Assembly (NCBI RefSeq): GCF_900156655.1
Contig: NZ_FTOG01000011.1
Coordinates: 1-64,000, forward strand
Reading direction: 5' to 3'
DNA from: Rhodobacter aestuarii
Lineage (GTDB): Bacteria > Pseudomonadota > Alphaproteobacteria > Rhodobacterales > Rhodobacteraceae
DNA length: 64,000 bases
The position numbers and the translations under genes were made by a program. The notes beneath the pieces are model-generated. The model saw only the letters and a list, made by a program, of their open reading frames with translations, made no database searches and had not been told where the DNA came from. Within the stretch, counting starts at the first letter, position 1. Each line of letters starts with the position of its first letter. This document shows positions 1 through 64,000 of this stretch, piece after piece.

Positions 1-95
1 ATCGCAGCCGTCAGCGTCGTCTTGCCGTGGTCAACGTGACCGATCGTGCCGATGTTGACGTGCGGTTTGTTCCGTTCAAACTTTGCCTTTGCCAT
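1..95 (-). CDS. tuf: Elongation factor Tu, N-terminal fragment (runs off the window)
   Basis: The GTPase that delivers aminoacyl-tRNA to the ribosome. Only the first 31 codons are present. They contain the invariant N-terminus ([12 protein letters not shown]) and the G1 loop GHVDHGKTT, which identify EF-Tu rather than EF-G or IF-2. The ATG at 93-95 follows a good ribosome binding site (AGGAGG) on the minus strand. It is the fourth gene of the str operon, 63 bases downstream of fusA. The remaining roughly 360 codons lie to the left of the window. Confidence 0.97.
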
Positions 96-129
96 GATGG
101 CCTCCTAGTCGTTGATCCTGAGCGGGAGA

Positions 130-152
130 CGGGGCCCGAAAACCGGGCCCCG
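130..152 (-). other. Strong hairpin in the fusA-tuf spacer
   Basis: Two perfect 9-base arms (CGGGGCCCG and CGGGCCCCG) enclose a five-base loop in the 63-base gap between the fusA stop and the tuf start. There is no T run on the minus strand, so it is not a standard intrinsic terminator. It could be an mRNA processing or stability element, or a partial attenuator that sets the tuf to fusA ratio. The structure is seen directly; the role is inferred. Confidence 0.5.
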
Positions 153-158
153 CTCGCA

Positions 159-2282
<2,124 letters not shown>

Positions 2283-2294
2283 GAGGCTCTCCTG

Positions 2295-2765
2295 TTACCA
2301 ACGGTAATGGCTGAACGCTTTGTTCGCGTCGGCCATTTTGTGGGTGTCTTCGCGCTTTTTCACCGCCGAACCACGCGAGTTCATGGCATCGAGCAGCTCG
2401 CCAGCGAGGCGCTCTTCCATGGTGTTCTCGTTGCGGTTTTTCGCGGCGGTGATGAGCCAGCGGATCGCCAGCGCTTCACGGCGCGTGGGGCGCACTTCGA
2501 CCGGCACCTGATAGGTGGCACCGCCGACGCGACGCGAACGCACTTCGACAGCGGGTTTCACGTTGTCGAGCGCTTCGTGGAAAACTTCCACCGGCTCACG
2601 CTTGGCGCGGGCCTCAACGCGGTCGAGCGCGTTGTAGACGATACGTTCGGCAACCGATTTTTTGCCGTCGATCATCAGGTTGTTCATGAATTTGGTCAGC
2701 ACGCGATCGCCATATTTGGCGTCGGGCAGCACTTCGCGCTTTTCAGCAGCGTGACGACGAGACAT
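2295..2765 (-). CDS. rpsG: 30S ribosomal protein S7
   Basis: Primary 16S rRNA binding protein that nucleates assembly of the 30S head and contacts E-site tRNA. It has 156 residues, the usual length, with the conserved N-terminus [15 protein letters not shown] and the segment [16 protein letters not shown]. It sits 12 bases after rpsL and 12 bases before fusA. S7 is the translational repressor of the str operon in Escherichia coli; whether that holds here is not shown by the sequence. Confidence 0.98.
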
Positions 2766-2777
2766 CTGATGATCTCC

Positions 2778-3149
2778 TTATTTCGGACGCTTCGCGCCGT
2801 ATTTCGAACGGCGTTGACGACGATCTTTAACACCTTGGGTATCCAACACACCGCGCAGGATGTGGTAACGGACACCCGGAAGGTCTTTCACCCGGCCGCC
2901 GCGGATGAGCACGACAGAGTGCTCTTGCAGGTTGTGCTTTTCGCCCGGGATGTAGGAGATGACCTCGAAGCCATTCGTCAGGCGGACTTTAGCCACCTTA
3001 CGCATAGCGGAGTTCGGTTTCTTCGGCGTCGTGGTGTAGACGCGCGTGCAAACGCCACGCTTTTGCGGGCATTCTTGGAGGTGTTGCGACTTGGAGCGCT
3101 TCACCTTGGGCTGCCGCGGTTTGCGGATCAGCTGCTGGATCGTCGGCAT
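2778..3149 (-). CDS. rpsL: 30S ribosomal protein S12
   Basis: Decoding-centre protein of the 30S subunit. The 123 residues begin [14 protein letters not shown] longer open frame extends upstream, but the family start is this ATG. The KKPNSA loop at residues 43-48 and [12 protein letters not shown] near 84-95 are intact. Lysines at 43, 44 and 88 are the wild-type residues associated with streptomycin sensitivity, and Asp89 is the usual site of beta-methylthiolation. First gene of the str operon, with the promoter at 3348-3376. Confidence 0.98.
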
Positions 3150-3347
3150 TCGGTTCCCCGTTCTGCTTGTCAATACTCGCACCCACCGGGGTGCGCCGCT
3201 TCTCGACGGTGAATTGTGCCCATCACAAAACACCAAATCCGTCCGTCCTTCCAAGGAAGGCCGAACGGTCGATATCCAGAGGATCGAGGCTATGGGGCCC
3301 CAAGCCATCCCCCCGAACGGATTCGAGCGGCGGCGCTGGATGGGCGC

Positions 3348-3376
3348 GCTATAGGGGCCACAGGAACGAGAGTCAA
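3348..3376 (-). promoter_or_regulatory. Housekeeping promoter of the rpsL-rpsG-fusA-tuf operon
   Basis: On the minus strand, TTGACT and TATAGC are separated by exactly 17 bases, close to the sigma-70 consensus. The predicted start near 3341 leaves a leader of about 190 bases before rpsL. This leader contains small palindromes (around 3247-3260 and 3286-3306) that could fold. It is the only near-consensus pair I found between 3150 and 3407. Confidence 0.75.
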
Positions 3377-3407
3377 CTGCAACCGCAAGGCGGCGTGACG
3401 CGAGAGC

Positions 3408-4133
3408 CTATTTCTGCGGAGCTTGCGCCACACGATGCGCCGCCACAAAGATCCAAGCGATGCTCGCCGTGATCAAAACCGCAAAAATCGCATCCGATGC
3501 GAAATGACGCCCCGTCGCAACGCGCTGAAAGATCACGAAGGCAAACACCACCCCACCCAGCGCGCGCAAACCTTGCTGCAGCCACCGATAGGGGATTGCC
3601 GCGGTGAGAAACCAGACCGTCACCGCAAGCGCGGTGCCTGCCGCCACCTCGCCCGAGACGAAGGAACAGTTTGAGGCGCATTGATCGCTGAAGTCGCCCG
3701 CGCGGGTGAATTGATGCGTGCCGCCGAACAGCTCGGTATTGGCTGGGCGCGCACGCCCCGAAAAGCTTTTGAGCCAAGCATTGACGATCAGCCCCGGCCC
3801 CAAAAGGAAGGTGGCAAAGATCGCCCGCCAACCCGCATTGGAGAGCCCGGCAAGCTTACCGCCGCCAAAGCCGCGCCCCCAAAGGCTACGCCGCCGCGCC
3901 ACCCACCACCATGCCACGCCCGAAGCTAAGAACACCGCGATGGCGGCATTCCAGACAACCTCGCGCAGCAGGTTCAGAGCGGCATTTTCGCCCAAAGGAA
4001 AGCCCGCGCCCGGAACGTAGAACAGCCCCGTGATCGCCGGATCAACGCCCGGAAAATGTCGAAACAGCACGATGGAAAAGAGCCAGCCAAACGTCAGCCA
4101 GTAGCCCCAGCGGATCAGGTCAAGTTTCGGCAT
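3408..4133 (-). CDS. PAP2-family membrane phosphatase (LpxE/LpxF-like)
   Basis: A 241-residue multi-pass membrane phosphatase. The three PAP2 motifs are visible: KSFSGRARP (KX6RP type), CSFVSGE (PSGH position, in the SFVSGE form seen in lipid A phosphatases) and RVATGRHFASD (SRX5HXXXD type). It probably removes phosphate from lipid A or from a polyprenyl diphosphate on the periplasmic side. I chose the ATG at 4133, which has GGAG seven bases upstream; ATG 4148 and TTG 4154 are alternatives. It overlaps the upstream GT39 gene by 14 bases, so the two are probably translationally coupled. Substrate unproven. Confidence 0.8.
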   Translation of the reverse strand: MPKLDLIRWGYWLTFGWLFSIVLFRHFPGVDPAITGLFYVPGAGFPLGENAALNLLREVVWNAAIAVFLASGVAWWWVARRRSLWGRGFGGGKLAGLSNAGWRAIFATFLLGPGLIVNAWLKSFSGRARPANTELFGGTHQFTRAGDFSDQCASNCSFVSGEVAAGTALAVTVWFLTAAIPYRWLQQGLRALGGVVFAFVIFQRVATGRHFASDAIFAVLITASIAWIFVAAHRVAQAPQK

Positions 4134-5556
4134 CCAGACACTCCGCATCGACAAGGTAAGGGGTGATCTCTTTGCCCGCCCATTGCCCCGAGGCGTTCAA
4201 GACCGCAGCGGGCGGCACCGGGGTGCCCTTGCAAGTGAAGGGCGCGGATCGCACCACCAGTAGCTTACCTGCAAAGCCTTCGGGCAATGCGAAATTCTGC
4301 TCATAGTAATTGTGTTCGCGGCCCGCCACGCGCGGCGCGTAGATCGTTACGCCCGCATCCCGCCCGGTGTAAAAAAGATCGGCCAGAATATCGCGGCTCT
4401 CGGCATAGACGGGCACGCCTTCTGCCCGCGCCAAATCCAGCACGCGCGTGGAAAGCTCGGCCCGCCCCAGATAGCGCTTCATCCATGGCGCATCTTCCGG
4501 CCCCAAGACAGGCGCGAAAATCGTCAGCATCGGGACCGCCAAACAGATAAGTGCATTCAGCCCAAGCGCAGCCCAAAGCCAACGCCGCGACAGGGTCAAC
4601 ACCGCCAGCACCGTGCCTGCGAAATAGGCCGCCACCGCCCAGTTCGCTTGCGCCTTGCCCAAGTAAGCCTGTGTCGTCACCGCAATCAGCGGCAGGATCG
4701 ACAGCAGCATCAGCGCGCGCGGCACCGGGTTGCGCAGCTTGGTGTAGCCCCACAGGAGCGCCGCAAAACTCACCGGACCAAAGACCGCGAATTGCGAACC
4801 AAAGAATTCCGCCATCGAGGCAAGATTGGCCCCTGCCCCGGCGCGCACCCAGCCCACATTATCGAGCGTATGCTGCACCGTGGTGAGCTTATGCGTCAGG
4901 TTCCACACAACATTCGGCGCGATCACCAGCGCAAAGGCCGCAAGCATCGCCGCCAAAGGCTTCCAGCCGATCCGCCGCGCGGGGACAAACAGCATCGCCA
5001 AAAGCGCGCCGCCCCAGAAATAGATCGCGGCATATTTCGCCATGAAGGCGAGCCCAATCGTCAGACCGGCGAGCGCGCCATCGGGCACCGAATATCGCTC
5101 TCCCGCACGCCAAAAGAACAAAAGCGCGAGCGCAAAGAAGGGCGCCATCACCGTATCTGTGGAAATCAGCCAAGACCCCAAGGCCGCGAAAGGCGCAGTG
5201 AGATAAATCGCAACCGCTGCAAGCCCAACCCGCGCGCCGCCAACGCGAGCCGCCAAAGCCCCGAGCACCAGCGCCGTGATCCCATGCAAGAGTGACCCCG
5301 GCATCCGCAACCAAAACGGATCGCTTGAGCCTGCCACGTCGGTCAAGGCCCGCAAGAGCCAGCCAATCAGCGGCGGTTTGGAATAATAGCCGAAATCGAG
5401 GTTTTGCCCCCAGAACCAATATTGCGCCTCATCGACGAAAATATCGGTGCGGTCAAAGCTCAGCGCCACCAGCCGCAGCGCGACGATGGCAATGACCATA
5501 AGAAGCGCCGGGGCGAACCAGCCCCGCGCCTCAGGCTTCTGGGCGGCGTTTGGCAC
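4120..5556 (-). CDS. GT39/ArnT-like membrane glycosyltransferase
   Basis: A 478-residue protein with about ten or more hydrophobic segments. The first periplasmic loop holds the family signature around residues 38-62: an Asp-Glu pair (FVDEAQYWFWG) followed by YYSKPPLIGW. Such enzymes move a sugar from a polyprenyl phosphate donor to lipid A, protein or glycan at the outer face of the inner membrane. The start is a GTG lying inside the upstream LAB_N gene (26-base overlap). The neighbouring GT2 transferase could make the lipid-linked donor and the PAP2 enzyme could modify the same lipid acceptor. The transferred sugar cannot be told from sequence. Confidence 0.85.
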   Translation of the reverse strand: MPNAAQKPEARGWFAPALLMVIAIVALRLVALSFDRTDIFVDEAQYWFWGQNLDFGYYSKPPLIGWLLRALTDVAGSSDPFWLRMPGSLLHGITALVLGALAARVGGARVGLAAVAIYLTAPFAALGSWLISTDTVMAPFFALALLFFWRAGERYSVPDGALAGLTIGLAFMAKYAAIYFWGGALLAMLFVPARRIGWKPLAAMLAAFALVIAPNVVWNLTHKLTTVQHTLDNVGWVRAGAGANLASMAEFFGSQFAVFGPVSFAALLWGYTKLRNPVPRALMLLSILPLIAVTTQAYLGKAQANWAVAAYFAGTVLAVLTLSRRWLWAALGLNALICLAVPMLTIFAPVLGPEDAPWMKRYLGRAELSTRVLDLARAEGVPVYAESRDILADLFYTGRDAGVTIYAPRVAGREHNYYEQNFALPEGFAGKLLVVRSAPFTCKGTPVPPAAVLNASGQWAGKEITPYLVDAECLDAET

Positions 5557-5842
5557 GGCGGATCAATGTCAGGTTGCGGAAATAAATGATTACCCCAAGC
5601 GCTTGGCCCAGAATGAACACTGGGTCGGCGCGGTAAAGCGCATAGGCGAGCAGCATCATCCCGCCTGCAAGCGAGAAATACCAAAACGCCACCGGCATAA
5701 CGGAATCCTTGGCACGCTCAGAGGCAATCCACTGCACCAAGAAACGCGCGGTAAACATCGCCTGCGCGGCAAAGCCAAAGATCACCCACCACAGCTCAAC
5801 AGTGCTGTCGACATGCAGCAGTTTTTCCAGCCACTCGGTCAT
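5531..5842 (-). CDS. LAB_N-domain small membrane protein
   Basis: A 103-residue protein with three predicted membrane segments. It matches the lipid A biosynthesis N-terminal (LAB_N) domain, which occurs alone or fused to LpxB: the run FTARFLVQWIASER near residue 32 and the FYFSLAGG-like segment WYFSLAGGMMLLAYALYR are characteristic. It lies between a GT2 and a GT39 gene and overlaps both (4 and 26 bases). This supports a shared role in lipid-linked sugar transfer, possibly as a partner or flippase component. The biochemical function of stand-alone LAB_N proteins is not established. Confidence 0.8.
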   Translation of the reverse strand: MTEWLEKLLHVDSTVELWWVIFGFAAQAMFTARFLVQWIASERAKDSVMPVAFWYFSLAGGMMLLAYALYRADPVFILGQALGVIIYFRNLTLIRRAKRRPEA

Positions 5843-6561
5843 TGCGTCACCTCCGTGGGCCGCGATTTTTTGCGCCGTCGGATCAGCCAGGCAACGGCGA
5901 GCAGATCGACCGCCCCCACAAGCCCGCGCTGCAAGTTGGAATAGTGCGACCGCCCGCCCCCGCGCGCCCGGTGCGCCACATCAACATGCGCAACGCCCCA
6001 GCCATCGCGCGAAAACAGCGCGGGCAGATAGCGGTGCATATGGTCGAAATAGGGAAGCTCCAGAAACGGCGCACGGCGGAAAGCCTTGAGCCCACAGCCT
6101 GTATCGCGCGTGCCGTCTTTCAGCACCCAAGACCGCAAAGCATTGGCAAAGCGCGAAGCGAGCTTTTTGGAAAGCGTGTCTTGCCGCCCAACGCGTTGGC
6201 CCGCGACAAGACCAATCTTTTCAGACCCCGGCGCTTGCAGGGGGGCGATCAGCTTCGGCAATTCTTCGGGCGGGTTTTGGCCATCGCCGTCAAGCGTCGC
6301 ACAAATGGCCCCCTTTGCCACCTGTACCCCCGAATGCACCGCCGCCGATTGGCCTCCCGCGCGGGTGTTGCGCAACACCCGCAATTGCGGGGCTTGCGCC
6401 ATCCGGGCTTTGAGAATGCCTTCCATCCCGTCATCGGAGGCATCATCGACCACGATCACCTCGTAATCTTGTCCCGCCAGCGCGGCATCGATTCCATCGA
6501 GCAGCGTGGCGATATTCTCCGCCTCATTGCGGGCGGGGATCACGATAGATATGTCGGTCAT
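5839..6561 (-). CDS. GT2 glycosyltransferase (dolichyl-phosphate mannose synthase-like)
   Basis: A 240-residue cytoplasmic GT-A transferase. It begins MTDISIVIPARNEAENI, shows VIVVDDASDDG near residue 38 and has the metal-binding ATLDGDGQNPPEEL segment near residue 90. These are typical of enzymes that load a sugar onto polyprenyl phosphate. An open frame extends 36 codons further upstream, but the internal ATG at 6561 gives the canonical N-terminus. It overlaps the LAB_N gene by four bases and is the first gene of the four-gene lipid-sugar cluster. Confidence 0.85.
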   Translation of the reverse strand: MTDISIVIPARNEAENIATLLDGIDAALAGQDYEVIVVDDASDDGMEGILKARMAQAPQLRVLRNTRAGGQSAAVHSGVQVAKGAICATLDGDGQNPPEELPKLIAPLQAPGSEKIGLVAGQRVGRQDTLSKKLASRFANALRSWVLKDGTRDTGCGLKAFRRAPFLELPYFDHMHRYLPALFSRDGWGVAHVDVAHRARGGGRSHYSNLQRGLVGAVDLLAVAWLIRRRKKSRPTEVTQ

Positions 6562-6740
6562 GCAAGGGGCCTCACTGCCGGATGCGGCTTGGCTTGTGAT
6601 ACAGCCCGCCCCCGCGCTTGTAAACAAAGCGCCGCAGGCCGCCTGCCCTCCCCAACTTCCTTGACGCACTTAAGCGTTCGGCAACCTTTCCCGCGTAGCT
6701 TGACAGGTGGTGAAGACGAATGGGGTCCGTGGAGGGCATT

Positions 6741-7070
6741 ATGATTGATTGGGAACGGGTCGCCGAGTTGCGATCCGAGATCGGCGCCGAAGGGTTCGCC
6801 GAAGTACTTGAGCTTTTTCTTGATGAAGTCGAGAACGTCGTCCTGAATCTGGGGCGCAAGCCCGAGAAGCTGGGCGATGAATTGCATTTTCTCAAAGGCT
6901 CGGCTTGGAACCTTGGGTTCCGCGCCTTTGGCACGATGTGCCAAGATGGTGAGCGGCGCTGCGCAGCGGGCAATTCCGAAAGCGTGGACGTGCCCGCAAT
7001 CCTTGATTGCTATGGCCGCTCGAAAGCGCAGTTCATGGTCCGGGTGGATGAGTTCACCTCGGCGGCCTGA
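6741..7070 (+). CDS. Stand-alone HPt phosphotransfer protein
   Basis: A 109-residue single-domain protein. The segment ELHFLKGSAWNLGF near residue 50 matches the HPt signature, with a histidine followed by LKGSA that would carry the phosphoryl group between a hybrid kinase and a response regulator. The ATG at 6741 is preceded by GGAGGG at 6731-6736, which decides the start over an upstream in-frame codon. No kinase or receiver gene is adjacent, so its partners are unknown. It converges on ilvA with a six-base gap. Confidence 0.75.
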   Translation: MIDWERVAELRSEIGAEGFAEVLELFLDEVENVVLNLGRKPEKLGDELHFLKGSAWNLGFRAFGTMCQDGERRCAAGNSESVDVPAILDCYGRSKAQFMVRVDEFTSAA

Positions 7071-7076
7071 GCCGCC

Positions 7077-8324
7077 TTAAATGAGGAACTCGGCCAAGGC
7101 CGAATCATCGGTGATGTCGCGGTAGTCAAACCCCGCGGCATCCAACTGCTGGGTCAGCGAATCGAACGCATCGGCCCGCTTCGTCTCGATCCCGATCAGC
7201 ACCGAGCCAAAGTTTCGTGCAGACTTTTTGAGATATTCAAACCGGGCAATATCGTCATCCGGCCCCAGCATCGACAGAAATTCACGCAAGGCGCCGGGGC
7301 GCTGCGGCATCCGCAAGATGAAGTATTTCTTCAACCCGGAATAGCGCTGCGCACGCTCTTTGACCTCTGGCAGGCGCTCAAAATCGAAATTCCCGCCCGA
7401 GGTCAGGCAGACCACCGTCTTGCCCCGGATTTGCTCCGCCAGTTCCGGCAACACATCTAAGGCAAGCGCACCTGCGGGCTCCAAAACCACACCCTCATGG
7501 TTGAGCATCTCCAGCATAGAAATGCAGATCCGATCTTCGGGCGAGAGCAGGATCTGCTCAGGCTTGATCCACCGCAACCGCTCAAAGGGAAGCGCGCCAA
7601 TCCGCGCCACGGCAGCGCCATCGACAAAGCTGTTCACCTGCTTGAGCGTGACAGGTTCCACCGCCTCAATCGCCGCGGTCAGGCTGGCACCACCCAAGGG
7701 CTCCACAAAACGGTAATCGGTTTGCGGAGCGGTCGCGCCAAGGTAGCCCGTGACGCCCGCCGCCAAGCCGCCGCCACCCACCGGCAAAATCACCATATCC
7801 GGCGCGCGGCCCAATTGATCAAGGATTTCCACGCCCACCGAGGCTTGCCCCTCGATGACATCGGCATCGTCAAAGGGCGAGAGGAAATGCGCCCCGGCGC
7901 TTTCGCAAAACTCTTGGCTCGCCGCCAAGGTCTGGTCGAAATAATCGCCCGTCAGCACAATCTCGACCGCCTCTCCGCCAAAGACGCGGGTCTTGTCGAT
8001 CTTTTGTTGCGGCGTGGTCACCGGCATGAAGATCGTGCCTTTCACACCAAAATGGCGGCAGGCGAAGGCCATCCCCTGCGCATGGTTCCCCGCCGAGGCC
8101 GCCACGAAATGCGTGGCCTCCGGGTCCGCCTCGCGGCGCTTGCGCATCGCCGTGAACGCGCCGCGCAATTTATAAGAGCGCACCGGTGTGAGGTCTTCGC
8201 GCTTGAGCCAAATCTCGGCCCCATAGCGCTTCGACAGAAATTCATTGCGCTGCAGCGGCGTCGGCTCAAAGAGCGTGCGCAGTGCACGGGTGGCAGCAAG
8301 GGCGGCAAGGGCGAACTGTGTCAT
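7077..8324 (-). CDS. ilvA: Threonine ammonia-lyase (threonine dehydratase)
   Basis: PLP enzyme that deaminates threonine to 2-oxobutanoate, the first step of isoleucine synthesis. The 415 residues begin [16 protein letters not shown]. The PLP lysine lies in RSYKLRGAF near residue 50, and a glycine-rich phosphate loop ([11 protein letters not shown]) follows near 185. The C-terminus carries one ACT-like regulatory domain ([23 protein letters not shown]), fitting the short form of the family. The frame is open far upstream, but the ATG at 8324 fits the family N-terminus. Divergent from argG. Confidence 0.93.
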
Positions 8325-8414
8325 AGCGCAGATGTGGCGCGCCCCGTGCGCCCGCGCAAGAGCAAAGCCTTTGTGATGGGCACAATTGCGCGCGGCCAAA
8401 CCGCGCCGCAGCCC

Positions 8415-8443
8415 TTGAGAACCGTCACAAAAAACACTATGCC
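8415..8443 (+). promoter_or_regulatory. Putative promoter of argG
   Basis: TTGAGA and TATGCC are spaced by 17 bases in the 147-base gap between ilvA and argG. The -10 element is only a partial match. The predicted start near 8450 lies just upstream of the argG ribosome binding site at 8461. No obvious ARG-box operator was recognised. Confidence 0.5.
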
Positions 8444-8471
8444 CGCGCAAACCGCAGTTCGGAGGCTTTCC

Positions 8472-9701
8472 ATGTCCGCTCCCAAGAAAGTCGTGCTTGC
8501 CTATTCTGGCGGCCTCGACACCTCGATCATCCTGAAATGGTTGCAAACCGAATATGGCTGTGAGGTGATCACCTATACCGCCGACCTTGGTCAGGGCGAA
8601 GAACTGGAACCGGCGCGCAAGAAAGCCGAGATGCTGGGCATCAAGCCCGAGAACATCCACATTCTTGACGTGCGCGAAGAATTCGTGCGCGACTTCGTGT
8701 TCCCGATGTTCCGCGCCAATGCGCTTTACGAAGGGCTCTATCTGCTCGGCACCTCGATTGCGCGCCCGCTGATCTCCAAGCACCTTGTGGAGATTGCCCG
8801 TGAACATGGCGCCGATGCCATCGCCCATGGCGCGACCGGTAAAGGCAACGACCAAGTGCGGTTCGAGCTTTCGGCGGCGGCGCTCGAGCCGACGATCAAG
8901 GTGATCGCCCCTTGGCGTTTGTGGGATCTGACCTCGCGCACCAAACTTCTTGAGTTTGCCGAAGCGAACCAAATCCCGATTGCCAAAGACAAACGCGGCG
9001 AAGCGCCGTTCTCGGTGGATGCGAACCTGCTGCATACTTCTTCGGAAGGCCGCGTGCTGGAAGATCCGGCCGTCGAATTCCCCGATTACGTGCTGCAACG
9101 CACCGTGCCGGTGGAACAGGCCCCCGATACGCCCGAGATGGTCGAGATCACCTTCGAAAAAGGCGATGCCGTGGCGATCAACGGCGAGGCGATGTCGCCC
9201 GCCACGATCCTGACCAAGCTCAACGAGTTGGGCGGCAAACATGGCATTGGCGTGCTCGATCTGGTGGAAAACCGCTTTGTCGGCATGAAGTCGCGCGGCG
9301 TTTATGAAACCCCCGGCGGCACGATCTTGTTGGAAGCCCACCGTGGCATTGAGCAAATCACCCTTGATGCCGGTGCGGGCCATCTCAAAGACAGTGTCAT
9401 GCCGCGCTATGCCGAGCTGATCTACAATGGCTTCTGGTTCAGCCCCGAGCGTGAAGCGCTGCAAGCGCTGATCGACAAAACCCAAGAGCATGTCACCGGC
9501 ACCGTCCGCGTGAAGCTTTACAAAGGCAAAGCCAGCACCGTGGCGCGCTGGTCCGATCACAGCCTCTACAGCGAAAAGCACGTGACCTTTGAAGAAGATG
9601 CGGGCGCCTATGACCAAAAAGACGCTGAGGGCTTCATCCGCCTCAACGGTCTGCGTCTGCGCCTGATCGCCACCCGCAACGCGCGGGTCGAGGGCAAATG
9701 A
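8472..9701 (+). CDS. argG: Argininosuccinate synthase
   Basis: Joins citrulline and aspartate using ATP in the penultimate step of arginine synthesis. It has 409 residues. The N-terminal PP-loop AYSGGLDTS and the conserved segments [15 protein letters not shown] and [14 protein letters not shown] are present. GGAGG at 8461-8465 precedes the ATG at 8472 and fixes the start. It overlaps the next gene by four bases (ATGA), so the molybdenum cofactor gene is probably co-translated. argJ, another arginine gene, lies at 18506-19888 and is unlinked. Confidence 0.97.
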
Positions 9702-10225
9702 CGGCCACGGTCGCCATTGTCACCGTTTCCGACCGCGCAAGCCGCGGGGAATACGAAGACAAAGGCGGCCCCGGTTGTGAAGATTGGCTTAGGGGCGTCG
9801 TCACGACGCCCCTTTCCATTACGCGCCATATCATTCCCGATGGGCGCGAAAGCGTCGCCACCTGCCTACGCGCACTGGTGGCAGAAGGCGCAGACCTGAT
9901 TTTGGTCACCGGCGGCACGGGCCCGAGCCCCCGTGATGAAACGCCCGAAGGCGTGGCCGATGTCATGGAAAAGGAACTCGCTGGCTTTGGCGAGGAAATG
10001 CGCCGCGCAAGCCTGCTTGAGGTGCCAACGGCGATCTTGTCGCGCCAAACGGCGGGGATTGCGGGCAAAAGCCTCATCATCACCCTGCCCGGCAAACCAG
10101 CGGCGATTGCCACCTGTCTGGATGCCGTTTTCGCGGCGGTGCCCTATTGCCTTGATCTGATCGGCGCGAGCTACATCGAGACCGATCCGGCCAAGATCGC
10201 GGCGTTTCGGCCAAAGGCAAAATAA
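9698..10225 (+). CDS. mog: Molybdopterin adenylyltransferase-like protein (MoaB/Mog family)
   Basis: A 175-residue protein of the MoCF-binding fold. It has [18 protein letters not shown] at the N-terminus, [14 protein letters not shown] near residue 70 and LPGKPAA near residue 130. Family members adenylylate molybdopterin before molybdenum insertion. Length and motifs fit Mog better than the longer MoeA. It starts at the ATGA overlap with argG, an unusual partner, so coupling may only reflect compact gene packing. Confidence 0.85.
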
Positions 10226-10245
10226 AAGGGGCCTCGCGGCCCCTT
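10226..10245 (+). terminator. Probable terminator after mog
   Basis: A perfect eight-base stem (AAGGGGCC and GGCCCCTT) with a four-base loop starts at the last base of the mog stop codon. The T tract after it is poor (CGACTTGG), so it may act in both directions or be only partly efficient. Confidence 0.55.
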
Positions 10246-10272
10246 CGACTTGGTTCAATTCTCCCAAGGGCC

Positions 10273-10288
10273 CGGGGGCAGCGCCCCC
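10273..10288. repeat. Short G-rich palindromic repeat, copy 1
   Basis: GGGGGC and GCCCCC arms flank AGC, just beyond the ubiG stop codon. The same 15-base core occurs at 43298-43312, also in a spacer next to a minus-strand stop codon. Such elements are common in the intergenic DNA of Rhodobacteraceae (general knowledge); their function is unknown. Confidence 0.6.
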
Positions 10289-10295
10289 AGCCGTG

Positions 10296-11039
10296 TCAGC
10301 GTTTCACCGCCGCCGCCGCGTAGTTCACGCTCAGATCGGAGGACGACAGCGACCAACTCCAGCCAAGCGGGTTGAAGACCATCCCCTTGCGATCCACCGG
10401 ATCAAGCCCCGCGCCGCGCATCAGCCCATAAAGCTCATCGGGCGTGACGAATTTCGACCACTCATGCGTGCCTACAGGCAGCCAGCGCATCACCCGCTCG
10501 GCCCCGAAAATCGCCATCACATAGCTTTTCGGGTTCCGGTTCAGCGTCGACATCAGCATCAGCCCGCCCGGGTTCATCAGGCTTGCACAGGTGTTGGTGA
10601 AACCCTGCGTATCGGCGACGTGTTCAATGATCTCCATCGCCAAGACCACATCGAACCGCTCGCCCGCTGCGGCCAAATCTTCGGCAGCGCAATTGCGGTA
10701 GTCGATCTCTAGCCCCGATTGTTCGGCGTGAAGCTTCGCAACAGGGATGTTTTTCGGCGCCGCATCGGCGCCCACAACGGTCGCGCCCAGCCGCGCCATC
10801 GGCTCGGCCAACAGCCCACCGCCGCAGCCAATATCCAACAGCCGCAGCCCTTCAAACGGGCGCGAAGCTTTCAGATCGCGCCCGAATTGGGTGGCGATTT
10901 GGGTGGTGATATAGTCCAAACGGCAGGGGTTGAGCATGTGCAAGGGCTTGAACTTGCCGTTCGGATCCCACCATTCGGCGGCCATTGCCTCGAATTTCGC
11001 CACCTCGGCGGGGTCGATCGTCTTTGTCGCAGCTTCCAT
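10296..11039 (-). CDS. ubiG: Ubiquinone biosynthesis O-methyltransferase
   Basis: SAM-dependent enzyme that makes both O-methylations in ubiquinone synthesis. The 247 residues show the family N-terminus ([23 protein letters not shown]), the SAM-binding loop [14 protein letters not shown] near residue 70 and the segment [10 protein letters not shown] near residue 135. It is transcribed away from the proline iminopeptidase gene, from which it is separated by 69 bases. No other ubi genes are in the window. Confidence 0.95.
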
Positions 11040-11108
11040 GCCACCCTCCGGCTTAATTTTTTGGCCCGCCCCGTGGCAGGCGGGTTTCGTGCGTTATATA
11101 GTGCGGCA

Positions 11109-12080
11109 ATGGACAAGAACGCAGGGCAAAAGCGCACGGCAAGCGCCTTTCTTTATCCGCCGGTCGATCCCTTCGACCAGCGGCTGCTGGACGTTGGCTT
11201 CGGCCATCAAATCTATGTCGAGCAATCGGGGCATCCGCAAGGGCGCCCGGTTGTGGTCTGCCACGGCGGGCCGGGCGGTGGTTCCAGCCCCGCGATGCGG
11301 CGGTATTTCGACCCGGCGCATTACCGGATCATCCTGTTTGATCAGCGCGGTTGCGGGCTTTCCAAGCCCCATGCCTCGGTGAACCATAACACCACATGGG
11401 ATCTGATCGCGGATATGGAGCGTATCCGCACCGAGCTTGGCATTGACAGCTGGATCGTGTTTGGCGGCAGTTGGGGTGCGACGCTGTCGCTTCTTTACGC
11501 GCAAACCTACCCCGACCGGGCCCAGGCTTTGGTTTTGCGCGGCGTGTTCTTGGCGCAGCGATCTGAGCTTGAGTGGTTTTACGGCGGCGGTGCGGGGCAG
11601 TTTTTCCCCGACCTTTGGACCCAGTTCATTGCGCCGATCCCGGATGGCGAGCGCCACGACATGATCACCGCCTATAACAAGCGGCTGTTCTCTGGCGACT
11701 ATCTGCAAGAGGCGCGCTTTGCCCGGCATTGGGCGATGTGGGAAAATGCGCTCGCTTCGGTCGATTACGATGGCTTCCCCGGCGAAGCCCCCCCCGATTA
11801 CGCCCACGCCTTTGCGCGGATCGAAAACCACTATTTCTCCAACCACGCGTTTTTGGAGGAAGATGGGCAGATTTTGCGTGACCGGCACCGGATTGAACAT
11901 ATTCCCGCCACGATCATTCAGGGCCGGATGGATATGATCTGCCCGCCGATTTCGGCGTGGCGACTGGCGCGCGGGTGGAAGAAGTGCAACCTGCGTCTGG
12001 TGCCCGCGGCGGGCCATGCGCTGAGCGAGCCGGGCATCACCGCCGCCCTTGTCGCCACCATGGACAAAATGCGGGGCTAA
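11109..12080 (+). CDS. pip: Proline iminopeptidase
   Basis: Alpha/beta-hydrolase that releases N-terminal proline from peptides. It has 323 residues, with the oxyanion segment [10 protein letters not shown] near residue 50, the nucleophile elbow [10 protein letters not shown] near residue 120, and the Asp (GRMDMICPP) and His ([10 protein letters not shown]) of the triad near the C-terminus. The ATG at 11109 gives the expected [19 protein letters not shown] start. It stands alone between ubiG and the rimP operon promoter. Confidence 0.92.
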
Positions 12081-12100
12081 CGCGCGCCCGCACAGAAAGC

Positions 12101-12129
12101 TTGCAACGCAGGCACGATTCGCCTATACG
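12101..12129 (+). promoter_or_regulatory. Promoter of the rimP-nusA-infB operon
   Basis: TTGCAA and TATACG are separated by 17 bases, a good sigma-70 match. The predicted start near 12136 gives a leader of about 90 bases before rimP, containing the hairpin at 12145-12167 and the terminator at 12185-12207. Confidence 0.7.
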
Positions 12130-12144
12130 CACATCAACAGCGGC

Positions 12145-12167
12145 GCTGCGAGGTCCAAACTCGCAGC
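12145..12167 (+). promoter_or_regulatory. Leader hairpin upstream of rimP
   Basis: A perfect eight-base stem (GCTGCGAG and CTCGCAGC) with a seven-base loop lies about ten bases into the predicted transcript. Together with the terminator 18 bases downstream it gives the two-hairpin layout of an attenuated leader. No competing antiterminator pairing is obvious by eye. Confidence 0.55.
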
Positions 12168-12184
12168 CCACCGGAACTATGTCG

Positions 12185-12207
12185 CGGGCCGCTAAGGCCC
12201 GTTTTTT
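12185..12207 (+). terminator. Intrinsic terminator in the rimP leader
   Basis: A perfect six-base stem (CGGGCC and GGCCCG) with loop GCTAA is followed directly by six T residues. It ends only 19 bases before the rimP start codon and downstream of the operon promoter, so it is placed to attenuate the whole operon rather than to end the preceding gene. Confidence 0.7.
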
Positions 12208-12226
12208 GTTTTTCAGGGATCGGAAC

Positions 12227-12835
12227 ATGACCGACCTAATCGCCAAGACCGCCATCGACCGGCGCCTGGCAGAAATTATCGGCCCCACCATCGAGGGGCT
12301 TGGCTTCGAACTGGTGCGCGTGCGCCTGCAGGGCGGCAAATATCCGCTTTTGCAGATCATGGCAGACCGTCCCGAGGGTGGGATTGATGTCGATGATTGC
12401 GCGGCGATTTCCACGGCGGTTTCGGCCGTTCTCGATGTGGAAGACCCGATCGAAGATAAATACACGCTGGAAGTCTCTTCCCCCGGCATCGACCGGCCGC
12501 TGACGCGGCTGAAAGATTTCGATGCATGGGAAGGCTATGAGGCCCGGCTTGAAACCTCTGAGCAGATCGACAGCCGCAAGCGCTTCAAGGGCATCTTGCA
12601 TGGCACCGAGGGCGAAGAGGTGCTCATTGAGATCGAAGAGCAGGGCGAACAGGTGATCATCGGGTTGCAGTTCGACTGGCTGACCGATGCGAAACTGATC
12701 CTGACCGACGAGCTCATTGCCGAGATGCTGCGCCAGAAAAAGGCCGCAGGCGTGATCGACGAAGAAAAGTTCGACGAGATCGAGACCGAAGACGACACGA
12801 ATACCCCCGACACAGATCCCGACGAGGAGACCTGA
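12227..12835 (+). CDS. rimP: Ribosome maturation factor RimP
   Basis: Cytoplasmic factor for late 30S subunit maturation. The 202 residues from the ATG at 12227 begin [18 protein letters not shown] and show [18 protein letters not shown] near residue 85, the family hallmark. The C-terminal 25 residues are strongly acidic. The open frame extends 90 codons further upstream through the terminator, which argues for this internal start. Three bases separate it from nusA. Confidence 0.95.
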
Positions 12836-12838
12836 GAG

Positions 12839-14452
12839 ATGGCAATCACCTCTGCCAACCAGCTCGAACTTCTGCAAACCGCCGAGGCGGTGGCCCGCGA
12901 GAAGATGATCGACCCCGATCTGGTGATCCAGGCGATGGAAGACAGCCTCGCCCGGGCCGCCAAGTCGCGTTATGGCGCGGAGATGGATATCCGCGTGTCG
13001 ATCGACCGCAAAACCGGTCGCGCCACATTCACCCGCGTGCGCACCGTGGTCGAAGATGATGCGGTGGAAAACTACCAAGCGGAACTCACCGTTGCGCAGG
13101 CCAAGCAATACAAGGCCGACCCGCAAGTGGGCGATGAAATCATCGACGAAGTGCCCCCGGTTGATCTGGGCCGAATCGCCGCGCAATCGGCCAAGCAGGT
13201 GATCTTGCAAAAGGTCCGCGAAGCCGAGCGTGACCGCCAGTTCGATGAATTCAAAGACCGCAAAGGCACGATCATCAACGGCGTCGTCAAACGCGAAGAA
13301 TACGGCAATATCATCGTCGATATTGGCCGTGGCGAAGCGATTTTGCGCCGCAACGAGAAAATCGGCCGCGAGAGCTATCGCCCGAACGACCGTATCCGCG
13401 CCTATGTGAAAGACGTGCGCCGCGAAACCCGTGGCCCGCAAGTCTTCCTCTCGCGCACCGATCCGCAATTCATGGCGGAACTCTTCAAGATGGAAGTGCC
13501 GGAGATTTATGACGGCATCATCGAAATTCGTGCCGTGGCCCGTGACCCGGGTTCGCGCGCGAAAATCGCTGTTATCTCGAATGACAACTCCATCGACCCG
13601 GTCGGCGCTTGCGTCGGTATGCGCGGCTCGCGCGTGCAAGCCGTGGTCGGCGAACTGCAAGGCGAAAAGATCGACATCATTCCGTGGAACCCGGAACCGG
13701 CGACCTTCCTCGTGAACGCGCTGCAACCGGCTGAAGTTGCCAAGGTTGTGATCGACGAAGAAGCGGGCAAGATCGAAGTCGTGGTGCCTGATGAGCAGCT
13801 GTCGCTCGCCATTGGTCGCCGTGGCCAAAACGTGCGTCTGGCGAGCCAGCTCACCGGCCTTGATATCGACATTCTGACCGAGGCCGAAGAATCGAGCCGT
13901 CGTCAGGCCGAATTCGCTGAACGCACCAAGCTCTTTGTTGATGCGCTTGATCTTGATGAGTTCTTCGCCCAGCTTCTGGTGGCCGAAGGCTTCACTAACC
14001 TCGAAGAAGTCGCCTATGTCGATTTGGACGAACTTCTGGCGATTGAAGGCGTCGATGACAGCACCGCCGAAGAGCTGCAAGCGCGCGCACGTGACTATAT
14101 CGAAGAGCAAAACCGCAAAGCGATTGAAGCGGCCAAGGAACTCGGTGTTGAACAGTCGCTGTTTGACTTTGAGGGCCTGACGCCCCAAATGATCGAAGCG
14201 CTGGCCCGTGATGACGTGAAGACGCTCGAAGACTTCGCGACCTGTGCGGACTGGGAATTGGCGGGCGGATGGACCACGGTCGACGGCTCGCGCGTCAAGG
14301 ATGACGGTATTCTCGAGAAATTTGGCATGTCGCTGGAAGAAGCGCAGGCCCTGATCATGACGGCGCGTATCCAGCTGGGCTGGGTCGACCCGTCGGAACT
14401 CGAGACGACCGAAGAAGACGAAGAAAACACCGAGGAAGAGACCGAGGAATAA
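12839..14452 (+). CDS. nusA: Transcription elongation/termination factor NusA
   Basis: RNA polymerase-binding factor acting in pausing, intrinsic termination and antitermination. The 537 residues contain the N-terminal polymerase-binding domain, an S1 domain (about 130-200), two KH domains (SRVQAVVGELQGEKIDI and LAIGRRGQNVRLASQLTG) and two C-terminal helix-hairpin-helix repeats, then an acidic tail. Because NusA modulates hairpin termination, the leader terminator could provide autoregulation; this is inference. Next gene starts one base after the stop. Confidence 0.97.
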   Translation: MAITSANQLELLQTAEAVAREKMIDPDLVIQAMEDSLARAAKSRYGAEMDIRVSIDRKTGRATFTRVRTVVEDDAVENYQAELTVAQAKQYKADPQVGDEIIDEVPPVDLGRIAAQSAKQVILQKVREAERDRQFDEFKDRKGTIINGVVKREEYGNIIVDIGRGEAILRRNEKIGRESYRPNDRIRAYVKDVRRETRGPQVFLSRTDPQFMAELFKMEVPEIYDGIIEIRAVARDPGSRAKIAVISNDNSIDPVGACVGMRGSRVQAVVGELQGEKIDIIPWNPEPATFLVNALQPAEVAKVVIDEEAGKIEVVVPDEQLSLAIGRRGQNVRLASQLTGLDIDILTEAEESSRRQAEFAERTKLFVDALDLDEFFAQLLVAEGFTNLEEVAYVDLDELLAIEGVDDSTAEELQARARDYIEEQNRKAIEAAKELGVEQSLFDFEGLTPQMIEALARDDVKTLEDFATCADWELAGGWTTVDGSRVKDDGILEKFGMSLEEAQALIMTARIQLGWVDPSELETTEEDEENTEEETEE

Positions 14453-14453
14453 G

Positions 14454-15083
14454 ATGAGCCGCGGGGGCCGAGATAAGGAACGCGAAGAGGCGGAACGGCG
14501 TTGCATCGTCACGGGCGATGTGGCGCCGAAGGCTGGCCTGTTGCGTTTTGTGCTTGGCCCCGATGGCATGATCTACCCGGATCTGGCCGAAAAGCTTCCC
14601 GGCCGGGGGATTTGGGTAACCTCGGAGCGCGCAGTGTTGGAAAAAGCGGCCTCGAAAGGGCTCTTTTCCCGCGCTGCAAGGTCGCAGGTACAACTGCCTG
14701 AAGGCTTCATCGACATGGTCGATGCGGGTCTGGCGCATCGGGTGGTTGAGTTGATTTCGTTGTCGCGCAAGGCGGGCGATGCGGTCTGCGGCTTTGAAAA
14801 AGTTAAAGACTGGCTGGCGGAAGGGCGTGCGAAGGTGCTGTTTCAGGCATCGGACGGGTCTGATCGCGGCAAAGGCAAACTCTGGACCCCGCCGGGCGGG
14901 CGTTGGTTCGGCTGTTTGACCGCCTCGGAATTGGGTTTGGCTTTTGGCCGCGACCGTGCGATACACGGCGCGCTTGCGGCTGGCGGACTCACCCCGCGTG
15001 TGATTAGAGAAGCGGCAAGGCTTGCGGGATTGCGCAAGCAGGACGGCGGCCAGACCGCCATGAAGGATACGAAGACGGCATGA
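14454..15083 (+). CDS. RNA-binding protein: YlxR domain fused to an L7Ae-like domain
   Basis: A 209-residue protein. Residues 1-85 are a YlxR (DUF448) domain with [24 protein letters not shown] and LPGRGIWV. Residues 100-190 resemble the L7Ae/YlxQ fold ([22 protein letters not shown]). In Firmicutes the two are separate genes in the same nusA-infB operon, so this is a fusion of operon partners. It probably binds rRNA or the ribosome. It overlaps infB by four bases. Confidence 0.88.
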
Positions 15084-17608
15084 GCGATACGGACGGCAAG
15101 AAACCCCTCGGTCTCGGCGGCGCGCGCCCCGGTTCGGTGAAGCAGAGCTTCAGCCACGGGCGCACGAAAAACGTCGTGGTCGAGACCAAGCGCAAGAAGG
15201 TGATGGTTCCCAAGCCTGGTGCGGGGGCCTCCTCGAAACCAGCGGGTTCGCCTGCGCTGGGCGATCCGTCGCGCCGCCCCGCAGGCATCTCCGATGCCGA
15301 GATGGAGCGCCGTCTGAAAGCGCTTCAGGCCGCGAAGGCCCGCGAAGTACAGGAAGCCGCGCAACGCGCCGCCGAGGAAAAGGCGCGCGAAGAAGAGCGT
15401 GAGCGTCGCCGTGCTGAGGCGGAAGCCAAGGAACGCGAAGAGCGTGAGCGCGAAGAGGCGCTGCGCCTGAAGCAAGAAGAAGAAGAGCGTAAGGCTCGCG
15501 AAGCCGAGCTGCGTGCGCAACGCAAAGAAGAAGTGCGTGCGAAACCCGCGGCAAAACCCGCGGCCCCGGCCGACCCGGCTGCCGCCGAGGCGGCTGCTGC
15601 GCGCGCTGCGACCAAAGGCGTTTCGACCACCGGCCCGCGCAAAACGGACCGCGACCGCGACGACCGCGCCAACACCCAAAACGACCGCAACTCGAAAGGC
15701 AAAGGCGACGAAGGCCGCCGTTCGGGCAAGCTGTCGCTGCGTGAGATTGAGGGCGAAGGTGGGCGTCAACGCTCGCTCGCCGCAATGAAGCGCAAGCAAG
15801 AAAAAGCGCGTCAAAAAGCGATGGGCTTTGGCCAAAAAGCCGAGAAAATGGTCCGCGAAGTGCAGCTTCCTGAAACCATCGTGGTTTCGGAACTTGCCAA
15901 CCGGATGGCCGAACGTGGTGCAGATGTCGTCAAAGCCCTGATGAAAATGGGCATGATGGTCACCGCGAACCAAACCATCGATGCGGATACCGCCGAACTG
16001 ATCATTGATGAATTCGGCCACCGCGCGGTGCGCGTGTCGGATGCCGACGTTGAACAAGTGATCGACACGGTCAAAGACAAAGACGAGGATCTCGTCTCGC
16101 GTCCGCCGATCATCACGATCATGGGCCACGTCGACCACGGCAAAACCTCGCTTCTGGATGCGATCCGTCACGCCAACGTGGTGTCTGGCGAAGCGGGCGG
16201 CATCACCCAACACATCGGCGCCTATCAGGTGACGACCGAATCGGGTGCTGTGCTGAGCTTCCTCGATACGCCCGGCCACGCCGCGTTCACTTCGATGCGG
16301 GCGCGTGGCGCGCAAGTGACCGACATCGTCGTGCTGGTTGTCGCTGCCGATGACGCCGTGATGCCGCAGACGATCGAAGCGATCAACCACGCCAAGGCCG
16401 CGCAAGTGCCGATGATCGTGGCGATCAACAAGATCGACAAACCCGCCGCCAATCCGCAAAAGGTCCGCACGGATCTGCTGCAACACGAAGTCGTCGTCGA
16501 AGAGATGGGCGGCGATGTGCAGACGGTGGAAGTGTCGGCCAAGACCGGCAAAGGCCTTGATACGCTGCTTGAAGCCATCGCGCTGCAAGCCGAGATCCTT
16601 GAGCTGCGCGCCAACCCGAACCGGGCGGCGCAAGGCGCGGTGATCGAAGCCAAGCTGGACGTGGGTCGCGGCCCGGTGGCCACGGTTCTCGTGCAACACG
16701 GCACGCTGCGCAAAGGCGATATCTTCGTCGTCGGCGAGCAGTGGGGTAAGGTCCGCGCGCTGATCAACGACCGTGGCGAGCGTGTTGACGAAGCTGGTCC
16801 CTCGGTTCCGGTCGAGGTGCTCGGTCTGAATGGCACGCCCGAAGCGGGCGACGTGCTCAACGTGGTGGAAACCGAAGCCCAAGCGCGCGAGATTGCCGAT
16901 TACCGGAATCAAGCCGCCAAAGACAAACGCGCCGCTGCGGGCGCCGCTACCACGCTGGAACAGCTGATGGCGAAAGCCAAAGCCGATGAAAACGTGGCCG
17001 AACTGTCGGTTGTGGTGAAAGCGGACGTGCAGGGCTCTGCCGAGGCGATCGTGCAAGCGCTTGAGAAGATCGGCAACGACGAAGTGCGGGTGCGGGTCAT
17101 CCACTCGGGCGTCGGCGCGATCACCGAAAGCGATATTGGTCTGGCCGAAGCGTCTTCGGCGCCGGTGATCGGCTTCAACGTCCGGGCCAATGCCCCGGCA
17201 CGGTCTGCCGCGAACCAAAAAGGCGTCGAGATCCGCTACTACTCGATCATCTATGATCTGGTGGATGACATCAAAGCCGCTGCCTCGGGCCTTCTCAAAG
17301 CCGAAGTGCGCGAAACCTTCATCGGCTACGCGTCGATCAAAGAGGTCTTCAAAGTCTCTGGCGTTGGCAAGGTTGCGGGCTGCTTGGTCACCGAAGGCGT
17401 GGCGCGCCGCTCCGCAGGCGTGCGCCTGCTGCGCGACAACGTGGTGATCCACGAAGGTACGCTGAAAACGCTCAAGCGCTTCAAAGACGAAGTCAAAGAA
17501 GTGCAATCGGGCCAAGAGTGCGGCATGGCCTTCGAAAACTACGAAGACATTCGCCCGAATGACGTGATCGAAATCTTCGAGCGCGAAGAAGTCGAGCGTA
17601 AGCTCTAA
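15080..17608 (+). CDS. infB: Translation initiation factor IF-2
   Basis: GTPase that places initiator fMet-tRNA in the ribosomal P site. It has 842 residues. A long charged, coiled-coil-like N-terminal region (residues 75-260, rich in Arg, Glu and Ala) precedes the G domain, with G1 [12 protein letters not shown] near residue 350, G3 DTPGHAAF and G4 NKID. The C-terminal IF-2 domains end with EREEVERKL. The intrinsic terminator at 17670-17692 closes the operon. Confidence 0.98.
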
Positions 17609-17669
17609 GGCTTTCGGGCCCGGTTTTCGGATCGGGCCTGCAACCAAGATCGTTGCACAAAACGAAACA

Positions 17670-17692
17670 GGGGGGCCATGGCCCCCCTTTAT
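17670..17692 (+). terminator. Intrinsic terminator of the rimP-infB operon
   Basis: An uninterrupted palindrome of GGGGGGCC and GGCCCCCC arms around AT, followed by TTTATTTG, lies 62 bases after the infB stop. It is the strongest terminator structure in this part of the window. It may also stop the minus-strand transcript of the 46-residue gene. Confidence 0.85.
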
Positions 17693-17723
17693 TTGTTACG
17701 TGAGTGTGTGGTCGTGGCAGCGA

Positions 17724-17864
17724 TCAGGCAGCAGATTTCCGCAAAACCGGTTTCCCGGCGAAGAGACGATCACCGACACGCACCACGATTTTGCCGTTTT
17801 CAAGCTGATTTTCGAAAGTTCCCTGCACGGAAACACAGCTGCCGACAACGATGGTGCGAAGCAT
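17724..17864 (-). CDS. 46-residue conserved-looking small protein of unknown function
   Basis: A short minus-strand frame starts at 17864 behind a near-perfect ribosome binding site (GGGAGG, eight bases upstream). It encodes 46 residues beginning MLRTIVVGSCVSVQGTFENQ and ending KSAA. It has no signal peptide or clear membrane segment; alternating hydrophobic residues (KIVVRVGDRLFAGKPV) suggest a small beta-strand fold. Its upstream region is a long AT-rich spacer with an inverted repeat (17894-17907) and two PhaR-like boxes (18002-18042), so it is probably a regulated gene. Short proteins of this type occur in related bacteria to my recollection, unverified. Confidence 0.65.
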   Translation of the reverse strand: MLRTIVVGSCVSVQGTFENQLENGKIVVRVGDRLFAGKPVLRKSAA

Positions 17865-17893
17865 GAGACATCCTCCCAAGAGTGTTTTCACTC

Positions 17894-17907
17894 GTGACAC
17901 TAGTCAC
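17894..17907. promoter_or_regulatory. Inverted repeat upstream of the 46-residue gene
   Basis: GTGAC and GTCAC arms flank ACTA, 30 bases upstream of the start at 17864. Position and symmetry fit an operator near the promoter. The binding protein is unknown; it does not match the FNR or LexA consensus. Confidence 0.35.
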
Positions 17908-18001
17908 ATTTCCTTAACAGAGTGCAAATGCAAAAGTAGCGCACCCCGCAATTTCGTATAGTTTTATTGCGCATCGTGACGTTTTAGCGCACGAAAATTT
18001 T

Positions 18002-18012
18002 CTGCAATGCAG
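18002..18012. promoter_or_regulatory. PhaR-like box, CTGC-N3-GCAG
   Basis: CTGCAATGCAG is an exact match to CTGC-N3-GCAG, the site reported for the polyhydroxyalkanoate regulator PhaR in Paracoccus and Rhodobacter. It lies 138 bases upstream of the 46-residue gene, in AT-rich DNA. Recognition is by motif only. Confidence 0.45.
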
Positions 18013-18030
18013 CGATTGTTGCCAAAATTG

Positions 18031-18042
18031 CTGCAATTGCAG
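18031..18042. promoter_or_regulatory. PhaR-like box, CTGC-N4-GCAG
   Basis: CTGCAATTGCAG lies at the centre of a 14-base perfect palindrome (18030-18043) and matches the N4 variant of the PhaR site. It starts 29 bases after the N3 box, close to three helical turns, which would suit cooperative binding. Confidence 0.45.
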
Positions 18043-18065
18043 CCCAAATCGTGGCTTTTTGGGCT

Positions 18066-18509
18066 TTACAGCCAGTCTTGCAGCACGGGAATCAACGGCT
18101 CATCGGCTGCGGGCATCGGATAGTCGCGCAATTGCCCGGGCAGCACCCAAGCCAGCTTTTGCCCCTCGCGCGGTTGCACGCGGCCCTCCCAACGGCGGCA
18201 GGCAAAGACCGGCATCAGAAGGTGGAAGGTTTCGTAGCTGTGGCTGGCAAAGGTCAGCGGCGCCAGACAGCTGTGCCAAGTGTCGATGCCAAGCTCTTCG
18301 TGCAGTTCGCGGATCAGCGCCGCCTCGGGCGTTTCGCCGGGTTCGACCTTGCCGCCCGGAAACTCCCACAGCCCCGCCATGGATTTTCCCTCGGGCCGCT
18401 GCGCGAGCAGCACACGCCCATCCACGTCAATCAGCGCCACCGCGCTGACCAACACCACCTTCCCCGGCGCGACGGGCGCCGGGGTGCCGGGACCGCAGCC
18501 CCCACTCAC
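18066..18509 (-). CDS. mutT: MutT-type Nudix (deoxy)nucleoside triphosphate pyrophosphohydrolase
   Basis: A 147-residue Nudix hydrolase that would clear oxidised nucleotides such as 8-oxo-dGTP. The Nudix box runs from GGKVEPGE to RELHEELGI around residues 50-75 with all consensus Gly and Glu residues present. It overlaps argJ by four bases, so the two are probably co-translated. mutY, the other arm of the 8-oxoguanine system, lies at 43315-44355. An alternative start GKVVLVSAVAL-proximal would shorten the N-terminus by about 16 residues. Confidence 0.9.
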   Translation of the reverse strand: MSGGCGPGTPAPVAPGKVVLVSAVALIDVDGRVLLAQRPEGKSMAGLWEFPGGKVEPGETPEAALIRELHEELGIDTWHSCLAPLTFASHSYETFHLLMPVFACRRWEGRVQPREGQKLAWVLPGQLRDYPMPAADEPLIPVLQDWL

Positions 18510-19888
18510 GAGCGGTAATCCGCGTTGATGTCGATGTAGCGATGCGTCAGGTCACAGGTGAAGACCGATTTCGTCGCCTTACCCAAGCCAAGGTCGATGC
18601 CGATCACCAGCTCCTGCCCCTTCATATAAGCGCTGGCGGCCTCTTCGCTGTAGTCGGGCACGCGCCAGCCGTTTTCGGCCAGCACCATATCGCCAAAGGA
18701 AATGCGCAAAAGATCCCGTTCCGCCTTGGCGCCGGACTTGCCCACCGCCGCAACAACGCGGCCCCAGTTCGCATCCTCGCCCGCAATCGCGGTTTTCACG
18801 AGCGGCGAATTCGCCACCGCCATCGCCACTTTATGCGCATCAGCCGCAGTTTCAGCCCCGCTCACGCGGACCTCCACAAACTTCGTCGCGCCTTCGCCAT
18901 CGCGCACCACCTGATGCGCCAGATCCATCATCACGCCGCGCAGCGCCGCTTCAAAATCTTTCGCAGTCTTGGAGCGCAGATCGGTTATTTCCGCTGCCGG
19001 GCTTTTGCCCGTGGCGGCCACGATCAGCGCATCCGAGGTCGAGGTATCGCTATCCACCGTGATCGCGTTGAACGTGTCATCCACCTGCCGCGAAAGCACC
19101 TTTTGCAAAAGCTTCGCCGGGATTTTTGCATCGGTGAAGATATAGACCAGCATCGTCGCCATATTCGGCGCGATCATGCCCGAGCCTTTGGCAATGCCAG
19201 CAATGCGGATCGGACCTTCCTCCGTTTCCACCTCGGCGCTCGCACCTTTGGGGAAAGTGTCCGTCGTCATAATCGCACGGGCGGCAGCCTCAATCCCTTT
19301 GGATTCCAGCGCCCCAACAAGCCCCGGCACGGCGGCCACGATCTTGTCATGCGGCAGCGGCTCGCCGATCACCCCGGTGGAAGAGGAAAAGACCCGACCA
19401 ATCGGCAGGCCAAGCGCCTCAGCCACCGCGCCCGTGACCGCATCGACCGAGGCTTGGCCCGCCGCGCCCGTAAAGGCATTGGCATTCCCGGAATTCACGA
19501 TGATCGCCGCGCCTGCGGTTTCATCGACCTTGCCGGAGAGCTTCGCTTGGCAATCGAACACACAGGCCGCGCGCGTCGAAGAGGTGGTGAACACCCCCGC
19601 CACCGTCGCGCCGGGGGCCACGCGCGCCAGCATCACATCGGTTCGGCCAGCATAGCGCACACCAGCGGCCGCTGCGGCAAAATCGACCCCTTCGATCATC
19701 GGCAGTTTGGGGAAGCTTTCGGGCGCGAGCGGCGAAACGGGGGCTTTTACTTTTGCCACCACCTCGGCCACTTCCTCTCGGATTTCGGCCACCGCATCTT
19801 CGGTCACATCTTCAAGCTTCGCTTTCAGCCCTTTGACTTTGGCCTTCAGCTTCTCGATCCGTGCCTCAAGCTCTTTCTTCTTACCCAT
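18506..19888 (-). CDS. argJ: Bifunctional ornithine acetyltransferase/N-acetylglutamate synthase with coiled-coil N-terminus
   Basis: Transfers acetyl from N-acetylornithine to glutamate in the cyclic arginine pathway. It has 460 residues. The self-cleavage site is intact (GSGMIAPNMATML, Thr nucleophile), as are IVNSGNANAFTG and the C-terminus THRYIDINADYRS. Unusually, about 60 residues precede the catalytic domain: a Lys/Glu/Leu-rich coiled coil starting MGKKKELEARIEKLKAKVKG. Typical ArgJ is about 400-410 residues. The ATG at 19888 has GGAG upstream; a TTG at 19915 is less likely. It follows the parvulin gene by 27 bases. Confidence 0.93.
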   Translation of the reverse strand: MGKKKELEARIEKLKAKVKGLKAKLEDVTEDAVAEIREEVAEVVAKVKAPVSPLAPESFPKLPMIEGVDFAAAAAGVRYAGRTDVMLARVAPGATVAGVFTTSSTRAACVFDCQAKLSGKVDETAGAAIIVNSGNANAFTGAAGQASVDAVTGAVAEALGLPIGRVFSSSTGVIGEPLPHDKIVAAVPGLVGALESKGIEAAARAIMTTDTFPKGASAEVETEEGPIRIAGIAKGSGMIAPNMATMLVYIFTDAKIPAKLLQKVLSRQVDDTFNAITVDSDTSTSDALIVAATGKSPAAEITDLRSKTAKDFEAALRGVMMDLAHQVVRDGEGATKFVEVRVSGAETAADAHKVAMAVANSPLVKTAIAGEDANWGRVVAAVGKSGAKAERDLLRISFGDMVLAENGWRVPDYSEEAASAYMKGQELVIGIDLGLGKATKSVFTCDLTHRYIDINADYRS

Positions 19889-19915
19889 GGCCCTGCTCCG
19901 CCCGTTCGTGTCCAA

Positions 19916-20776
19916 TTACTCTTCACCCGTCAGCTTCGGATCTTTCAGCACCGCAGGGTCAATCCCTTCGATGTGCTTTTCGACCGTGGCTTTGGCGATC
20001 GTGTCATTCACCCGATCCTCAACAGCCTTTTGACGCAGATCGCCCGCCAAATCCTCGCTCGCTTCTTCCAGCGTCGGCGCGGTGCCAAGGCGGCTTTCGA
20101 GCAGCTTCACCACATGCCAGCCATATTCGGTCTGCACCGGGCCTTTGACATCGCCATCTTTCATGCTGGCAACAGCTTCAGCAAAGGGCTGCACCATTTG
20201 CTCCAGCCCGAACCAGCCCAGATCGCCCCCATTGGCTGCAGCTCCATCTTGGGACTTTTCTTTCGCCACTTCGGCAAAATCGGCCCCGCCCTGGATATCT
20301 GCCAAGATCGCCTCGGCCTCTTCTTTGGTCGGCACGATGATATGCGCGGCATGGAATTCGCGGGTCGGCTCTGCTGCGGCATATTTGGCGTCATAGGCCT
20401 CTTGCAGGGTCTCGGGCGTCACGGCGCGGCGCGCAGTATAATCCAGCAGCATCCCGGCCAAATAAGCGCGGCGATCCACCTCCAAAGTGATCTCATCGCG
20501 ATGGGTCATCATGCCTTCGCCAATCTCGGCGAGCGCGGTTTGCTGGATCAGTTGATCCAAAACGCCATCAAACAAAAGCTCATCGGGGAGCTGTTTATAT
20601 TCGGCGGGCAGCGCATTGCGCACGGCCACCATCATGCCAAGCGTAATATCGGTGCCATTGACCGTCGCCACGACCGTATCGGGGCCCAGATCCTTGGCCT
20701 CCGTTTCGGCGAAACCTGCCCCCGCAAGGCAAGCCAGCACGGCTCCAACGCCCAGAATTTTGGTGATTTTCGGCAT
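19916..20776 (-). CDS. Secreted peptidyl-prolyl cis-trans isomerase (parvulin, PpiC/SurA type)
   Basis: A 286-residue protein with a signal peptide (MPKITKILGVGAVLACLAGAGFAET) and a single parvulin domain. The domain is seen in EFHAAHIIVPTKEEAEAI near residue 125, GGDLGWFGLEQMVQPFAEAV near 165 and TEYGWHVVKL near 200. It would help fold envelope proteins in the periplasm. A longer upstream frame exists, but GGGAGAGG before the ATG at 20776 and the signal peptide fix this start. It is divergent from secA, the export motor. Confidence 0.9.
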   Translation of the reverse strand: MPKITKILGVGAVLACLAGAGFAETEAKDLGPDTVVATVNGTDITLGMMVAVRNALPAEYKQLPDELLFDGVLDQLIQQTALAEIGEGMMTHRDEITLEVDRRAYLAGMLLDYTARRAVTPETLQEAYDAKYAAAEPTREFHAAHIIVPTKEEAEAILADIQGGADFAEVAKEKSQDGAAANGGDLGWFGLEQMVQPFAEAVASMKDGDVKGPVQTEYGWHVVKLLESRLGTAPTLEEASEDLAGDLRQKAVEDRVNDTIAKATVEKHIEGIDPAVLKDPKLTGEE

Positions 20777-20813
20777 GAAAGCCTCTCCCGCAGGGCCGCG
20801 GCACCCCGCGGCG

Positions 20814-20842
20814 TTGACACTCGGACAGCCGCCCCTTACATC
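20814..20842 (+). promoter_or_regulatory. Promoter of secA
   Basis: A consensus TTGACA and TACATC are separated by 17 bases. The predicted start near 20849 leaves a leader of about 110 bases before the secA ATG at 20960. Confidence 0.7.
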
Positions 20843-20959
20843 GCCTAGGGTCCTGTGAAGGCAGATCCGCTCCTTATCCGCAAGAGTTCTACGGGCGGGA
20901 AAGGAGTGCGGCAAGGCCGCATTTCACACGATTTGGTCAGTCGAACCCGCGGAGAGAAA

Positions 20960-23674
20960 ATGCTGGGCCTCGGATATATTGGAAGAAAGCTTTTCGGCAC
21001 GCCGAATGACCGCAAGGTGAAGCGGACCCGCCCCCTCGTGGCACAAATCAATGCGTTGGAGCCAGAGTTCGAAAAACTCAGCGATGAAGGGATCATCGCG
21101 AAAACGCGCGAGCTGCAAAAGCGTGCGCAATCGGGCGAAGATCTTGATGCGCTGTTGCCCGAAGCCTTTGCCAACTGCCGCGAAGCTGCGCGCCGCGCGC
21201 TTGGTCTTCGCGCCTTTGATGTGCAGCTTGTGGGCGGTATCTTCCTGCACCAAGGCAATATTTCAGAAATGAAGACGGGTGAGGGCAAAACCCTTGTCGC
21301 CACTTTCCCTGCCTATCTCAATGCGCTGGCGGGCAAGGGCGTGCATGTCGTCACCGTCAACGACTATCTGGCCAAACGCGACGCGGAATGGATGGGCAAA
21401 GTCTATGCCCAGCTTGGCCTGACCACGGGCGTTGTTTACCCGTTCCAAGGCGATGCCGAAAAGCGCGCCGCCTATGCCGCCGATATCACCTATGCGACCA
21501 ACAATGAGTTGGGCTTTGATTATCTGCGCGACAACATGAAAGCTTCGGTCGCGGAAATGTATCAGCGCGACCATTTCTATGCGATCGTCGACGAGGTGGA
21601 CAGCATCTTGATCGACGAGGCGCGCACGCCGCTGATCATTTCGGGCCCGTCGCAAGACCGCTCCGAACTTTATATGACGCTCGATGCCTATATCCCGCTT
21701 TTGGAGCCCGAGCATTACACGCTGGACGAAAAATTCCGCCGCGTGACCTATACCGAGGAAGGCAACGAATTCCTTGAGGTCAAGCTTCAGGAAAGTGGGC
21801 TGCTGCCCGAGGGGCAATCGCTTTATGACCCCGAAAGCACCACCATCGTGCACCATGTCACACAGGCGCTCGCGGCCCATAAGCTGTTCCACAAAGATCA
21901 AAACTACGTCGTCGCCAATGACGAGGTGATCTTGATCGACGAATTCACCGGCCGGATGATGAAAGGCCGCCGTCTGTCGGACGGTCTGCATCAGGCGATT
22001 GAGGCGAAGGAACGTGTGACGATCCAGCCCGAAAACGTCACGCTGGCTTCGGTGACCTTCCAAAACTACTTCCGTCTTTACAACAAGCTGGGCGGCATGA
22101 CCGGCACCGCCGTGACCGAGGCGGAAGAGTTTGGCGATATCTACGGGCTTGGCGTGGTCGAAGTGCCGACCAACCGCCCCGTCGCGCGTGTGGACGAACA
22201 TGACCGCGTCTATCGCACCGCCAAAGAAAAATACGCCGCGGTGATCGAAGCGATCAAATTCGCGCAAACCAAAGGCCAGCCGACGCTTGTGGGCACCACC
22301 TCGATTGAAAAATCCGAGATGCTGTCGGAGATGCTGAAAGCCGAGGGCATCGCGCATAACGTGCTCAACGCGCGCCAGCACGAGAAAGAGGCGATGATCG
22401 TAGCCGAGGCCGGGCGTCTTGGTGCGGTGACGATCGCCACCAACATGGCCGGTCGCGGCACCGACATTCAGCTTGGCGGCAACGTCGAGATGCAGGTTCT
22501 GGCAGAACTCGCCGCGAACCCCGAAGCCAACCCCGACGAGGTCCGCGCCCGGCTTGAAGCCGAACATGCGACCGAGAAAGAAAAGGTGATCGAGGCCGGC
22601 GGTCTGTTCGTTCTGGCCACCGAGCGTCACGAAAGTCGCCGCATCGACAACCAGTTGCGCGGTCGTTCGGGCCGTCAAGGCGACCCGGGGCGTTCGCTCT
22701 TCTTCCTCAGCCTCGAAGATGACCTGATGCGCATCTTCGGCTCGGACCGTCTTGAAGGGGTTCTGTCGAAGCTCGGCATGAAAGAAGGCGAAGCGATCAT
22801 CCACCCTTGGGTGAACAAATCGCTGGAGCGTGCGCAAGCCAAGGTCGAAGGCCGCAACTTCGACATGCGCAAACAGCTTCTGAAGTTCGACGATGTGATG
22901 AATGATCAGCGTAAGGCGATCTTCAGCCAGCGCCGCGAGATCATGGAAACCGATGAGATCGGTGAAATCGCGCGCGACATGCGCCTGCAAGTGATCGACG
23001 ATGTGATCGACGATTTCGCTCCGCCGAAATCTTATGCCGACCAATGGGATGTTGAAGGGATGCGCGACGCCTTCCTTGAACAACTGAACATGGAACTTCC
23101 GATTGCCAAATGGGCCGAGGAAGAAGGCGTGGATCAGGAAGTGCTCGCCGAACGCGTGACCGAAGCGGTTGACGCTTATATGGAAGAAAAGGCGCAGGCT
23201 TTCGGTGGCGACACGATGCGGCTGATCGAAAAGCAGGTTTTGCTGCAAACGATCGATGCGAAATGGCGCGAACACCTTGTGACGCTGGAACACCTCCGCT
23301 CGGTGGTAGGCTTCAGGGGCTATGCGCAGCGCGATCCGCTGTCGGAATATAAGACCGAGGCGTTCCAACTCTTTGAAACCATGCTGGACAGCCTGCGGTT
23401 TGAGGTCACCAAACGTCTTGGGCAAATCCGCCCGATGACCGAGGAAGAACAGGCTGCAGCGCTCGCACAACAAGGCGTAACTGCAGCTGAGGCCCCGGCC
23501 GATGCAGCCCCTTCGGAAGAAGCCGCCGCAGCAGCAGAGGCCGCGCCGGTTGCCACCGCAGCCGCGGGGTTCGACGAAACAAACCCCGCAACTTGGGGCG
23601 ACCCGGCGCGCAATGACCCCTGCCCCTGCGGCTCGGGCGAAAAGTTCAAGCATTGCCACGGCCGTTTGGCCTAA
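20960..23674 (+). CDS. secA: Preprotein translocase ATPase SecA
   Basis: Motor ATPase that drives unfolded preproteins through SecYEG. It has 904 residues. Walker A is MKTGEGKT at residues 104-111, [17 protein letters not shown] is the DEAD-like motif and [14 protein letters not shown] is a late helicase motif. A Pro/Ala-rich linker leads to the C-terminal zinc-binding SEC-C motif [13 protein letters not shown]. The ATG at 20960 has GGAGAG at 20951; an upstream in-frame start would add 35 atypical residues. Confidence 0.98.
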
Positions 23675-24257
23675 GCTGAAGGCTGTTCAAGAAGACGGTC
23701 AAGTTCGTCCCAAATCGGGGTAAGTTTGTCCCAAGGTCTGTATATAGGGGCGCCGAAAGGTGCCCCTACTTCATTTAGGTGTCTGCTTTCGAAAAATTTA
23801 TTTCATGCGGCATGGTGCAAGGCGTGCTCCAATCAGATGCAGGTAGAGCGAAACACTGGTACGCGAGGCGGACCAGCCGTCGACCGATCTCTGATGGCGC
23901 GCCAGAAAGTGCCATCCACTCAAGCCGGCCGATCATACGCGCTACGCACATCTCTAGGACGGGAAGCATCGGCCTCGGAGCTTCCATCCCGCCCGGCAAA
24001 TACCAAGTAATCGACACTCAGGGCGGCAAAGCCGCGGCTCGATGACGCCGCAGCGATATGTATGCTCAGCCCATTGCCGTCGGGTCGTACGATGCGCGGC
24101 ATTTCGCAAAAGAAAAACCTCCGATTTTCTATGTTTGCAAAGAGCTTTTCTTGTCAGGACACCGGCCGGGTTACCGAATGCTTTAAGGCATTTACGCGCA
24201 CCCAATGCTCGCTCTGCCGGTCGCCCCCCAAAAAAATGCCAGACCTCCTCGAGACCT
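23675..24257. other. 583-base region without a recognisable gene
   Basis: Between secA and the large helicase gene there are short open frames on both strands (for example 23779-24045 plus and 23920-24102 minus), but none has a convincing start site or a family I recognise. It begins with two related 12-mers (AAGTTCGTCCCA at 23701, AAGTTTGTCCCA at 23722) and a hairpin at 23747-23766. The base composition is more mixed than in the flanking genes. It may be remnant DNA at the edge of an acquired segment. Confidence 0.5.
23747..23766 (+). terminator. Possible terminator downstream of secA
   Basis: GGGGCGCC and GGTGCCCC form an eight-base stem (one G-T pair) around a GAAA tetraloop, 73 bases past the secA stop. 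The trailing sequence TACTTCATTT is only moderately T-rich. Confidence 0.5.
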
Positions 24258-27200
24258 TCAAAACTTCCGCTCTGCCGCGATCTTGCGAAACACGAATTCC
24301 GGCAGGATGGTCTCCCATTCTTCGCGCTTAATATAGGTCCTATATTGCTCTTCGTTGTCCGACTTGCGCCAGCGCACCACCGCGCCGACCTTGCCAGAAA
24401 CCAGCGAGGTGCCCGCGGGCGGGGCCCAATTTCCAGCCATGCGGCCAAGCACGCGTTCCTTCGCGTCCAAAATCAACCATTTCCCCTCGCGGTGGGTCAG
24501 TTTCAGCGGATCATCCACCTCGGCTCCCGCAATCGCGGCCAAGGTCGGACTCGTCCCGGGCAGCCGCCCAGCATAGGAAAGATCGACCGAGCCCATATCG
24601 GGAAGCTGATACTGGTCGGGCTCGGGCAGATCGCGGCGCGCTGGCACCTCGATCTTGCGCAGCATCTCGCACGCGCTGTCGGCCTCGACGAATGCATGCG
24701 CGCCCTGCGTCACCACCGCCAGACTGCGCCGCGCGCGGGTCATGGCGACGTAGAAAAGCCTGCGCGGGGCCTCGCCGTCCTCGCCCTTGGACAGGTGCTG
24801 CCAGCCGCCGTTCAGGATCACCACATGGTCAAACTCAAGCCCCTTCGCGCGATGCGCGGTCAAGAGCAAAAGCCCCCGTTGCGCGCTGCGAATATCTTGC
24901 GCCCATTCGGCCAGCCATTCGATGGCATCAGGCACCGGGATCATCTTGTTACCCAACTCCCGCGCCAGATCGGCGATGCCCTCGGCGATCAAATCGACCC
25001 AGCGGCCGGGGCGCTCCTTGTTCAAGACATCGAGCATGTCCTGGATGCTCAGCATCATCGCCGGGCGTTGCCGCAACCCTGCCACAAGGCGCTGCATCTC
25101 GCGCAGCCGCCAGATGCTGGGCAGTTTCTCGTTCGCCATCTCGACGGGCAGGCCCAGCTTCTCGGCATAGGCGCGCACCGGGCCAAGCCGGCGCCAATCG
25201 CGCGAGATGATCGCGCAGCGCGCCCAACTGAAACCCGGATCAAGCCGCGCGATCCGCACCAGCTCGTCCACCGCCGCCACGGCCTGCGCCGTGTCGTCGC
25301 CCGCCACATCGAGAAACTGCACCCGTCCCTGAGCGACCGGGTCGTACCCCGCCATCACGCCGCCGCCCGGATCAAGGCTGCGCATCTTGTCCACTGTGAT
25401 CGGATGGCCCGCCTTCATCCGGCCGCGCGCGGTAGCAATGACCTGATTGGCGGCATCGACGATATGCCGGGTCGAGCGGTAATTCTCGGTCAGGAATTTG
25501 GGCTTGGCGCGGTAGTCCTCCTCGAATTGTCGGATGAAGGAAATCGAGGCCCCGGTGAAGGCGTAGATGTTCTGGTCGTCGTCGCCCACCGCGAACAGGC
25601 TCAGACGCTGATCGGGGTCGTCAAGCGAGCGCCCGGCCACGGCGGCAATCAGCGCATATTCGCCGGGGCCTATGTCCTGATATTCATCGACCAAAATCCA
25701 GCGATAACCTTGAATGAGCGCCTCGCGCTGCGCCTCGGCCTCGGACCGGCTCAGCCCCTCGCCGTTGATCTGGCGCACGGCCTCGTAAAGCACCGCGTCG
25801 AAATCGCGGGTCTCGGCGGCCGTGCCGGCAAAACTCGCCCCCACCAGCCGCATCGCCAGCGCGTGACAGGTTGAAACGGTGACGCGGGCGGCATCCTCGC
25901 CCACCAGATGGCGCAGACGGGCGCGGATTTCGGCGGCGGCATGGCGGTTATAACTCAGCACCAGAATGCCACGCGGATCTTCGCGCCGCACCCGCAGAAG
26001 ATAGGCGATGCGATGCACCAGCACCCGCGTTTTGCCCGAGCCGGGACCGGCCAGCACCAGCACGTTGGTCGCTTCGCGGTCGTCGGCGACGATCTCTTGC
26101 TGCACCGGATTGCCAAGGTCTTCCACAATCTGCTTCCACGCCTTGCCGGTGGTCTGGCGCTTCAACTCGACACTCCGCCCGGGCATCCAGCGTTGCAAGA
26201 ACCGGTCCTGCTCGAGGGCGAAATACTCCTCCGACAGCCGCACCGCCTCGTCGATCTGCGCCAGCCCCTTTTCGGCATAAGCCGCCATCACATGGGTTTG
26301 CAGCGTCTGTTCGCGGTAATGTTCTTCAAGCGGTAGGAAGTCCTTCTTTGTGAAGCCCGCCCGCCCGGGGTTGAGATAGATTGTCATCGCCGAGCGGAAA
26401 ACGGTCAGCCCCTTGCCCAGCGTCAGCACCTGCTGCTCGTGCAGCCACAAAAGGGCGCGCTCCATCAGCTTTGTCATTTCCTTGACGCCAGAGTCTTTCA
26501 ACAAGGCATCCCCGTTCAGCGCCGCAAGCATCAACCCGATCGTCGTATCGACCTGAATATCCTTGCCGCGCGTGCCGGGGGGCACCTTGGAAATAAAAAA
26601 CTCAAGCAGCTTTTCTGCCGCCATCCAGCGCAGCGCAGCGGTCTGTTCCACCACGCGCCACGAGCGTTGCAACGTCACCTCCAGCGTCTTGGCGGAAAGC
26701 TTGCGCAGCCGGATATTGCCCATGCCGCCGTCGCTGTCGCGCCCGTCCCGCGCGATGCTGCGCAAGAGCCGGTCGATGGCGTGCGGGCTGGCATCTTCAT
26801 GGCCATCGCCGCGCAGGATCTGGCTTGCCGCCGCCAGATCAAGGGGGGCACCATCGCCCACCTCGGCTTCGGGCGCCATCTCTCGCATCCGCGCGATCAG
26901 CGCCTTTTCCAGCCGCATCGCGCGAGCCAGACGGGGAACAGAGGCGTTTTCAAACCCCACATGCACCGAAACGGTGATCGCAATGTCATTGCGCGCGATG
27001 CCAAGGGTTTCCAGATCAGCCATCGCCTTGGCCAGCGCGCGGTGCGTCAACCCACTGACCCCGGTCAATTCGTCGGTGGTTATGCCCTGATCGGGGGGCG
27101 TGTTCATCACATGGCGCACGATCGACAAAAGCTGGCGGCGCCGGGCCTCGGTAATCTCGGCGCCCTTCAGCCGCGCTTCGGCCTCACTCAGCGTGCGCAC

Positions 27201-29408
27201 CAGAAGCGAGGAGGGATAGACCTGCACCCGGTTTTCCTCGCGCGCCAGAAGGGCGGCTTCTTCCAGCCAGGAGACGGCGGTTTTCACCCTTGTGTCGTCG
27301 GTGGCGCTGTCGCGGGTGAAATCGTGGTCCTTTTCTTCGCGCACGATCTCGCCCGCCGTCGCCACCACCGTGCCGCTGTTGCGGGAATGCTCGTCGATCC
27401 GGCGCAGGGCCTTGAGGATCGCGCCGATCTCGTGTTGCGCAAGGCGCGAACGGGCGGTGAGGGTGAACTGCCGCTCGACATCGTCGGAATGATAAAGCAG
27501 CACGCAATTCGCGGGCGCCCGGTCACGCCCGGCCCGCCCCGCCTCTTGCAGGTAGTTTTCAAGCGAGCCGGGAATATCGGCATGAACCACCAACCGGATA
27601 TCGGGCTTATCGATCCCCATCCCGAAAGCATTGGTGGCGGCGATCACCCGCAGATCGCCGATGCGAAAGCGTTCCTGTACCGTCTGTTTGTCGTCGGGCG
27701 TCAGGCCGGCGTGGAAATGCTCGGCCGCAAGCCCCTGCAGTTTCAGGAACGCCGCCACCCGCTCGGTCTCGGCGCGCGTCGCGCAATAGACCACGGCGCC
27801 GGAGGTCTCGCCCTTGGGCAGATGCTCGGTGATCACGCTCAGAATGTCGCCCAGCTTCGCGCCCTTGCTGGTCGGGCATACGGCGAAAGTCAGGTTAGTG
27901 CGCGTCGCCCCGCCGTCGAACAGCGCCAGATCGACGCCCAGACGGTCGCGGAAATGCGCGGTAATGTCACGCACCACCTCGGGCTTTGCCGTCGCGGTCA
28001 GGCACAGCACCGGCGCGGGCGGGGCGTCGCCGGTGAACTCGCGGATGAAGCGGCCGATGTAGCGATAATCGGGGCGGAAATCATGGCCCCATTTCGACAC
28101 GCAATGCGCCTCGTCCAGCACCCATAGCCCGACCTCGCGTTGCCTCAGCACCGAGCGGACCGAGACCGAGCGCAATTGTTCGGGCGAAATCAGCAAGATC
28201 GCCGCCTGGCCCAGCCGCACTCGGTCAAGCGCATCCTGCCGTTCGGGCATCGAGAGCATGCCGTTGACGGTGACCGCGGCGGAAATTCCCGCCCGCTCCA
28301 TCCCCTGCACCTGATCGGCCATCAGCGCCACAAGGGGCGAGATCACCACGGTGAGCGCCCCGGTCTTGTCGTAAAGGCTGAGCGCGGGCACCTGATAGCA
28401 GACCGATTTGCCGGTGCCGGTGGGCAGGATGCCCAGCACATGCGCATGGCCCATGGTTTCGGCCACGATGGCCTCTTGCAAGGGCCGCCCCGCGCTGTAG
28501 GCGGGCTCGGGGCGAAAGCCCGGAAAGCCGAACCATTTCTTCAGCGCTCCCACCGGGTTGTTGCGCTCGGCGCACCAGAGGCAAGTGGGATCGCCGCAGG
28601 CCGTGTCGCGCAACTCGCGCACGATAAGCGCCGCTTGCGGAAAGGCGGCACGCACCCAGGGCGGCATGACGGAATCTCCGCCAGCAACGGAAATCCACGC
28701 CAGCGCATAGGCCATCGGCCAGCCCGTTTGCGGGTCCGAAAGCGTGTCGAGCAGCGGCCCGATCCGCGCGCCGCAGGCCTTGGCCTCAAGAAGCGAACGG
28801 ATCGCCGTCAGCGCGACCGCCCGGTCGGGGATGGGGGCCTTGCGAACCTCGGTAAAAACGGCGTCAAACCCTTCGGAGCGATCGGTCCGCGTGGTCAGAT
28901 AATGATAGGCGATCAGGGTTTCGGGCGCGGCTGCATCGAGGTCTTTCAGCGCAGTGATCTGGTTTGCCAGCACCTCGAACACCAGCCGCGCATCGCGTTC
29001 CGGGTCGTTCACATGCCCCGCCTGCAAGCGCCCGTCGTGATAGTGCTTCACCAGATGATGATATGGGTTGCGCGGAAAGGCCAAGGGGTTGAGCCAAAGC
29101 GTGTCGATCGGCGCGGCCATCTTTTCAATCAACCGGGGCCGCGCCGCCAGAAGATGCTCGATATCGTGGCGCAGGATATTGTGGCCGAGGATGTGCTGCG
29201 TTTTCCCGAGCGCCTTTTCCAGCGCATCAAGTCCGCGGCCGATCTCTCCTTTCGGCGCAACGACGGCGGGCCCGTCGCCAAACCGCACCGCCGCCATGTC
29301 GAAAATCCGGGCCGTTTTCGGATCGACCTCGAGATCCACCGAAAGACACCGCTCCAGAAGAGGTGTCTTGTCCTCCCCCCGCCGCCGTATAAAATTCAGT
29401 AATGCCAT
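24258..29408 (-). CDS. Triple fusion: DnaQ-like exonuclease, RecQ helicase and UvrD helicase
   Basis: A 1716-residue protein; residue numbers below are within one of the true count. Residues 20-150 resemble a DEDD 3'-5' exonuclease (VDLEVD at 25-30, LGHNILRHD at 75-83, H133 and D140). Residues 270-280 hold three cysteines (CGDPTCLWC), possibly metal-binding. Residues 310-640 are a RecQ SF2 helicase: PTGTGKS near 330, DEAHC at 433-437, QEAGRAGRD near 622-630. After a winged-helix-like middle, residues 1110-1580 are a UvrD SF1 helicase: AGPGSGKTRVLVHR near 1121-1134, VDEYQDIGP near 1241-1249, GDDDQNIYAFTG and LFYVAMTRARRSL. ATG 29408 is chosen over TTG 29411. It is divergent from a methyltransferase gene. 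A DNA repair or defence role is inferred. Confidence 0.88.
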   Translation of the reverse strand: MALLNFIRRRGEDKTPLLERCLSVDLEVDPKTARIFDMAAVRFGDGPAVVAPKGEIGRGLDALEKALGKTQHILGHNILRHDIEHLLAARPRLIEKMAAPIDTLWLNPLAFPRNPYHHLVKHYHDGRLQAGHVNDPERDARLVFEVLANQITALKDLDAAAPETLIAYHYLTTRTDRSEGFDAVFTEVRKAPIPDRAVALTAIRSLLEAKACGARIGPLLDTLSDPQTGWPMAYALAWISVAGGDSVMPPWVRAAFPQAALIVRELRDTACGDPTCLWCAERNNPVGALKKWFGFPGFRPEPAYSAGRPLQEAIVAETMGHAHVLGILPTGTGKSVCYQVPALSLYDKTGALTVVISPLVALMADQVQGMERAGISAAVTVNGMLSMPERQDALDRVRLGQAAILLISPEQLRSVSVRSVLRQREVGLWVLDEAHCVSKWGHDFRPDYRYIGRFIREFTGDAPPAPVLCLTATAKPEVVRDITAHFRDRLGVDLALFDGGATRTNLTFAVCPTSKGAKLGDILSVITEHLPKGETSGAVVYCATRAETERVAAFLKLQGLAAEHFHAGLTPDDKQTVQERFRIGDLRVIAATNAFGMGIDKPDIRLVVHADIPGSLENYLQEAGRAGRDRAPANCVLLYHSDDVERQFTLTARSRLAQHEIGAILKALRRIDEHSRNSGTVVATAGEIVREEKDHDFTRDSATDDTRVKTAVSWLEEAALLAREENRVQVYPSSLLVRTLSEAEARLKGAEITEARRRQLLSIVRHVMNTPPDQGITTDELTGVSGLTHRALAKAMADLETLGIARNDIAITVSVHVGFENASVPRLARAMRLEKALIARMREMAPEAEVGDGAPLDLAAASQILRGDGHEDASPHAIDRLLRSIARDGRDSDGGMGNIRLRKLSAKTLEVTLQRSWRVVEQTAALRWMAAEKLLEFFISKVPPGTRGKDIQVDTTIGLMLAALNGDALLKDSGVKEMTKLMERALLWLHEQQVLTLGKGLTVFRSAMTIYLNPGRAGFTKKDFLPLEEHYREQTLQTHVMAAYAEKGLAQIDEAVRLSEEYFALEQDRFLQRWMPGRSVELKRQTTGKAWKQIVEDLGNPVQQEIVADDREATNVLVLAGPGSGKTRVLVHRIAYLLRVRREDPRGILVLSYNRHAAAEIRARLRHLVGEDAARVTVSTCHALAMRLVGASFAGTAAETRDFDAVLYEAVRQINGEGLSRSEAEAQREALIQGYRWILVDEYQDIGPGEYALIAAVAGRSLDDPDQRLSLFAVGDDDQNIYAFTGASISFIRQFEEDYRAKPKFLTENYRSTRHIVDAANQVIATARGRMKAGHPITVDKMRSLDPGGGVMAGYDPVAQGRVQFLDVAGDDTAQAVAAVDELVRIARLDPGFSWARCAIISRDWRRLGPVRAYAEKLGLPVEMANEKLPSIWRLREMQRLVAGLRQRPAMMLSIQDMLDVLNKERPGRWVDLIAEGIADLARELGNKMIPVPDAIEWLAEWAQDIRSAQRGLLLLTAHRAKGLEFDHVVILNGGWQHLSKGEDGEAPRRLFYVAMTRARRSLAVVTQGAHAFVEADSACEMLRKIEVPARRDLPEPDQYQLPDMGSVDLSYAGRLPGTSPTLAAIAGAEVDDPLKLTHREGKWLILDAKERVLGRMAGNWAPPAGTSLVSGKVGAVVRWRKSDNEEQYRTYIKREEWETILPEFVFRKIAAERKF

Positions 29409-29641
29409 CAAGCCCGTGCAGCAGAAAAGTGTTGCGCGAGACTAAAGCGCCGAAACTGGCCCCGCAATACGCGCCGACAGGGTTTTGCCGCTGCCCGGTG
29501 CCGCAGGGCGAAGCTTGGGTCTCGACGGATGGCGCCAAACCTAGAACAACTTGGGGGATTTCATCATCCGCGCGGCCCGATGCCCCCGTCCTTGGCGGGT
29601 GGCTCGGGAACAGCTTGGGCGCAGGTCTTGCGGAGTTTCGG

Positions 29642-30205
29642 ATGTCCAAAGCCGATTATTACGAAACCCATGCGGCGGAATTTGTCGCGGCGACGGTGGC
29701 GGCGGACATGTCGGCACTGCGCCACCGCTTCCTTTCGGCCCTTCCGCCTTCCCAAACCGGCTCTGTCCGCATTCTCGACGCTGGGTCAGGCTCCGGGCGC
29801 GATGCCCGCGCCTTCCGCGAAGCCGGTTTTGCCGTCTCGGCCTTTGATGCCTCTGCCGCGATGGTCACCGCGACGCGGGCATATGCGGGGGTGCCGACCC
29901 GGCGGATGCGGTTCGAGGATTTCGACTGGGAGCATCGTTTCGAGGGCATCTGGGCCTGCGCATCGCTTCTGCATGTGGCGCGGCAAGACCTCCTGCCGGC
30001 AATCGCCCGTTTGGCTCGGCACCTCGTGCCCGGGGGCGTGCTCTATCTCTCGTTCAAGAGCGGCACGCAAACGCGGATCAAGGACGGGCGGCGCTTCACC
30101 GACATCACAAGCGACGATCTTGGGCCACCCGATATCTGGGAAACGCGCGATTGCCGCCCGGACAGCGGGGCAGAGATTTGGGTGAATGCCTTGGTGAAAT
30201 GCTGA
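29642..30205 (+). CDS. Class I SAM-dependent methyltransferase, intact, substrate unknown
   Basis: A 187-residue Rossmann-fold methyltransferase. It begins MSKADYYETHAAEFVAATV and has the SAM-binding loop ILDAGSGSGRDARAFREAG near residue 45. A second acidic segment, FEDFDWEHRFEGIWACASLLHV near residue 95, and PGGVLYLSFKSG near 135 follow. GGAG precedes the ATG at 29642. The stop codon overlaps the start of the downstream HIT-like fragment (TGATG), so it was once translationally coupled to the broken nuclease-helicase gene. The substrate could be small-molecule or nucleic acid; no DNA-methylase catalytic motif is apparent. Confidence 0.8.
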   Translation: MSKADYYETHAAEFVAATVAADMSALRHRFLSALPPSQTGSVRILDAGSGSGRDARAFREAGFAVSAFDASAAMVTATRAYAGVPTRRMRFEDFDWEHRFEGIWACASLLHVARQDLLPAIARLARHLVPGGVLYLSFKSGTQTRIKDGRRFTDITSDDLGPPDIWETRDCRPDSGAEIWVNALVKC

Positions 30206-31755
30206 TGAGCCAGGGCTGCCCCAAGGAAGATAACGACCCGGGTGCCGAAGGGTGCCCCATCTGCGACGCCCCGATGCGTCGTGTCGTCGCCTGCGATGCA
30301 CAAAGCATGGTCATCCAGAATGGTGCCGGGCTTCTGCTCGCACCGCACGGGCATGTCGCGCGCTGGCGGACCCTTTGCCCGGTCTTCCGCACGACCGCGC
30401 CCTGATTTCGGGCAGCGACGACGCCCTGCATGCCCACCTTCGGCCACTGATCGATCAATCGACGGCGGTGGACCTGTCGGTCTCCTTCCTGATGACCTCC
30501 GGGGTGCGTCTGGTGTTGCCGCATCTGCAGGACCTGCTTTCGCGCGACGGACGGTTGCGGGTTCTGACCGGGGATTATCTCGATGTGACCGAACCCGCGG
30601 CGCTTCGGCTGATGACCGATCTCACCGGCGCGCGGCATCTGTTCGTGTTTCGGGCCTCGCGGATGCCATTTCATCCGAAAGCCTAGCTTTTCACCTTCAA
30701 GGACGGATCCGGCGCGCTGATCGTGGGCTCGTCGAACCTGTCAAAATCCGCCCTGACCGACGGGGTCGAGTGGAACCTGCGCCAGTTCGATCGCCACGAC
30801 ACCGCGCCCCTCGCCGCCTGTGCCGGTTTCGAGGCGCTTCTGGCCCGCCCCGAAGTGACGGATCTCACGCCCGATTGGATCGACACCTACGAGGCGCGCC
30901 GAATCGTCCCCCGTCCAGACCAAAGCGGCGCTCCAGAGGAACCGACGGAGCCGCCGCCCGAGCCGCACGAGGTTCAACGCGAAGCCCTCGCCGCGCTGCG
31001 GGCCACGCGGGACAAGGGCTACGGTGCCGGGCTGGTGGTTCTGGCCACCGGACTTGGCAAGACTTACCTTGCCGCCTTCGACAGCCTTGACGCCCGACGG
31101 GTGCTGTTTGTGGCCCATCGCGAAGAAATCCTGACGCAGGCGATGGCGGCGTTTCGGGCCGTGCGGCCTCAGGCGTGAATGGGGCGCTACATCGGTGACG
31201 ACCGCGAGCCCGAGGCCGAGATCCTGTTTGCCTCGGTGCAGACGCTTGCCCGCAGCGCGCATCTGTCGCGGTTCGATCCCCAGGCTTTTGACGACATCGT
31301 CATCGATGAATTTCACCACGCCGCAGCGACGGCGGCGATCTCTTGGGGCTGTGCGAGGAAAACCTCGTTTATGAATGCGATCTCTGGTCCGGGATCGACC
31401 GCAAACTTTTGGCGCCGTTTCACTATTTCGGGGTGCCAGATCCAGTCGAATATGCGCAAATCCCCTGGCGCAGCGGCCGCTTCGACGATACGGCGCTCGC
31501 CACCCGCGCCCGGGCGGAAAACGCACTCGACCAACTGGCTCGACGCGGCGACAGCAAGACGATCGGCTTTTGCGTCTCGCGGCGGCACGCTGATTTCATG
31601 GCGTGCTTCGCCACCGAGCGGGGGCTACGCGCCGTAGCGGTGCATTCGGGCGAAAGCTCGGCACCTCGCACCAGCGCGCTTGACGCATTGGCAGACGGCA
31701 AGCTCGACATTGTTTTCGCCGTCGACATGTTCAACGAAGGGGTGGACGTGCGCCT
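30205..31755 (+). pseudogene. Decayed HIT / phospholipase-D (HKD) / SF2 helicase gene(s)
   Basis: Fragments line up with a HIT-like N-terminus, an HKD nuclease and a restriction-type SF2 helicase. 30205-30372 reads CPICDAPM and LLLAPHGHVARW, like the start of a HIT protein. After a deletion and frame change, HKD sequence (MPFHPKA, then GSSNLSKSAL) runs through a TAG at 30684-30686 where TGG is expected. The helicase Walker A is LATGLGKTYLA, followed by a TGA at 31176-31178 and the DEFHH motif. A deletion near 31330 removes the expected TATP motif and shifts frame. The rest (ENLVYECDLW to FAVDMFNEGVDV) ends abruptly near 31755, without the expected C-terminal half. Confidence 0.8.
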
Positions 31756-31889
31756 TTCGCGGGAACAGCCTAGCGGCCACTCCCCGCCATCGCTCAATGA
31801 AAATCCCGGCTCGGAAATAGCCGCTTGGCCTGTTCGCGCGGGTGGCGCGCGCGCGGGGCGGGGCGTGGGGGGCGCGGGGCGTCGTCGGC
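31756..31889. other. G-rich junction between the pseudogene and dnaE2
   Basis: This short stretch separates the truncated helicase remnant from the dnaE2 stop codon. It contains GGGG, GGGG, GGGGGG and GGGG runs separated by one to three bases at 31855-31879, a strong G-quadruplex pattern on the plus strand. No gene is seen. It marks the deletion end of the pseudogene. Confidence 0.6.
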
Positions 31890-34800
31890 TTAGGGCAGCG
31901 TGCCGCCGATCCGTTCGGGCATCGGGTGGCCGAGGTCTGAGAGCCTATGCGAGAGGTCCTCTATCTGCTCTGCAATCAAATGCACCACGATCCCCTCGCG
32001 CTCCAATCGCCCGCTCACGCGCAAAAGCCGCCCGCCCATCACCGCGCGGCGGTAGCGTTCGTAAAGCTTGGGCCAGACCACGACATTGGCGACCCCGGTT
32101 TCATCTTCCAGCGTGAGGAAAATCACCCCCGAAGCGGTGCCGGGGCGTTGGCGGGTGATGACAAGGCCGCACACACTGGTGCGCCCCAGCGGTGCTTTGG
32201 GCAATTGGTCGTGGCAGGTGAGACCAGGCAGGCCGGGGCGCAAAAGCTCCATCGGGTGGGCGCGCAAAGTCAGGCGCAGCGCAATGTAATCCTCCACCAC
32301 CTCTTCGCCCAAATGCATTGGCGGTAAGGTGAGCGCAGGTTCCACCAGCCCCTCGCCATCCAGCGGGTTGGCAAAAAGCGGCAAGGGTTTCGGGGCGCGG
32401 ATTGCGCGCACCGCCCACAGCGCATCGCGCCGGGTGAGCCCCATACCGGCAAAAGCATCGGCCTCGGCCAAGCGTTCGAGCGTGGCGGGCGCAAGCCCGG
32501 CGCGCAGCCAGAGGCTTTCAATATCGGGGTAGCCATTGCCGCGCGCGGCCACGAGCCAGCCCGCATCCTCGGCCCGCAAGCCCTTGATCTGCCGAAAGCC
32601 AAGCCGCAAGGCGAGCCGCCCATCAGCGCGGCGTTCAAGGCTGTTGTCCCATGTCGAATGGTTTACGCAAACCGGGCGCACCTCTACCCCATGTTCGCGG
32701 ACATCGCGCACGATTTGCGCAGGCGCGTAAAAGCCCATCGGCTGGGCATTGAGCAGCGCGCAGGCAAACACTTCGGGGTGGTGGCATTTCAGCCAAGAGG
32801 AGACATAAGTCAGCATCGCAAAGGCCGCCGCATGGCTTTCGGGAAAGCCGTAATCGGCAAAGCCTTCGATCTGGGCGAAACAGGCCTCGGCAATCTCTTG
32901 CGCATAGCCATTGGCGCGCATCCCGCCAATAAAGCGTTCGCGGTGTTGTTCAATCGTGCCCATGCGCCGGAAGGAGGCGAGCGAGCGGCGCAACTGATCC
33001 GCCTCTTCCGCCGAATAGCCCGCGCCGACCACGGCGATCTGCATCGCTTGTTCTTGAAAGAGCGGCACGCCGAGCGTTTTGGCGGTGACGGCAGCGAGCG
33101 CAGGGCCGAAAGGCTCGGGCGCCTCCAGCCCCTGACGGCGGCGGATATAGGGTTTGACCATGCCTCCCTGGATCGGACCGGGGCGGACAATCGCCACCTC
33201 GATCACGAGGTCATAGAAGGTTTCAGGCTTCATCCGGGGCAAAAAGTTCATCTGCGCGCGGCTTTCGACCTGAAACACCCCCACCGCATCGGCACGGGTG
33301 AGCATTGCGTAAGTGGCGCGGTCTTCTTGTGGCACGGTGGCAAGGCTGAGCCGCTCGCCTTTGTGGGCCTCCAGCAGATCGAAACTTTTGCGCAGGCAGG
33401 TCAGCATCCCAAGGCTGAGGATATCGACCTTGAGGATGCCAAGCGCGTCGATATCGTCTTTGTCCCATTCGATGCAGCTCCGCCCCGCCATCGCGGCGTT
33501 TTCAATTGGGCAAAGGTCATCCAGCCGTCCCCGCGTGATGATGAAGCCGCCAACATGTTGGCTCAGATGGCGCGGAAAGCCGATAATCTCGCCAATGAGC
33601 CGGATGGTCAGCGCCAAGCGGCGGTCTTCGGGGTTCAGCCCCACCTCGCGCAGCCGCGCCGGCTCTGCCCCTTGGTTCGACATGCCCCAAATCTGGCCCG
33701 CAAGGGCTGCCGTGACATCGGCAGAGAGTCCCATCACCTTGCCCACCTCGCGGATTGCGGCACGGGAGCGGAAATGGATCACCGTGGCACACAGCCCGGC
33801 GCGATCGCGGCCATAGCGGTCGTAAATCCATTGGATGATTTCCTCGCGCCGCTCATGTTCAAAATCCACATCAATATCGGGCGGCTCGCCGCGATGGCGC
33901 GAGATGAAACGCTCAAACACCATACCAATCATTTCGGGCGCGACATCGGTGATGCCCAGCAGGTAACACAGGATCGAATTGGCCGCCGAACCGCGCCCTT
34001 GGCACAAAATTCCGCGTCGTCGCGCCTCGGCCACGATGTCGTGCACGGTGAGGAAATAGGGCGCATAGCCCAGTTCCGCGACCAGCCCCAATTCCTTGGC
34101 CATCAGCTTATAAACGCGTTCCGAGGCCCCCCCGGGGTAGCGCCGCGCCAGCCCCTCACGCGCAAGCCGGTCCAGCCGAATTTGGGCGGGTTCGCCATCG
34201 CTGGCCTCATCTGGGTATTCATAGCTGAGTTCCGACAGATCAAAGCTGCACCGCGCGGCGATTTCCAACGTGCGCCGGATCGCGGCGGGGTGGTGGCGGA
34301 AAAGCCGCGCCATCTCCTCCGCGCTTTTCAACCGCCGCTCCCCATTGGGCAGCGCGCGGGTGCCAATGGTATCAATCGTCAGCCCCTCGCGCAGGCAGGT
34401 CAGCACATCGGCCAAAGGGCGGCGATGGGCTCGGTGCATCAGCACATCGCCCACCGCCACCATCGGTGTATTGGCGCGCAAAGCAAGATCGGCACAGGCA
34501 CGAAACCACGCCTGATCGGAGCCGTCATAATGCGGGGCGGCCCCCAGAAAGACATGGCTGGGAAAGGCGCGTTGGAGTGTTTGAAGGGGCGCGCGGATCG
34601 CCCCAGTCTGTAATGTTTCAGGCGCGCTTGGGGGCGGCAAAGCGATCAAGATCATGCCCGCACAGCCCGCCGCCAGATCACTTAGATCAAGATGGCACTC
34701 CCCCTTGCTCGCGCGGCGCTTGCCCAAAGTGAGCAACCGCGAGAGCCGCTCATAGGCGGCGCGGTCCGTGGGCAAAGCAAGCAAATCGAGCGGGCAATCA

Positions 34801-35117
34801 CGCAGCACCAGCCGCGCCCCCACAATCAACCGAGGCAAGGCTGGCGTGTCGGGCCGGGCTAAATCTTGCGGCCTGCCCACCGCTTGGCGCGAGGACGGGT
34901 CCACCTGCGCGCTGGAACGAATGCGCAGCCCCGCCGCCTCTTCGCGCAGGGTTTTGAGTGCTGAGAAGGCCCGCACCACACCCGCCAAACTGTTACGGTC
35001 GGTGATGGCGAGTGCGGTCAGACCCAATTCCGCCGCGCGGGCCACCAACTCCTCGGGGTGCGAGGCCCCGGTGAGGAAGGTGAAATTGGAGGTCACGCAA
35101 AGCTCTGCATAGCTCAT
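31890..35117 (-). CDS. dnaE2: Error-prone DNA polymerase DnaE2 (ImuC)
   Basis: Second copy-type C-family polymerase that performs damage-induced mutagenic synthesis with ImuA and ImuB. The 1075 residues start MSYAELCVTSNFTFLTGASH (PHP domain), which is preferred over a longer frame. Polymerase core motifs PPDIDVDFEHERREE near residue 400 and GILKVDILSLGML near 560 contain the catalytic Asp residues. The C-terminus holds an OB-fold (GVIFLTLEDETGVANVVVWP). It overlaps imuB by four bases and is last in the imuA-imuB-dnaE2 operon. Confidence 0.96.
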   Translation of the reverse strand: MSYAELCVTSNFTFLTGASHPEELVARAAELGLTALAITDRNSLAGVVRAFSALKTLREEAAGLRIRSSAQVDPSSRQAVGRPQDLARPDTPALPRLIVGARLVLRDCPLDLLALPTDRAAYERLSRLLTLGKRRASKGECHLDLSDLAAGCAGMILIALPPPSAPETLQTGAIRAPLQTLQRAFPSHVFLGAAPHYDGSDQAWFRACADLALRANTPMVAVGDVLMHRAHRRPLADVLTCLREGLTIDTIGTRALPNGERRLKSAEEMARLFRHHPAAIRRTLEIAARCSFDLSELSYEYPDEASDGEPAQIRLDRLAREGLARRYPGGASERVYKLMAKELGLVAELGYAPYFLTVHDIVAEARRRGILCQGRGSAANSILCYLLGITDVAPEMIGMVFERFISRHRGEPPDIDVDFEHERREEIIQWIYDRYGRDRAGLCATVIHFRSRAAIREVGKVMGLSADVTAALAGQIWGMSNQGAEPARLREVGLNPEDRRLALTIRLIGEIIGFPRHLSQHVGGFIITRGRLDDLCPIENAAMAGRSCIEWDKDDIDALGILKVDILSLGMLTCLRKSFDLLEAHKGERLSLATVPQEDRATYAMLTRADAVGVFQVESRAQMNFLPRMKPETFYDLVIEVAIVRPGPIQGGMVKPYIRRRQGLEAPEPFGPALAAVTAKTLGVPLFQEQAMQIAVVGAGYSAEEADQLRRSLASFRRMGTIEQHRERFIGGMRANGYAQEIAEACFAQIEGFADYGFPESHAAAFAMLTYVSSWLKCHHPEVFACALLNAQPMGFYAPAQIVRDVREHGVEVRPVCVNHSTWDNSLERRADGRLALRLGFRQIKGLRAEDAGWLVAARGNGYPDIESLWLRAGLAPATLERLAEADAFAGMGLTRRDALWAVRAIRAPKPLPLFANPLDGEGLVEPALTLPPMHLGEEVVEDYIALRLTLRAHPMELLRPGLPGLTCHDQLPKAPLGRTSVCGLVITRQRPGTASGVIFLTLEDETGVANVVVWPKLYERYRRAVMGGRLLRVSGRLEREGIVVHLIAEQIEDLSHRLSDLGHPMPERIGGTLP

Positions 35118-36586
35118 GCAAATTCTCCCTGCACAAACCAGCCCGGATCTTGCGGGGTGTAAAACATCCACAACCGCCGCCCCTCGCGCGTTTCCACCCG
35201 CCAGTAATCGCGCAGGCCCCGGCGCCAATTCTCATCCTCGATCCACCATTCCGGGGCGATGCGTTCGGGCCCGGTGGCGCGCCCCAAGCTGAGCCGCATG
35301 CCCCGCCAGCGGAAACTGCGCGGCGGCTCGGTGCCCTGTGCGGCAATGGGCTCGGGCGGGAACAAACGCAGCGGGCGTGGGCGCGGCGTAGTGAAACCGC
35401 TCTGCGGGGCGCTGAAGGCCGCAGGCGCCAGCAAAAAGGCGCGCTCGGGGATGTGACTTTCCGCAGGTAAAAACCGCTGAACATTTTCCAGCCCGATCCG
35501 CGTGCCGATCCGGGTGATCAGATCGGCCAGTTGTTCGGGCGGCGCATGGCCGGGCGCGGCATTTTGCAAGGCATTGCTTTGCGGCGGGGCGAGCTTTTCC
35601 ACCTGCACCGCCTCCAGCCGCATCTGATCAATGCCAAAGCCAGCATCCACATCTTCCAGCCCACGGGCAAAAAGTGGCAAGATGCGTGCAGGCTCCCGCA
35701 TCGGTGCAGCCAAGCGCAATTCCACCTGTTGGCTCGCCTGATCGACCCGGCGTAGGGTCAGGCACAGCCGCCGCGCCCCCATTTCTTGCGTGGCGAGCTT
35801 TTGGCACAGCGGGATGAGCAGCCGTTCCAGCGCCGCTTGCACATCGGCCTGCAAGCCGATCGGCTCGGGCAAGGTCATCCGGGTGGCAAATTGCGGCGGC
35901 TCGGCCTCGGGCGTCACGGGTTCGGGCGCATGGCCAAGGCATTGATCCAGCCGGGTCAGCAGGTCTTGCCCGAACCGCCGCGCAAGCGGCGCGCGCGGGC
36001 TGGCCGCCAAATCACCGATTTTGCGCAGCCCCAACCGCTGCAACGCAACCACCGTATCGGCAGGCAGGCGCAGCGCCGCAACGGGCAAAGAGAGCAGGGT
36101 TTCTTCGCTACCGCCAAAATGCGCCACCGCCCAAGCCGCCCCGCGTGACGCCGCAAGGCCGAGCTGCGCTGTCACCCCCGCGCGGGCAAGCCGGGCTTGC
36201 ATATCGGCCAGCATCGCCGCCTCGCCCCCAAACAGATGCGCGGCTCCGGTGATGTCCAGCACCAGTCCATCCGCACCTTCAAGGCCGACCCAAGGGCAAT
36301 ATCGCTCCGCCCAACGGCGCAACAGCCGCAGGAAACGGGCATCTTGGTCGGGCCTTGCGGGCTGGCTGATCAGGCTTGGGCAAAAGCTGCGCGCATCGGC
36401 CATGCGCATGCCGCGGTGCAACCCGTCCCGTTCGGCGCTGGTATTGAGGCAATAAATCGTTTCGCTAGCGCCGATGCGTTGGGACAGAGCAACGGGGCCT
36501 TCGACCGGGCGCGCGCGTAAAACCCGGTCACTCGCCAGCCGGGGAAACCAGATCGAGACGATGCGCCTGTGCGTTCCAGCAAACAT
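35114..36586 (-). CDS. imuB: ImuB, Y-family polymerase-like mutagenesis protein
   Basis: A 490-residue member of the Y-family fold that acts as the hub linking the beta clamp, ImuA and DnaE2. The N-terminus RRIVSIWFPRLASDRVLR lacks the first catalytic acidic motif of true Y polymerases, while VLDITGAAHLFGGE is the typical ImuB segment near residue 108. The C-terminal ImuB domain ends DPGWFVQGEFA. It starts inside imuA (59-base overlap) and overlaps dnaE2 by four bases. Confidence 0.93.
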   Translation of the reverse strand: MFAGTHRRIVSIWFPRLASDRVLRARPVEGPVALSQRIGASETIYCLNTSAERDGLHRGMRMADARSFCPSLISQPARPDQDARFLRLLRRWAERYCPWVGLEGADGLVLDITGAAHLFGGEAAMLADMQARLARAGVTAQLGLAASRGAAWAVAHFGGSEETLLSLPVAALRLPADTVVALQRLGLRKIGDLAASPRAPLARRFGQDLLTRLDQCLGHAPEPVTPEAEPPQFATRMTLPEPIGLQADVQAALERLLIPLCQKLATQEMGARRLCLTLRRVDQASQQVELRLAAPMREPARILPLFARGLEDVDAGFGIDQMRLEAVQVEKLAPPQSNALQNAAPGHAPPEQLADLITRIGTRIGLENVQRFLPAESHIPERAFLLAPAAFSAPQSGFTTPRPRPLRLFPPEPIAAQGTEPPRSFRWRGMRLSLGRATGPERIAPEWWIEDENWRRGLRDYWRVETREGRRLWMFYTPQDPGWFVQGEFA

Positions 36587-37088
36587 TCCATGCGCCCAAT
36601 GTTCCCATTTTGTTCTTAATAATTTCCCAGCGCATCAGAGTCGAGTCTTCGCGCCTTGGATCGAACACAGGCGTGGCGCGCCAGCGGGTTTCAGCAGCGT
36701 TTGAGCCCATCCCCTCGGGGATCAGACACAGCCCGATGCTGCCCCCGGTGCCTGCCGCCAATTGCAGCCGCCGCCCCTCGCGCAGGTCCAGCGGGCGGGT
36801 GATTTCGAGCACCACCAGAGCCACAGCCCCATCCTTCAGCGCCTCTTCCGCAACGGCGAGCGCATCGGTTTGGTTGGCCGGGCGCGCCAACAGCACGCGC
36901 GTCGGATCCAGCACAGGCAAGAACCCCAAAGGGTTGAGCGTGTCACTGTGCCAGCTTTCGCGCAGCCAAAGCACCGCCCCCGGCACGGAGGCAGCAAGAC
37001 ACGCCGCGAAACTAGACGCCACAGGGCCGCAAACCTCATGAACGCGCGCGGGGCGAAGGGGGAAAGGCAGAGCAATATCACGCAGCAT
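36528..37088 (-). CDS. imuA: ImuA, SulA/RecA-like mutagenesis accessory protein
   Basis: A 186-residue first member of the mutasome operon. The start MLRDIALPFPLRPARVHEVCG at 37088 is chosen over a longer frame beginning at 37196 because it gives the family N-terminus. The region LVVLEITRPLDLREGRRLQLAA near residue 105 and IGLCLIPEGMGSNAAETRWRA near 130 fit ImuA. It lacks a clear Walker A motif, as expected for this RecA-related but non-ATPase-like group. No GTTC-N7-GTTC LexA box was found in the 418 bases upstream. Confidence 0.88.
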   Translation of the reverse strand: MLRDIALPFPLRPARVHEVCGPVASSFAACLAASVPGAVLWLRESWHSDTLNPLGFLPVLDPTRVLLARPANQTDALAVAEEALKDGAVALVVLEITRPLDLREGRRLQLAAGTGGSIGLCLIPEGMGSNAAETRWRATPVFDPRREDSTLMRWEIIKNKMGTLGAWNVCWNAQAHRLDLVSPAGE

Positions 37089-37233
37089 GGGGAGAGGGTA
37101 AGGCGATTGCGCGGCCTTGCCAACGGCTGGGCGAGTGCTCGGCAGAGCTGCGGGCAGGAACTGCGCGCAATCTGTGCCGCCTAAGTTCGCCCCCAATCCA
37201 CAAATCTATCAAGTGGGCTCGCATTGGGGCAAA

Positions 37234-37253
37234 CGTCCCACTGTTTTGGGACG
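37234..37253. promoter_or_regulatory. Inverted repeat CGTCCCA-N6-TGGGACG
   Basis: Perfect seven-base arms with a six-base gap lie in the spacer between the divergent imuA and the candidate small RNA. Lookalike half-sites occur just after secA (23701 and 23722), on the far side of the accessory segment. It may be an operator or a transcript hairpin; no T run follows. Confidence 0.4.
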
Positions 37254-37273
37254 ATCTTCACCTCGCAAGAATC

Positions 37274-37366
37274 TGAGTGAAACGGACTCACCGGGATAAA
37301 CTTTTCCCGGTTCTTCAAATACGGCATGAAAAGGGCGGTGCGGGCAAACCCTGCGCCGCCTTTTGC
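37274..37366 (+). ncRNA. Candidate small RNA with three hairpins and terminator
   Basis: Three consecutive stems lie in a 418-base non-coding gap: TGAGT/ACTCA (37274-37290, seven-base loop), CCGGGA/TCCCGG (37291-37310, eight-base loop) and the terminator at 37331-37366. The upstream gene is divergent, so the terminator does not close a known gene. TTGGGA at 37246 with GAATCT at 37269 is a weak promoter candidate. The family is not recognised. It could instead be a regulatory leader of the downstream gene at 37507. Confidence 0.45.
37331..37366 (+). terminator. Intrinsic terminator of the candidate small RNA
   Basis: GGCGGTGCGGG pairs with CCCTGCGCCGCC around CAAA, with one bulge and one G-T pair, followed by TTTTGCTTATTTT. 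It lies on the plus strand 141 bases upstream of the next gene, so it would end a short upstream transcript. Confidence 0.7.
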
Positions 37367-37506
37367 TTATTTTGACAATATCGTTAACGGATTCACCAAA
37401 TCTCGGGCAATCGCGCGGCAGGGGCCTGTAAACAATGCCCCGGTTCGGCCCAAACCTTGCCCCGATCCCCCTCTAGGATGAAATCATTCGTTGAGAGGGG
37501 CATGTC

Positions 37507-38454
37507 ATGAAACCGCTTCACAAAGTTCTCATGGTCGGCACGACCTTTGTTCTAGCAGCGGCAACCGGCCATGTGATGCAGAACTCGGCCAATTCCGGGC
37601 TGCAAGAGGCGCAGGCACCTCAAGTTACCCGCGAACACTCCAGCCCGGCGCTGGACGCGCTGCATAGTGAGGCCCCCGCCCAAGCCACCACGGCACCGGA
37701 CCTTGCCGTACCACCGATGATGCGCACGCCGCTGTTTGAGACCGATCTGGCAGCGGCCCTGCCGACCGATGCGCCCGACATCGGGGGCTTTGTAAAGCCC
37801 GCCTGTGCGGCGCCACAAATCGCGCTTGCCCCGGCCCCCTTGGCCTCTGTGCAAATGACGGTTACGGCACCTTGTCTTGCCGGTCAGGAAGCGAAAATCG
37901 CCCATGCGGGGCTCACATTCCCGATCTTCCTTTCGCCTGAGGGGGAGTGGACAGGCATCCTTCCGGCCATGTCGCCCAAGCCGCAATTCAGCTTCGATTT
38001 TGGCGGAGGTGAGATCACCAGCCTTGTGGCCGAAATCTCTGGCCTCGAAAACGTCAACCGGATCGCGCTCAGCGCCCCTGCGCAGGCAGGTGTCTCTCTG
38101 CATGGGCTCGAATATGGTGCAGGCTATGACGGGGCGGGCGATGTTTCAGCGCTTGCGCCACGCACCGCAGATACGCCGCTTGGGGGCTGGATGGCGGTCT
38201 TTGGCGATGCGGAGACCATGGTGCAGATTTACTCTGCCCCCGCGAATATGAGCGATATCCGGCTCGAAATGCTGGCCGAAGCGGTGCCGGAAACCTGCGG
38301 GCAAGATGTGCATGCCCAAGCCATTCGGCTGCTGCGCGGCGTCGCGGAAGCCCCGGCGCCCATCACCGTCGCCATGCCCGGTTGTGAGGATGCCTTCGGT
38401 GCGGTGGTGATGCCGCTGCCCGATTTCCCGCTCTCGCTCGCCTCGGCGCGTTAA
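37507..38454 (+). CDS. Secreted or membrane-anchored protein of unknown function
   Basis: A 315-residue protein with an N-terminal hydrophobic segment ([20 protein letters not shown]) that is a signal peptide or anchor. A low-complexity Pro/Ala linker runs to about residue 90. A compact domain follows with several cysteines ([31 protein letters not shown]), which may form disulphides in the periplasm. GAGAGGGG precedes the ATG. A TTGACA at 37372 could be its -35 element, though no good -10 is seen. It converges on radC with a four-base overlap. No family is assigned. Confidence 0.75.
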
Positions 38455-39218
38455 AGCAGGCCTTGGGCGCGGAAACTGAGTTCGCGCCCTTTGCCGATCA
38501 CCAGATGGTCGTGCAGCGTCAGCCCCAGCGCCTGCGCGGCCAAGTTGATCTGATCTGTCATCATGATATCGGCCTGTGAAGGCGTTGGATCGCCCGAGGG
38601 GTGGTTGTGCACCAGAATGAGCGCAGAGGCATCCAGCTCCAGCGCGCGCTTCACCACCTCGCGTGGGTAAACCGGCACATGATCAACCGTGCCGCGCGCC
38701 TGTTCCTCATCCGCGATCAGCACATTTTTTCGGTCCAGATACAGCACCCGAAACTGCTCGGTGGTGCGATGCGCCATGGCCGCGTGGCAATAATCCACCA
38801 ATGCCTGCCATGACGAGAGCACCGGGCGCTGTAACACCCGCGATTGCGCGAGCCGCTGCGCAGCGGCTTCAACGATCTTGAGTTCTTGCACCACGGCGGG
38901 GCCCACGCCCTGCACCTCGCTCAGCCGCGTGACCGGGGCAGAAAGCACCTGCCCAAAGCCCCCGAAGGTATTGAGCAATTGGCGCGCCAGCGGTTTGACA
39001 TCTTGCCGTGGCAGCGCGCGAAACAAGATCAGTTCCAAAAGTTCATAATCGGGCATCGCCGCCGCGCCGCCTTCCATGAACCGCGCGCGCAACCGCTTGC
39101 GATGATCCATGATGTAAGATGGCAACCGCTCAGAGGAAAGCGCCAGCGGCTGCGCCTCATCAAGGTCGCCAAACAGCGGTAAGGGCCGCTCTGCAAGGTT
39201 GGGGTCGGGGCTTGTCAT
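38451..39218 (-). CDS. radC: RadC-family JAMM-domain protein
   Basis: A 255-residue protein with an N-terminal helix-hairpin-helix region ([24 protein letters not shown]) and a C-terminal JAMM metalloprotease-like domain. The zinc motif [14 protein letters not shown] is intact. It was originally linked to DNA repair in Escherichia coli, but the role is disputed. The ATG at 39218 ([16 protein letters not shown]) is preferred over a GTG at 39269. It converges with the gene at 37507. Confidence 0.92.
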
Positions 39219-39303
39219 GGGCGAAGCTTGCGCCCGCAGGGTAAATGAAAGGTTAATGCCGCCCGCCACAACAGAAAACGAAAGGGCGCCCGAAGGCGCC
39301 CGT

Positions 39304-40461
39304 TCATCCTTTCATCGTATCCCAGAAGCTTTTGACCTTCTTGAAGAAGGACGCCCCTTCGGGATTATTCTCGGCTTGGATGCGCTCAAATTCCTCAAGC
39401 AGTTCCTTTTGCCGAGCCGTCAGATTGACCGGCGTTTCTACCGCAAGCTCAATCACCATATCGCCCAAAGTACCACCGCGCAGCGCCGGCATACCTTTGC
39501 CGCGCAGGCGCATTTGACGACCGGATTGGCTGCCCACAGGGATCTTCACTTTGGAGCGGCCACCGTCGATGGTGGGCACTTCAACCTCACCGCCCAAGGC
39601 CGCAGAGACCATGCTCACCGGCACACGGCAGAACAGGTTGACGCCCTCGCGCTGGAAGATCGCGTGCTCCCGCACCTCGATGAAGATGTAAAGATCGCCA
39701 GCCGGACCACCGCGCAGCCCCGCCTCGCCTTCCCCAGCCAAGCGGATCCGCGTGCCGGTTTCCACCCCTGCCGGGATGTTGACCGAAAGCGTGCGCTCTT
39801 TCTCCACCCGGCCCGCGCCATGACAGACGCGGCAGGGGTTCTTCACCACCTGACCTTGCCCGCCACAAGTCGGGCAGGTGCGCTCCACCGTGAAGAAGCC
39901 GTTTTGCGCGCGCACCTTACCCAGACCCGAACAGGTCGGGCAGGTTTGCGGCTCGGCCCCGCCTTCAGCCCCGGTGCCATTACACGAGGTACAGGGCGCC
40001 GATCCGGGCACGGTGATGGTTTTCTGCGCGCCTTTGAACGCCTCTTCCAGCGTCACGCGCATATTGTAGCGCAGATCCGAGCCACGCGTGGCGCGAGACC
40101 GCCCGCCGCCCGGGCCACCACGCCCGCCCATGAAATCGCCGAACAGATCCTCGAACACATCTGAGAAGGCCGAGGCAAAGTCGCCCTGACCGCCCGCGCC
40201 ATAAGGCCCACGCGGACCGCCGCCGCCCATGCCACCCTCAAAGGCCGCATGGCCAAAGCGGTCATAGGCCGCTTTCTTGTCGGCATCCTTCAGCACGTCA
40301 TAGGCTTCGTTCGCTTCTTTGAACTGCGCCTCGGCGTTGGGATTGTCCTTGTTGCGGTCGGGGTGGAGTTCCTTCGCCTTGGTGCGATAGGCCTTCTTGA
40401 TCTCCTCGGCCGAGGCGCCCTTAGACACCCCCAGAACCTCGTAGAAATCACGTTTTGCCAT
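39304..40461 (-). CDS. dnaJ: Chaperone DnaJ
   Basis: Hsp40 co-chaperone that stimulates DnaK ATPase. It has 385 residues. The J-domain has [25 protein letters not shown] with the HPD at residues 33-35, followed by a Gly-rich linker. Four zinc-binding CXXCXGXG-type repeats ([36 protein letters not shown]) and the C-terminal substrate-binding domain complete it. It lies 67 bases downstream of dnaK in the usual order. Confidence 0.98.
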
Positions 40462-40489
40462 TGCAGAACCCCGCTATGAGAACATGAAA

Positions 40490-40512
40490 GCGAGCCCCCT
40501 AGGGGGCCCGCT
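40490..40512 (-). terminator. Hairpin between dnaK and dnaJ
   Basis: On the minus strand AGCGGGCCCCC pairs with GGGGGCTCGCT around TA, one mismatch, followed by TTTC. It lies 17 bases after the dnaK stop. A short T run makes it a weak terminator or mRNA stabiliser that would lower dnaJ expression relative to dnaK. Confidence 0.5.
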
Positions 40513-40528
40513 CCTCAGGTTCCGGCGC

Positions 40529-42451
40529 TTATTTGCGCTTGTCTTCACCCATGTCCTCGAAATCGGCGTCGACGATGTCGTCATCCACCGAACGCGGGCC
40601 GTCTTCTTCCTCAGCCTCGGAGGCATTGCCACCCTCGGCTTCGGCTTGCGCTTTGTAGATCGCTTCGCCCAGTTTCATCGCGGCATCGGTGAGGTTTTGC
40701 ACCGCGCCTTTGATCTTGCCGGGTTCGTCGGTCTTGAGCGCTTCTTCCAGCGCGTTGCAGGCCAGTTCGATCACTTCAACCGTCGAGCCATCGACCTTAT
40801 CGCCATGCTCTTCGAGCGATTTGCGGGTCGAGTGCAGCAGGCTTTCGCCTTGGTTGCGGGTCTCCACCAGCTCTTTGCGGTTTTTGTCGGCCTCGGCATT
40901 GGCTTCGGCGTCTTTGATCATCTTCTCGATGTCATCATCCGACAGACCGCCCGAAGCTTGGATGGTGATCTGTTGCGATTTGCCGGTGCCTTTGTCTTTG
41001 GCCGACACGCTCACGATGCCGTTCGCGTCGATATCGAAGGTCACTTCGATTTGCGGCACGCCGCGCGGCGCGGGCGGAATGTTCTCAAGGTTGAACATGC
41101 CCAGCATCTTGTTGTCGGCGGCCATTTCACGCTCGCCTTGGAACACCCGGATCGTCACAGCGTTCTGGTTGTCTTCGGCGGTCGAGAAGACTTGGCTTTT
41201 CTTGGTCGGGATCGTGGTGTTGCGGTCGATCAGACGGGTGAACACGCCACCAAGCGTTTCGATACCGAGCGACAGCGGCGTCACGTCAAGCAGAACCACG
41301 TCTTTCACGTCGCCTTGCAGAACGCCCGCTTGGATCGCCGCGCCCAGCGCCACAACTTCATCCGGGTTCACGCCTTTATGCGGCTCTTTGCCGAAGAATT
41401 TGGTCACTTCCGCAACCACTTTCGGCATCCGGGTCATACCACCGACCAGAACCACTTCGTCGATCTCGTCCTTGCTGACGCCCGCGTCTTTCAACGCAGC
41501 CGCGCAGGGTTTGAGCGAGGCTTTGATCAGGTCATCCACCAGGCTTTCAAGCTTCGCACGGGTGAGTTTCATCACCATGTGCAGCGGCGTGCCGGTTTTC
41601 GCATCCATCGAGATGAACGGCTGGTTGATCTCGGTTTGGCTGGCCGAGGAAAGCTCGATTTTCGCTTTTTCCGCAGCTTCTTTCAGACGCTGGAGCGCCA
41701 TTTTGTCTTTGGTCAGATCGACGCCGTGTTCTTTTTTGAACTCGTCGGCAAGGTAGTTCACGATCCGCATGTCGAAGTCTTCACCACCAAGGAATGTGTC
41801 CCCGTTGGTGGATTTCACTTCAAACAGACCATCGTCGATTTCGAGGATGGTGATATCGAAGGTCCCGCCGCCGAGGTCATAAACGGCGATGGTTTTGGTG
41901 TCTTTTTTATCAAGGCCGTAAGCCAGCGCAGCGGCCGTCGGCTCGTTGATAATGCGCAGCACTTCAAGGCCCGCAATCTTGCCCGCGTCTTTCGTCGCTT
42001 GGCGTTGCGCGTCGTTGAAGTAGGCCGGCACGGTGATGACGGCTTGCGTCACTTCTTCGCCCAGATAGCTCTCGGCGGTTTCTTTCATTTTTTGCAAGAT
42101 CACGGCCGAGACTTGCGAGGGCGAGAATTTCTCACCTTGCACTTCGACCCAAGCATCCCCGTTGCCACCATCAACGATGGAATAGGGCACCAGTTTCTTG
42201 TCTTTTTCGACTTCCGCATCGGTGGTGCGGCGCCCGATCAGGCGTTTCACGGCGAAGACCGTGTTGGTCGGGTTGGTGACAGCTTGGCGTTTCGCGGGTT
42301 GCCCCACAAGGCGCTCGCTATCCGTATAGGCGACGATCGAGGGCGTCGTGCGCGCCCCTTCGGCGTTTTCGATCACGCGGGGCTGCGAACCATCCATGAT
42401 GGCAACGCAGGAGTTCGTGGTCCCGAGGTCGATCCCGATGACTTTGGCCAT
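40529..42451 (-). CDS. dnaK: Chaperone DnaK (Hsp70)
   Basis: ATP-dependent folding chaperone of 640 residues. The N-terminal phosphate loop [12 protein letters not shown] (residues 5-16), [13 protein letters not shown] and [12 protein letters not shown] are diagnostic. The substrate-binding domain and a variable acidic tail ending DMGEDKRK complete it. The promoter at 42565-42593 is a good sigma-70 match. C-rich sequence in its spacer could also serve a heat-shock sigma factor, which I could not decide. Confidence 0.99.
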
Positions 42452-42564
42452 TTCAATACCTCTTCTTTCGGCGACAGGTGAGGACGGGTCCCATCAGGCC
42501 CCCGGCCCCAATCCCAAGGTTTCAGTTTGGCCCGGCCCGGGTGGTCCGTTCCGGCTTCTGGGGG

Positions 42565-42593
42565 TATATAAGGAGGGGAAATTTGCCCTGCAA
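42565..42593 (-). promoter_or_regulatory. Promoter of dnaK-dnaJ
   Basis: On the minus strand TTGCAG and TATATA are separated by 17 bases. CTTG at the -35 and CCCCTCC before the -10 also partly resemble a sigma-32 promoter. The predicted start near 42558 gives a leader of about 107 bases. It lies in the gap divergent to alkB. Confidence 0.65.
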
Positions 42594-42621
42594 GAACCCT
42601 CGCTAAGGGAGTTTGCGACAA

Positions 42622-43254
42622 ATGACGCAAATCAGCGGCCTAACGCCCCGTCCCAAGGGGCAAGATCTGCGCGGTTTTGTGCATTATCCGGGCTGGCTGA
42701 CCGCCCCGGAACAGGCTGCGCTGGTCGCAGATCTGCGCGCGGTGGTGGCACAAGCCCCGCTTTTTTCGCCAATGACGCCCTATGGGCGACCAATGTCTGT
42801 GCGTATGACCTCCGCAGGGCGGTTTGGCTGGGTCTCCGACCGGCGCGGCTATCGCTACAGCGAAACGCATCCTGAAGGCATGGCATGGCCGGCGATCCCA
42901 CAAAGCGTGCTCGATATTTGGCAAGCGGTGGCGGGTTCTGCCCGCGCGCCCGAATGCTGCTTGATCAATTTTTACGGCGAAAACGCCAAGATGGGCATGC
43001 ACCAAGACCGCGACGAGGCGGACTTTGCCGAGCCCGTGGTGTCGATCTCACTCGGTGATGACGGGCTTTTCCGTATTGGCAATGAAACGCGCGGCGGCAG
43101 AACGCAAAGCCTCTGGCTGCGTTCGGGCGATGTGATGGTGATGGGCGGGACGGCACGGCCACTCTATCACGGCATTGACCGGATCGCGCCTGGCACCTCG
43201 CCCCTCCTGCCGCAAGGCGGGCGGATTAATTTGACACTTCGGGTGGCGACCTGA
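42622..43254 (+). CDS. alkB: AlkB-family 2-oxoglutarate/Fe(II) dioxygenase
   Basis: A 210-residue demethylase that oxidatively removes alkyl lesions (1-methyladenine, 3-methylcytosine) from DNA or RNA. Iron ligands are visible in MHQDRDE (HXD) and LYHGIDRI (distal His), and the 2-oxoglutarate-binding arginine is in RINLTLR at the C-terminus. NFYGENAKMG matches the family NXY segment. The ATG at 42622 follows AAGGGA. It is divergent from dnaK and convergent with mutY. Confidence 0.93.
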   Translation: MTQISGLTPRPKGQDLRGFVHYPGWLTAPEQAALVADLRAVVAQAPLFSPMTPYGRPMSVRMTSAGRFGWVSDRRGYRYSETHPEGMAWPAIPQSVLDIWQAVAGSARAPECCLINFYGENAKMGMHQDRDEADFAEPVVSISLGDDGLFRIGNETRGGRTQSLWLRSGDVMVMGGTARPLYHGIDRIAPGTSPLLPQGGRINLTLRVAT

Positions 43255-43296
43255 AACCGCGCCTCTTTTCATCTTGCCCAAAATATCCCGGGGGTG

Positions 43297-43313
43297 CGGG
43301 GGCAGCGCCCCCG
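43297..43313. repeat. Short G-rich palindromic repeat, copy 2
   Basis: CGGGGGC and GCCCCCG arms flank AGC, with AAAATATCCCGGGGGT just before. The 15-base core is identical to the copy at 10274-10288. It sits in the spacer between the convergent alkB and mutY, where it might also help stop transcription. Confidence 0.6.
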
Positions 43314-43314
43314 C

Positions 43315-44355
43315 CTAAAGCCCCGCCTGCGCAGCATCCCAGACTTTGCGCATCACCGTCGGCAGATCGGCGGGCGCAAACGCCTCGCGCGGGGTAAAGC
43401 CCTCCCCCTCGGCGCGCGCCAGCATCACCTTCAGCCGCAAATGAAAATGCGTGAAGGTGTGGCGCACCTCATGCGGCAGTTCCACCCAATCGGCGACAAG
43501 GGGCGGGCGCGGTTCGGGCGTATCCGCCCCCCACTCCGTGCCCGGGAAGCCAAGCATCCCGCCCAAAAGTCCCTTTTCCGGGCGGCGTTCCAACAGCACG
43601 CCCCCCGCCGCGTTGACCGCCACATAGGCCAGCCCAAAGCGGGTCGGCTTTTCCGCCTTGGGCGCTTTGCGGGGCAGTTCTGCCGCGATGCCCTGCGCTT
43701 TGGCGGCGCAAAACGCGTTTACCGGGCAGAGCGCACAAACGGGGTTGCGCGGGGTGCAGATCGTCGCCCCCAAATCCATCATCGCCTGCGCATGATCGCC
43801 GGGCCGGGCTTGTGGGGTGATCCTTCCCGCCTTTTCCACCAACTCTGGCTTTGCAATCGGCATCGGTGTTTGCACCGCCCAAAGCCGCGCCACCACCCGC
43901 TCCACATTGCCATCGACCACGACCGCAGGCTCATCAAAGGCAATCGCCGCCACCGCTGCCGCCGTATAAGGGCCGATGCCGGGCAGCTTTTGCAATTCCG
44001 CCGCGGCCTCAGGGAACTTCCCGCCGCGCGCGCCCGCCACAACACGCGCGCATTTCAAGAGGTTCCGCGCACGGGCGTAATAGCCAAGCCCTGCCCATTC
44101 GGCCATCACATCCGCATCTTCTGCGGCGGCCAAATCTGTCACCGTGGGCCAGCGTTCGGTGAAGCGGCGGAAATAATCGCGCACCGCGGCCACGGTGGTT
44201 TGCTGCAACATCACTTCCGAGAGCCAAACGTGATACGGGTCAGGCCGCTCGGTCGCGCGCGCCTCAGGCCCCACCCGCCACGGCATCACCCGCGCGGATC
44301 GGTCATACCAAGCCAAAAGCGCAGCCCCCGCCGTTGTTTCATCCCCGTCACGCAA
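43315..44355 (-). CDS. mutY: A/G-specific adenine DNA glycosylase
   Basis: Removes adenine mispaired with 8-oxoguanine. It has 346 residues. The helix-hairpin-helix LQKLPGIGPYTAAAVAAIAF with VVDGNVERV carries the catalytic Asp. Four cysteines (CTPRNPVCALCPVNAFC) ligate the 4Fe-4S cluster. The C-terminus is Nudix-like. The start is TTG at 44355 behind GGGGGAG; an in-frame stop lies two codons upstream and no ATG is nearby, so the unusual start is forced. It functions with mutT (18066-18509). Confidence 0.95.
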   Translation of the reverse strand: MRDGDETTAGAALLAWYDRSARVMPWRVGPEARATERPDPYHVWLSEVMLQQTTVAAVRDYFRRFTERWPTVTDLAAAEDADVMAEWAGLGYYARARNLLKCARVVAGARGGKFPEAAAELQKLPGIGPYTAAAVAAIAFDEPAVVVDGNVERVVARLWAVQTPMPIAKPELVEKAGRITPQARPGDHAQAMMDLGATICTPRNPVCALCPVNAFCAAKAQGIAAELPRKAPKAEKPTRFGLAYVAVNAAGGVLLERRPEKGLLGGMLGFPGTEWGADTPEPRPPLVADWVELPHEVRHTFTHFHLRLKVMLARAEGEGFTPREAFAPADLPTVMRKVWDAAQAGL

Positions 44356-44448
44356 TCTTTATGCTCCCCCGACCAGAGTTGTTATGGCAAACCCCCACAA
44401 GCCGCCTAAAATAGCACCAGACCCCGCGAAGGCGAGAGCAAGCGAACG

Positions 44449-45012
44449 ATGACCACCGCCCCCCCGAACGAGCGCCCCGAAGCGCCCCGCAAAGGCCGCC
44501 GCCTGCGTGGGTTTGAGGCGGCTGCGGGCTTGGTCAAAGAACGCATTCGCGCGGCAGGCGAATCGCGCGGCTTTGCCGTGGCACGATTGATCACCCATTG
44601 GACCGAAGTGGTCGGACCCGAAATTGCCGCCACAGCACGGCCTGTAAAAATCGGTTACGGGCGTGAAGGCTTTGGCGCCACGCTGACGCTTTTGGTCGAA
44701 GGGCCGATGGCGCCGATGATCGACATGCAGCGCGAACAAATCCGCGCGAAGGTCAATGCCTGCTACGGCTATAATGCGATCTCGCGCATTCATATCACGC
44801 AAACCGCCGCCACCGGCTTTGCCGAGGGACAGGTGGCCTTTGCCCCCGCCCCCAAAACACCCCGCCCCCAACCCTCGCCCGAGGTCAAAGCCCGTGCGCA
44901 TGACGCCACCGAAGGGCTGCAAGACACCGGCTTGCGCGATGCGCTCGAACAATTGGGGCGCAATATCTACATGAAACCCGCCCCGGCCAAACCCGATGGC
45001 GGGACACGTTAA
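44449..45012 (+). CDS. DciA-like DUF721 protein
   Basis: A 187-residue protein whose N-terminal two-thirds match DUF721: a basic N-terminus, GESRGFAVARLITHWTEVVGPEIAATARPVKIGY, and the strand LTLLVEGPMAPMIDMQREQIRAKVNACYGY. DciA proteins load the replicative helicase DnaB in bacteria lacking DnaC. The C-terminal 60 residues are Pro-rich and variable. It precedes the DsbA-like gene by 13 bases, the same pairing seen in related genomes to my recollection. Confidence 0.8.
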   Translation: MTTAPPNERPEAPRKGRRLRGFEAAAGLVKERIRAAGESRGFAVARLITHWTEVVGPEIAATARPVKIGYGREGFGATLTLLVEGPMAPMIDMQREQIRAKVNACYGYNAISRIHITQTAATGFAEGQVAFAPAPKTPRPQPSPEVKARAHDATEGLQDTGLRDALEQLGRNIYMKPAPAKPDGGTR

Positions 45013-45025
45013 GAAAGGCTGACCT

Positions 45026-45700
45026 ATGAACCGTCGCTCTCTTCTTCTGGGCCTCTCCGGCACCGCGCTTCTGGCCACCGCTGGCCTGACCCTGCTGCGC
45101 CCGGGCGCCCAAGATGGGATCTGGGCCAGCCCGGCCTTGGCCGATGAAGCCCCGGCGGATGGTGCCGCCCCCGAGCTTTTGCCCGATATCGCGATGGGGT
45201 CGCCCGATGCGCCGATCACGCTGATCGAATATGCTTCCTACACCTGCGGGCATTGCGCGCATTTCCATGAGACCGTCTTCAAGCCGCTCAAGAAGGATTA
45301 CATCGACACCGGCAAGGTGCGCTTCATCCTGCGCGAAGCCTATTTTGATGGGGCGGGCCTTTGGGCGGCGCAGGTTGCGCGCTGCGGCGGCGATCTGAAA
45401 TATTATGGCATTTCCAGCATTCTATTCGCCGAACAGCATGACTGGATTGGCGATGGCACGCCGCAAACGATGGGCGCGAACCTGCGCAAAATCGGGCTGC
45501 GCGCCGGGCTGACGACAGAACAGATCGACACCTGCCTGAACGACAACGATATGGCGCAGCGCATGGTGATGACCTACCAGACCCATTTCACCGCTGATGG
45601 CATCGAAGGCACGCCGACGCTGATGATCAACGGCAAGAAGCACAACAATATGGGCTATGACGCGTTGAAAAAAATCCTCGATGCGGAACTGGCGGGCTAA
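45026..45700 (+). CDS. DsbA-family thiol:disulphide oxidoreductase, secreted
   Basis: A 224-residue periplasmic protein with a twin-arginine-like, hydrophobic leader (MNRRSLLLGLSGTALLATAGLTLL). The active site YTCGHCAHFH (CXXC) lies near residue 76, and the cis-proline loop EGTPTLMING lies near residue 195. The fold is thioredoxin with a helical insert, as in DsbA or the DsbG-like proteins. It probably oxidises or isomerises cysteines in exported proteins. It converges with lpxK with a three-base gap. Confidence 0.88.
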   Translation: MNRRSLLLGLSGTALLATAGLTLLRPGAQDGIWASPALADEAPADGAAPELLPDIAMGSPDAPITLIEYASYTCGHCAHFHETVFKPLKKDYIDTGKVRFILREAYFDGAGLWAAQVARCGGDLKYYGISSILFAEQHDWIGDGTPQTMGANLRKIGLRAGLTTEQIDTCLNDNDMAQRMVMTYQTHFTADGIEGTPTLMINGKKHNNMGYDALKKILDAELAG

Positions 45701-45703
45701 GGG

Positions 45704-46693
45704 TTAAAGGCCGATCTTTTCCAGCGCGCTTTCAAGCGGTGCGGCGGTGCTGAGCATCAGCCGCACCGGCAAAGCGAGCACATTGGGCCGAAAGGCCATT
45801 GGCAGGCGCGCGGCATCTTTTTCGGTCGTCACCAATTGCGCGCCCATCATCCGCGCCTCGGTCTCCAGCCGGGTGAGCAGGCGGGCATTGAAGGGTTGAT
45901 GATCGTCAAGCGCCTCTGCCCGGACCAGATCGGCCCCGAGCCCGCGCAGGGTCGCAAAGAACTTCTCTGGGTGGCCAATGCCAGCAAAGGCCAAGACCCG
46001 CAGGCCTTCCCAATCCATCCCCGTTTGCAGCGGTTCCAGTGCGCCTGTCAGGTGTGGCACAGTGATTTGGTCGCCCCAGCGTGCGGCAAATTCTGCCTGT
46101 GCCGCCTCCGGCCCGATGGAAAGCAGCAGATCCGCCCGCGCCAGCCCCGCCGCGACGGGTTCGCGCAAGGGGCCAGCGGGCAGGCACAGCCCATTGCCAA
46201 AGCCCTTCATCGCATCCACCACCACAATCGACAAATCCTTTTGCAGCGCCGGGTTTTGATGCCCGTCATCGAGCAAAATCACCTGCGCGCCCGCCGCCAC
46301 AGCGGCTTTCGCACCCGCCGCACGATCTTTGGCCACCCAAGTGGGGGTGAAGGCCGCCAGCAAAAGCGGCTCATCGCCCACCTGATCGGCGCTGTGGTTC
46401 ATTTCATCGACCCGCACCGGGCCCTCTAGGCTACCGCCGTGGCCCCGGCTCACCACATGGGCGGTGATATCGCGCCCCATCAAAAGCTGCGCGAGCGCGA
46501 TGACGGTGGGGGTTTTGCCCGTACCACCCGCGTTGATATTGCCCACCGAAATCACCGGGACCGGAAGTTTCAACCCCGGCTTCGCCACCCGCCGCGCCGT
46601 CGCCGCACCGTAAACGCGGCCCAAGGGCGCCAGCAGCCGGGCCAGAGGCGCTGGCTGCGCAGGGTCGGTGAACCAATGGGCGGGGGGCTGCAT
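45704..46693 (-). CDS. lpxK: Tetraacyldisaccharide 4'-kinase
   Basis: Phosphorylates the 4' position of the lipid A precursor at the inner membrane. It has 329 residues. A P-loop ([18 protein letters not shown]) lies near residue 55, with VSRGHGG and [12 protein letters not shown] following, all typical. It overlaps the waaA stop by one base and is the last gene of the DUF4170-waaA-lpxK cluster. Confidence 0.95.
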
Positions 46694-47907
46694 CAGGTTT
46701 CCTTTCGCGGCTTTGCGCCCTCATACTCCCCCAAGATCGCCCGCACCACCGCCTCTGCCGCCGCAGCGCCGCCGGATGTGACCGCCCAAGCGTTATGTGC
46801 CAAAACGGCAGCGCGGTCAGGCGACATCAAATCCGCCACCGCCTCGCCAAGCGAGATCGCATCATGGATCGCGCGGGCCGCGCGCGCCTCGCCCAAGCGG
46901 GCATATTCTGCGGTATAGGCGCCAGTTTTCGGCCCATGCAGCACGGCAGAGCCCAAAGCCGCGGGCTCGAAGGGGGAACGCGGCTGCGCCGTGCCCCCGG
47001 TAAGTGTACCGCCCATATAGGTCACCGGCGCTATACGATACCAAAGCCCGTATTCGCCCGGATCATCGGCCAAGAACACCTCTGTCTCATCTTCGGGCTC
47101 CCCCTCAACCGAGCGGCTGGCCACAGCCAACCCGCGCGCGGTGAGGTCTTCCACCAAGGCACAGGCAGATTCTGGATCTTCAGGCGCCAAAATGAGCAGC
47201 ATCCGATGCGCATGGTGTTGCGCACGTTCCTGTGCCGCCAAAATCGACGCCATTTCCTCTGCGGGCACCTCGGCGGCGAGCCAAACAGGGCGGGTCCGCG
47301 TCAGCGCCGCCATCGATACCCGCTCGGCCTCAGAACAGCGCAGCGGCTCGGAGGGTTGGCCTAGCACGCCCCCCACTTCCAAGCGGCAAGGCTCGACACC
47401 CAACTGCAAAAGCGGCGTGACGGAGGCTTGATCGCGCACCAAAACCCGCGCCATGCGCCGCAAAAGCGGCGGCTTGCCAAAGCCCGAAAACGGCTGTTTG
47501 CGCGCCGCATTGGGGGCGGCTTGCACATCCACCATCATCACTGGCACATCGGCCCGGTCTGCCGCTTTGATCAGCGCGCCGGGCAAGTCATTGCCGAAAA
47601 GCACCACCAAATCGGGCGCGACTTGGCGCAAAAGTGCTTTGGGCGATCCTTCTTCTTGGAGGTTGCGCCGTTCGACCGTTTCGGGCAGCGCAAGCTCGAC
47701 CTCTTCAGGAAGCGCGACGAGGAGCCGTAAATCGGGCCGTTGCCGCGCTAGCCGTGCAATGACCAGCGCCGCACCGGGCGCCAGCGCAGCGGCGTCTTCG
47801 CCCCCGATGCGCAAACAAATCAGCGGCGCTTTGGGCGCGGGAGGGTGCTCCTCCCCCGCCGCAGGCGCCGAGGCCCGGCGAAACCATTTGGAAGCCGATT
47901 GCAGCAT
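46693..47907 (-). CDS. waaA: 3-deoxy-D-manno-octulosonic acid (Kdo) transferase
   Basis: Adds Kdo to lipid A precursor. The 404-residue protein is divergent in its N-terminal domain but has [19 protein letters not shown], a C-terminal GT-B fold segment [30 protein letters not shown] and the terminal helix region. The N-terminus lacks the usual strong membrane anchor, so localisation may be peripheral. Adjacent lpxK supports the assignment. Confidence 0.88.
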
Positions 47908-47924
47908 CGCGGGCCTTTGGGCGC

Positions 47925-48182
47925 TTAGCTCCCCAATTCTTCGGTCAGCGAGGCGGGGGTTTCTTCATCGCGCAGGCGATGCAGGTGGGCGATGAAATAG
48001 CGCGCATGGGCATCATCCACAGTGCGCTGCGCCTCGCCCTTCCAAGCCGCATAGGCGGTCGCGTAATTGGGGTAGATGCCGACAATGTGAATTTTGGAGA
48101 CATCCTTAAATTCGGTGCGCTCGGGCGAGACAAGCTCACCGCCGAAAACAAGATGCAGGCGTTGGGGATTGGTCTTGCTCAT
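47925..48182 (-). CDS. DUF4170-domain protein
   Basis: An 85-residue cytoplasmic protein starting MSKTNPQRLHLVFGGELVSP at 48182, with IHIVGIYPNYATAYAAWKGEAQRTVDDA in the middle. DUF4170 proteins are commonly found beside waaA and lpxK in alphaproteobacteria, as here (17-base gap to waaA). The biochemical role is unknown. A longer open frame upstream is not supported by a family match. Confidence 0.82.
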   Translation of the reverse strand: MSKTNPQRLHLVFGGELVSPERTEFKDVSKIHIVGIYPNYATAYAAWKGEAQRTVDDAHARYFIAHLHRLRDEETPASLTEELGS

Positions 48183-48340
48183 GGGCTTTCCTGTGAAATT
48201 GGGTGTCGCGAGACTATGCGATGCGCCACCCGCGCTCAAGCTTGGATGCGTCATCCTGTGCCGATGCAGAGCGCGTGCCAGCTTTACCGCAAATGGCGGA
48301 GCCGCTTTTCAATCTGCACGCCACGGTCTAAGGAACCGCC

Positions 48341-49423
48341 ATGCGTAAGAGCCTTCTTCAGATTTACGATGCCCGCGTCGCCACCGGTCTGCTGAAAGCA
48401 GATGCCGCCCAGCGCGCGCTGCTGCCCCGCTTTGATGACATCATTGAAGCGCTTGAAACCCCGGTGAAGAAACCGGGCCTGTTTGGCCTGTTTGCCAAAC
48501 CGCCAGAGGCGGTGCGCGGGCTCTACCTTTGGGGCGGCGTTGGGCGCGGCAAGTCGATGCTGATGGACCTTTTCCATGAGGCGGTGTCCGTGCCCAAGCG
48601 GCGCGTCCATTTCCATGCGTTCATGCAAGAGGTGCAGGCCAAGATCGAGGCCGCACGACGCGCCAAAGAAGAAGATGCGCTTCTGCCTGCGGCCAAGGAA
48701 ATTGCCGCCTCGGTCCGGCTTTTGTGCTTTGACGAGATGCAAATCACCGACATTGCTGATGCAATGATCGTGGGGCGGCTTTTTGAAGAGCTGTTCAAGC
48801 GTGGTGTTACGATCGTCACCACCTCAAACCGCCCACCCGAAGACCTGTATAAGAACGGGCTCAATCGGCAGTTGTTCGTGCCGTTCATCGCGATTTTGCG
48901 CGCGCAATTGGATGTGGTCGAGATTGCGTCCGAAACCGACTACCGCCAGCATCGTCTGACCGGCGCGCAAGTCTATTTCTCGCCCGCCTCGAAATCCGCC
49001 CATGCGGCAATGGATGCGCTTTGGGATGAGCTGACCGGCCATGACGCCGCCACCAAGCTGGAGCTGGAGGTAAAAGGCCGCAAGGTCGTGGTGCCGCATT
49101 TCCACAATGGGGTGGGCCGTGCGAGCTTTTGGGAGTTGTGCGGCGCAATGCTTGGCCCCGGCGATTATCTGGCCATTGCCGCTGCGGTAAAGGTCTTGAT
49201 GATCGACGACATTCCGCAGCTTTCTGCCTCCAACTTCAACGAGGCGAAGCGCTTCGTGACGCTGATAGACACGCTTTATGAAGCCAAGGTGCGGCTGATC
49301 TGTTCCGCGGCAGAGGTGCCCGAGCGGCTTTATAACGAAGGCACGGGCAGTTTTGAGTTTGAGCGCACCGCCTCGCGGCTGCGGGAAATGCAATCGGCAG
49401 ATTGGGGCGCCAACCGGGCCTAA
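48341..49423 (+). CDS. zapE: Cell division ATPase ZapE (AFG1-like)
   Basis: A 360-residue AAA-type ATPase. Walker A is GLYLWGGVGRGKSMLMD near residue 60 and Walker B LCFDEMQITDIADAM near residue 128. The sensor-1 segment VTIVTTSNRPPEDLYKNGLNR follows, and the C-terminus has NEAKRFVTLIDTLYEAKVRL. ZapE helps destabilise FtsZ rings under stress in Escherichia coli, and the eukaryotic homologue acts in mitochondria. A ribosome binding site (TAAGGA) precedes the ATG. Confidence 0.92.
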   Translation: MRKSLLQIYDARVATGLLKADAAQRALLPRFDDIIEALETPVKKPGLFGLFAKPPEAVRGLYLWGGVGRGKSMLMDLFHEAVSVPKRRVHFHAFMQEVQAKIEAARRAKEEDALLPAAKEIAASVRLLCFDEMQITDIADAMIVGRLFEELFKRGVTIVTTSNRPPEDLYKNGLNRQLFVPFIAILRAQLDVVEIASETDYRQHRLTGAQVYFSPASKSAHAAMDALWDELTGHDAATKLELEVKGRKVVVPHFHNGVGRASFWELCGAMLGPGDYLAIAAAVKVLMIDDIPQLSASNFNEAKRFVTLIDTLYEAKVRLICSAAEVPERLYNEGTGSFEFERTASRLREMQSADWGANRA

Positions 49424-49444
49424 AGCCCCGTTGGCGCAGGTGTT

Positions 49445-50482
49445 TCAGGCATTCGCCGGAGCGGCGGCGAGCAGTTCGCGCACACGCGGCGCGACCTTGG
49501 TGCCGTAAAGCTCGACCGTTTCACGCAGATGCGCGGGATCTTGCGGCCCGGCCGAATATTTCAGCGTGAAGCGTTGCAGCCCCAACACCCCCATCGTCCG
49601 CGCGATCTTTTGCGCCACGGTTTCGGGGCTGCCCACATAAAGCGAGCCATTGGCGATCTCATGTTCAAAGGCCGCGCGGGTGAATTGCGGCCAGCCGCGC
49701 GAACGCCCGATGAGGTCGTGCATCTTGGCGTAAGCCGGAAAGAACCGCTCTTTCGCCTCTTCATCCGTTTTGGCGATATGGCCCGGCGAATGCACAGACA
49801 GCGGCAGCTCCGCCCCGCCCATTTGCGCGCGGGCCTTGCGGTAAAGATCGGCCAACGAGGCAAAGCGCGCCGGGTTGCCGCCAATGATCGCCATCACCAA
49901 GGGCATATTCATCGCCGCAGCCTCTAACACGGAATCGGGGCTCCCCCCCACCCCGCGCCAGACCGACAGCGGGCGTTCAGGGCGCGGATAGACGGTGACA
50001 TTTTGCAAAGACGTGCGGTGGTGCCCCCTAAAGCTGATCTTTTCGCGGCTCAGAAGCTCATGCAACAACTGCGCTTTTTCCGAAAACAGCGTCTCGTAAT
50101 CTTGCAACTCATAGCCAAAAAGCGGGAAGCTTTCGGTGAACGAGCCACGCCCGATGGTGATTTCGGCGCGCCCAGGTGCCAGCGCATCCAGTGTGGCAAA
50201 GCGCTGATAAAGCCGGATCGGGTCATCCGACGACAGCACCGTGACCGAGGTGCCGGCGTGGATCGTTTTCGTTTTCGCCAAGATCGTTGCGATCAGCGGC
50301 TCCATTGAGGAAATCGCGTAATCGGGGCGGTGATGTTCGCCAAGGCCAAAGTAATTCAGCCCGACCTCATCGGCCAAGACGGCCTCCGCCAACGTATCGC
50401 GGATCACCTGCGCCGCGCTTTGCGGGCCGGATTGGGTGGCGGTGATGTCGCCAAAAGTATCAAGGCCGAATTCAAGCGTCAT
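49445..50482 (-). CDS. Luciferase-like (LLM class) flavin-dependent oxidoreductase
   Basis: A 345-residue TIM-barrel monooxygenase family protein beginning MTLEFGLDTFGDITAT. AEAVLADEVGLNYFGLGEHHRPDY near residue 35 and RAEITIGRGSFTESFPLFG near residue 105 fit the bacterial luciferase fold. The substrate is unknown. AAGGAG upstream of the ATG at 50482 settles the start over a longer frame. Its gene follows folC on the same strand. Confidence 0.85.
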   Translation of the reverse strand: MTLEFGLDTFGDITATQSGPQSAAQVIRDTLAEAVLADEVGLNYFGLGEHHRPDYAISSMEPLIATILAKTKTIHAGTSVTVLSSDDPIRLYQRFATLDALAPGRAEITIGRGSFTESFPLFGYELQDYETLFSEKAQLLHELLSREKISFRGHHRTSLQNVTVYPRPERPLSVWRGVGGSPDSVLEAAAMNMPLVMAIIGGNPARFASLADLYRKARAQMGGAELPLSVHSPGHIAKTDEEAKERFFPAYAKMHDLIGRSRGWPQFTRAAFEHEIANGSLYVGSPETVAQKIARTMGVLGLQRFTLKYSAGPQDPAHLRETVELYGTKVAPRVRELLAAAPANA

Positions 50483-50569
50483 GGCGGGCTCCTTTCCTTT
50501 CGGGAAAAGATAGACGCGCCCCGGCTGTGCGCCTAGGCAGATCATCGCACAGGATTGGTGCGTGAATGC

Positions 50570-51844
50570 TCAGCCGTTCTCGCGCAAAACTTGGCCCGCA
50601 AGGTAAAGCGAGCCGCAGATAAGCACGCGCGCCTGCGGGTCTTGCGCGGTGATTGCCGCCAAAGCCGCCGCCACGCTTTCCGCTTCATCCACCTGCACAA
50701 AACCTGCTTTGCGTGCGGCCTCAGCCGTTTCAGCGGCGGGCAACGTGTTTGGCTCACCGGGGATAGACACGGCGCTCAAGCTTTGCGCCGCGCCCGCCAG
50801 TGGGCGCAGATAGCCGCCAATATCTTTGGTATTGAGCATCCCACAGATCAAATGCGTTGGACGCTTGGCCATGCGCGCCAGCGTGCTGGCCACCGCCTGC
50901 CCCCCTGCCGGGTTGTGCCCGCCATCAAGCCAAAGCTCCACCCCCGGTGCGGCTTCGACCAGCGGGCCTTGGCGCAGCCGTTGCATCCGCGCGGGCCATT
51001 GCGCTTGGCCCACCGCCGCCTCACAGGCCGCTTCGCCATAGCCAAGGCAGCGCAAGGCCGCGATGGCCGCGCCCGCATTTTCGATTTGGTGCGGGCCAGG
51101 CAGGTTCGGCAATGGCAGATCCAAAAGCCCGTTTTCATCTTGATAGATCAGCCGGTCGCGTTCCTCGAAGGCATGCCATTGCTGGCCATGCGCGAAAAGG
51201 CTCACACCCAGACGCGCGGCGCGCGCCTCGATCACATCCGTGCCGTCCGGCTGCTGCGGGCCAACCACGCAGGGCACGCCGCGCTTCAAGATGCCCGCTT
51301 TTTCGCCCGCAATCTCGGGCAGTGTCTCACCCAGATATTGCTGATGGTCGATGGAAATCGGCGTCAGCACCGTCAGCGCGGGCTGATCAATCACATTCGT
51401 CGCGTCGAGCCGTCCGCCAAGCCCCACTTCCAAGAGCGTGTAATCGGCAGGCGTGCGGGCAAAAGCCAGAATGGCCGCAACGGTGGTGATTTCAAAAAAC
51501 GTGATCGGCGCGCCGCCATTGGCCGCTTCGCATTCATCCAAAAGCGCGGCCAGATCGGGCTCGGCAATCAGGTCCCCGGCGAGCCGAATCCGCTCATGAA
51601 ACCGCGCCAGATGCGGCGAGGTATAGGCATGGACGCGCTTGCCCGAAGCCTCCAGCCCCGCGCGGATCATCGCTTGGGTCGAGCCTTTGCCATTGGTGCC
51701 CGCCAAATGAATAACGGGGGGCAGATCGCGCTCCGGGTTGCCCAGCGCGGCAAGCAACCGATGCACCCGGTCCAGCGTCAGATCAATAATCTTCGGATGC
51801 AGCCCCATCAGCCGCGCAAGGATTTCATCGGACGGTTGCGGCAT
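50570..51844 (-). CDS. folC: Bifunctional folylpolyglutamate synthase/dihydrofolate synthase
   Basis: Adds glutamate to dihydropteroate and folates. It has 424 residues. The Mur-ligase-type P-loop HLAGTNGKGSTQAMI lies near residue 47, the Mg/ATP segment TFFEITTVAAILAF near 120 and VTHPISIDHQQYLG-type segment (TPISIDHQQYLG) near 168. The C-terminal domain has LDGGHNPAGG. It follows accD by 74 bases, a pairing common in bacteria. Confidence 0.95.
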   Translation of the reverse strand: MPQPSDEILARLMGLHPKIIDLTLDRVHRLLAALGNPERDLPPVIHLAGTNGKGSTQAMIRAGLEASGKRVHAYTSPHLARFHERIRLAGDLIAEPDLAALLDECEAANGGAPITFFEITTVAAILAFARTPADYTLLEVGLGGRLDATNVIDQPALTVLTPISIDHQQYLGETLPEIAGEKAGILKRGVPCVVGPQQPDGTDVIEARAARLGVSLFAHGQQWHAFEERDRLIYQDENGLLDLPLPNLPGPHQIENAGAAIAALRCLGYGEAACEAAVGQAQWPARMQRLRQGPLVEAAPGVELWLDGGHNPAGGQAVASTLARMAKRPTHLICGMLNTKDIGGYLRPLAGAAQSLSAVSIPGEPNTLPAAETAEAARKAGFVQVDEAESVAAALAAITAQDPQARVLICGSLYLAGQVLRENG

Positions 51845-51918
51845 GAAGGCCCCCTGTTGTGCAAAATCCGGAGCCCTTGGCCCCGGATTTGATGATATTT
51901 AGGGATCGCAGAAAAGAC

Positions 51919-52887
51919 CTACTCGGTCTTTTGCGGCGCCTCAGGCGCGGTTTCCGGCGCGGGCTCCGCGACCTCGTCATGCGGGGTTTCCGGCACCGAG
52001 ATTTGGCCCGGCGGCGGCAGTTCGCCCCAAATGGCCGGCGGCTGGCTCATCATCAAGCGCAGCAGCACAATCAGCTCTTCGCGCATCTTCTTGCGATGCG
52101 TCACCCGGTCCAGCATGCCGTGATCCAGCAGATATTCGGCCCGCTGGAACCCTTCGGGCAGTTTTTCACGGATCGTTTGCTCGATCACGCGCGGCCCGGC
52201 AAAGCAAATGAGCGCATTCGGTTCGGCAATTTGCACATCGCCCAGCATCGCGTAAGAGGCCGTCACGCCGCCCGTGGTGGGATGGGTCAGCACAACGATG
52301 TAGGGCAGCCCCGCATCTTTGAGCATTTGCACCGCAACGGTCGAACGTGGCATCTGCATCAGGCTCAAAATACCCTCTTGCATCCGCGCGCCGCCAGCCG
52401 CCGAGAACAGCACCATCGGGCATTTGCGTTCCACCGCGCGCAGCGCCGCGGCCAAGATCGCATTGCCGACATACATCCCCATGGAGCCGCCCATGAAGGA
52501 GAAATCTTGCCCCACCGCCACAATCGGCGTGCGGCCAATCTCGCCCTCAACCACCAGCATCGCGTCTTTCTCGCCGGTGGCTTTTTGCGCCGAGCGCATC
52601 CGGTCAGGATATTTCTTTTGGTCTTTGAAGCTGAGCGGATCGGCGATCGGCTCGGGCACTTTCACTTCGGTAAAAATGCCAAGGTCAAACAGCGCTTCAA
52701 ACCGCTCCCGCGGGGTGATCGCCATGTGGTGATCGCAGTTGGTGCAGACATTGAGATTGTCAGCCACTTCCCGGTGGAACAGCATCGTGCCGCATTCGGG
52801 GCATTTCGTCCAAAGGTTCTCGGGCATGTCGCGCCGCGTAAACAGCGAGTTGATCTTCGGTCGGACGTAGTTCGAGATCCAGTTCAT
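51919..52887 (-). CDS. accD: Acetyl-CoA carboxylase carboxyltransferase subunit beta
   Basis: Subunit that transfers carboxyl from biotin carrier to acetyl-CoA in fatty acid synthesis. It has 322 residues from the ATG at 52887 (MNWISNYVRPKI), which has AAGGGG at good spacing, whereas the ATG six bases upstream is too close. The zinc finger CPECGTMLF and CTNCDHH is present, followed by the crotonase-like core (GARMQEGILSLMQMPR). A Pro/Glu-rich tail of about 30 residues ends the protein. Confidence 0.97.
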   Translation of the reverse strand: MNWISNYVRPKINSLFTRRDMPENLWTKCPECGTMLFHREVADNLNVCTNCDHHMAITPRERFEALFDLGIFTEVKVPEPIADPLSFKDQKKYPDRMRSAQKATGEKDAMLVVEGEIGRTPIVAVGQDFSFMGGSMGMYVGNAILAAALRAVERKCPMVLFSAAGGARMQEGILSLMQMPRSTVAVQMLKDAGLPYIVVLTHPTTGGVTASYAMLGDVQIAEPNALICFAGPRVIEQTIREKLPEGFQRAEYLLDHGMLDRVTHRKKMREELIVLLRLMMSQPPAIWGELPPPGQISVPETPHDEVAEPAPETAPEAPQKTE

Positions 52888-52963
52888 CGGCATGCCCCTT
52901 GGTTGCTGCGCCAGCGCTCAGCTTAGTTCCCGCCCAGATAAGCCCGCGCGCGCGCAAATGCAA

Positions 52964-53842
52964 TCAGCGGCGCAGCATCAGCCGCGCCAGAAGCCAGAAC
53001 ACCAGCATCGACAGGCTGTCCATCGCCAGATAGGGGGCCATCTCCGCCGGGTCGCGGGTGTTGATCACCAGCGTGTAAAGCGAAAGCCCATCAAGCTGCC
53101 CGTAAATCCCCACCAGCAGCACTGCAGAGATGTTATTTGCAAGGTGAAAGGCCAGCGCAGGGCCTAGGTTTCCGGCCCTTGCGGTCAGATCCGCCGCCAA
53201 TACGCCAAAGGCTGTTGCCCAAAGGGCGACGTAAATCGCGACGGGCCCGTTCATGTCTGGCGCGTAATGGAGCGCGCCAAAAAGCGCCGCAGGAATGCCC
53301 ATCCACAGCACGCGCCAGCGGGTGCGTGCGGCGATCTGTTGCAGCACATAGCCTCTAAAAAGCAGCTCTTCCGAAGCGATCTGAACGAATAGAAGCGGCA
53401 AGGACAGCGGCAACCAAGCCAGCATAACGCTCAAGGAGGTGGATTTCGCCAAATGCGGATCAAGCCCGGAGAGCGGCGCGATCAAGAGCGCTGCCAGCAC
53501 CAGCGCGGGAAAGACCAAGGCAAAATCGCGCCCCGCGCCCACACCAAACAGGCTCAAGACGGGGCGATTGTGCAAGAGCCGGGTGATCAGCATCGTCCCG
53601 AGCAATAAGGGGGCGAAACTGAACAATAACATCACCAGCCCAACGGGCGTGTTGGCCGCATTCATGTTGCGGATCACCCAAGACATGGTTTGCGGGCCGA
53701 AAAGCGCGCCGACGGCGCTCATGCCCCCCAAAAGCGCGCCAAAGTAAAACCCGCCAATCAGCCCAAGGCCAACCAGAACGCGCCAAGCCTCAGCGGAGGG
53801 TTTGGCCGAGGCAACATAGCGATCCAAAAGCGGGTAAGTCAT
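52964..53842 (-). CDS. CPBP-family intramembrane metalloprotease
   Basis: A 292-residue protein with about seven to eight membrane segments. The CPBP (Abi) motifs are present: EELLFRGYVL near residue 170, FGALHYAP near 205 and FHLANNISA near 245, which together supply the Glu and His metal ligands. Bacterial members are prenyl-endopeptidase-like or act in bacteriocin immunity; the role here is unknown. The ATG at 53842 (MTYPLLDRYVAS) is chosen within a much longer open frame. Confidence 0.85.
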   Translation of the reverse strand: MTYPLLDRYVASAKPSAEAWRVLVGLGLIGGFYFGALLGGMSAVGALFGPQTMSWVIRNMNAANTPVGLVMLLFSFAPLLLGTMLITRLLHNRPVLSLFGVGAGRDFALVFPALVLAALLIAPLSGLDPHLAKSTSLSVMLAWLPLSLPLLFVQIASEELLFRGYVLQQIAARTRWRVLWMGIPAALFGALHYAPDMNGPVAIYVALWATAFGVLAADLTARAGNLGPALAFHLANNISAVLLVGIYGQLDGLSLYTLVINTRDPAEMAPYLAMDSLSMLVFWLLARLMLRR

Positions 53843-53944
53843 GGCGGCTCCTTGGCGTGACCCTAGCCGCGCCCCCTGCCCCCCACAAGCCGCTTTACTT
53901 TGTCTTGGCTGCGGCGGATGTAAGCGCTTTCTGCCGGAGGGCGC

Positions 53945-54694
53945 ATGTTCGAAGTCTCGCTTGACCTTGCCGCGATGCTGATCGCTGCCGCTTTTGCCGC
54001 GGGCTTCGTGGATTCGATCGCTGGCGGGGGGGGCTTGATCACATTGCCGATCTTGCTTTTGGCGGGGGCCACGCCTTTGCAGGCGCTGTCCACCAACAAG
54101 GTGCAAGGGGCTTTTGGTGCCGCCACCGCCGCGCTGACCTATGCTGCCAAGGGGCAGGTAAACCTGCGCAAACAACTCGGTGCCGCCTCGCTTGCCTTTT
54201 TGGCGGGGCTTGGGGGGGCTTTCATGGTCTCGGCCCTGCCGACCGAGGCCGTGCGCGCCATTCTGCCCTTCATTTTGATCGCGATTGCCGCCTTTTTCGC
54301 CTTGCGCAAAGGGCTGGACGACACAGACCGCGCCCAACGCATCACCCCTGCCGCCTTCGTGGCCTTTGTTGTGCCTTTTGTGGGGTTTTATGACGGGTTG
54401 ATCGGCCCCGGCGCGGGTGCGTTTTACATGATCGGTTTTGTGATGCTGGCGGGCTATGGCGTACTGAAAGCCACCGCGCACACCAAACTGCTCAATTTCG
54501 CCTCCAACCTTGGCGGGCTGGTGGCCTTTGCCGCCACAGGCGCGCCTTGGTGGGTGATGGGGCTTGCAATGGGCGTGGCGCAAATTGCGGGGGCCAGCCT
54601 TGGGGCGCGCCTTGCCATGCGCAAGGGCGCGAAACTGATCAAACCGCTATTGGTTGTCACCTCAACCGTGCTGGCGCTCAAGCTGATCTGGTGA
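53945..54694 (+). CDS. TauE/SafE-family (TSUP) anion exporter
   Basis: A 249-residue integral membrane protein with about eight hydrophobic segments. The two family half-motifs are AAAFAAGFVDSIAGGGGLITLP near residue 15 and FVGFYDGLIGPGAGAFYMIGF near 145. Members export sulfite, sulfoacetate or other small organosulfur anions. No sulfur metabolism gene is adjacent, so the substrate stays open. It converges with the asparaginase gene with no gap. Confidence 0.87.
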   Translation: MFEVSLDLAAMLIAAAFAAGFVDSIAGGGGLITLPILLLAGATPLQALSTNKVQGAFGAATAALTYAAKGQVNLRKQLGAASLAFLAGLGGAFMVSALPTEAVRAILPFILIAIAAFFALRKGLDDTDRAQRITPAAFVAFVVPFVGFYDGLIGPGAGAFYMIGFVMLAGYGVLKATAHTKLLNFASNLGGLVAFAATGAPWWVMGLAMGVAQIAGASLGARLAMRKGAKLIKPLLVVTSTVLALKLIW

Positions 54695-55684
54695 TCAGCA
54701 AAAACCCTCTGCGCGGCGCATCCCACCCGTTTCAAGGCCACGCCAATTGCGCTGCACTTTAGGCAAAAGCTCTTCCACCACCGGATGGGCCGGGTCGAGC
54801 GCCCCGAGATAGACCAAAATCGCGGTAATTGCCGCCTCTGACGCGCGGGTGGTGCCATCGGCAATTTTCAGCGCCACGCCACGCTTTTGTTCGGGCAAAA
54901 TGGCCACGAAGACGCCCTCCGCCCCCACTTTCACTGCCACCTTGCCGCCCATTGCCCGCATCAGCTTGGTGCAAGCGCGTTCTTCCCCGGCAACCAGTTC
55001 TGGGAAAGCGACCATCGCCCGGCGCAACCGCACCGCTGCGTTTTCGCGTAGGCTACCCTCTGGCTTGGCGGCAGCAAAGAATTGCATCGCACGGGCCAAT
55101 GCCTCGACCGTGCAGGCAAAGTTCGGGGCCGAGCAGCCATCAACACCCCAACCCGCGACAATCTCCCCCGTCACCTCTTCAAAGGCGGCGCGGACGGCGC
55201 GTTGCACGGGATGGTCGATCTCCACATATTCTGAACCGCCCTTCAAATGGCGGTTGAGCGTCAGAAACCCGCTATGCTTACCCGAGCAATTGTTGTGAAT
55301 TTGGCATGGCTTGTCTTCTGTGCAGGTGAAATGGCACCGGGCCTCCGGGTCGCGCGGCACATGTGCGCCGCAGCGCAAATCCTCATCCGCCAAGCCCAGA
55401 TCGGAGAGCCACGCCGCCACGGCCTTGGTGTGCAGCGCCGCGCCGGAGTGGCTGGCACAGGCAAGCGCCAAATGCCGCTCCGCCAACCCCGCCGCATCAG
55501 CCGCGCCGCTTTCCACCAAAGGCAGCGCTTGGATCATTTTGCACGACGAGCGCGGAAAGATCACCGCATCGGCTTGGCCCCAGACCATTTCCGCCCCTTG
55601 CGGGCCATAAACCACTGCATGCCCGGCATGGATGCTTTCACACAGGCCGCCCCGCCAGAGCTCGATCAAGGATTGTGGTGCCAT
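54695..55684 (-). CDS. L-asparaginase II (AnsA-type, PF06089 family)
   Basis: A 329-residue hydrolase converting asparagine to aspartate. It shows the Rhizobium etli-type signature: FPRSSCKMIQALPL near residue 45, CHFTCTEDKPCQIHNNCSGKHSGFL near 120 and GWGVDGCSAPNFA near 180. This class is unrelated to the Escherichia coli type asparaginases and is serine/lysine based with conserved cysteines. The ATG at 55684 (MAPQSLIELWRGG) is favoured over an upstream extension. Confidence 0.9.
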   Translation of the reverse strand: MAPQSLIELWRGGLCESIHAGHAVVYGPQGAEMVWGQADAVIFPRSSCKMIQALPLVESGAADAAGLAERHLALACASHSGAALHTKAVAAWLSDLGLADEDLRCGAHVPRDPEARCHFTCTEDKPCQIHNNCSGKHSGFLTLNRHLKGGSEYVEIDHPVQRAVRAAFEEVTGEIVAGWGVDGCSAPNFACTVEALARAMQFFAAAKPEGSLRENAAVRLRRAMVAFPELVAGEERACTKLMRAMGGKVAVKVGAEGVFVAILPEQKRGVALKIADGTTRASEAAITAILVYLGALDPAHPVVEELLPKVQRNWRGLETGGMRRAEGFC

Positions 55685-55841
55685 TTCGCCCTCCGATGCG
55701 CGAAATCCCGCCGGGGGGGCTTTCCCCAACCGGCACTTTTGCGTTATCTCTCGACTATCGAGTTGAAATAGCAACCGCCAGAGTGAACAAGGGCTAAAGC
55801 CCGAGGGCGGACAGAGGCATCAGACAGCTGGAGGCTGTTCC

Positions 55842-56366
55842 ATGAAGACGATCATTTCGAGCGTCGCAGCAGTTCTTGCCGCGTCGCTGGCATTTTCCCC
55901 GATGGCAAGCGCGCAAGAAAGCTCGAACCGGGTGGCGGCGGAAACCGACTGGAGCGTTTTCGTTGAAGACAGCCCGAAAGAGTGCTGGGGCGTGGTGCCG
56001 CCGAAAAAGACGGTCAACACCAAGGGCGGCAAGCCCGTGCAGGTGCGCCGGTCTGAAATTTTGCTGTTTGTAACTCACCGGCCGAGCAAAGCGCCCGAGG
56101 TGATGTTTATGGGCGGCTATCCCTTTGCGCCCGGCTCCACGGTCGAATTGAAGGTGAGCACAGGCCAAGCGTTCAACCTTTTCACCAATGGCGAAGGTGC
56201 GTGGGCGGGCAGCCCCGAAGATGATGCCAAGATCATCGCCGCGATGAAAGCGGGCGCCGATGTGACGCTGACGGGCCGGTCGAGCCGCGGCACTCAGACG
56301 GAAGACACCTTCTCGCTGATGGGCTTCACCGCCGCGATGGACGAAGCCGCCAAACGCTGCAAATAA
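55842..56366 (+). CDS. Invasion-associated locus B (IalB)-family protein
   Basis: A 174-residue periplasmic protein. The signal peptide MKTIISSVAAVLAASLAFSPMASA is followed by TDWSVFVEDSPKECWGV, VTHRPSKAPEVMFMGGYPFAPGS and SRGTQTEDTFSLMGFTAAMDEA, which match the IalB domain first described in Bartonella. In free-living alphaproteobacteria it is not linked to invasion. GGAGG precedes the ATG and the terminator at 56391-56414 ends the transcript, so it is a single-gene unit. Confidence 0.9.
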   Translation: MKTIISSVAAVLAASLAFSPMASAQESSNRVAAETDWSVFVEDSPKECWGVVPPKKTVNTKGGKPVQVRRSEILLFVTHRPSKAPEVMFMGGYPFAPGSTVELKVSTGQAFNLFTNGEGAWAGSPEDDAKIIAAMKAGADVTLTGRSSRGTQTEDTFSLMGFTAAMDEAAKRCK

Positions 56367-56390
56367 GCGTAAGCGCCCCCTTGAGGCAGC

Positions 56391-56414
56391 AGCCCCGGCC
56401 AGACCGGGGCTTTT
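56391..56414 (+). terminator. Intrinsic terminator after the IalB-like gene
   Basis: AGCCCCGG and CCGGGGCT form a perfect eight-base stem with a CCAGA loop, followed by TTTTG, 24 bases past the stop codon. Confidence 0.85.
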
Positions 56415-56495
56415 GCACATCTTGGTGATCTATTTTTGCTACCTATCGGGGCGCGAATCCCCTATATGCACGGCTTCTTTAACGCAGGACGCGCC

Positions 56496-57677
56496 ATGAC
56501 CGAGCCCACTTCCCCCATCACGCAAGACGTGTTGACCGTGCCGCGCAAGCTGCCCGAGGGCGGTAAGCTGAACCTTGTCGGGCTCACACGTGAGGAATTG
56601 CGCGCAGCGCTGATCGCGGCAGGCACGCCCGAGAAACAGGCGAAAATGCGCGTCGGCCAAGTTTGGCAATGGATCTACCATTGGGGCGTGCGTGATTTCA
56701 GCGAGATGACCAACCTCGCCAAAGACTATCGCGCGCTTCTGGACGCCAATTTTGAAATTGCCCTGCCCGAGGTCGTGACTTGCCAAGTCTCGATGGATGG
56801 CACGCGCAAATACCTTTTGCGCATCGCGGGCGGGCATGAGGTTGAGGCGGTTTACATCCCCGAAGAAAACCGGGGCACTTTGTGCATTTCTTCCCAAGTG
56901 GGCTGCACGCTGACCTGTTCTTTCTGCCATACGGGCACGCAAAAACTGGTGCGCAACCTGACCGCGGGCGAGATTGTCGGCCAAGTGATGGTGGCGCGTG
57001 ACGATTTGGGCGAATGGCCGAAACCGGGCGCACCGAAGGATGAGACGCGGCTCATTTCCAACGTCGTGCTGATGGGCATGGGCGAGCCGCTTTACAACTT
57101 TGAAAACGTGCGCAACGCGATGAAAGTGGTGATGGATGGCGAGGGGCTGACGCTTAGCCGCCGCCGGATCACGCTCTCAACCTCTGGCATCGTCCCCGAG
57201 ATTGCCCGCACCGCCGAAGAAATTGGCTGCCTTCTGGCGATTTCCTTCCATGCCACCACCGATGAGGTGCGCGACAAGCTGGTGCCGGTGAACAAGAAAT
57301 GGAACATCGCCACGCTGTTGGACACGCTGCGCGATTACCCGCGCCTGTCCAATTCTGAGCGGATCACCTTTGAGTATGTGATGCTCAAAGGCGTGAACGA
57401 TAGCGACGACGATGCGCGGCGGCTGATCAAGCTGATCCGGGGCATTCCCGCGAAGATCAACTTGATCCCGTTTAACGAATGGCCCGGCTCGCCCTATCAG
57501 CGCAGCGATTGGGAGCGGATCGAGGCTTTTGCCGATATCGTTTATAAGGCGGGCTATGCCGCGCCCATTCGCACCCCGCGCGGCGAAGATATCATGGCTG
57601 CTTGCGGGCAGCTGAAATCTGCCACCGAACGCGCGCGGAAATCTAAGGCAGAAATCGCGGCGGAAGCGGGCCAGTAA
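56496..57677 (+). CDS. rlmN: 23S rRNA (adenine2503-C2) methyltransferase
   Basis: Radical SAM enzyme that methylates A2503 in 23S rRNA and A37 in some tRNAs. It has 393 residues. The cluster motif [11 protein letters not shown] lies near residue 134, and [16 protein letters not shown] near 190 and [24 protein letters not shown] near 245 are diagnostic. ACGCAGGAC precedes the ATG at 56496; the longer frame from 56436 is not supported. It converges with the GT39 gene over a hairpin at 57691-57711. Confidence 0.95.
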
Positions 57678-57690
57678 ACGCCGCTTTCTC

Positions 57691-57711
57691 GCCCGGGCGA
57701 TGCGCCCGGGC
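57691..57711. terminator. Bidirectional hairpin between rlmN and the GT39 gene
   Basis: GCCCGGGCG and CGCCCGGGC are perfect nine-base arms around ATG in the 42-base gap between convergent genes. T-rich tails are absent on both sides, so termination efficiency is uncertain. Confidence 0.5.
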
Positions 57712-57719
57712 TGCGCGCG

Positions 57720-59300
57720 TTATTCGCCTTGCCACAGGCACCAATCATGCCCGTAGAAAAAGCGCACCTCGGCGGCCTCTTTTTCAAGCGTGGGCACATC
57801 ACGGCATTCGGCAACCAGTAACCCGCCCGGATGCGCGGCGAGCCACGCGGGCGCATCCTCTGCGGTAAGAACATCGACCTTTTCGGTCAGGCGCCCTTCA
57901 AAACCGAATTCAGAATTGTAGCGCCCTGCAACGGTGGCGAGCCCCTGCGCCTGATGCCCGGCCATTCTCTGAGCAATTGGCGTGCTGTCATAAGCGGGGC
58001 CAAGGCCGGTGCTGGCAATCAACCCCACGAAGCCCAAGACCAGCCCCAAACCCGCAAGGCTGAGCCCGATCACCCGCGGCAACAGCCAGACCAAGGCAGC
58101 GAGCAAACCGCAAAACAGCGCAAAAGCGATCGGCCCCCAAAGCGGCTGCATCAAAGCCACTGTCTGCGCATCGCCCGCCCCCAAAGCCAAGGCGAGCGGC
58201 GCGATCCCGGCCAAAACCAGCAAAGCGCCGACTGGCAGGTGGGACAAACGCCCCCGCGCCTCGGCACTGCCCGAGGTCAGAAAAGCGCGCGCGACGATCA
58301 GCGCGAATGCGGGCAGTTCCGGCACAAGGTAATGCACCTGCTTGCCGGAAATGAGCGAGAACAGAAACAACCCCGCCCCTGCCTGCACAACCATCAACCG
58401 CAGCGCACGATCCGAGAAGCGCAATTTCGCCGCCCCGCGCCAGAAGCTTGGCGACCAAATCCACGGGAAAAGCGCAAGCGGAAGCGTAGCGAGCAACCAC
58501 CACATCGGCCGCGCATGGGCGAAGCTTTGCACCGTGCGGCCTGCCGTTTGCTCCCACAAAATCATCCGGCGGTATTCGGCCCCGCCAGTGATCGCGGCGG
58601 GCAAAACCCAAAGCGCCACCACCGCAAGCGCCACAGCCAGCGCGAGCCCCGCACCTTTTGCGATCTCACGGCCGGAAGGTCGTGTGCTGGGGTCGGCCCA
58701 AAGCGGAACCGCCAAAAGCGCCGGCGCAAGGTGGAACAAGATCACCGGCCCTTTCGCCAAAACCCCAAAGGCCAGCGCGAAGCCAAAGCCGCCCCAAGCG
58801 AGGCGATTTCCCCCCGGCGCGCGCAAAGCGGAAATCAGCGCCCAAAGCCCCGCTAAAGTCGCTGTGGAAAGCAGCGTGTCAAACATCGTCGCGCCGCCAT
58901 AAGCGGCAAAGACGCTGAGCCCGGAAAGCACAATGGCCGCCAAAGCCCCGGTGGCATTATCCCAAAGCCGCCGCCCGAGCGCCCACGTGCCCAAAAGCGT
59001 CACCACGGCAAAGAACGGCCCCACCAAGCGGCCCGCAAAGCCGCTCACCTCGCCCACAAGCGTCCAGACAAGGTTGATCAGCCAAAAGAGAAGCGGCGGC
59101 TTGTCGGTATAAAGCTCGAAGTTCTTGATCGGCAGAAACCAGCTTCCCTCCAGCCGCATCTCGCGGGCAACGTCGATGTAGCGGGTTTCATCAATCGGCA
59201 GGAGCGGGCGTAGGGCAACGCCAATCACCGCAACCACCGCAAAGGCCAAAATCATCGCAACAGCAAAGCCGCTGCGGGCGCGCCCTTCAGGCGGCGCCAT
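57720..59300 (-). CDS. GT39/ArnT-like membrane glycosyltransferase, second copy
   Basis: A 526-residue protein with about eleven membrane segments. The loop after the first segment has LLPIDETRYIDVAREM (catalytic Asp-Glu region) and FELYTDKPPLLFWLI, as in ArnT and related transferases. It shares fold and family with the protein at 4120-5556 but is clearly not a recent duplicate. Start ATG 59300 (MAPPEGRARSGFAV) overlaps the upstream LOG-family gene by 14 bases. The acceptor and sugar are not identifiable. Confidence 0.85.
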   Translation of the reverse strand: MAPPEGRARSGFAVAMILAFAVVAVIGVALRPLLPIDETRYIDVAREMRLEGSWFLPIKNFELYTDKPPLLFWLINLVWTLVGEVSGFAGRLVGPFFAVVTLLGTWALGRRLWDNATGALAAIVLSGLSVFAAYGGATMFDTLLSTATLAGLWALISALRAPGGNRLAWGGFGFALAFGVLAKGPVILFHLAPALLAVPLWADPSTRPSGREIAKGAGLALAVALAVVALWVLPAAITGGAEYRRMILWEQTAGRTVQSFAHARPMWWLLATLPLALFPWIWSPSFWRGAAKLRFSDRALRLMVVQAGAGLFLFSLISGKQVHYLVPELPAFALIVARAFLTSGSAEARGRLSHLPVGALLVLAGIAPLALALGAGDAQTVALMQPLWGPIAFALFCGLLAALVWLLPRVIGLSLAGLGLVLGFVGLIASTGLGPAYDSTPIAQRMAGHQAQGLATVAGRYNSEFGFEGRLTEKVDVLTAEDAPAWLAAHPGGLLVAECRDVPTLEKEAAEVRFFYGHDWCLWQGE

Positions 59301-60123
59301 TTTGCCAGCTTTCGATGATTTGCACCGCTTCCTCAGCGGTTTCGACAAAGTTCATCAACTCAAGATCCTCGCGCGCAATGGTGCCAGCCTCGGCCAGCAT
59401 ATCCCAGTTGACGACATTCTTCCAAAAATCGACGCCAAACAGAATGAGCGGGATCCGCTTCATCCGATGGGTCTGGATCAGAGTCAGCGTCTCAAACATT
59501 TCATCAAGCGTGCCAAAGCCACCCGGAAAGACGCAAACCGCCTTGGCCCGCATCAGGAAATGCATCTTACGAATGGCGAAATAGTGGAAGTTGAAGCACA
59601 AATCCGGCGTGACATAGGGGTTGGGGGCCTGTTCATGCGGCAGCACGATGTTGAGCCCAATGGACTGCCCGCCCGCCTCATGCGCCCCACGGTTGCCCGC
59701 CTCCATCACGCCCGGGCCACCGCCGGTGCAAATGACATATTCGCGGCCATATTGTGCCATCGAAATTTCGGTCATCCGGCGGGCGAATTTTAGCGCCTCG
59801 TCATAGTAGCGGCTGAGTTCCGCCAAGGCGGGCGTTTTGGCACTGTCTTTCTGCGCGGGGTCCGGGATGCGCGCCCCGCCAAACATCACGACCGTGCTTT
59901 CCACCCCGCGCTCATCCATGATGAGTTCGGGCTTAAGCAGTTCCAGCTGCAACCGCACCGGCCGCAACTCTTCGCGCATCATGAAGCCATCATCGGCGAA
60001 GGCAAGCTTATAGGCGGGCGCACGGGTTTGTGGGGTATCGGGGGTGTCTTTCGCCGCGCGCGCATCCATCATGCTGTCGCGAAACGGGTGGGACCGGCTG
60101 TCGTCTTTCATGATTGGGCTCAT
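59287..60123 (-). CDS. LOG-family (TIGR00730-like) Rossmann-fold protein
   Basis: A 278-residue cytoplasmic protein. The motifs CTGGGPGVMEAGNRGAHEAGGQ near residue 135 and FPGGFGTLDEMFETLTLIQT near 200 are the PGGXGTXXE class signature of cytokinin riboside 5'-monophosphate phosphoribohydrolases (LOG), often mis-called lysine decarboxylase. Bacterial members hydrolyse AMP or cytokinin nucleotides. ATG 60123 and ATG 60111 are both possible starts; neither has a good ribosome binding site. Its start codon touches the dapD -35 box. Confidence 0.82.
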   Translation of the reverse strand: MSPIMKDDSRSHPFRDSMMDARAAKDTPDTPQTRAPAYKLAFADDGFMMREELRPVRLQLELLKPELIMDERGVESTVVMFGGARIPDPAQKDSAKTPALAELSRYYDEALKFARRMTEISMAQYGREYVICTGGGPGVMEAGNRGAHEAGGQSIGLNIVLPHEQAPNPYVTPDLCFNFHYFAIRKMHFLMRAKAVCVFPGGFGTLDEMFETLTLIQTHRMKRIPLILFGVDFWKNVVNWDMLAEAGTIAREDLELMNFVETAEEAVQIIESWQNGAA

Positions 60124-60151
60124 TGCACGAAGGGATTTCCCCAACTATAGG
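60123..60151 (+). promoter_or_regulatory. Promoter of dapD
   Basis: TTGCAC and TATAGG are separated by exactly 17 bases, giving a predicted start near 60158 and a 34-base leader. The -35 box begins at the first base of the divergent LOG-family start codon. Confidence 0.72.
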
Positions 60152-60191
60152 GGGAAAAACCTGAATGCCACCTGAAAGAGGAGCCTCTCCC

Positions 60192-61019
60192 ATGTCGAAT
60201 GCCATGCTTGAAGCCGCGATTGAAGCTGCATGGGAGGTGCGCGACACGATCACCCCCTCGACCGGCGGAGAAACGCGCGAAGCGATCGAAGCCACGCTTG
60301 AAGCGCTCGACAAAGGTGTTTTGCGGGTGGCCGAAAAGCAAGACGACGGCAATTGGCATGTGAACCAATGGGCCAAAAAGGCGGTGCTACTGGGCTTCCG
60401 TCTGAAAGACATGGAACAGCATGACGGCGGCCCGCAAGGCGGCCATTGGTGGGACAAGGTCGATAGCAAATTCAAAGGCTGGGGCGAGCAAGAATGGCAA
60501 GCTGCGGGCTTTCGTGCGGTGCCGCACTGCATCGTGCGCCGCTCGGCCTATATCGCCAAAGGCGCGGTGCTGATGCCGAGCTTCGTCAACCTTGGCGCCT
60601 ATGTCGATGAAGGCACGATGGTCGATACTTGGGTCACCGTCGGTTCTTGCGCGCAAATCGGCAAAAACGTGCACCTTTCGGGCGGTGTTGGCATTGGCGG
60701 CGTGCTCGAGCCGATGCAAGCGGGCCCGACGATCATTGAAGACAACTGCTTCATCGGCGCGCGTTCGGAAGTGGTCGAGGGCTGCATCGTGCGCGAAGGC
60801 TCGGTGCTTGGCATGGGCGTCTTCATCGGCAAATCGACCAAGATCGTCGACCGTGAAACCGGCGAAGTGATGTATGGCGAAGTGCCGCCCTATTCGGTCG
60901 TGGTGGCCGGGTCGATGCCCTCCAAAGGCGGGATCAACCTTTACTGCGCCGTGATCGTGAAACGGGTCGATGCGCAGACCCGCTCGAAAACCGGTATCAA
61001 CGAGCTTTTGCGGGACTAA
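60192..61019 (+). CDS. dapD: 2,3,4,5-tetrahydropyridine-2,6-dicarboxylate N-succinyltransferase
   Basis: Succinylates tetrahydrodipicolinate in the lysine and diaminopimelate pathway. The 275 residues are the standard length. The left-handed beta-helix hexapeptide repeats are obvious from about residue 115 ([42 protein letters not shown]). AGGAG precedes the ATG at 60192. Two small genes follow at once, so it heads a three-gene unit. Confidence 0.96.
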
Positions 61020-61022
61020 ACC

Positions 61023-61286
61023 ATGATCCTTTCGCTGGCAGGGAAAATCCGCGATGCGGTGAATGGGACGGAAATCCCGCACCACATTCGCGGTGGGTTG
61101 ATGATGATTGATGTCGTCTCGATCGCGCTGTTTCAGATTTGGGGCCTCGAAAAGATGACGGCGATGGTCGAAGCGGCTGAACCCGGGGAATGGATCCCCG
61201 GCGCGGCGCTTGTGGCCTATGCCGTAGTTTTTGTCTGGCTGCTGCTGACCGCGCTTAAATCCACCAAGCGCCCGGCGAAGGTCTAA
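61023..61286 (+). CDS. Small two-segment membrane protein of unknown function
   Basis: An 87-residue protein with two hydrophobic segments (GLMMIDVVSIALFQIWGL and ALVAYAVVFVWLLLTAL) and a basic C-terminus, KSTKRPAKV. It starts three bases after the dapD stop and ends one base before the next start, so it is almost certainly co-transcribed with dapD. No family is recognised. Confidence 0.7.
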   Translation: MILSLAGKIRDAVNGTEIPHHIRGGLMMIDVVSIALFQIWGLEKMTAMVEAAEPGEWIPGAALVAYAVVFVWLLLTALKSTKRPAKV

Positions 61287-61287
61287 G

Positions 61288-61641
61288 ATGTCCGAAACTC
61301 CGGAAAAGCCCGAAAAGAAAAAACGCCCCCAGCAGGTCTACACCCTGCTGGTGGAGGTGGGCCGTTGTGAAAATGATGGCCTGCCCAAAGGCGCCACCGG
61401 GGCCGGGCTTTTGTGCTACGCCAGCGGTGTGGATGAGGCAGAAGCCGTGCGCGAAACGGTGGCGATTTTGAAGCAAGCCGATCTCGCGCCGCTCGATGTA
61501 ACCGGCTACGGCACACTCGCGGAACGCGAAAAGGCGGGCGACGAAATCCCCGAGGAAGAAAAAGCCTTGATGGCCCGCGCCTTGGAAGAAAACTCTGTGA
61601 TCGTGGCGCAAATGACCCCGTTCATGGGGGAAAAAGGCTAG
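61288..61641 (+). CDS. 117-residue conserved-type protein of unknown function
   Basis: A soluble protein with a charged, Lys/Glu-rich N-terminus and a globular middle (VYTLLVEVGRCENDGLPKG, LLCYASGVDEAEAVRETVAIL). It has no signal peptide or membrane segment. Position immediately after the membrane protein gene, one base apart, suggests a shared transcript with dapD. Function unknown. Confidence 0.7.
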   Translation: MSETPEKPEKKKRPQQVYTLLVEVGRCENDGLPKGATGAGLLCYASGVDEAEAVRETVAILKQADLAPLDVTGYGTLAEREKAGDEIPEEEKALMARALEENSVIVAQMTPFMGEKG

Positions 61642-61672
61642 GCATTTCCCCGCCCGGCGCTTGGCGCGATTG

Positions 61673-61700
61673 TTGCCAGACCGCTTTGACCTGCTACACT
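61673..61700 (+). promoter_or_regulatory. Putative promoter of the lytic transglycosylase gene
   Basis: TTGCCA and TACACT are separated by 16 bases. The predicted start near 61707 lies 24 bases before the ATG at 61731. Confidence 0.5.
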
Positions 61701-61730
61701 GTTTCGAAACAGCGAACAGTCGGGCAGGTC

Positions 61731-62993
61731 ATGAAACACGCATTAAAACCCCTTGCAATCACCCTATTTGCCCTTTCTGGCATGGCAGCCTGTAGTGGCC
61801 CGCTGGAGGGTGGCGGATCGGGCGGCAGCAGCATTGCCGCTATTCCGCGTGTAGATGCGGCCACGCAACAGGGCTTGGATGAGTGGGTGATGAACTTCAA
61901 ACCTCGTGCCATGGCGGCGGGGATTTCTGAGGCCACGTGGAACCGCGCCATGCGCAACGTGCCCTACAACCCCAAGGTGATCGAGCGCGACCGCTTCCAA
62001 GCCGAATTCTCTAAGCCGATCTGGGATTATCTGGACAGTGCCGCTTCACCCGAACGGGTGGCGGAGGGGCGCAAAATGCTTGCGCAGCATGACCGACTTT
62101 TGCGCGAGATTGAGGCGCGCTACGGCGTTGAAAAAGAGGTTGTCGTCGCGATCTGGGGGATGGAATCGCGCTATGGTAGCCGCCGAGGCGACACGTTGAT
62201 CATTCCCGCGCTCGCCACTTTGGCGCATGACGGGCGGCGCGGCGCATTCTTTGAAAGCCAGCTCATTGGCGCGCTGAAGATCATCCAATCGGGCGATATC
62301 GACCCCGCGCAGATGACCGGGTCTTGGGCTGGCGCAATGGGGCATACCCAATTCATCCCCACCTCTTATTTGTCGTTTGCGGTCGATTTTACCGGCGATG
62401 GCAAACGCGATATCTGGTCAGACAATCCCGCCGATGCGCTGGCCTCCACCGCCGCTTATTTGGCACGCTCGGGCTGGTCAAAAGGCCAGCCTTGGGGGGT
62501 TGAAGTCATCTTGCCAAAAGACTTCAACCTTGGCCTGACCGGGAAGGGGGTGAAGAAATCTCCGTCCGACTGGGCCGATCTTGGTGTGCGCGCCGCAGCA
62601 GGCGGTAAGGTGGCAAACTACGGCGCAGCTTCGATCTTGCTGCCCGCCGGGGCCGAGGGGCCCGCACTGATGATCTTTGACAATTTCCGCGCGATATCGC
62701 GCTACAACAACGCCGATTCTTACGTGATTGGCGTGGGGCATTTGGCGGACCGGATCAAAGGTCAGGGACCGTTCAAAACCCCATGGCCGCGTGAGGGCCG
62801 CGCGCTCACCGAGGCCGAGAAGATCGAAGTGCAGGAACGGCTCACCGCAGCGGGTTATGACACGCAGGGCCATGACGGGTTGATTGGCCCGAATACGATT
62901 TCTGCCGTGGCCGCATGGCAACGCGCCAATGGCGTGAAGGCCGATGGTTGGGTGACACTGAAGCTGCTTGAGGCGCTTCGCCGCGGCGGTTAA
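61731..62993 (+). CDS. MltB-type lytic murein transglycosylase lipoprotein
   Basis: A 420-residue envelope protein that cleaves peptidoglycan. The lipobox GMAACS lies at residue 20, giving a lipidated N-terminus. The transglycosylase catalytic segment VVAIWGMESRYGSRRGD near residue 130 contains the acidic catalytic residue, followed by GSWAGAMGHTQFIPTSYL. The C-terminal 65 residues form a peptidoglycan-binding domain (LTAAGYDTQGHDGLIGPNTISAVAAWQ). It overlaps the convergent EamA gene by four bases. Confidence 0.93.
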   Translation: MKHALKPLAITLFALSGMAACSGPLEGGGSGGSSIAAIPRVDAATQQGLDEWVMNFKPRAMAAGISEATWNRAMRNVPYNPKVIERDRFQAEFSKPIWDYLDSAASPERVAEGRKMLAQHDRLLREIEARYGVEKEVVVAIWGMESRYGSRRGDTLIIPALATLAHDGRRGAFFESQLIGALKIIQSGDIDPAQMTGSWAGAMGHTQFIPTSYLSFAVDFTGDGKRDIWSDNPADALASTAAYLARSGWSKGQPWGVEVILPKDFNLGLTGKGVKKSPSDWADLGVRAAAGGKVANYGAASILLPAGAEGPALMIFDNFRAISRYNNADSYVIGVGHLADRIKGQGPFKTPWPREGRALTEAEKIEVQERLTAAGYDTQGHDGLIGPNTISAVAAWQRANGVKADGWVTLKLLEALRRGG

Positions 62994-63868
62994 GGCCGCG
63001 CGACGGGGCTTTGTTTGGAAAGCTGCACCGCCAAAATCCCAGCCGCAATCACCGCCACGCCAAGAAGATCGAGCCAACCCAACCGCTCGCCCAACACGGC
63101 GGCGGCAATCGCCACGCCAAAGAACGGGTTGAGGAAGTGGAAGGTCGCCGCCTTCACCGCCCCGATCCGTGCCACCAGCCGGAACCAGACCCAAGTCGCC
63201 AAAAGCCCAGGAATCAGCGTGGTGTAAAGGAAGGCGAGCGTCAGCCGCGTGGTGGGCACGACATGCCAGCTTTCAGTGAAGGCTGAGACGGTGGCGAGAG
63301 AGATCGCACCGACAAACATCTGCAAGCCCACGATCATCAGCACATTGCCGCTAGAGGTCGCTCCGCGCACCGAAAGTGTGGCGACCGAAAGCGCAAAAGC
63401 CGCAATGAAACAGAGCGCCAACCCAACCGGGTCCACCCCGCCCGAAAGCCGCGCGCCCATGATGATGGAGACGCCCACGACACCAGCAAAGAGTCCCGCA
63501 AGACCGAGCGGGCGCACCTTATCGCCAAACACAACACGGCCCATGAGCGCCACCATCAGCGGCATGGTCGAAGCGATGATCGAAGCAACCGACGCCTGTA
63601 CCCATTGCATCGCTACGAAGTTGAGCCCCAGATAGAGCGCGTTCTGGCAGAGACCGAAAATCAACGTGGCCCGCCATTGCGCACGGCTCAGCCGCCAGCT
63701 TTGCCCCATGGCCAGCGCGATCCCGACCCCGATCAGCCCAGAGATCAGAAACCGCCCAGACAGCGCGAGCAAAGGCGGCGCTTCGGCCACGATCATCCGC
63801 GCCGAGGTGAAGGCCGAAGACCACATAAGCGCAAAGGCCAAGCCCATCAAAATGGCGCGGATATCCAT
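62990..63868 (-). CDS. DMT-superfamily (EamA) transporter
   Basis: A 292-residue membrane protein with ten hydrophobic segments arranged as two EamA repeats. The first begins MDIRAILMGLAFALMWSSAFTSARM and the second ends GVAIAAAVLGERLGWLDLLGVAVIAAGI. Members export amino acids or other small metabolites; the substrate is unknown. GAGGA precedes the ATG at 63868. The palindrome at 63935-63955 lies 67 bases upstream. Confidence 0.9.
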   Translation of the reverse strand: MDIRAILMGLAFALMWSSAFTSARMIVAEAPPLLALSGRFLISGLIGVGIALAMGQSWRLSRAQWRATLIFGLCQNALYLGLNFVAMQWVQASVASIIASTMPLMVALMGRVVFGDKVRPLGLAGLFAGVVGVSIIMGARLSGGVDPVGLALCFIAAFALSVATLSVRGATSSGNVLMIVGLQMFVGAISLATVSAFTESWHVVPTTRLTLAFLYTTLIPGLLATWVWFRLVARIGAVKAATFHFLNPFFGVAIAAAVLGERLGWLDLLGVAVIAAGILAVQLSKQSPVARP

Positions 63869-63934
63869 ATTTTCCTCATCGCTGGAAGAACGTCCGAGCA
63901 GGGAAGCCAAATTTGCTCCGCTCCGACAAGAAAA

Positions 63935-63955
63935 AACCTGTATGCAATACAGGTT
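63935..63955. promoter_or_regulatory. Perfect palindromic operator-like site upstream of the EamA gene
   Basis: AACCTGTAT and ATACAGGTT are nine-base perfect arms around GCA. The GTAT/ATAC core resembles sites of GntR-type regulators. It could control the transporter gene, a divergent gene beyond the window edge, or both. Confidence 0.5.
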
Positions 63956-64000
63956 CATTTCCCGCGGCGCCCAAGAAAAAAGGCCGCCCTGCCGATGCAG

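What the first reader, a model, noticed from the sequence alone, without database searches (positions are those of the whole stretch)
24258..29408. Single protein joining a DnaQ-like exonuclease, RecQ helicase and UvrD helicase
The protein has all catalytic helicase motifs of two different superfamilies plus intact-looking DEDD exonuclease residues near the N-terminus and a small cysteine cluster. A helicase-helicase-nuclease polypeptide could unwind and digest a DNA structure by itself. Its neighbours are a methyltransferase and a broken nuclease-helicase gene, a setting typical of defence or DNA-processing islands. I know of no experimental description of this architecture.
Basis: partly seen in the sequence, partly recalled or inferred. 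Interest (0 to 1): 0.75.

Follow-up and report, generated by a model that had tools for sequence, protein, structure and literature searches.

The report
Mobile exonuclease-RecQ-UvrD fusion protein
A Rhodobacter-like bacterium carries one very large protein that joins a DNA-trimming domain to two different DNA-unwinding motors; the gene is scattered over unrelated bacteria, plasmids and a prophage and often sits beside a restriction enzyme, so it is probably an undescribed weapon against foreign DNA rather than an ordinary repair gene.

Summary
One qualification: the catalytic His of DEDDh enzymes is Asn135 here, as in 92 of 97 aligned sequences; the four acidic residues are kept, so exonuclease activity is likely but unproven. 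I call it ERU.

ERU is accessory: found in 6 of 18 genomes of its genus, 63 of 394 of its family, 16 of 398 of a phylum sample (some hits are fragments), on plasmids, inside a prophage, and in eight phyla. It has no constant partner, but it recurs next to a SauUSI-like type IV restriction enzyme: both in 12 of 394 genomes, adjacent in 8 of those 12, in three orientations.

Best explanation: a mobile one-chain nuclease-helicase acting on foreign DNA. Rival: a replication or recombination helper of mobile elements. Nothing has been tested against phage; seven literature searches found no description.

The parts
24258..29411 (-).
   Evidence: full-length relatives
28872..29360 (-). DEDD exonuclease domain, residues 18-180 (D26, E28, D83, D140; Asn135 in place of the catalytic His)
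28572..28775 (-). Four-cysteine, probably zinc-binding stretch, residues 213-280 (C213, C272-x4-C277-x2-C280)
   Evidence: 96-97 of 97 aligned sequences; metal binding is inferred
27447..28499 (-). RecQ-family SF2 helicase core, residues 305-655
   Evidence: K335 and E434 in 97 of 97
26127..27446 (-). Linker region, residues 656-1095, partly winged-helix-like; no RecQ zinc, RQC or HRDC domain found by Pfam
   Evidence: (iron-dependent-repressor match E 0.0016)
24612..26126 (-). UvrD/PcrA-type SF1 helicase core, residues 1096-1600
   Evidence: K1127, D1242, E1243 in 97 of 97
24261..24611 (-). C-terminal mostly beta region, residues 1601-1717
29642..30205 (+). Small class I SAM methyltransferase, divergent from ERU; cassette partner
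30205..31750 (+). Broken SauUSI-like type IV restriction helicase-nuclease: pieces matching residues 1-59, 103-427 and 448-597 of the 1062-aa R. viridis protein; the DUF3427 end is missing
   Evidence: no DUF3427 match in this genome
31792..31794 (.). Point where homology to three same-genus genomes (G004, G014, G009) stops, about 100 bases past DnaE2: DnaE2-side edge of the inserted block

Best explanation
ERU is a horizontally moving, single-polypeptide nuclease-helicase that removes foreign DNA. Proposed working: it loads on a 3' single-stranded tail, a DNA end or a branched intermediate; the RecQ and UvrD motors (both families move 3' to 5'; recalled) unwind the duplex; the N-terminal DEDD domain trims the freed 3' strand. 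It can act alone, and in a subset of genomes it works beside a SauUSI-like type IV restriction enzyme with a small methyltransferase, which would supply the ends. Shown here: domain make-up, conserved catalytic residues of both motors and metal-binding residues of the exonuclease, purifying selection, patchy and mobile distribution, recurrent linkage to the restriction enzyme. Inferred: DNA as substrate, polarity, order of events, defence as the benefit.
For: Patchy, not core: 6 of 18 genus, 63 of 394 family (393 genera), 11 of 385 class, 16 of 398 phylum genomes, fragments included. Eight phyla among the best 80 loci of a capped scan; 24 plasmid records with 80% or more of it; inside a prophage (L041: integrase, O-like initiator, ERU, ParB/methyltransferase, terminase, portal). 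Linkage: DUF3427 helicase in 28 of the same 394 genomes; both in 12 (one of these ERU hits, G030, is a fragment), 4.5 expected, Fisher p 0.0004; adjacent in 8 of 12 (G385, G319, G370, G315, G409 divergent; G192, G213 co-directional; G364 convergent), about 2e-16 under random independent placement, which inheritance or joint transfer of the cassette would make too small. On a tree of 75 ERUs the label 'restriction enzyme next door' needs 8 changes (shuffled mean 12.1, so it is also partly inherited). The intact partner matches SauUSI (7clg, E 1.2e-88) with PLD, ResIII and DUF3427 domains. PADLOC near ERU: mREase_IV 4 and REase_I 3 of 114 neighbours (possibly the same proteins) against 0 of 120 control genes; Pfam McrBC 2, HNH_2 2 of 114. 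Single loci: TIR effector and MTES_1575 island (L097), type I RM (L138), CRISPR I-D about 4 kb away (L136). dN/dS 0.12-0.13 over the gene and 0.05-0.21 by domain against the two closest relatives.
Against: No phage or plasmid challenge exists. The DEDD catalytic His is Asn; in SaDinG Ala at the equivalent His nearly abolished activity (PMC12345164, passages), so the exonuclease may be weak or only bind ends. 51 of 63 ERU genomes have no DUF3427 match and 16 of 28 DUF3427 genomes lack ERU, so neither needs the other. In prophages and on some plasmids ERU lies next to replication or partition genes, as a replication helper would. Neighbour samples are small and hand-picked for long contigs (20 of 63 genomes), and control genes also gave PADLOC hits (19 models, among them mad3 in 3 genes). 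No PADLOC model among the 25 best shown covers the whole protein.
Confidence: 0.5

Rival explanations
1. ERU serves the mobile elements themselves: a recombination, fork-restart or end-processing enzyme for phages, plasmids and integrative elements, kept on chromosomes as leftover or domesticated cargo.
For: In L041 ERU lies between an O-like replication initiator with a resolvase-like gene and the ParB-packaging genes; an Aliarcobacter plasmid has it beside parAB, with rep genes nearby; RepB partition genes are among 114 neighbours twice and integrases twice.
Against: No phage record of 50,697 holds 80% of it in one place. In L119 unrelated cargo (a two-component pair and a potassium transporter, read by eye) lies between ERU and the ParB-like gene, as in a cargo slot. 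Repeated linkage to a restriction enzyme is not expected. At least 7 of the 20 fetched family copies lie on contigs over 3 Mb, thus chromosomes (hand-picked).
Confidence: 0.27
2. ERU is a chromosomal repair helicase-nuclease, a bacterial analogue of Werner protein, that helps with crosslinks or stalled forks.
For: Exonuclease plus RecQ is the make-up of WRN (recalled); exonuclease-helicase proteins such as SaDinG and MrfAB act in mitomycin resistance (PMC12345164, passages); in the window ERU lies 2.5 kb from the DnaE2/ImuB mutagenic repair genes.
Against: Present in a minority of every group searched, whereas DnaE2 is in 18 of 18 genus genomes. In the 5 other genus genomes with ERU, DnaE2 is on another contig; these are draft contigs, some short (G003's is 7.8 kb), so this is support and not proof. 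Homology to three genus genomes stops about 100 bases past DnaE2.
Confidence: 0.13
3. The exonuclease domain is a dead or binding-only module, and ERU acts as a double translocase that strips proteins from DNA or blocks replication of invaders without cutting.
For: Asn in place of the general-base His in 92 of 97; the exonuclease has a higher dN/dS than the motors against the two closest relatives (0.18-0.21 against 0.05-0.10), though not clearly against three more distant ones (0.05-0.14 against 0.05-0.10), where synonymous sites are near saturation.
Against: The metal-binding acids and the GHN motif are kept in 95-96 of 97, out to members 24-30% identical; a related 2492-aa protein keeps the canonical His spacing, so the fold comes from a family that looks active.
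Confidence: 0.1

Closest known systems
Werner protein (WRN) and the RecQ family
   Same: DEDD-type exonuclease in front of a RecQ core on one chain; RecQ core over the family cut-off
   Different: Carries a whole UvrD helicase as well; no RecQ zinc, RQC or HRDC domain found; Asn at the catalytic position, while WRN is a DEDDy enzyme (recalled)
Exonuclease-containing DinG (SaDinG) and Hna
   Same: One protein joining 3'-5' exonuclease and helicase-type motor; SaDinG's family is the best PDB profile match of the exonuclease part; Hna is anti-phage (PMC13381803, abstract and passages)
   Different: DinG/XPD-type motor in both; Hna is 845 aa with a C-terminal PD-(D/E)XK nuclease; ERU has RecQ and UvrD motors
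RecBCD / AddAB / AdnAB
   Same: Two motors and a nuclease as one end-processing machine; the UvrD-type fold also matches AdnB and RecB
   Different: Those are multi-subunit with RecB-family nucleases (recalled); ERU is one chain, accessory, with a RecQ motor
Gabija (GajAB)
   Same: UvrD-type helicase with a nuclease; GajB models match the UvrD part and the GajB structure is among the fold matches
   Different: Nuclease is GajA, a separate protein (recalled); 1 of 114 ERU neighbours matches GajA
SauUSI type IV restriction enzyme (the partner, not ERU)
   Same: Partner in L039: PLD, SF2 ATPase, DUF3427; E 1.2e-88 to 7clg
   Different: Extra N-terminal stretch of about 130 residues, HIT-like by eye; linked methyltransferase and ERU; broken in the window
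2492-aa cold-shock, exonuclease, RecQ, UvrD protein (L261, L262, Rhodobacter sp. CZR27 plasmid)
   Same: Same exonuclease-RecQ-UvrD order
   Different: 775 residues longer, with a cold-shock match below the Pfam cut-off; canonical His spacing in the exonuclease

Membership tests
RecQ helicase family | RecQ-type SF2 helicase core | tested here: met
   TIGR00614 301.6 bits against cut-off 219.8; fold match to 1oyw
RecQ helicase family | RecQ equivalog, or zinc-binding/RQC/HRDC C-terminal domains | tested here: not met
   TIGR01389 351 against 640 bits; no such Pfam domain at E 0.01
UvrD/Rep/PcrA helicases | SF1A core | tested here: met
   PF00580, PF13361 over cut-off; fold match to 2is1; motif names recalled
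UvrD/Rep/PcrA helicases | Equivalog of UvrD, Rep or PcrA | tested here: not met
   Best 163 bits against cut-off 965
DEDDh 3'-5' exonucleases | Four acidic residues in the ExoI, ExoII, ExoIII positions and the fold | tested here: met
   each line modest, no exonuclease structure among the 50 fold matches shown
DEDDh 3'-5' exonucleases | Catalytic His five residues before the last Asp | tested here: not met
   Asn135 in the window; Asn in 92 of 97, His in none
DEDDh 3'-5' exonucleases | Measured 3'-5' exonuclease activity | not testable with these tools
   needs purified protein
Hna | PD-(D/E)XK nuclease C-terminal to a DinG-like motor | tested here: not met
   no such domain among the Pfam matches; Hna described
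Gabija | GajA nuclease partner | tested here: not met
   GajA in 1 of 114 neighbours of 20 loci
SauUSI type IV restriction enzymes (partner gene) | PLD nuclease, SF2 ATPase and DUF3427-type recognition domain | tested here: met
   L039, L047, L097 proteins (PLD below the Pfam cut-off in the first two); 7clg E 1.2e-88 for L039
SauUSI type IV restriction enzymes (partner gene) | Cleavage of methylated DNA | not testable with these tools
   needs purified protein
Core DNA repair genes | Present in nearly all members of the group | tested here: not met
   63 of 394 family genomes; DnaE2 for comparison 18 of 18 in the genus

The most novel reading that the evidence does not exclude
ERU is a one-chain counterpart of RecBCD made from parts of three unrelated enzyme families, working as the second, destructive stage of a defence cassette: a SauUSI-like type IV restriction enzyme cuts modified foreign DNA, ERU loads on the ends and shreds it with an Asn-type DEDD exonuclease, and a small methyltransferase tunes or protects; on plasmids and prophages ERU alone guards its carrier against competitors.
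Probability: 0.22. Interest if true: 0.8.

Novelty: new variant of a known kind. Interest (0 to 1): 0.55.

Why it matters
Nuclease-helicase proteins are a major class of bacterial immunity, but none described in the papers searched puts two motors of different superfamilies and an exonuclease on one chain. The family is widespread, and where annotated on plasmids it is filed mostly as 'RecQ family ATP-dependent DNA helicase'. If it defends, it adds a new architecture and a new partner for type IV restriction; if it helps mobile elements, it is a one-chain model for coupling RecQ and UvrD motors. The conserved Asn at the general-base position makes a simple biochemical question testable: can a DEDD enzyme without its His still cut?

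Tried and rejected
Considered and rejected. (1) Two fused pseudogenes or a frame artefact: rejected, 51 of 68 listed family matches lie in open frames of 1600 codons or more. (2) A repair locus because DnaE2/ImuB are next door: see rival 2. (3) Topoisomerase partner, as RecQ-TopoIII: the topoisomerase beside L103 and L116 looks like a core topA locus by eye, and L137 has one with a transposase between. (4) HNH_2 nuclease as general partner: directly upstream and co-directional in L052, L058, L075, L187, L193, but co-occurrence is weak (19 of 63 ERU genomes against 10 of 63 others, p 0.09) and 2 of the 19 are adjacent, the same loci as L187 and L193. (5) Mirror tree of ERU and the restriction enzyme: Mantel r 0.78, p 0.0002 in 10 pairs (L097, L079 and L240 not in), but three near-identical groups drive it and L180/L186 break the pattern; not used as evidence of co-evolution. 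(6) The SecA-side boundary of the island was not resolved. (8) Promoter and repeat scans gave nothing of use; no tRNA in the window.

Limits. Gene calls around loci are from my own codon-usage script, trained on ERU itself and checked by eye against one annotated plasmid; it is therefore no evidence for ERU as a gene. Tallies show only the best 25 of 64, 128 and 151 families; the control list (19 models) is complete. In the tree 'no restriction enzyme' can mean that the contig ended; among the 99 loci, 29 have under 1.5 kb on one side. L240 was left out of that tree because its ERU is broken.
Full report
What is there. The window lies in contig C22 of a 3.84-Mb draft genome of a Rhodobacter-like alphaproteobacterium (nearest full-length relatives are from Rhodobacter viridis and Sinirhodobacter hankyongi). 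I call the protein ERU (exonuclease-RecQ-UvrD).

Domains. Pfam and NCBIfam find the RecQ core at 305-655 and UvrD at about 1101-1567, both over curated family cut-offs; the equivalog cut-offs for RecQ, UvrD, Rep and PcrA are not reached. AlphaFold models of the two halves (mean pLDDT 83.7 and 84.7) match RecQ cores and UvrD/PcrA in the PDB. The whole chain is over the length limit, so the arrangement of the two motors is unknown. Residues 655-1095 show a weak match to an iron-dependent repressor (E 0.0016), in line with winged helices.

The exonuclease. Pfam does not see it in the window protein. A profile of 36 members matches the exonuclease of DinG best (E 0.0078); hhalign against 31 RNase_T proteins gives E 1.3e-4, probability 53%, over 123 columns with the ExoI, ExoII and DTL elements in register, against E 0.04-0.64 for five other segments of the family; the model shows the expected strand-helix order, but the 50 fold matches shown are all RecQ-type helicases. 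A related giant protein (2492 aa) gives 33-35 bits at 361-484 and has the canonical His-x4-Asp spacing (the alignment leaves a gap there, so this rests on spacing). In ERU the acids D26, E28, D83 and D140 are present in 95, 95, 96 and 95 of 97 aligned sequences, but the His is Asn in 92, Ser in 3, Lys in 1, gap in 1. In SaDinG, Ala at this His nearly abolished activity (PMC12345164, passages). I rate exonuclease activity as probable, not shown.

Selection. Against the two closest relatives dN/dS is 0.12 and 0.13 over the gene; exonuclease 0.18 and 0.21, RecQ 0.05 and 0.08, UvrD 0.09 and 0.10. Against three more distant ones the exonuclease has 0.12, 0.05 and 0.14, with synonymous sites near saturation. 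The domains tested are under constraint.

Distribution. With a profile of residues 18-300 (E <= 1e-10): 6 of 18 genus genomes, 63 of 394 family genomes (393 genera), 11 of 385 class genomes, 16 of 398 phylum genomes; several of these hits are fragments. The best 80 loci of a capped genome scan come from eight phyla (51 of 80 Alphaproteobacteria); those outside Alphaproteobacteria are at about 50-55% identity. On a tree of 76 the phylum labels need 9 changes, 7 being the least and 11.9 the shuffled mean: some phyla are scattered, so transfer is likely, but bins may hold stray contigs. 24 of 72,556 plasmid records hold 80% or more of it; 0 of 50,697 phage records do. In L041 (a Marinibacterium bin, 84% identical) the gene lies inside a prophage between an O-like replication initiator (and one unknown gene) and the ParB/methyltransferase-terminase-portal block; L119 has similar upstream genes by eye.

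Not a repair locus. In the window ERU is 2.5 kb from DnaE2 and ImuB. DnaE2 is in 18 of 18 genus genomes, ERU in 6, and in the 5 others with ERU the two lie on different draft contigs, some short. Homology to G004 (DnaE2 96% identical), G014 and G009 stops at 31792-31794. G004 has only two scraps of ERU.

The cassette. The genes beside ERU in the window are a small methyltransferase and a helicase-nuclease broken into pieces matching residues 1-59, 103-427 and 448-597 of the 1062-aa protein of R. viridis. That protein has ResIII, Helicase_C and DUF3427 domains over the cut-offs and a PLD match under it, and matches PDB 7clg (E 1.2e-88), a code that occurs in the SauUSI paper PMC7913695 (one occurrence counted, passage not shown). 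SauUSI is a type IV enzyme of PLD, SF2 ATPase and recognition domains that needs methylated sites, translocates and shreds DNA (PMC7913695, abstract and passages); DUF3427 is tied to SauUSI's recognition domain in PMC7159879 (passage). ERU, divergent methyltransferase and this helicase form the same cassette in R. viridis (L039), S. hankyongi (L078, methyltransferase partial), G409, G385, G319, G370 and G315 (ERU beside it broken; a second ERU frame of 1703 codons lies elsewhere in that genome). Other arrangements: co-directional without methyltransferase in G192, G213, L047 and L097, a fragment in L079, convergent in G364.

Is it chance? DUF3427 was sought in the same 394 genomes: 28 have it; 12 have both, 4.5 expected, Fisher p 0.0004; 8 of the 12 are adjacent, about 2e-16 under random independent placement of each. 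Shared descent or joint transfer makes that figure too small, but on a tree of 75 ERUs the label needs 8 changes, so the pair has formed or broken many times. The methyltransferase-restriction pair also exists in three of four fetched genomes without ERU (G114, G219, G065, not G291), and 51 of 63 ERU genomes have no DUF3427 match, the window's genome among them: a frequent but optional partner.

Other neighbours. For 20 of the 63 family genomes, chosen for long contigs, up to three genes each side (114 in all) against 120 genes from control stretches of the same contigs: PADLOC (E <= 1e-15) mREase_IV 4 and 0, REase_I 3 and 0, PbeA 4 and 1, GajA 1 and 0, DruE 1 and 0; control hits include mad3 in 3, a CARF/RtcR regulator, LmuB and helicase models. 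Pfam near ERU: DUF3427 4, McrBC 2, HNH_2 2, phage integrase 2, RepB 2; none of these is in the control's first 25 of 151. On annotated plasmids HipA, BrnT, RES and VapC genes lie within 10 kb in three records; these are common on plasmids and I had no control there.

Mechanism. Best reading: a mobile nuclease-helicase directed at foreign DNA ends or branches, acting alone or beside a restriction enzyme. The inference rests on family knowledge (3' to 5' motors; recalled) and on analogues: Hna, a 3'-5' single-strand exonuclease held back by ATP and set off by phage SSB (PMC13381803, abstract and passages); Gabija, which acts on DNA ends without RecBCD (PMC12407980, abstract). How ERU would spare the host is unknown; control by ATP, SSB or RecBCD/AddAB occupancy are candidates.

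Literature. Seven full-text searches of the held library returned no paper that describes an exonuclease-RecQ-UvrD protein, as far as listings, abstracts and the passages read show; most subscription papers are not held.

Noticed in passing
L261:6755-14230 (-) and L262:5214-12689 (-): A 2492-aa protein with a weak cold-shock match, DEDDh-type exonuclease, RecQ and UvrD, 2427 of 2492 positions identical in two genera and 92% identical (in three pieces) on a Rhodobacter sp. CZR27 plasmid: a second, larger fusion of the same kind.
   Followed up: partly
L041:954-20694: Prophage gene order with ERU between replication and packaging genes; in L119 two-component and potassium-transporter-like genes (by eye) lie between ERU and the ParB-like gene.
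   Followed up: partly
L058:2192-3112, L187:6228-7148, L193:12750-13670, L075:6522-7442, L052:8912-9808: An HNH_2 nuclease of about 300 aa directly upstream of ERU on the same strand in five loci, operon-like.
   Followed up: partly
L097:1732-11845: Defence-like island in a Woeseiaceae bin: DUF4011/MTES_1575 helicase-nuclease, TIR effector, SauUSI-like gene, then ERU.
   Followed up: no
window 31890-36586: DnaE2 and ImuB of the mutagenic repair operon; DnaE2 is in all 18 genus genomes.
   Followed up: partly
L140:8929-15916: A 1599-aa ERU relative beside parA/parB on an Aliarcobacter plasmid, 24% identical, same helicase order.
   Followed up: no
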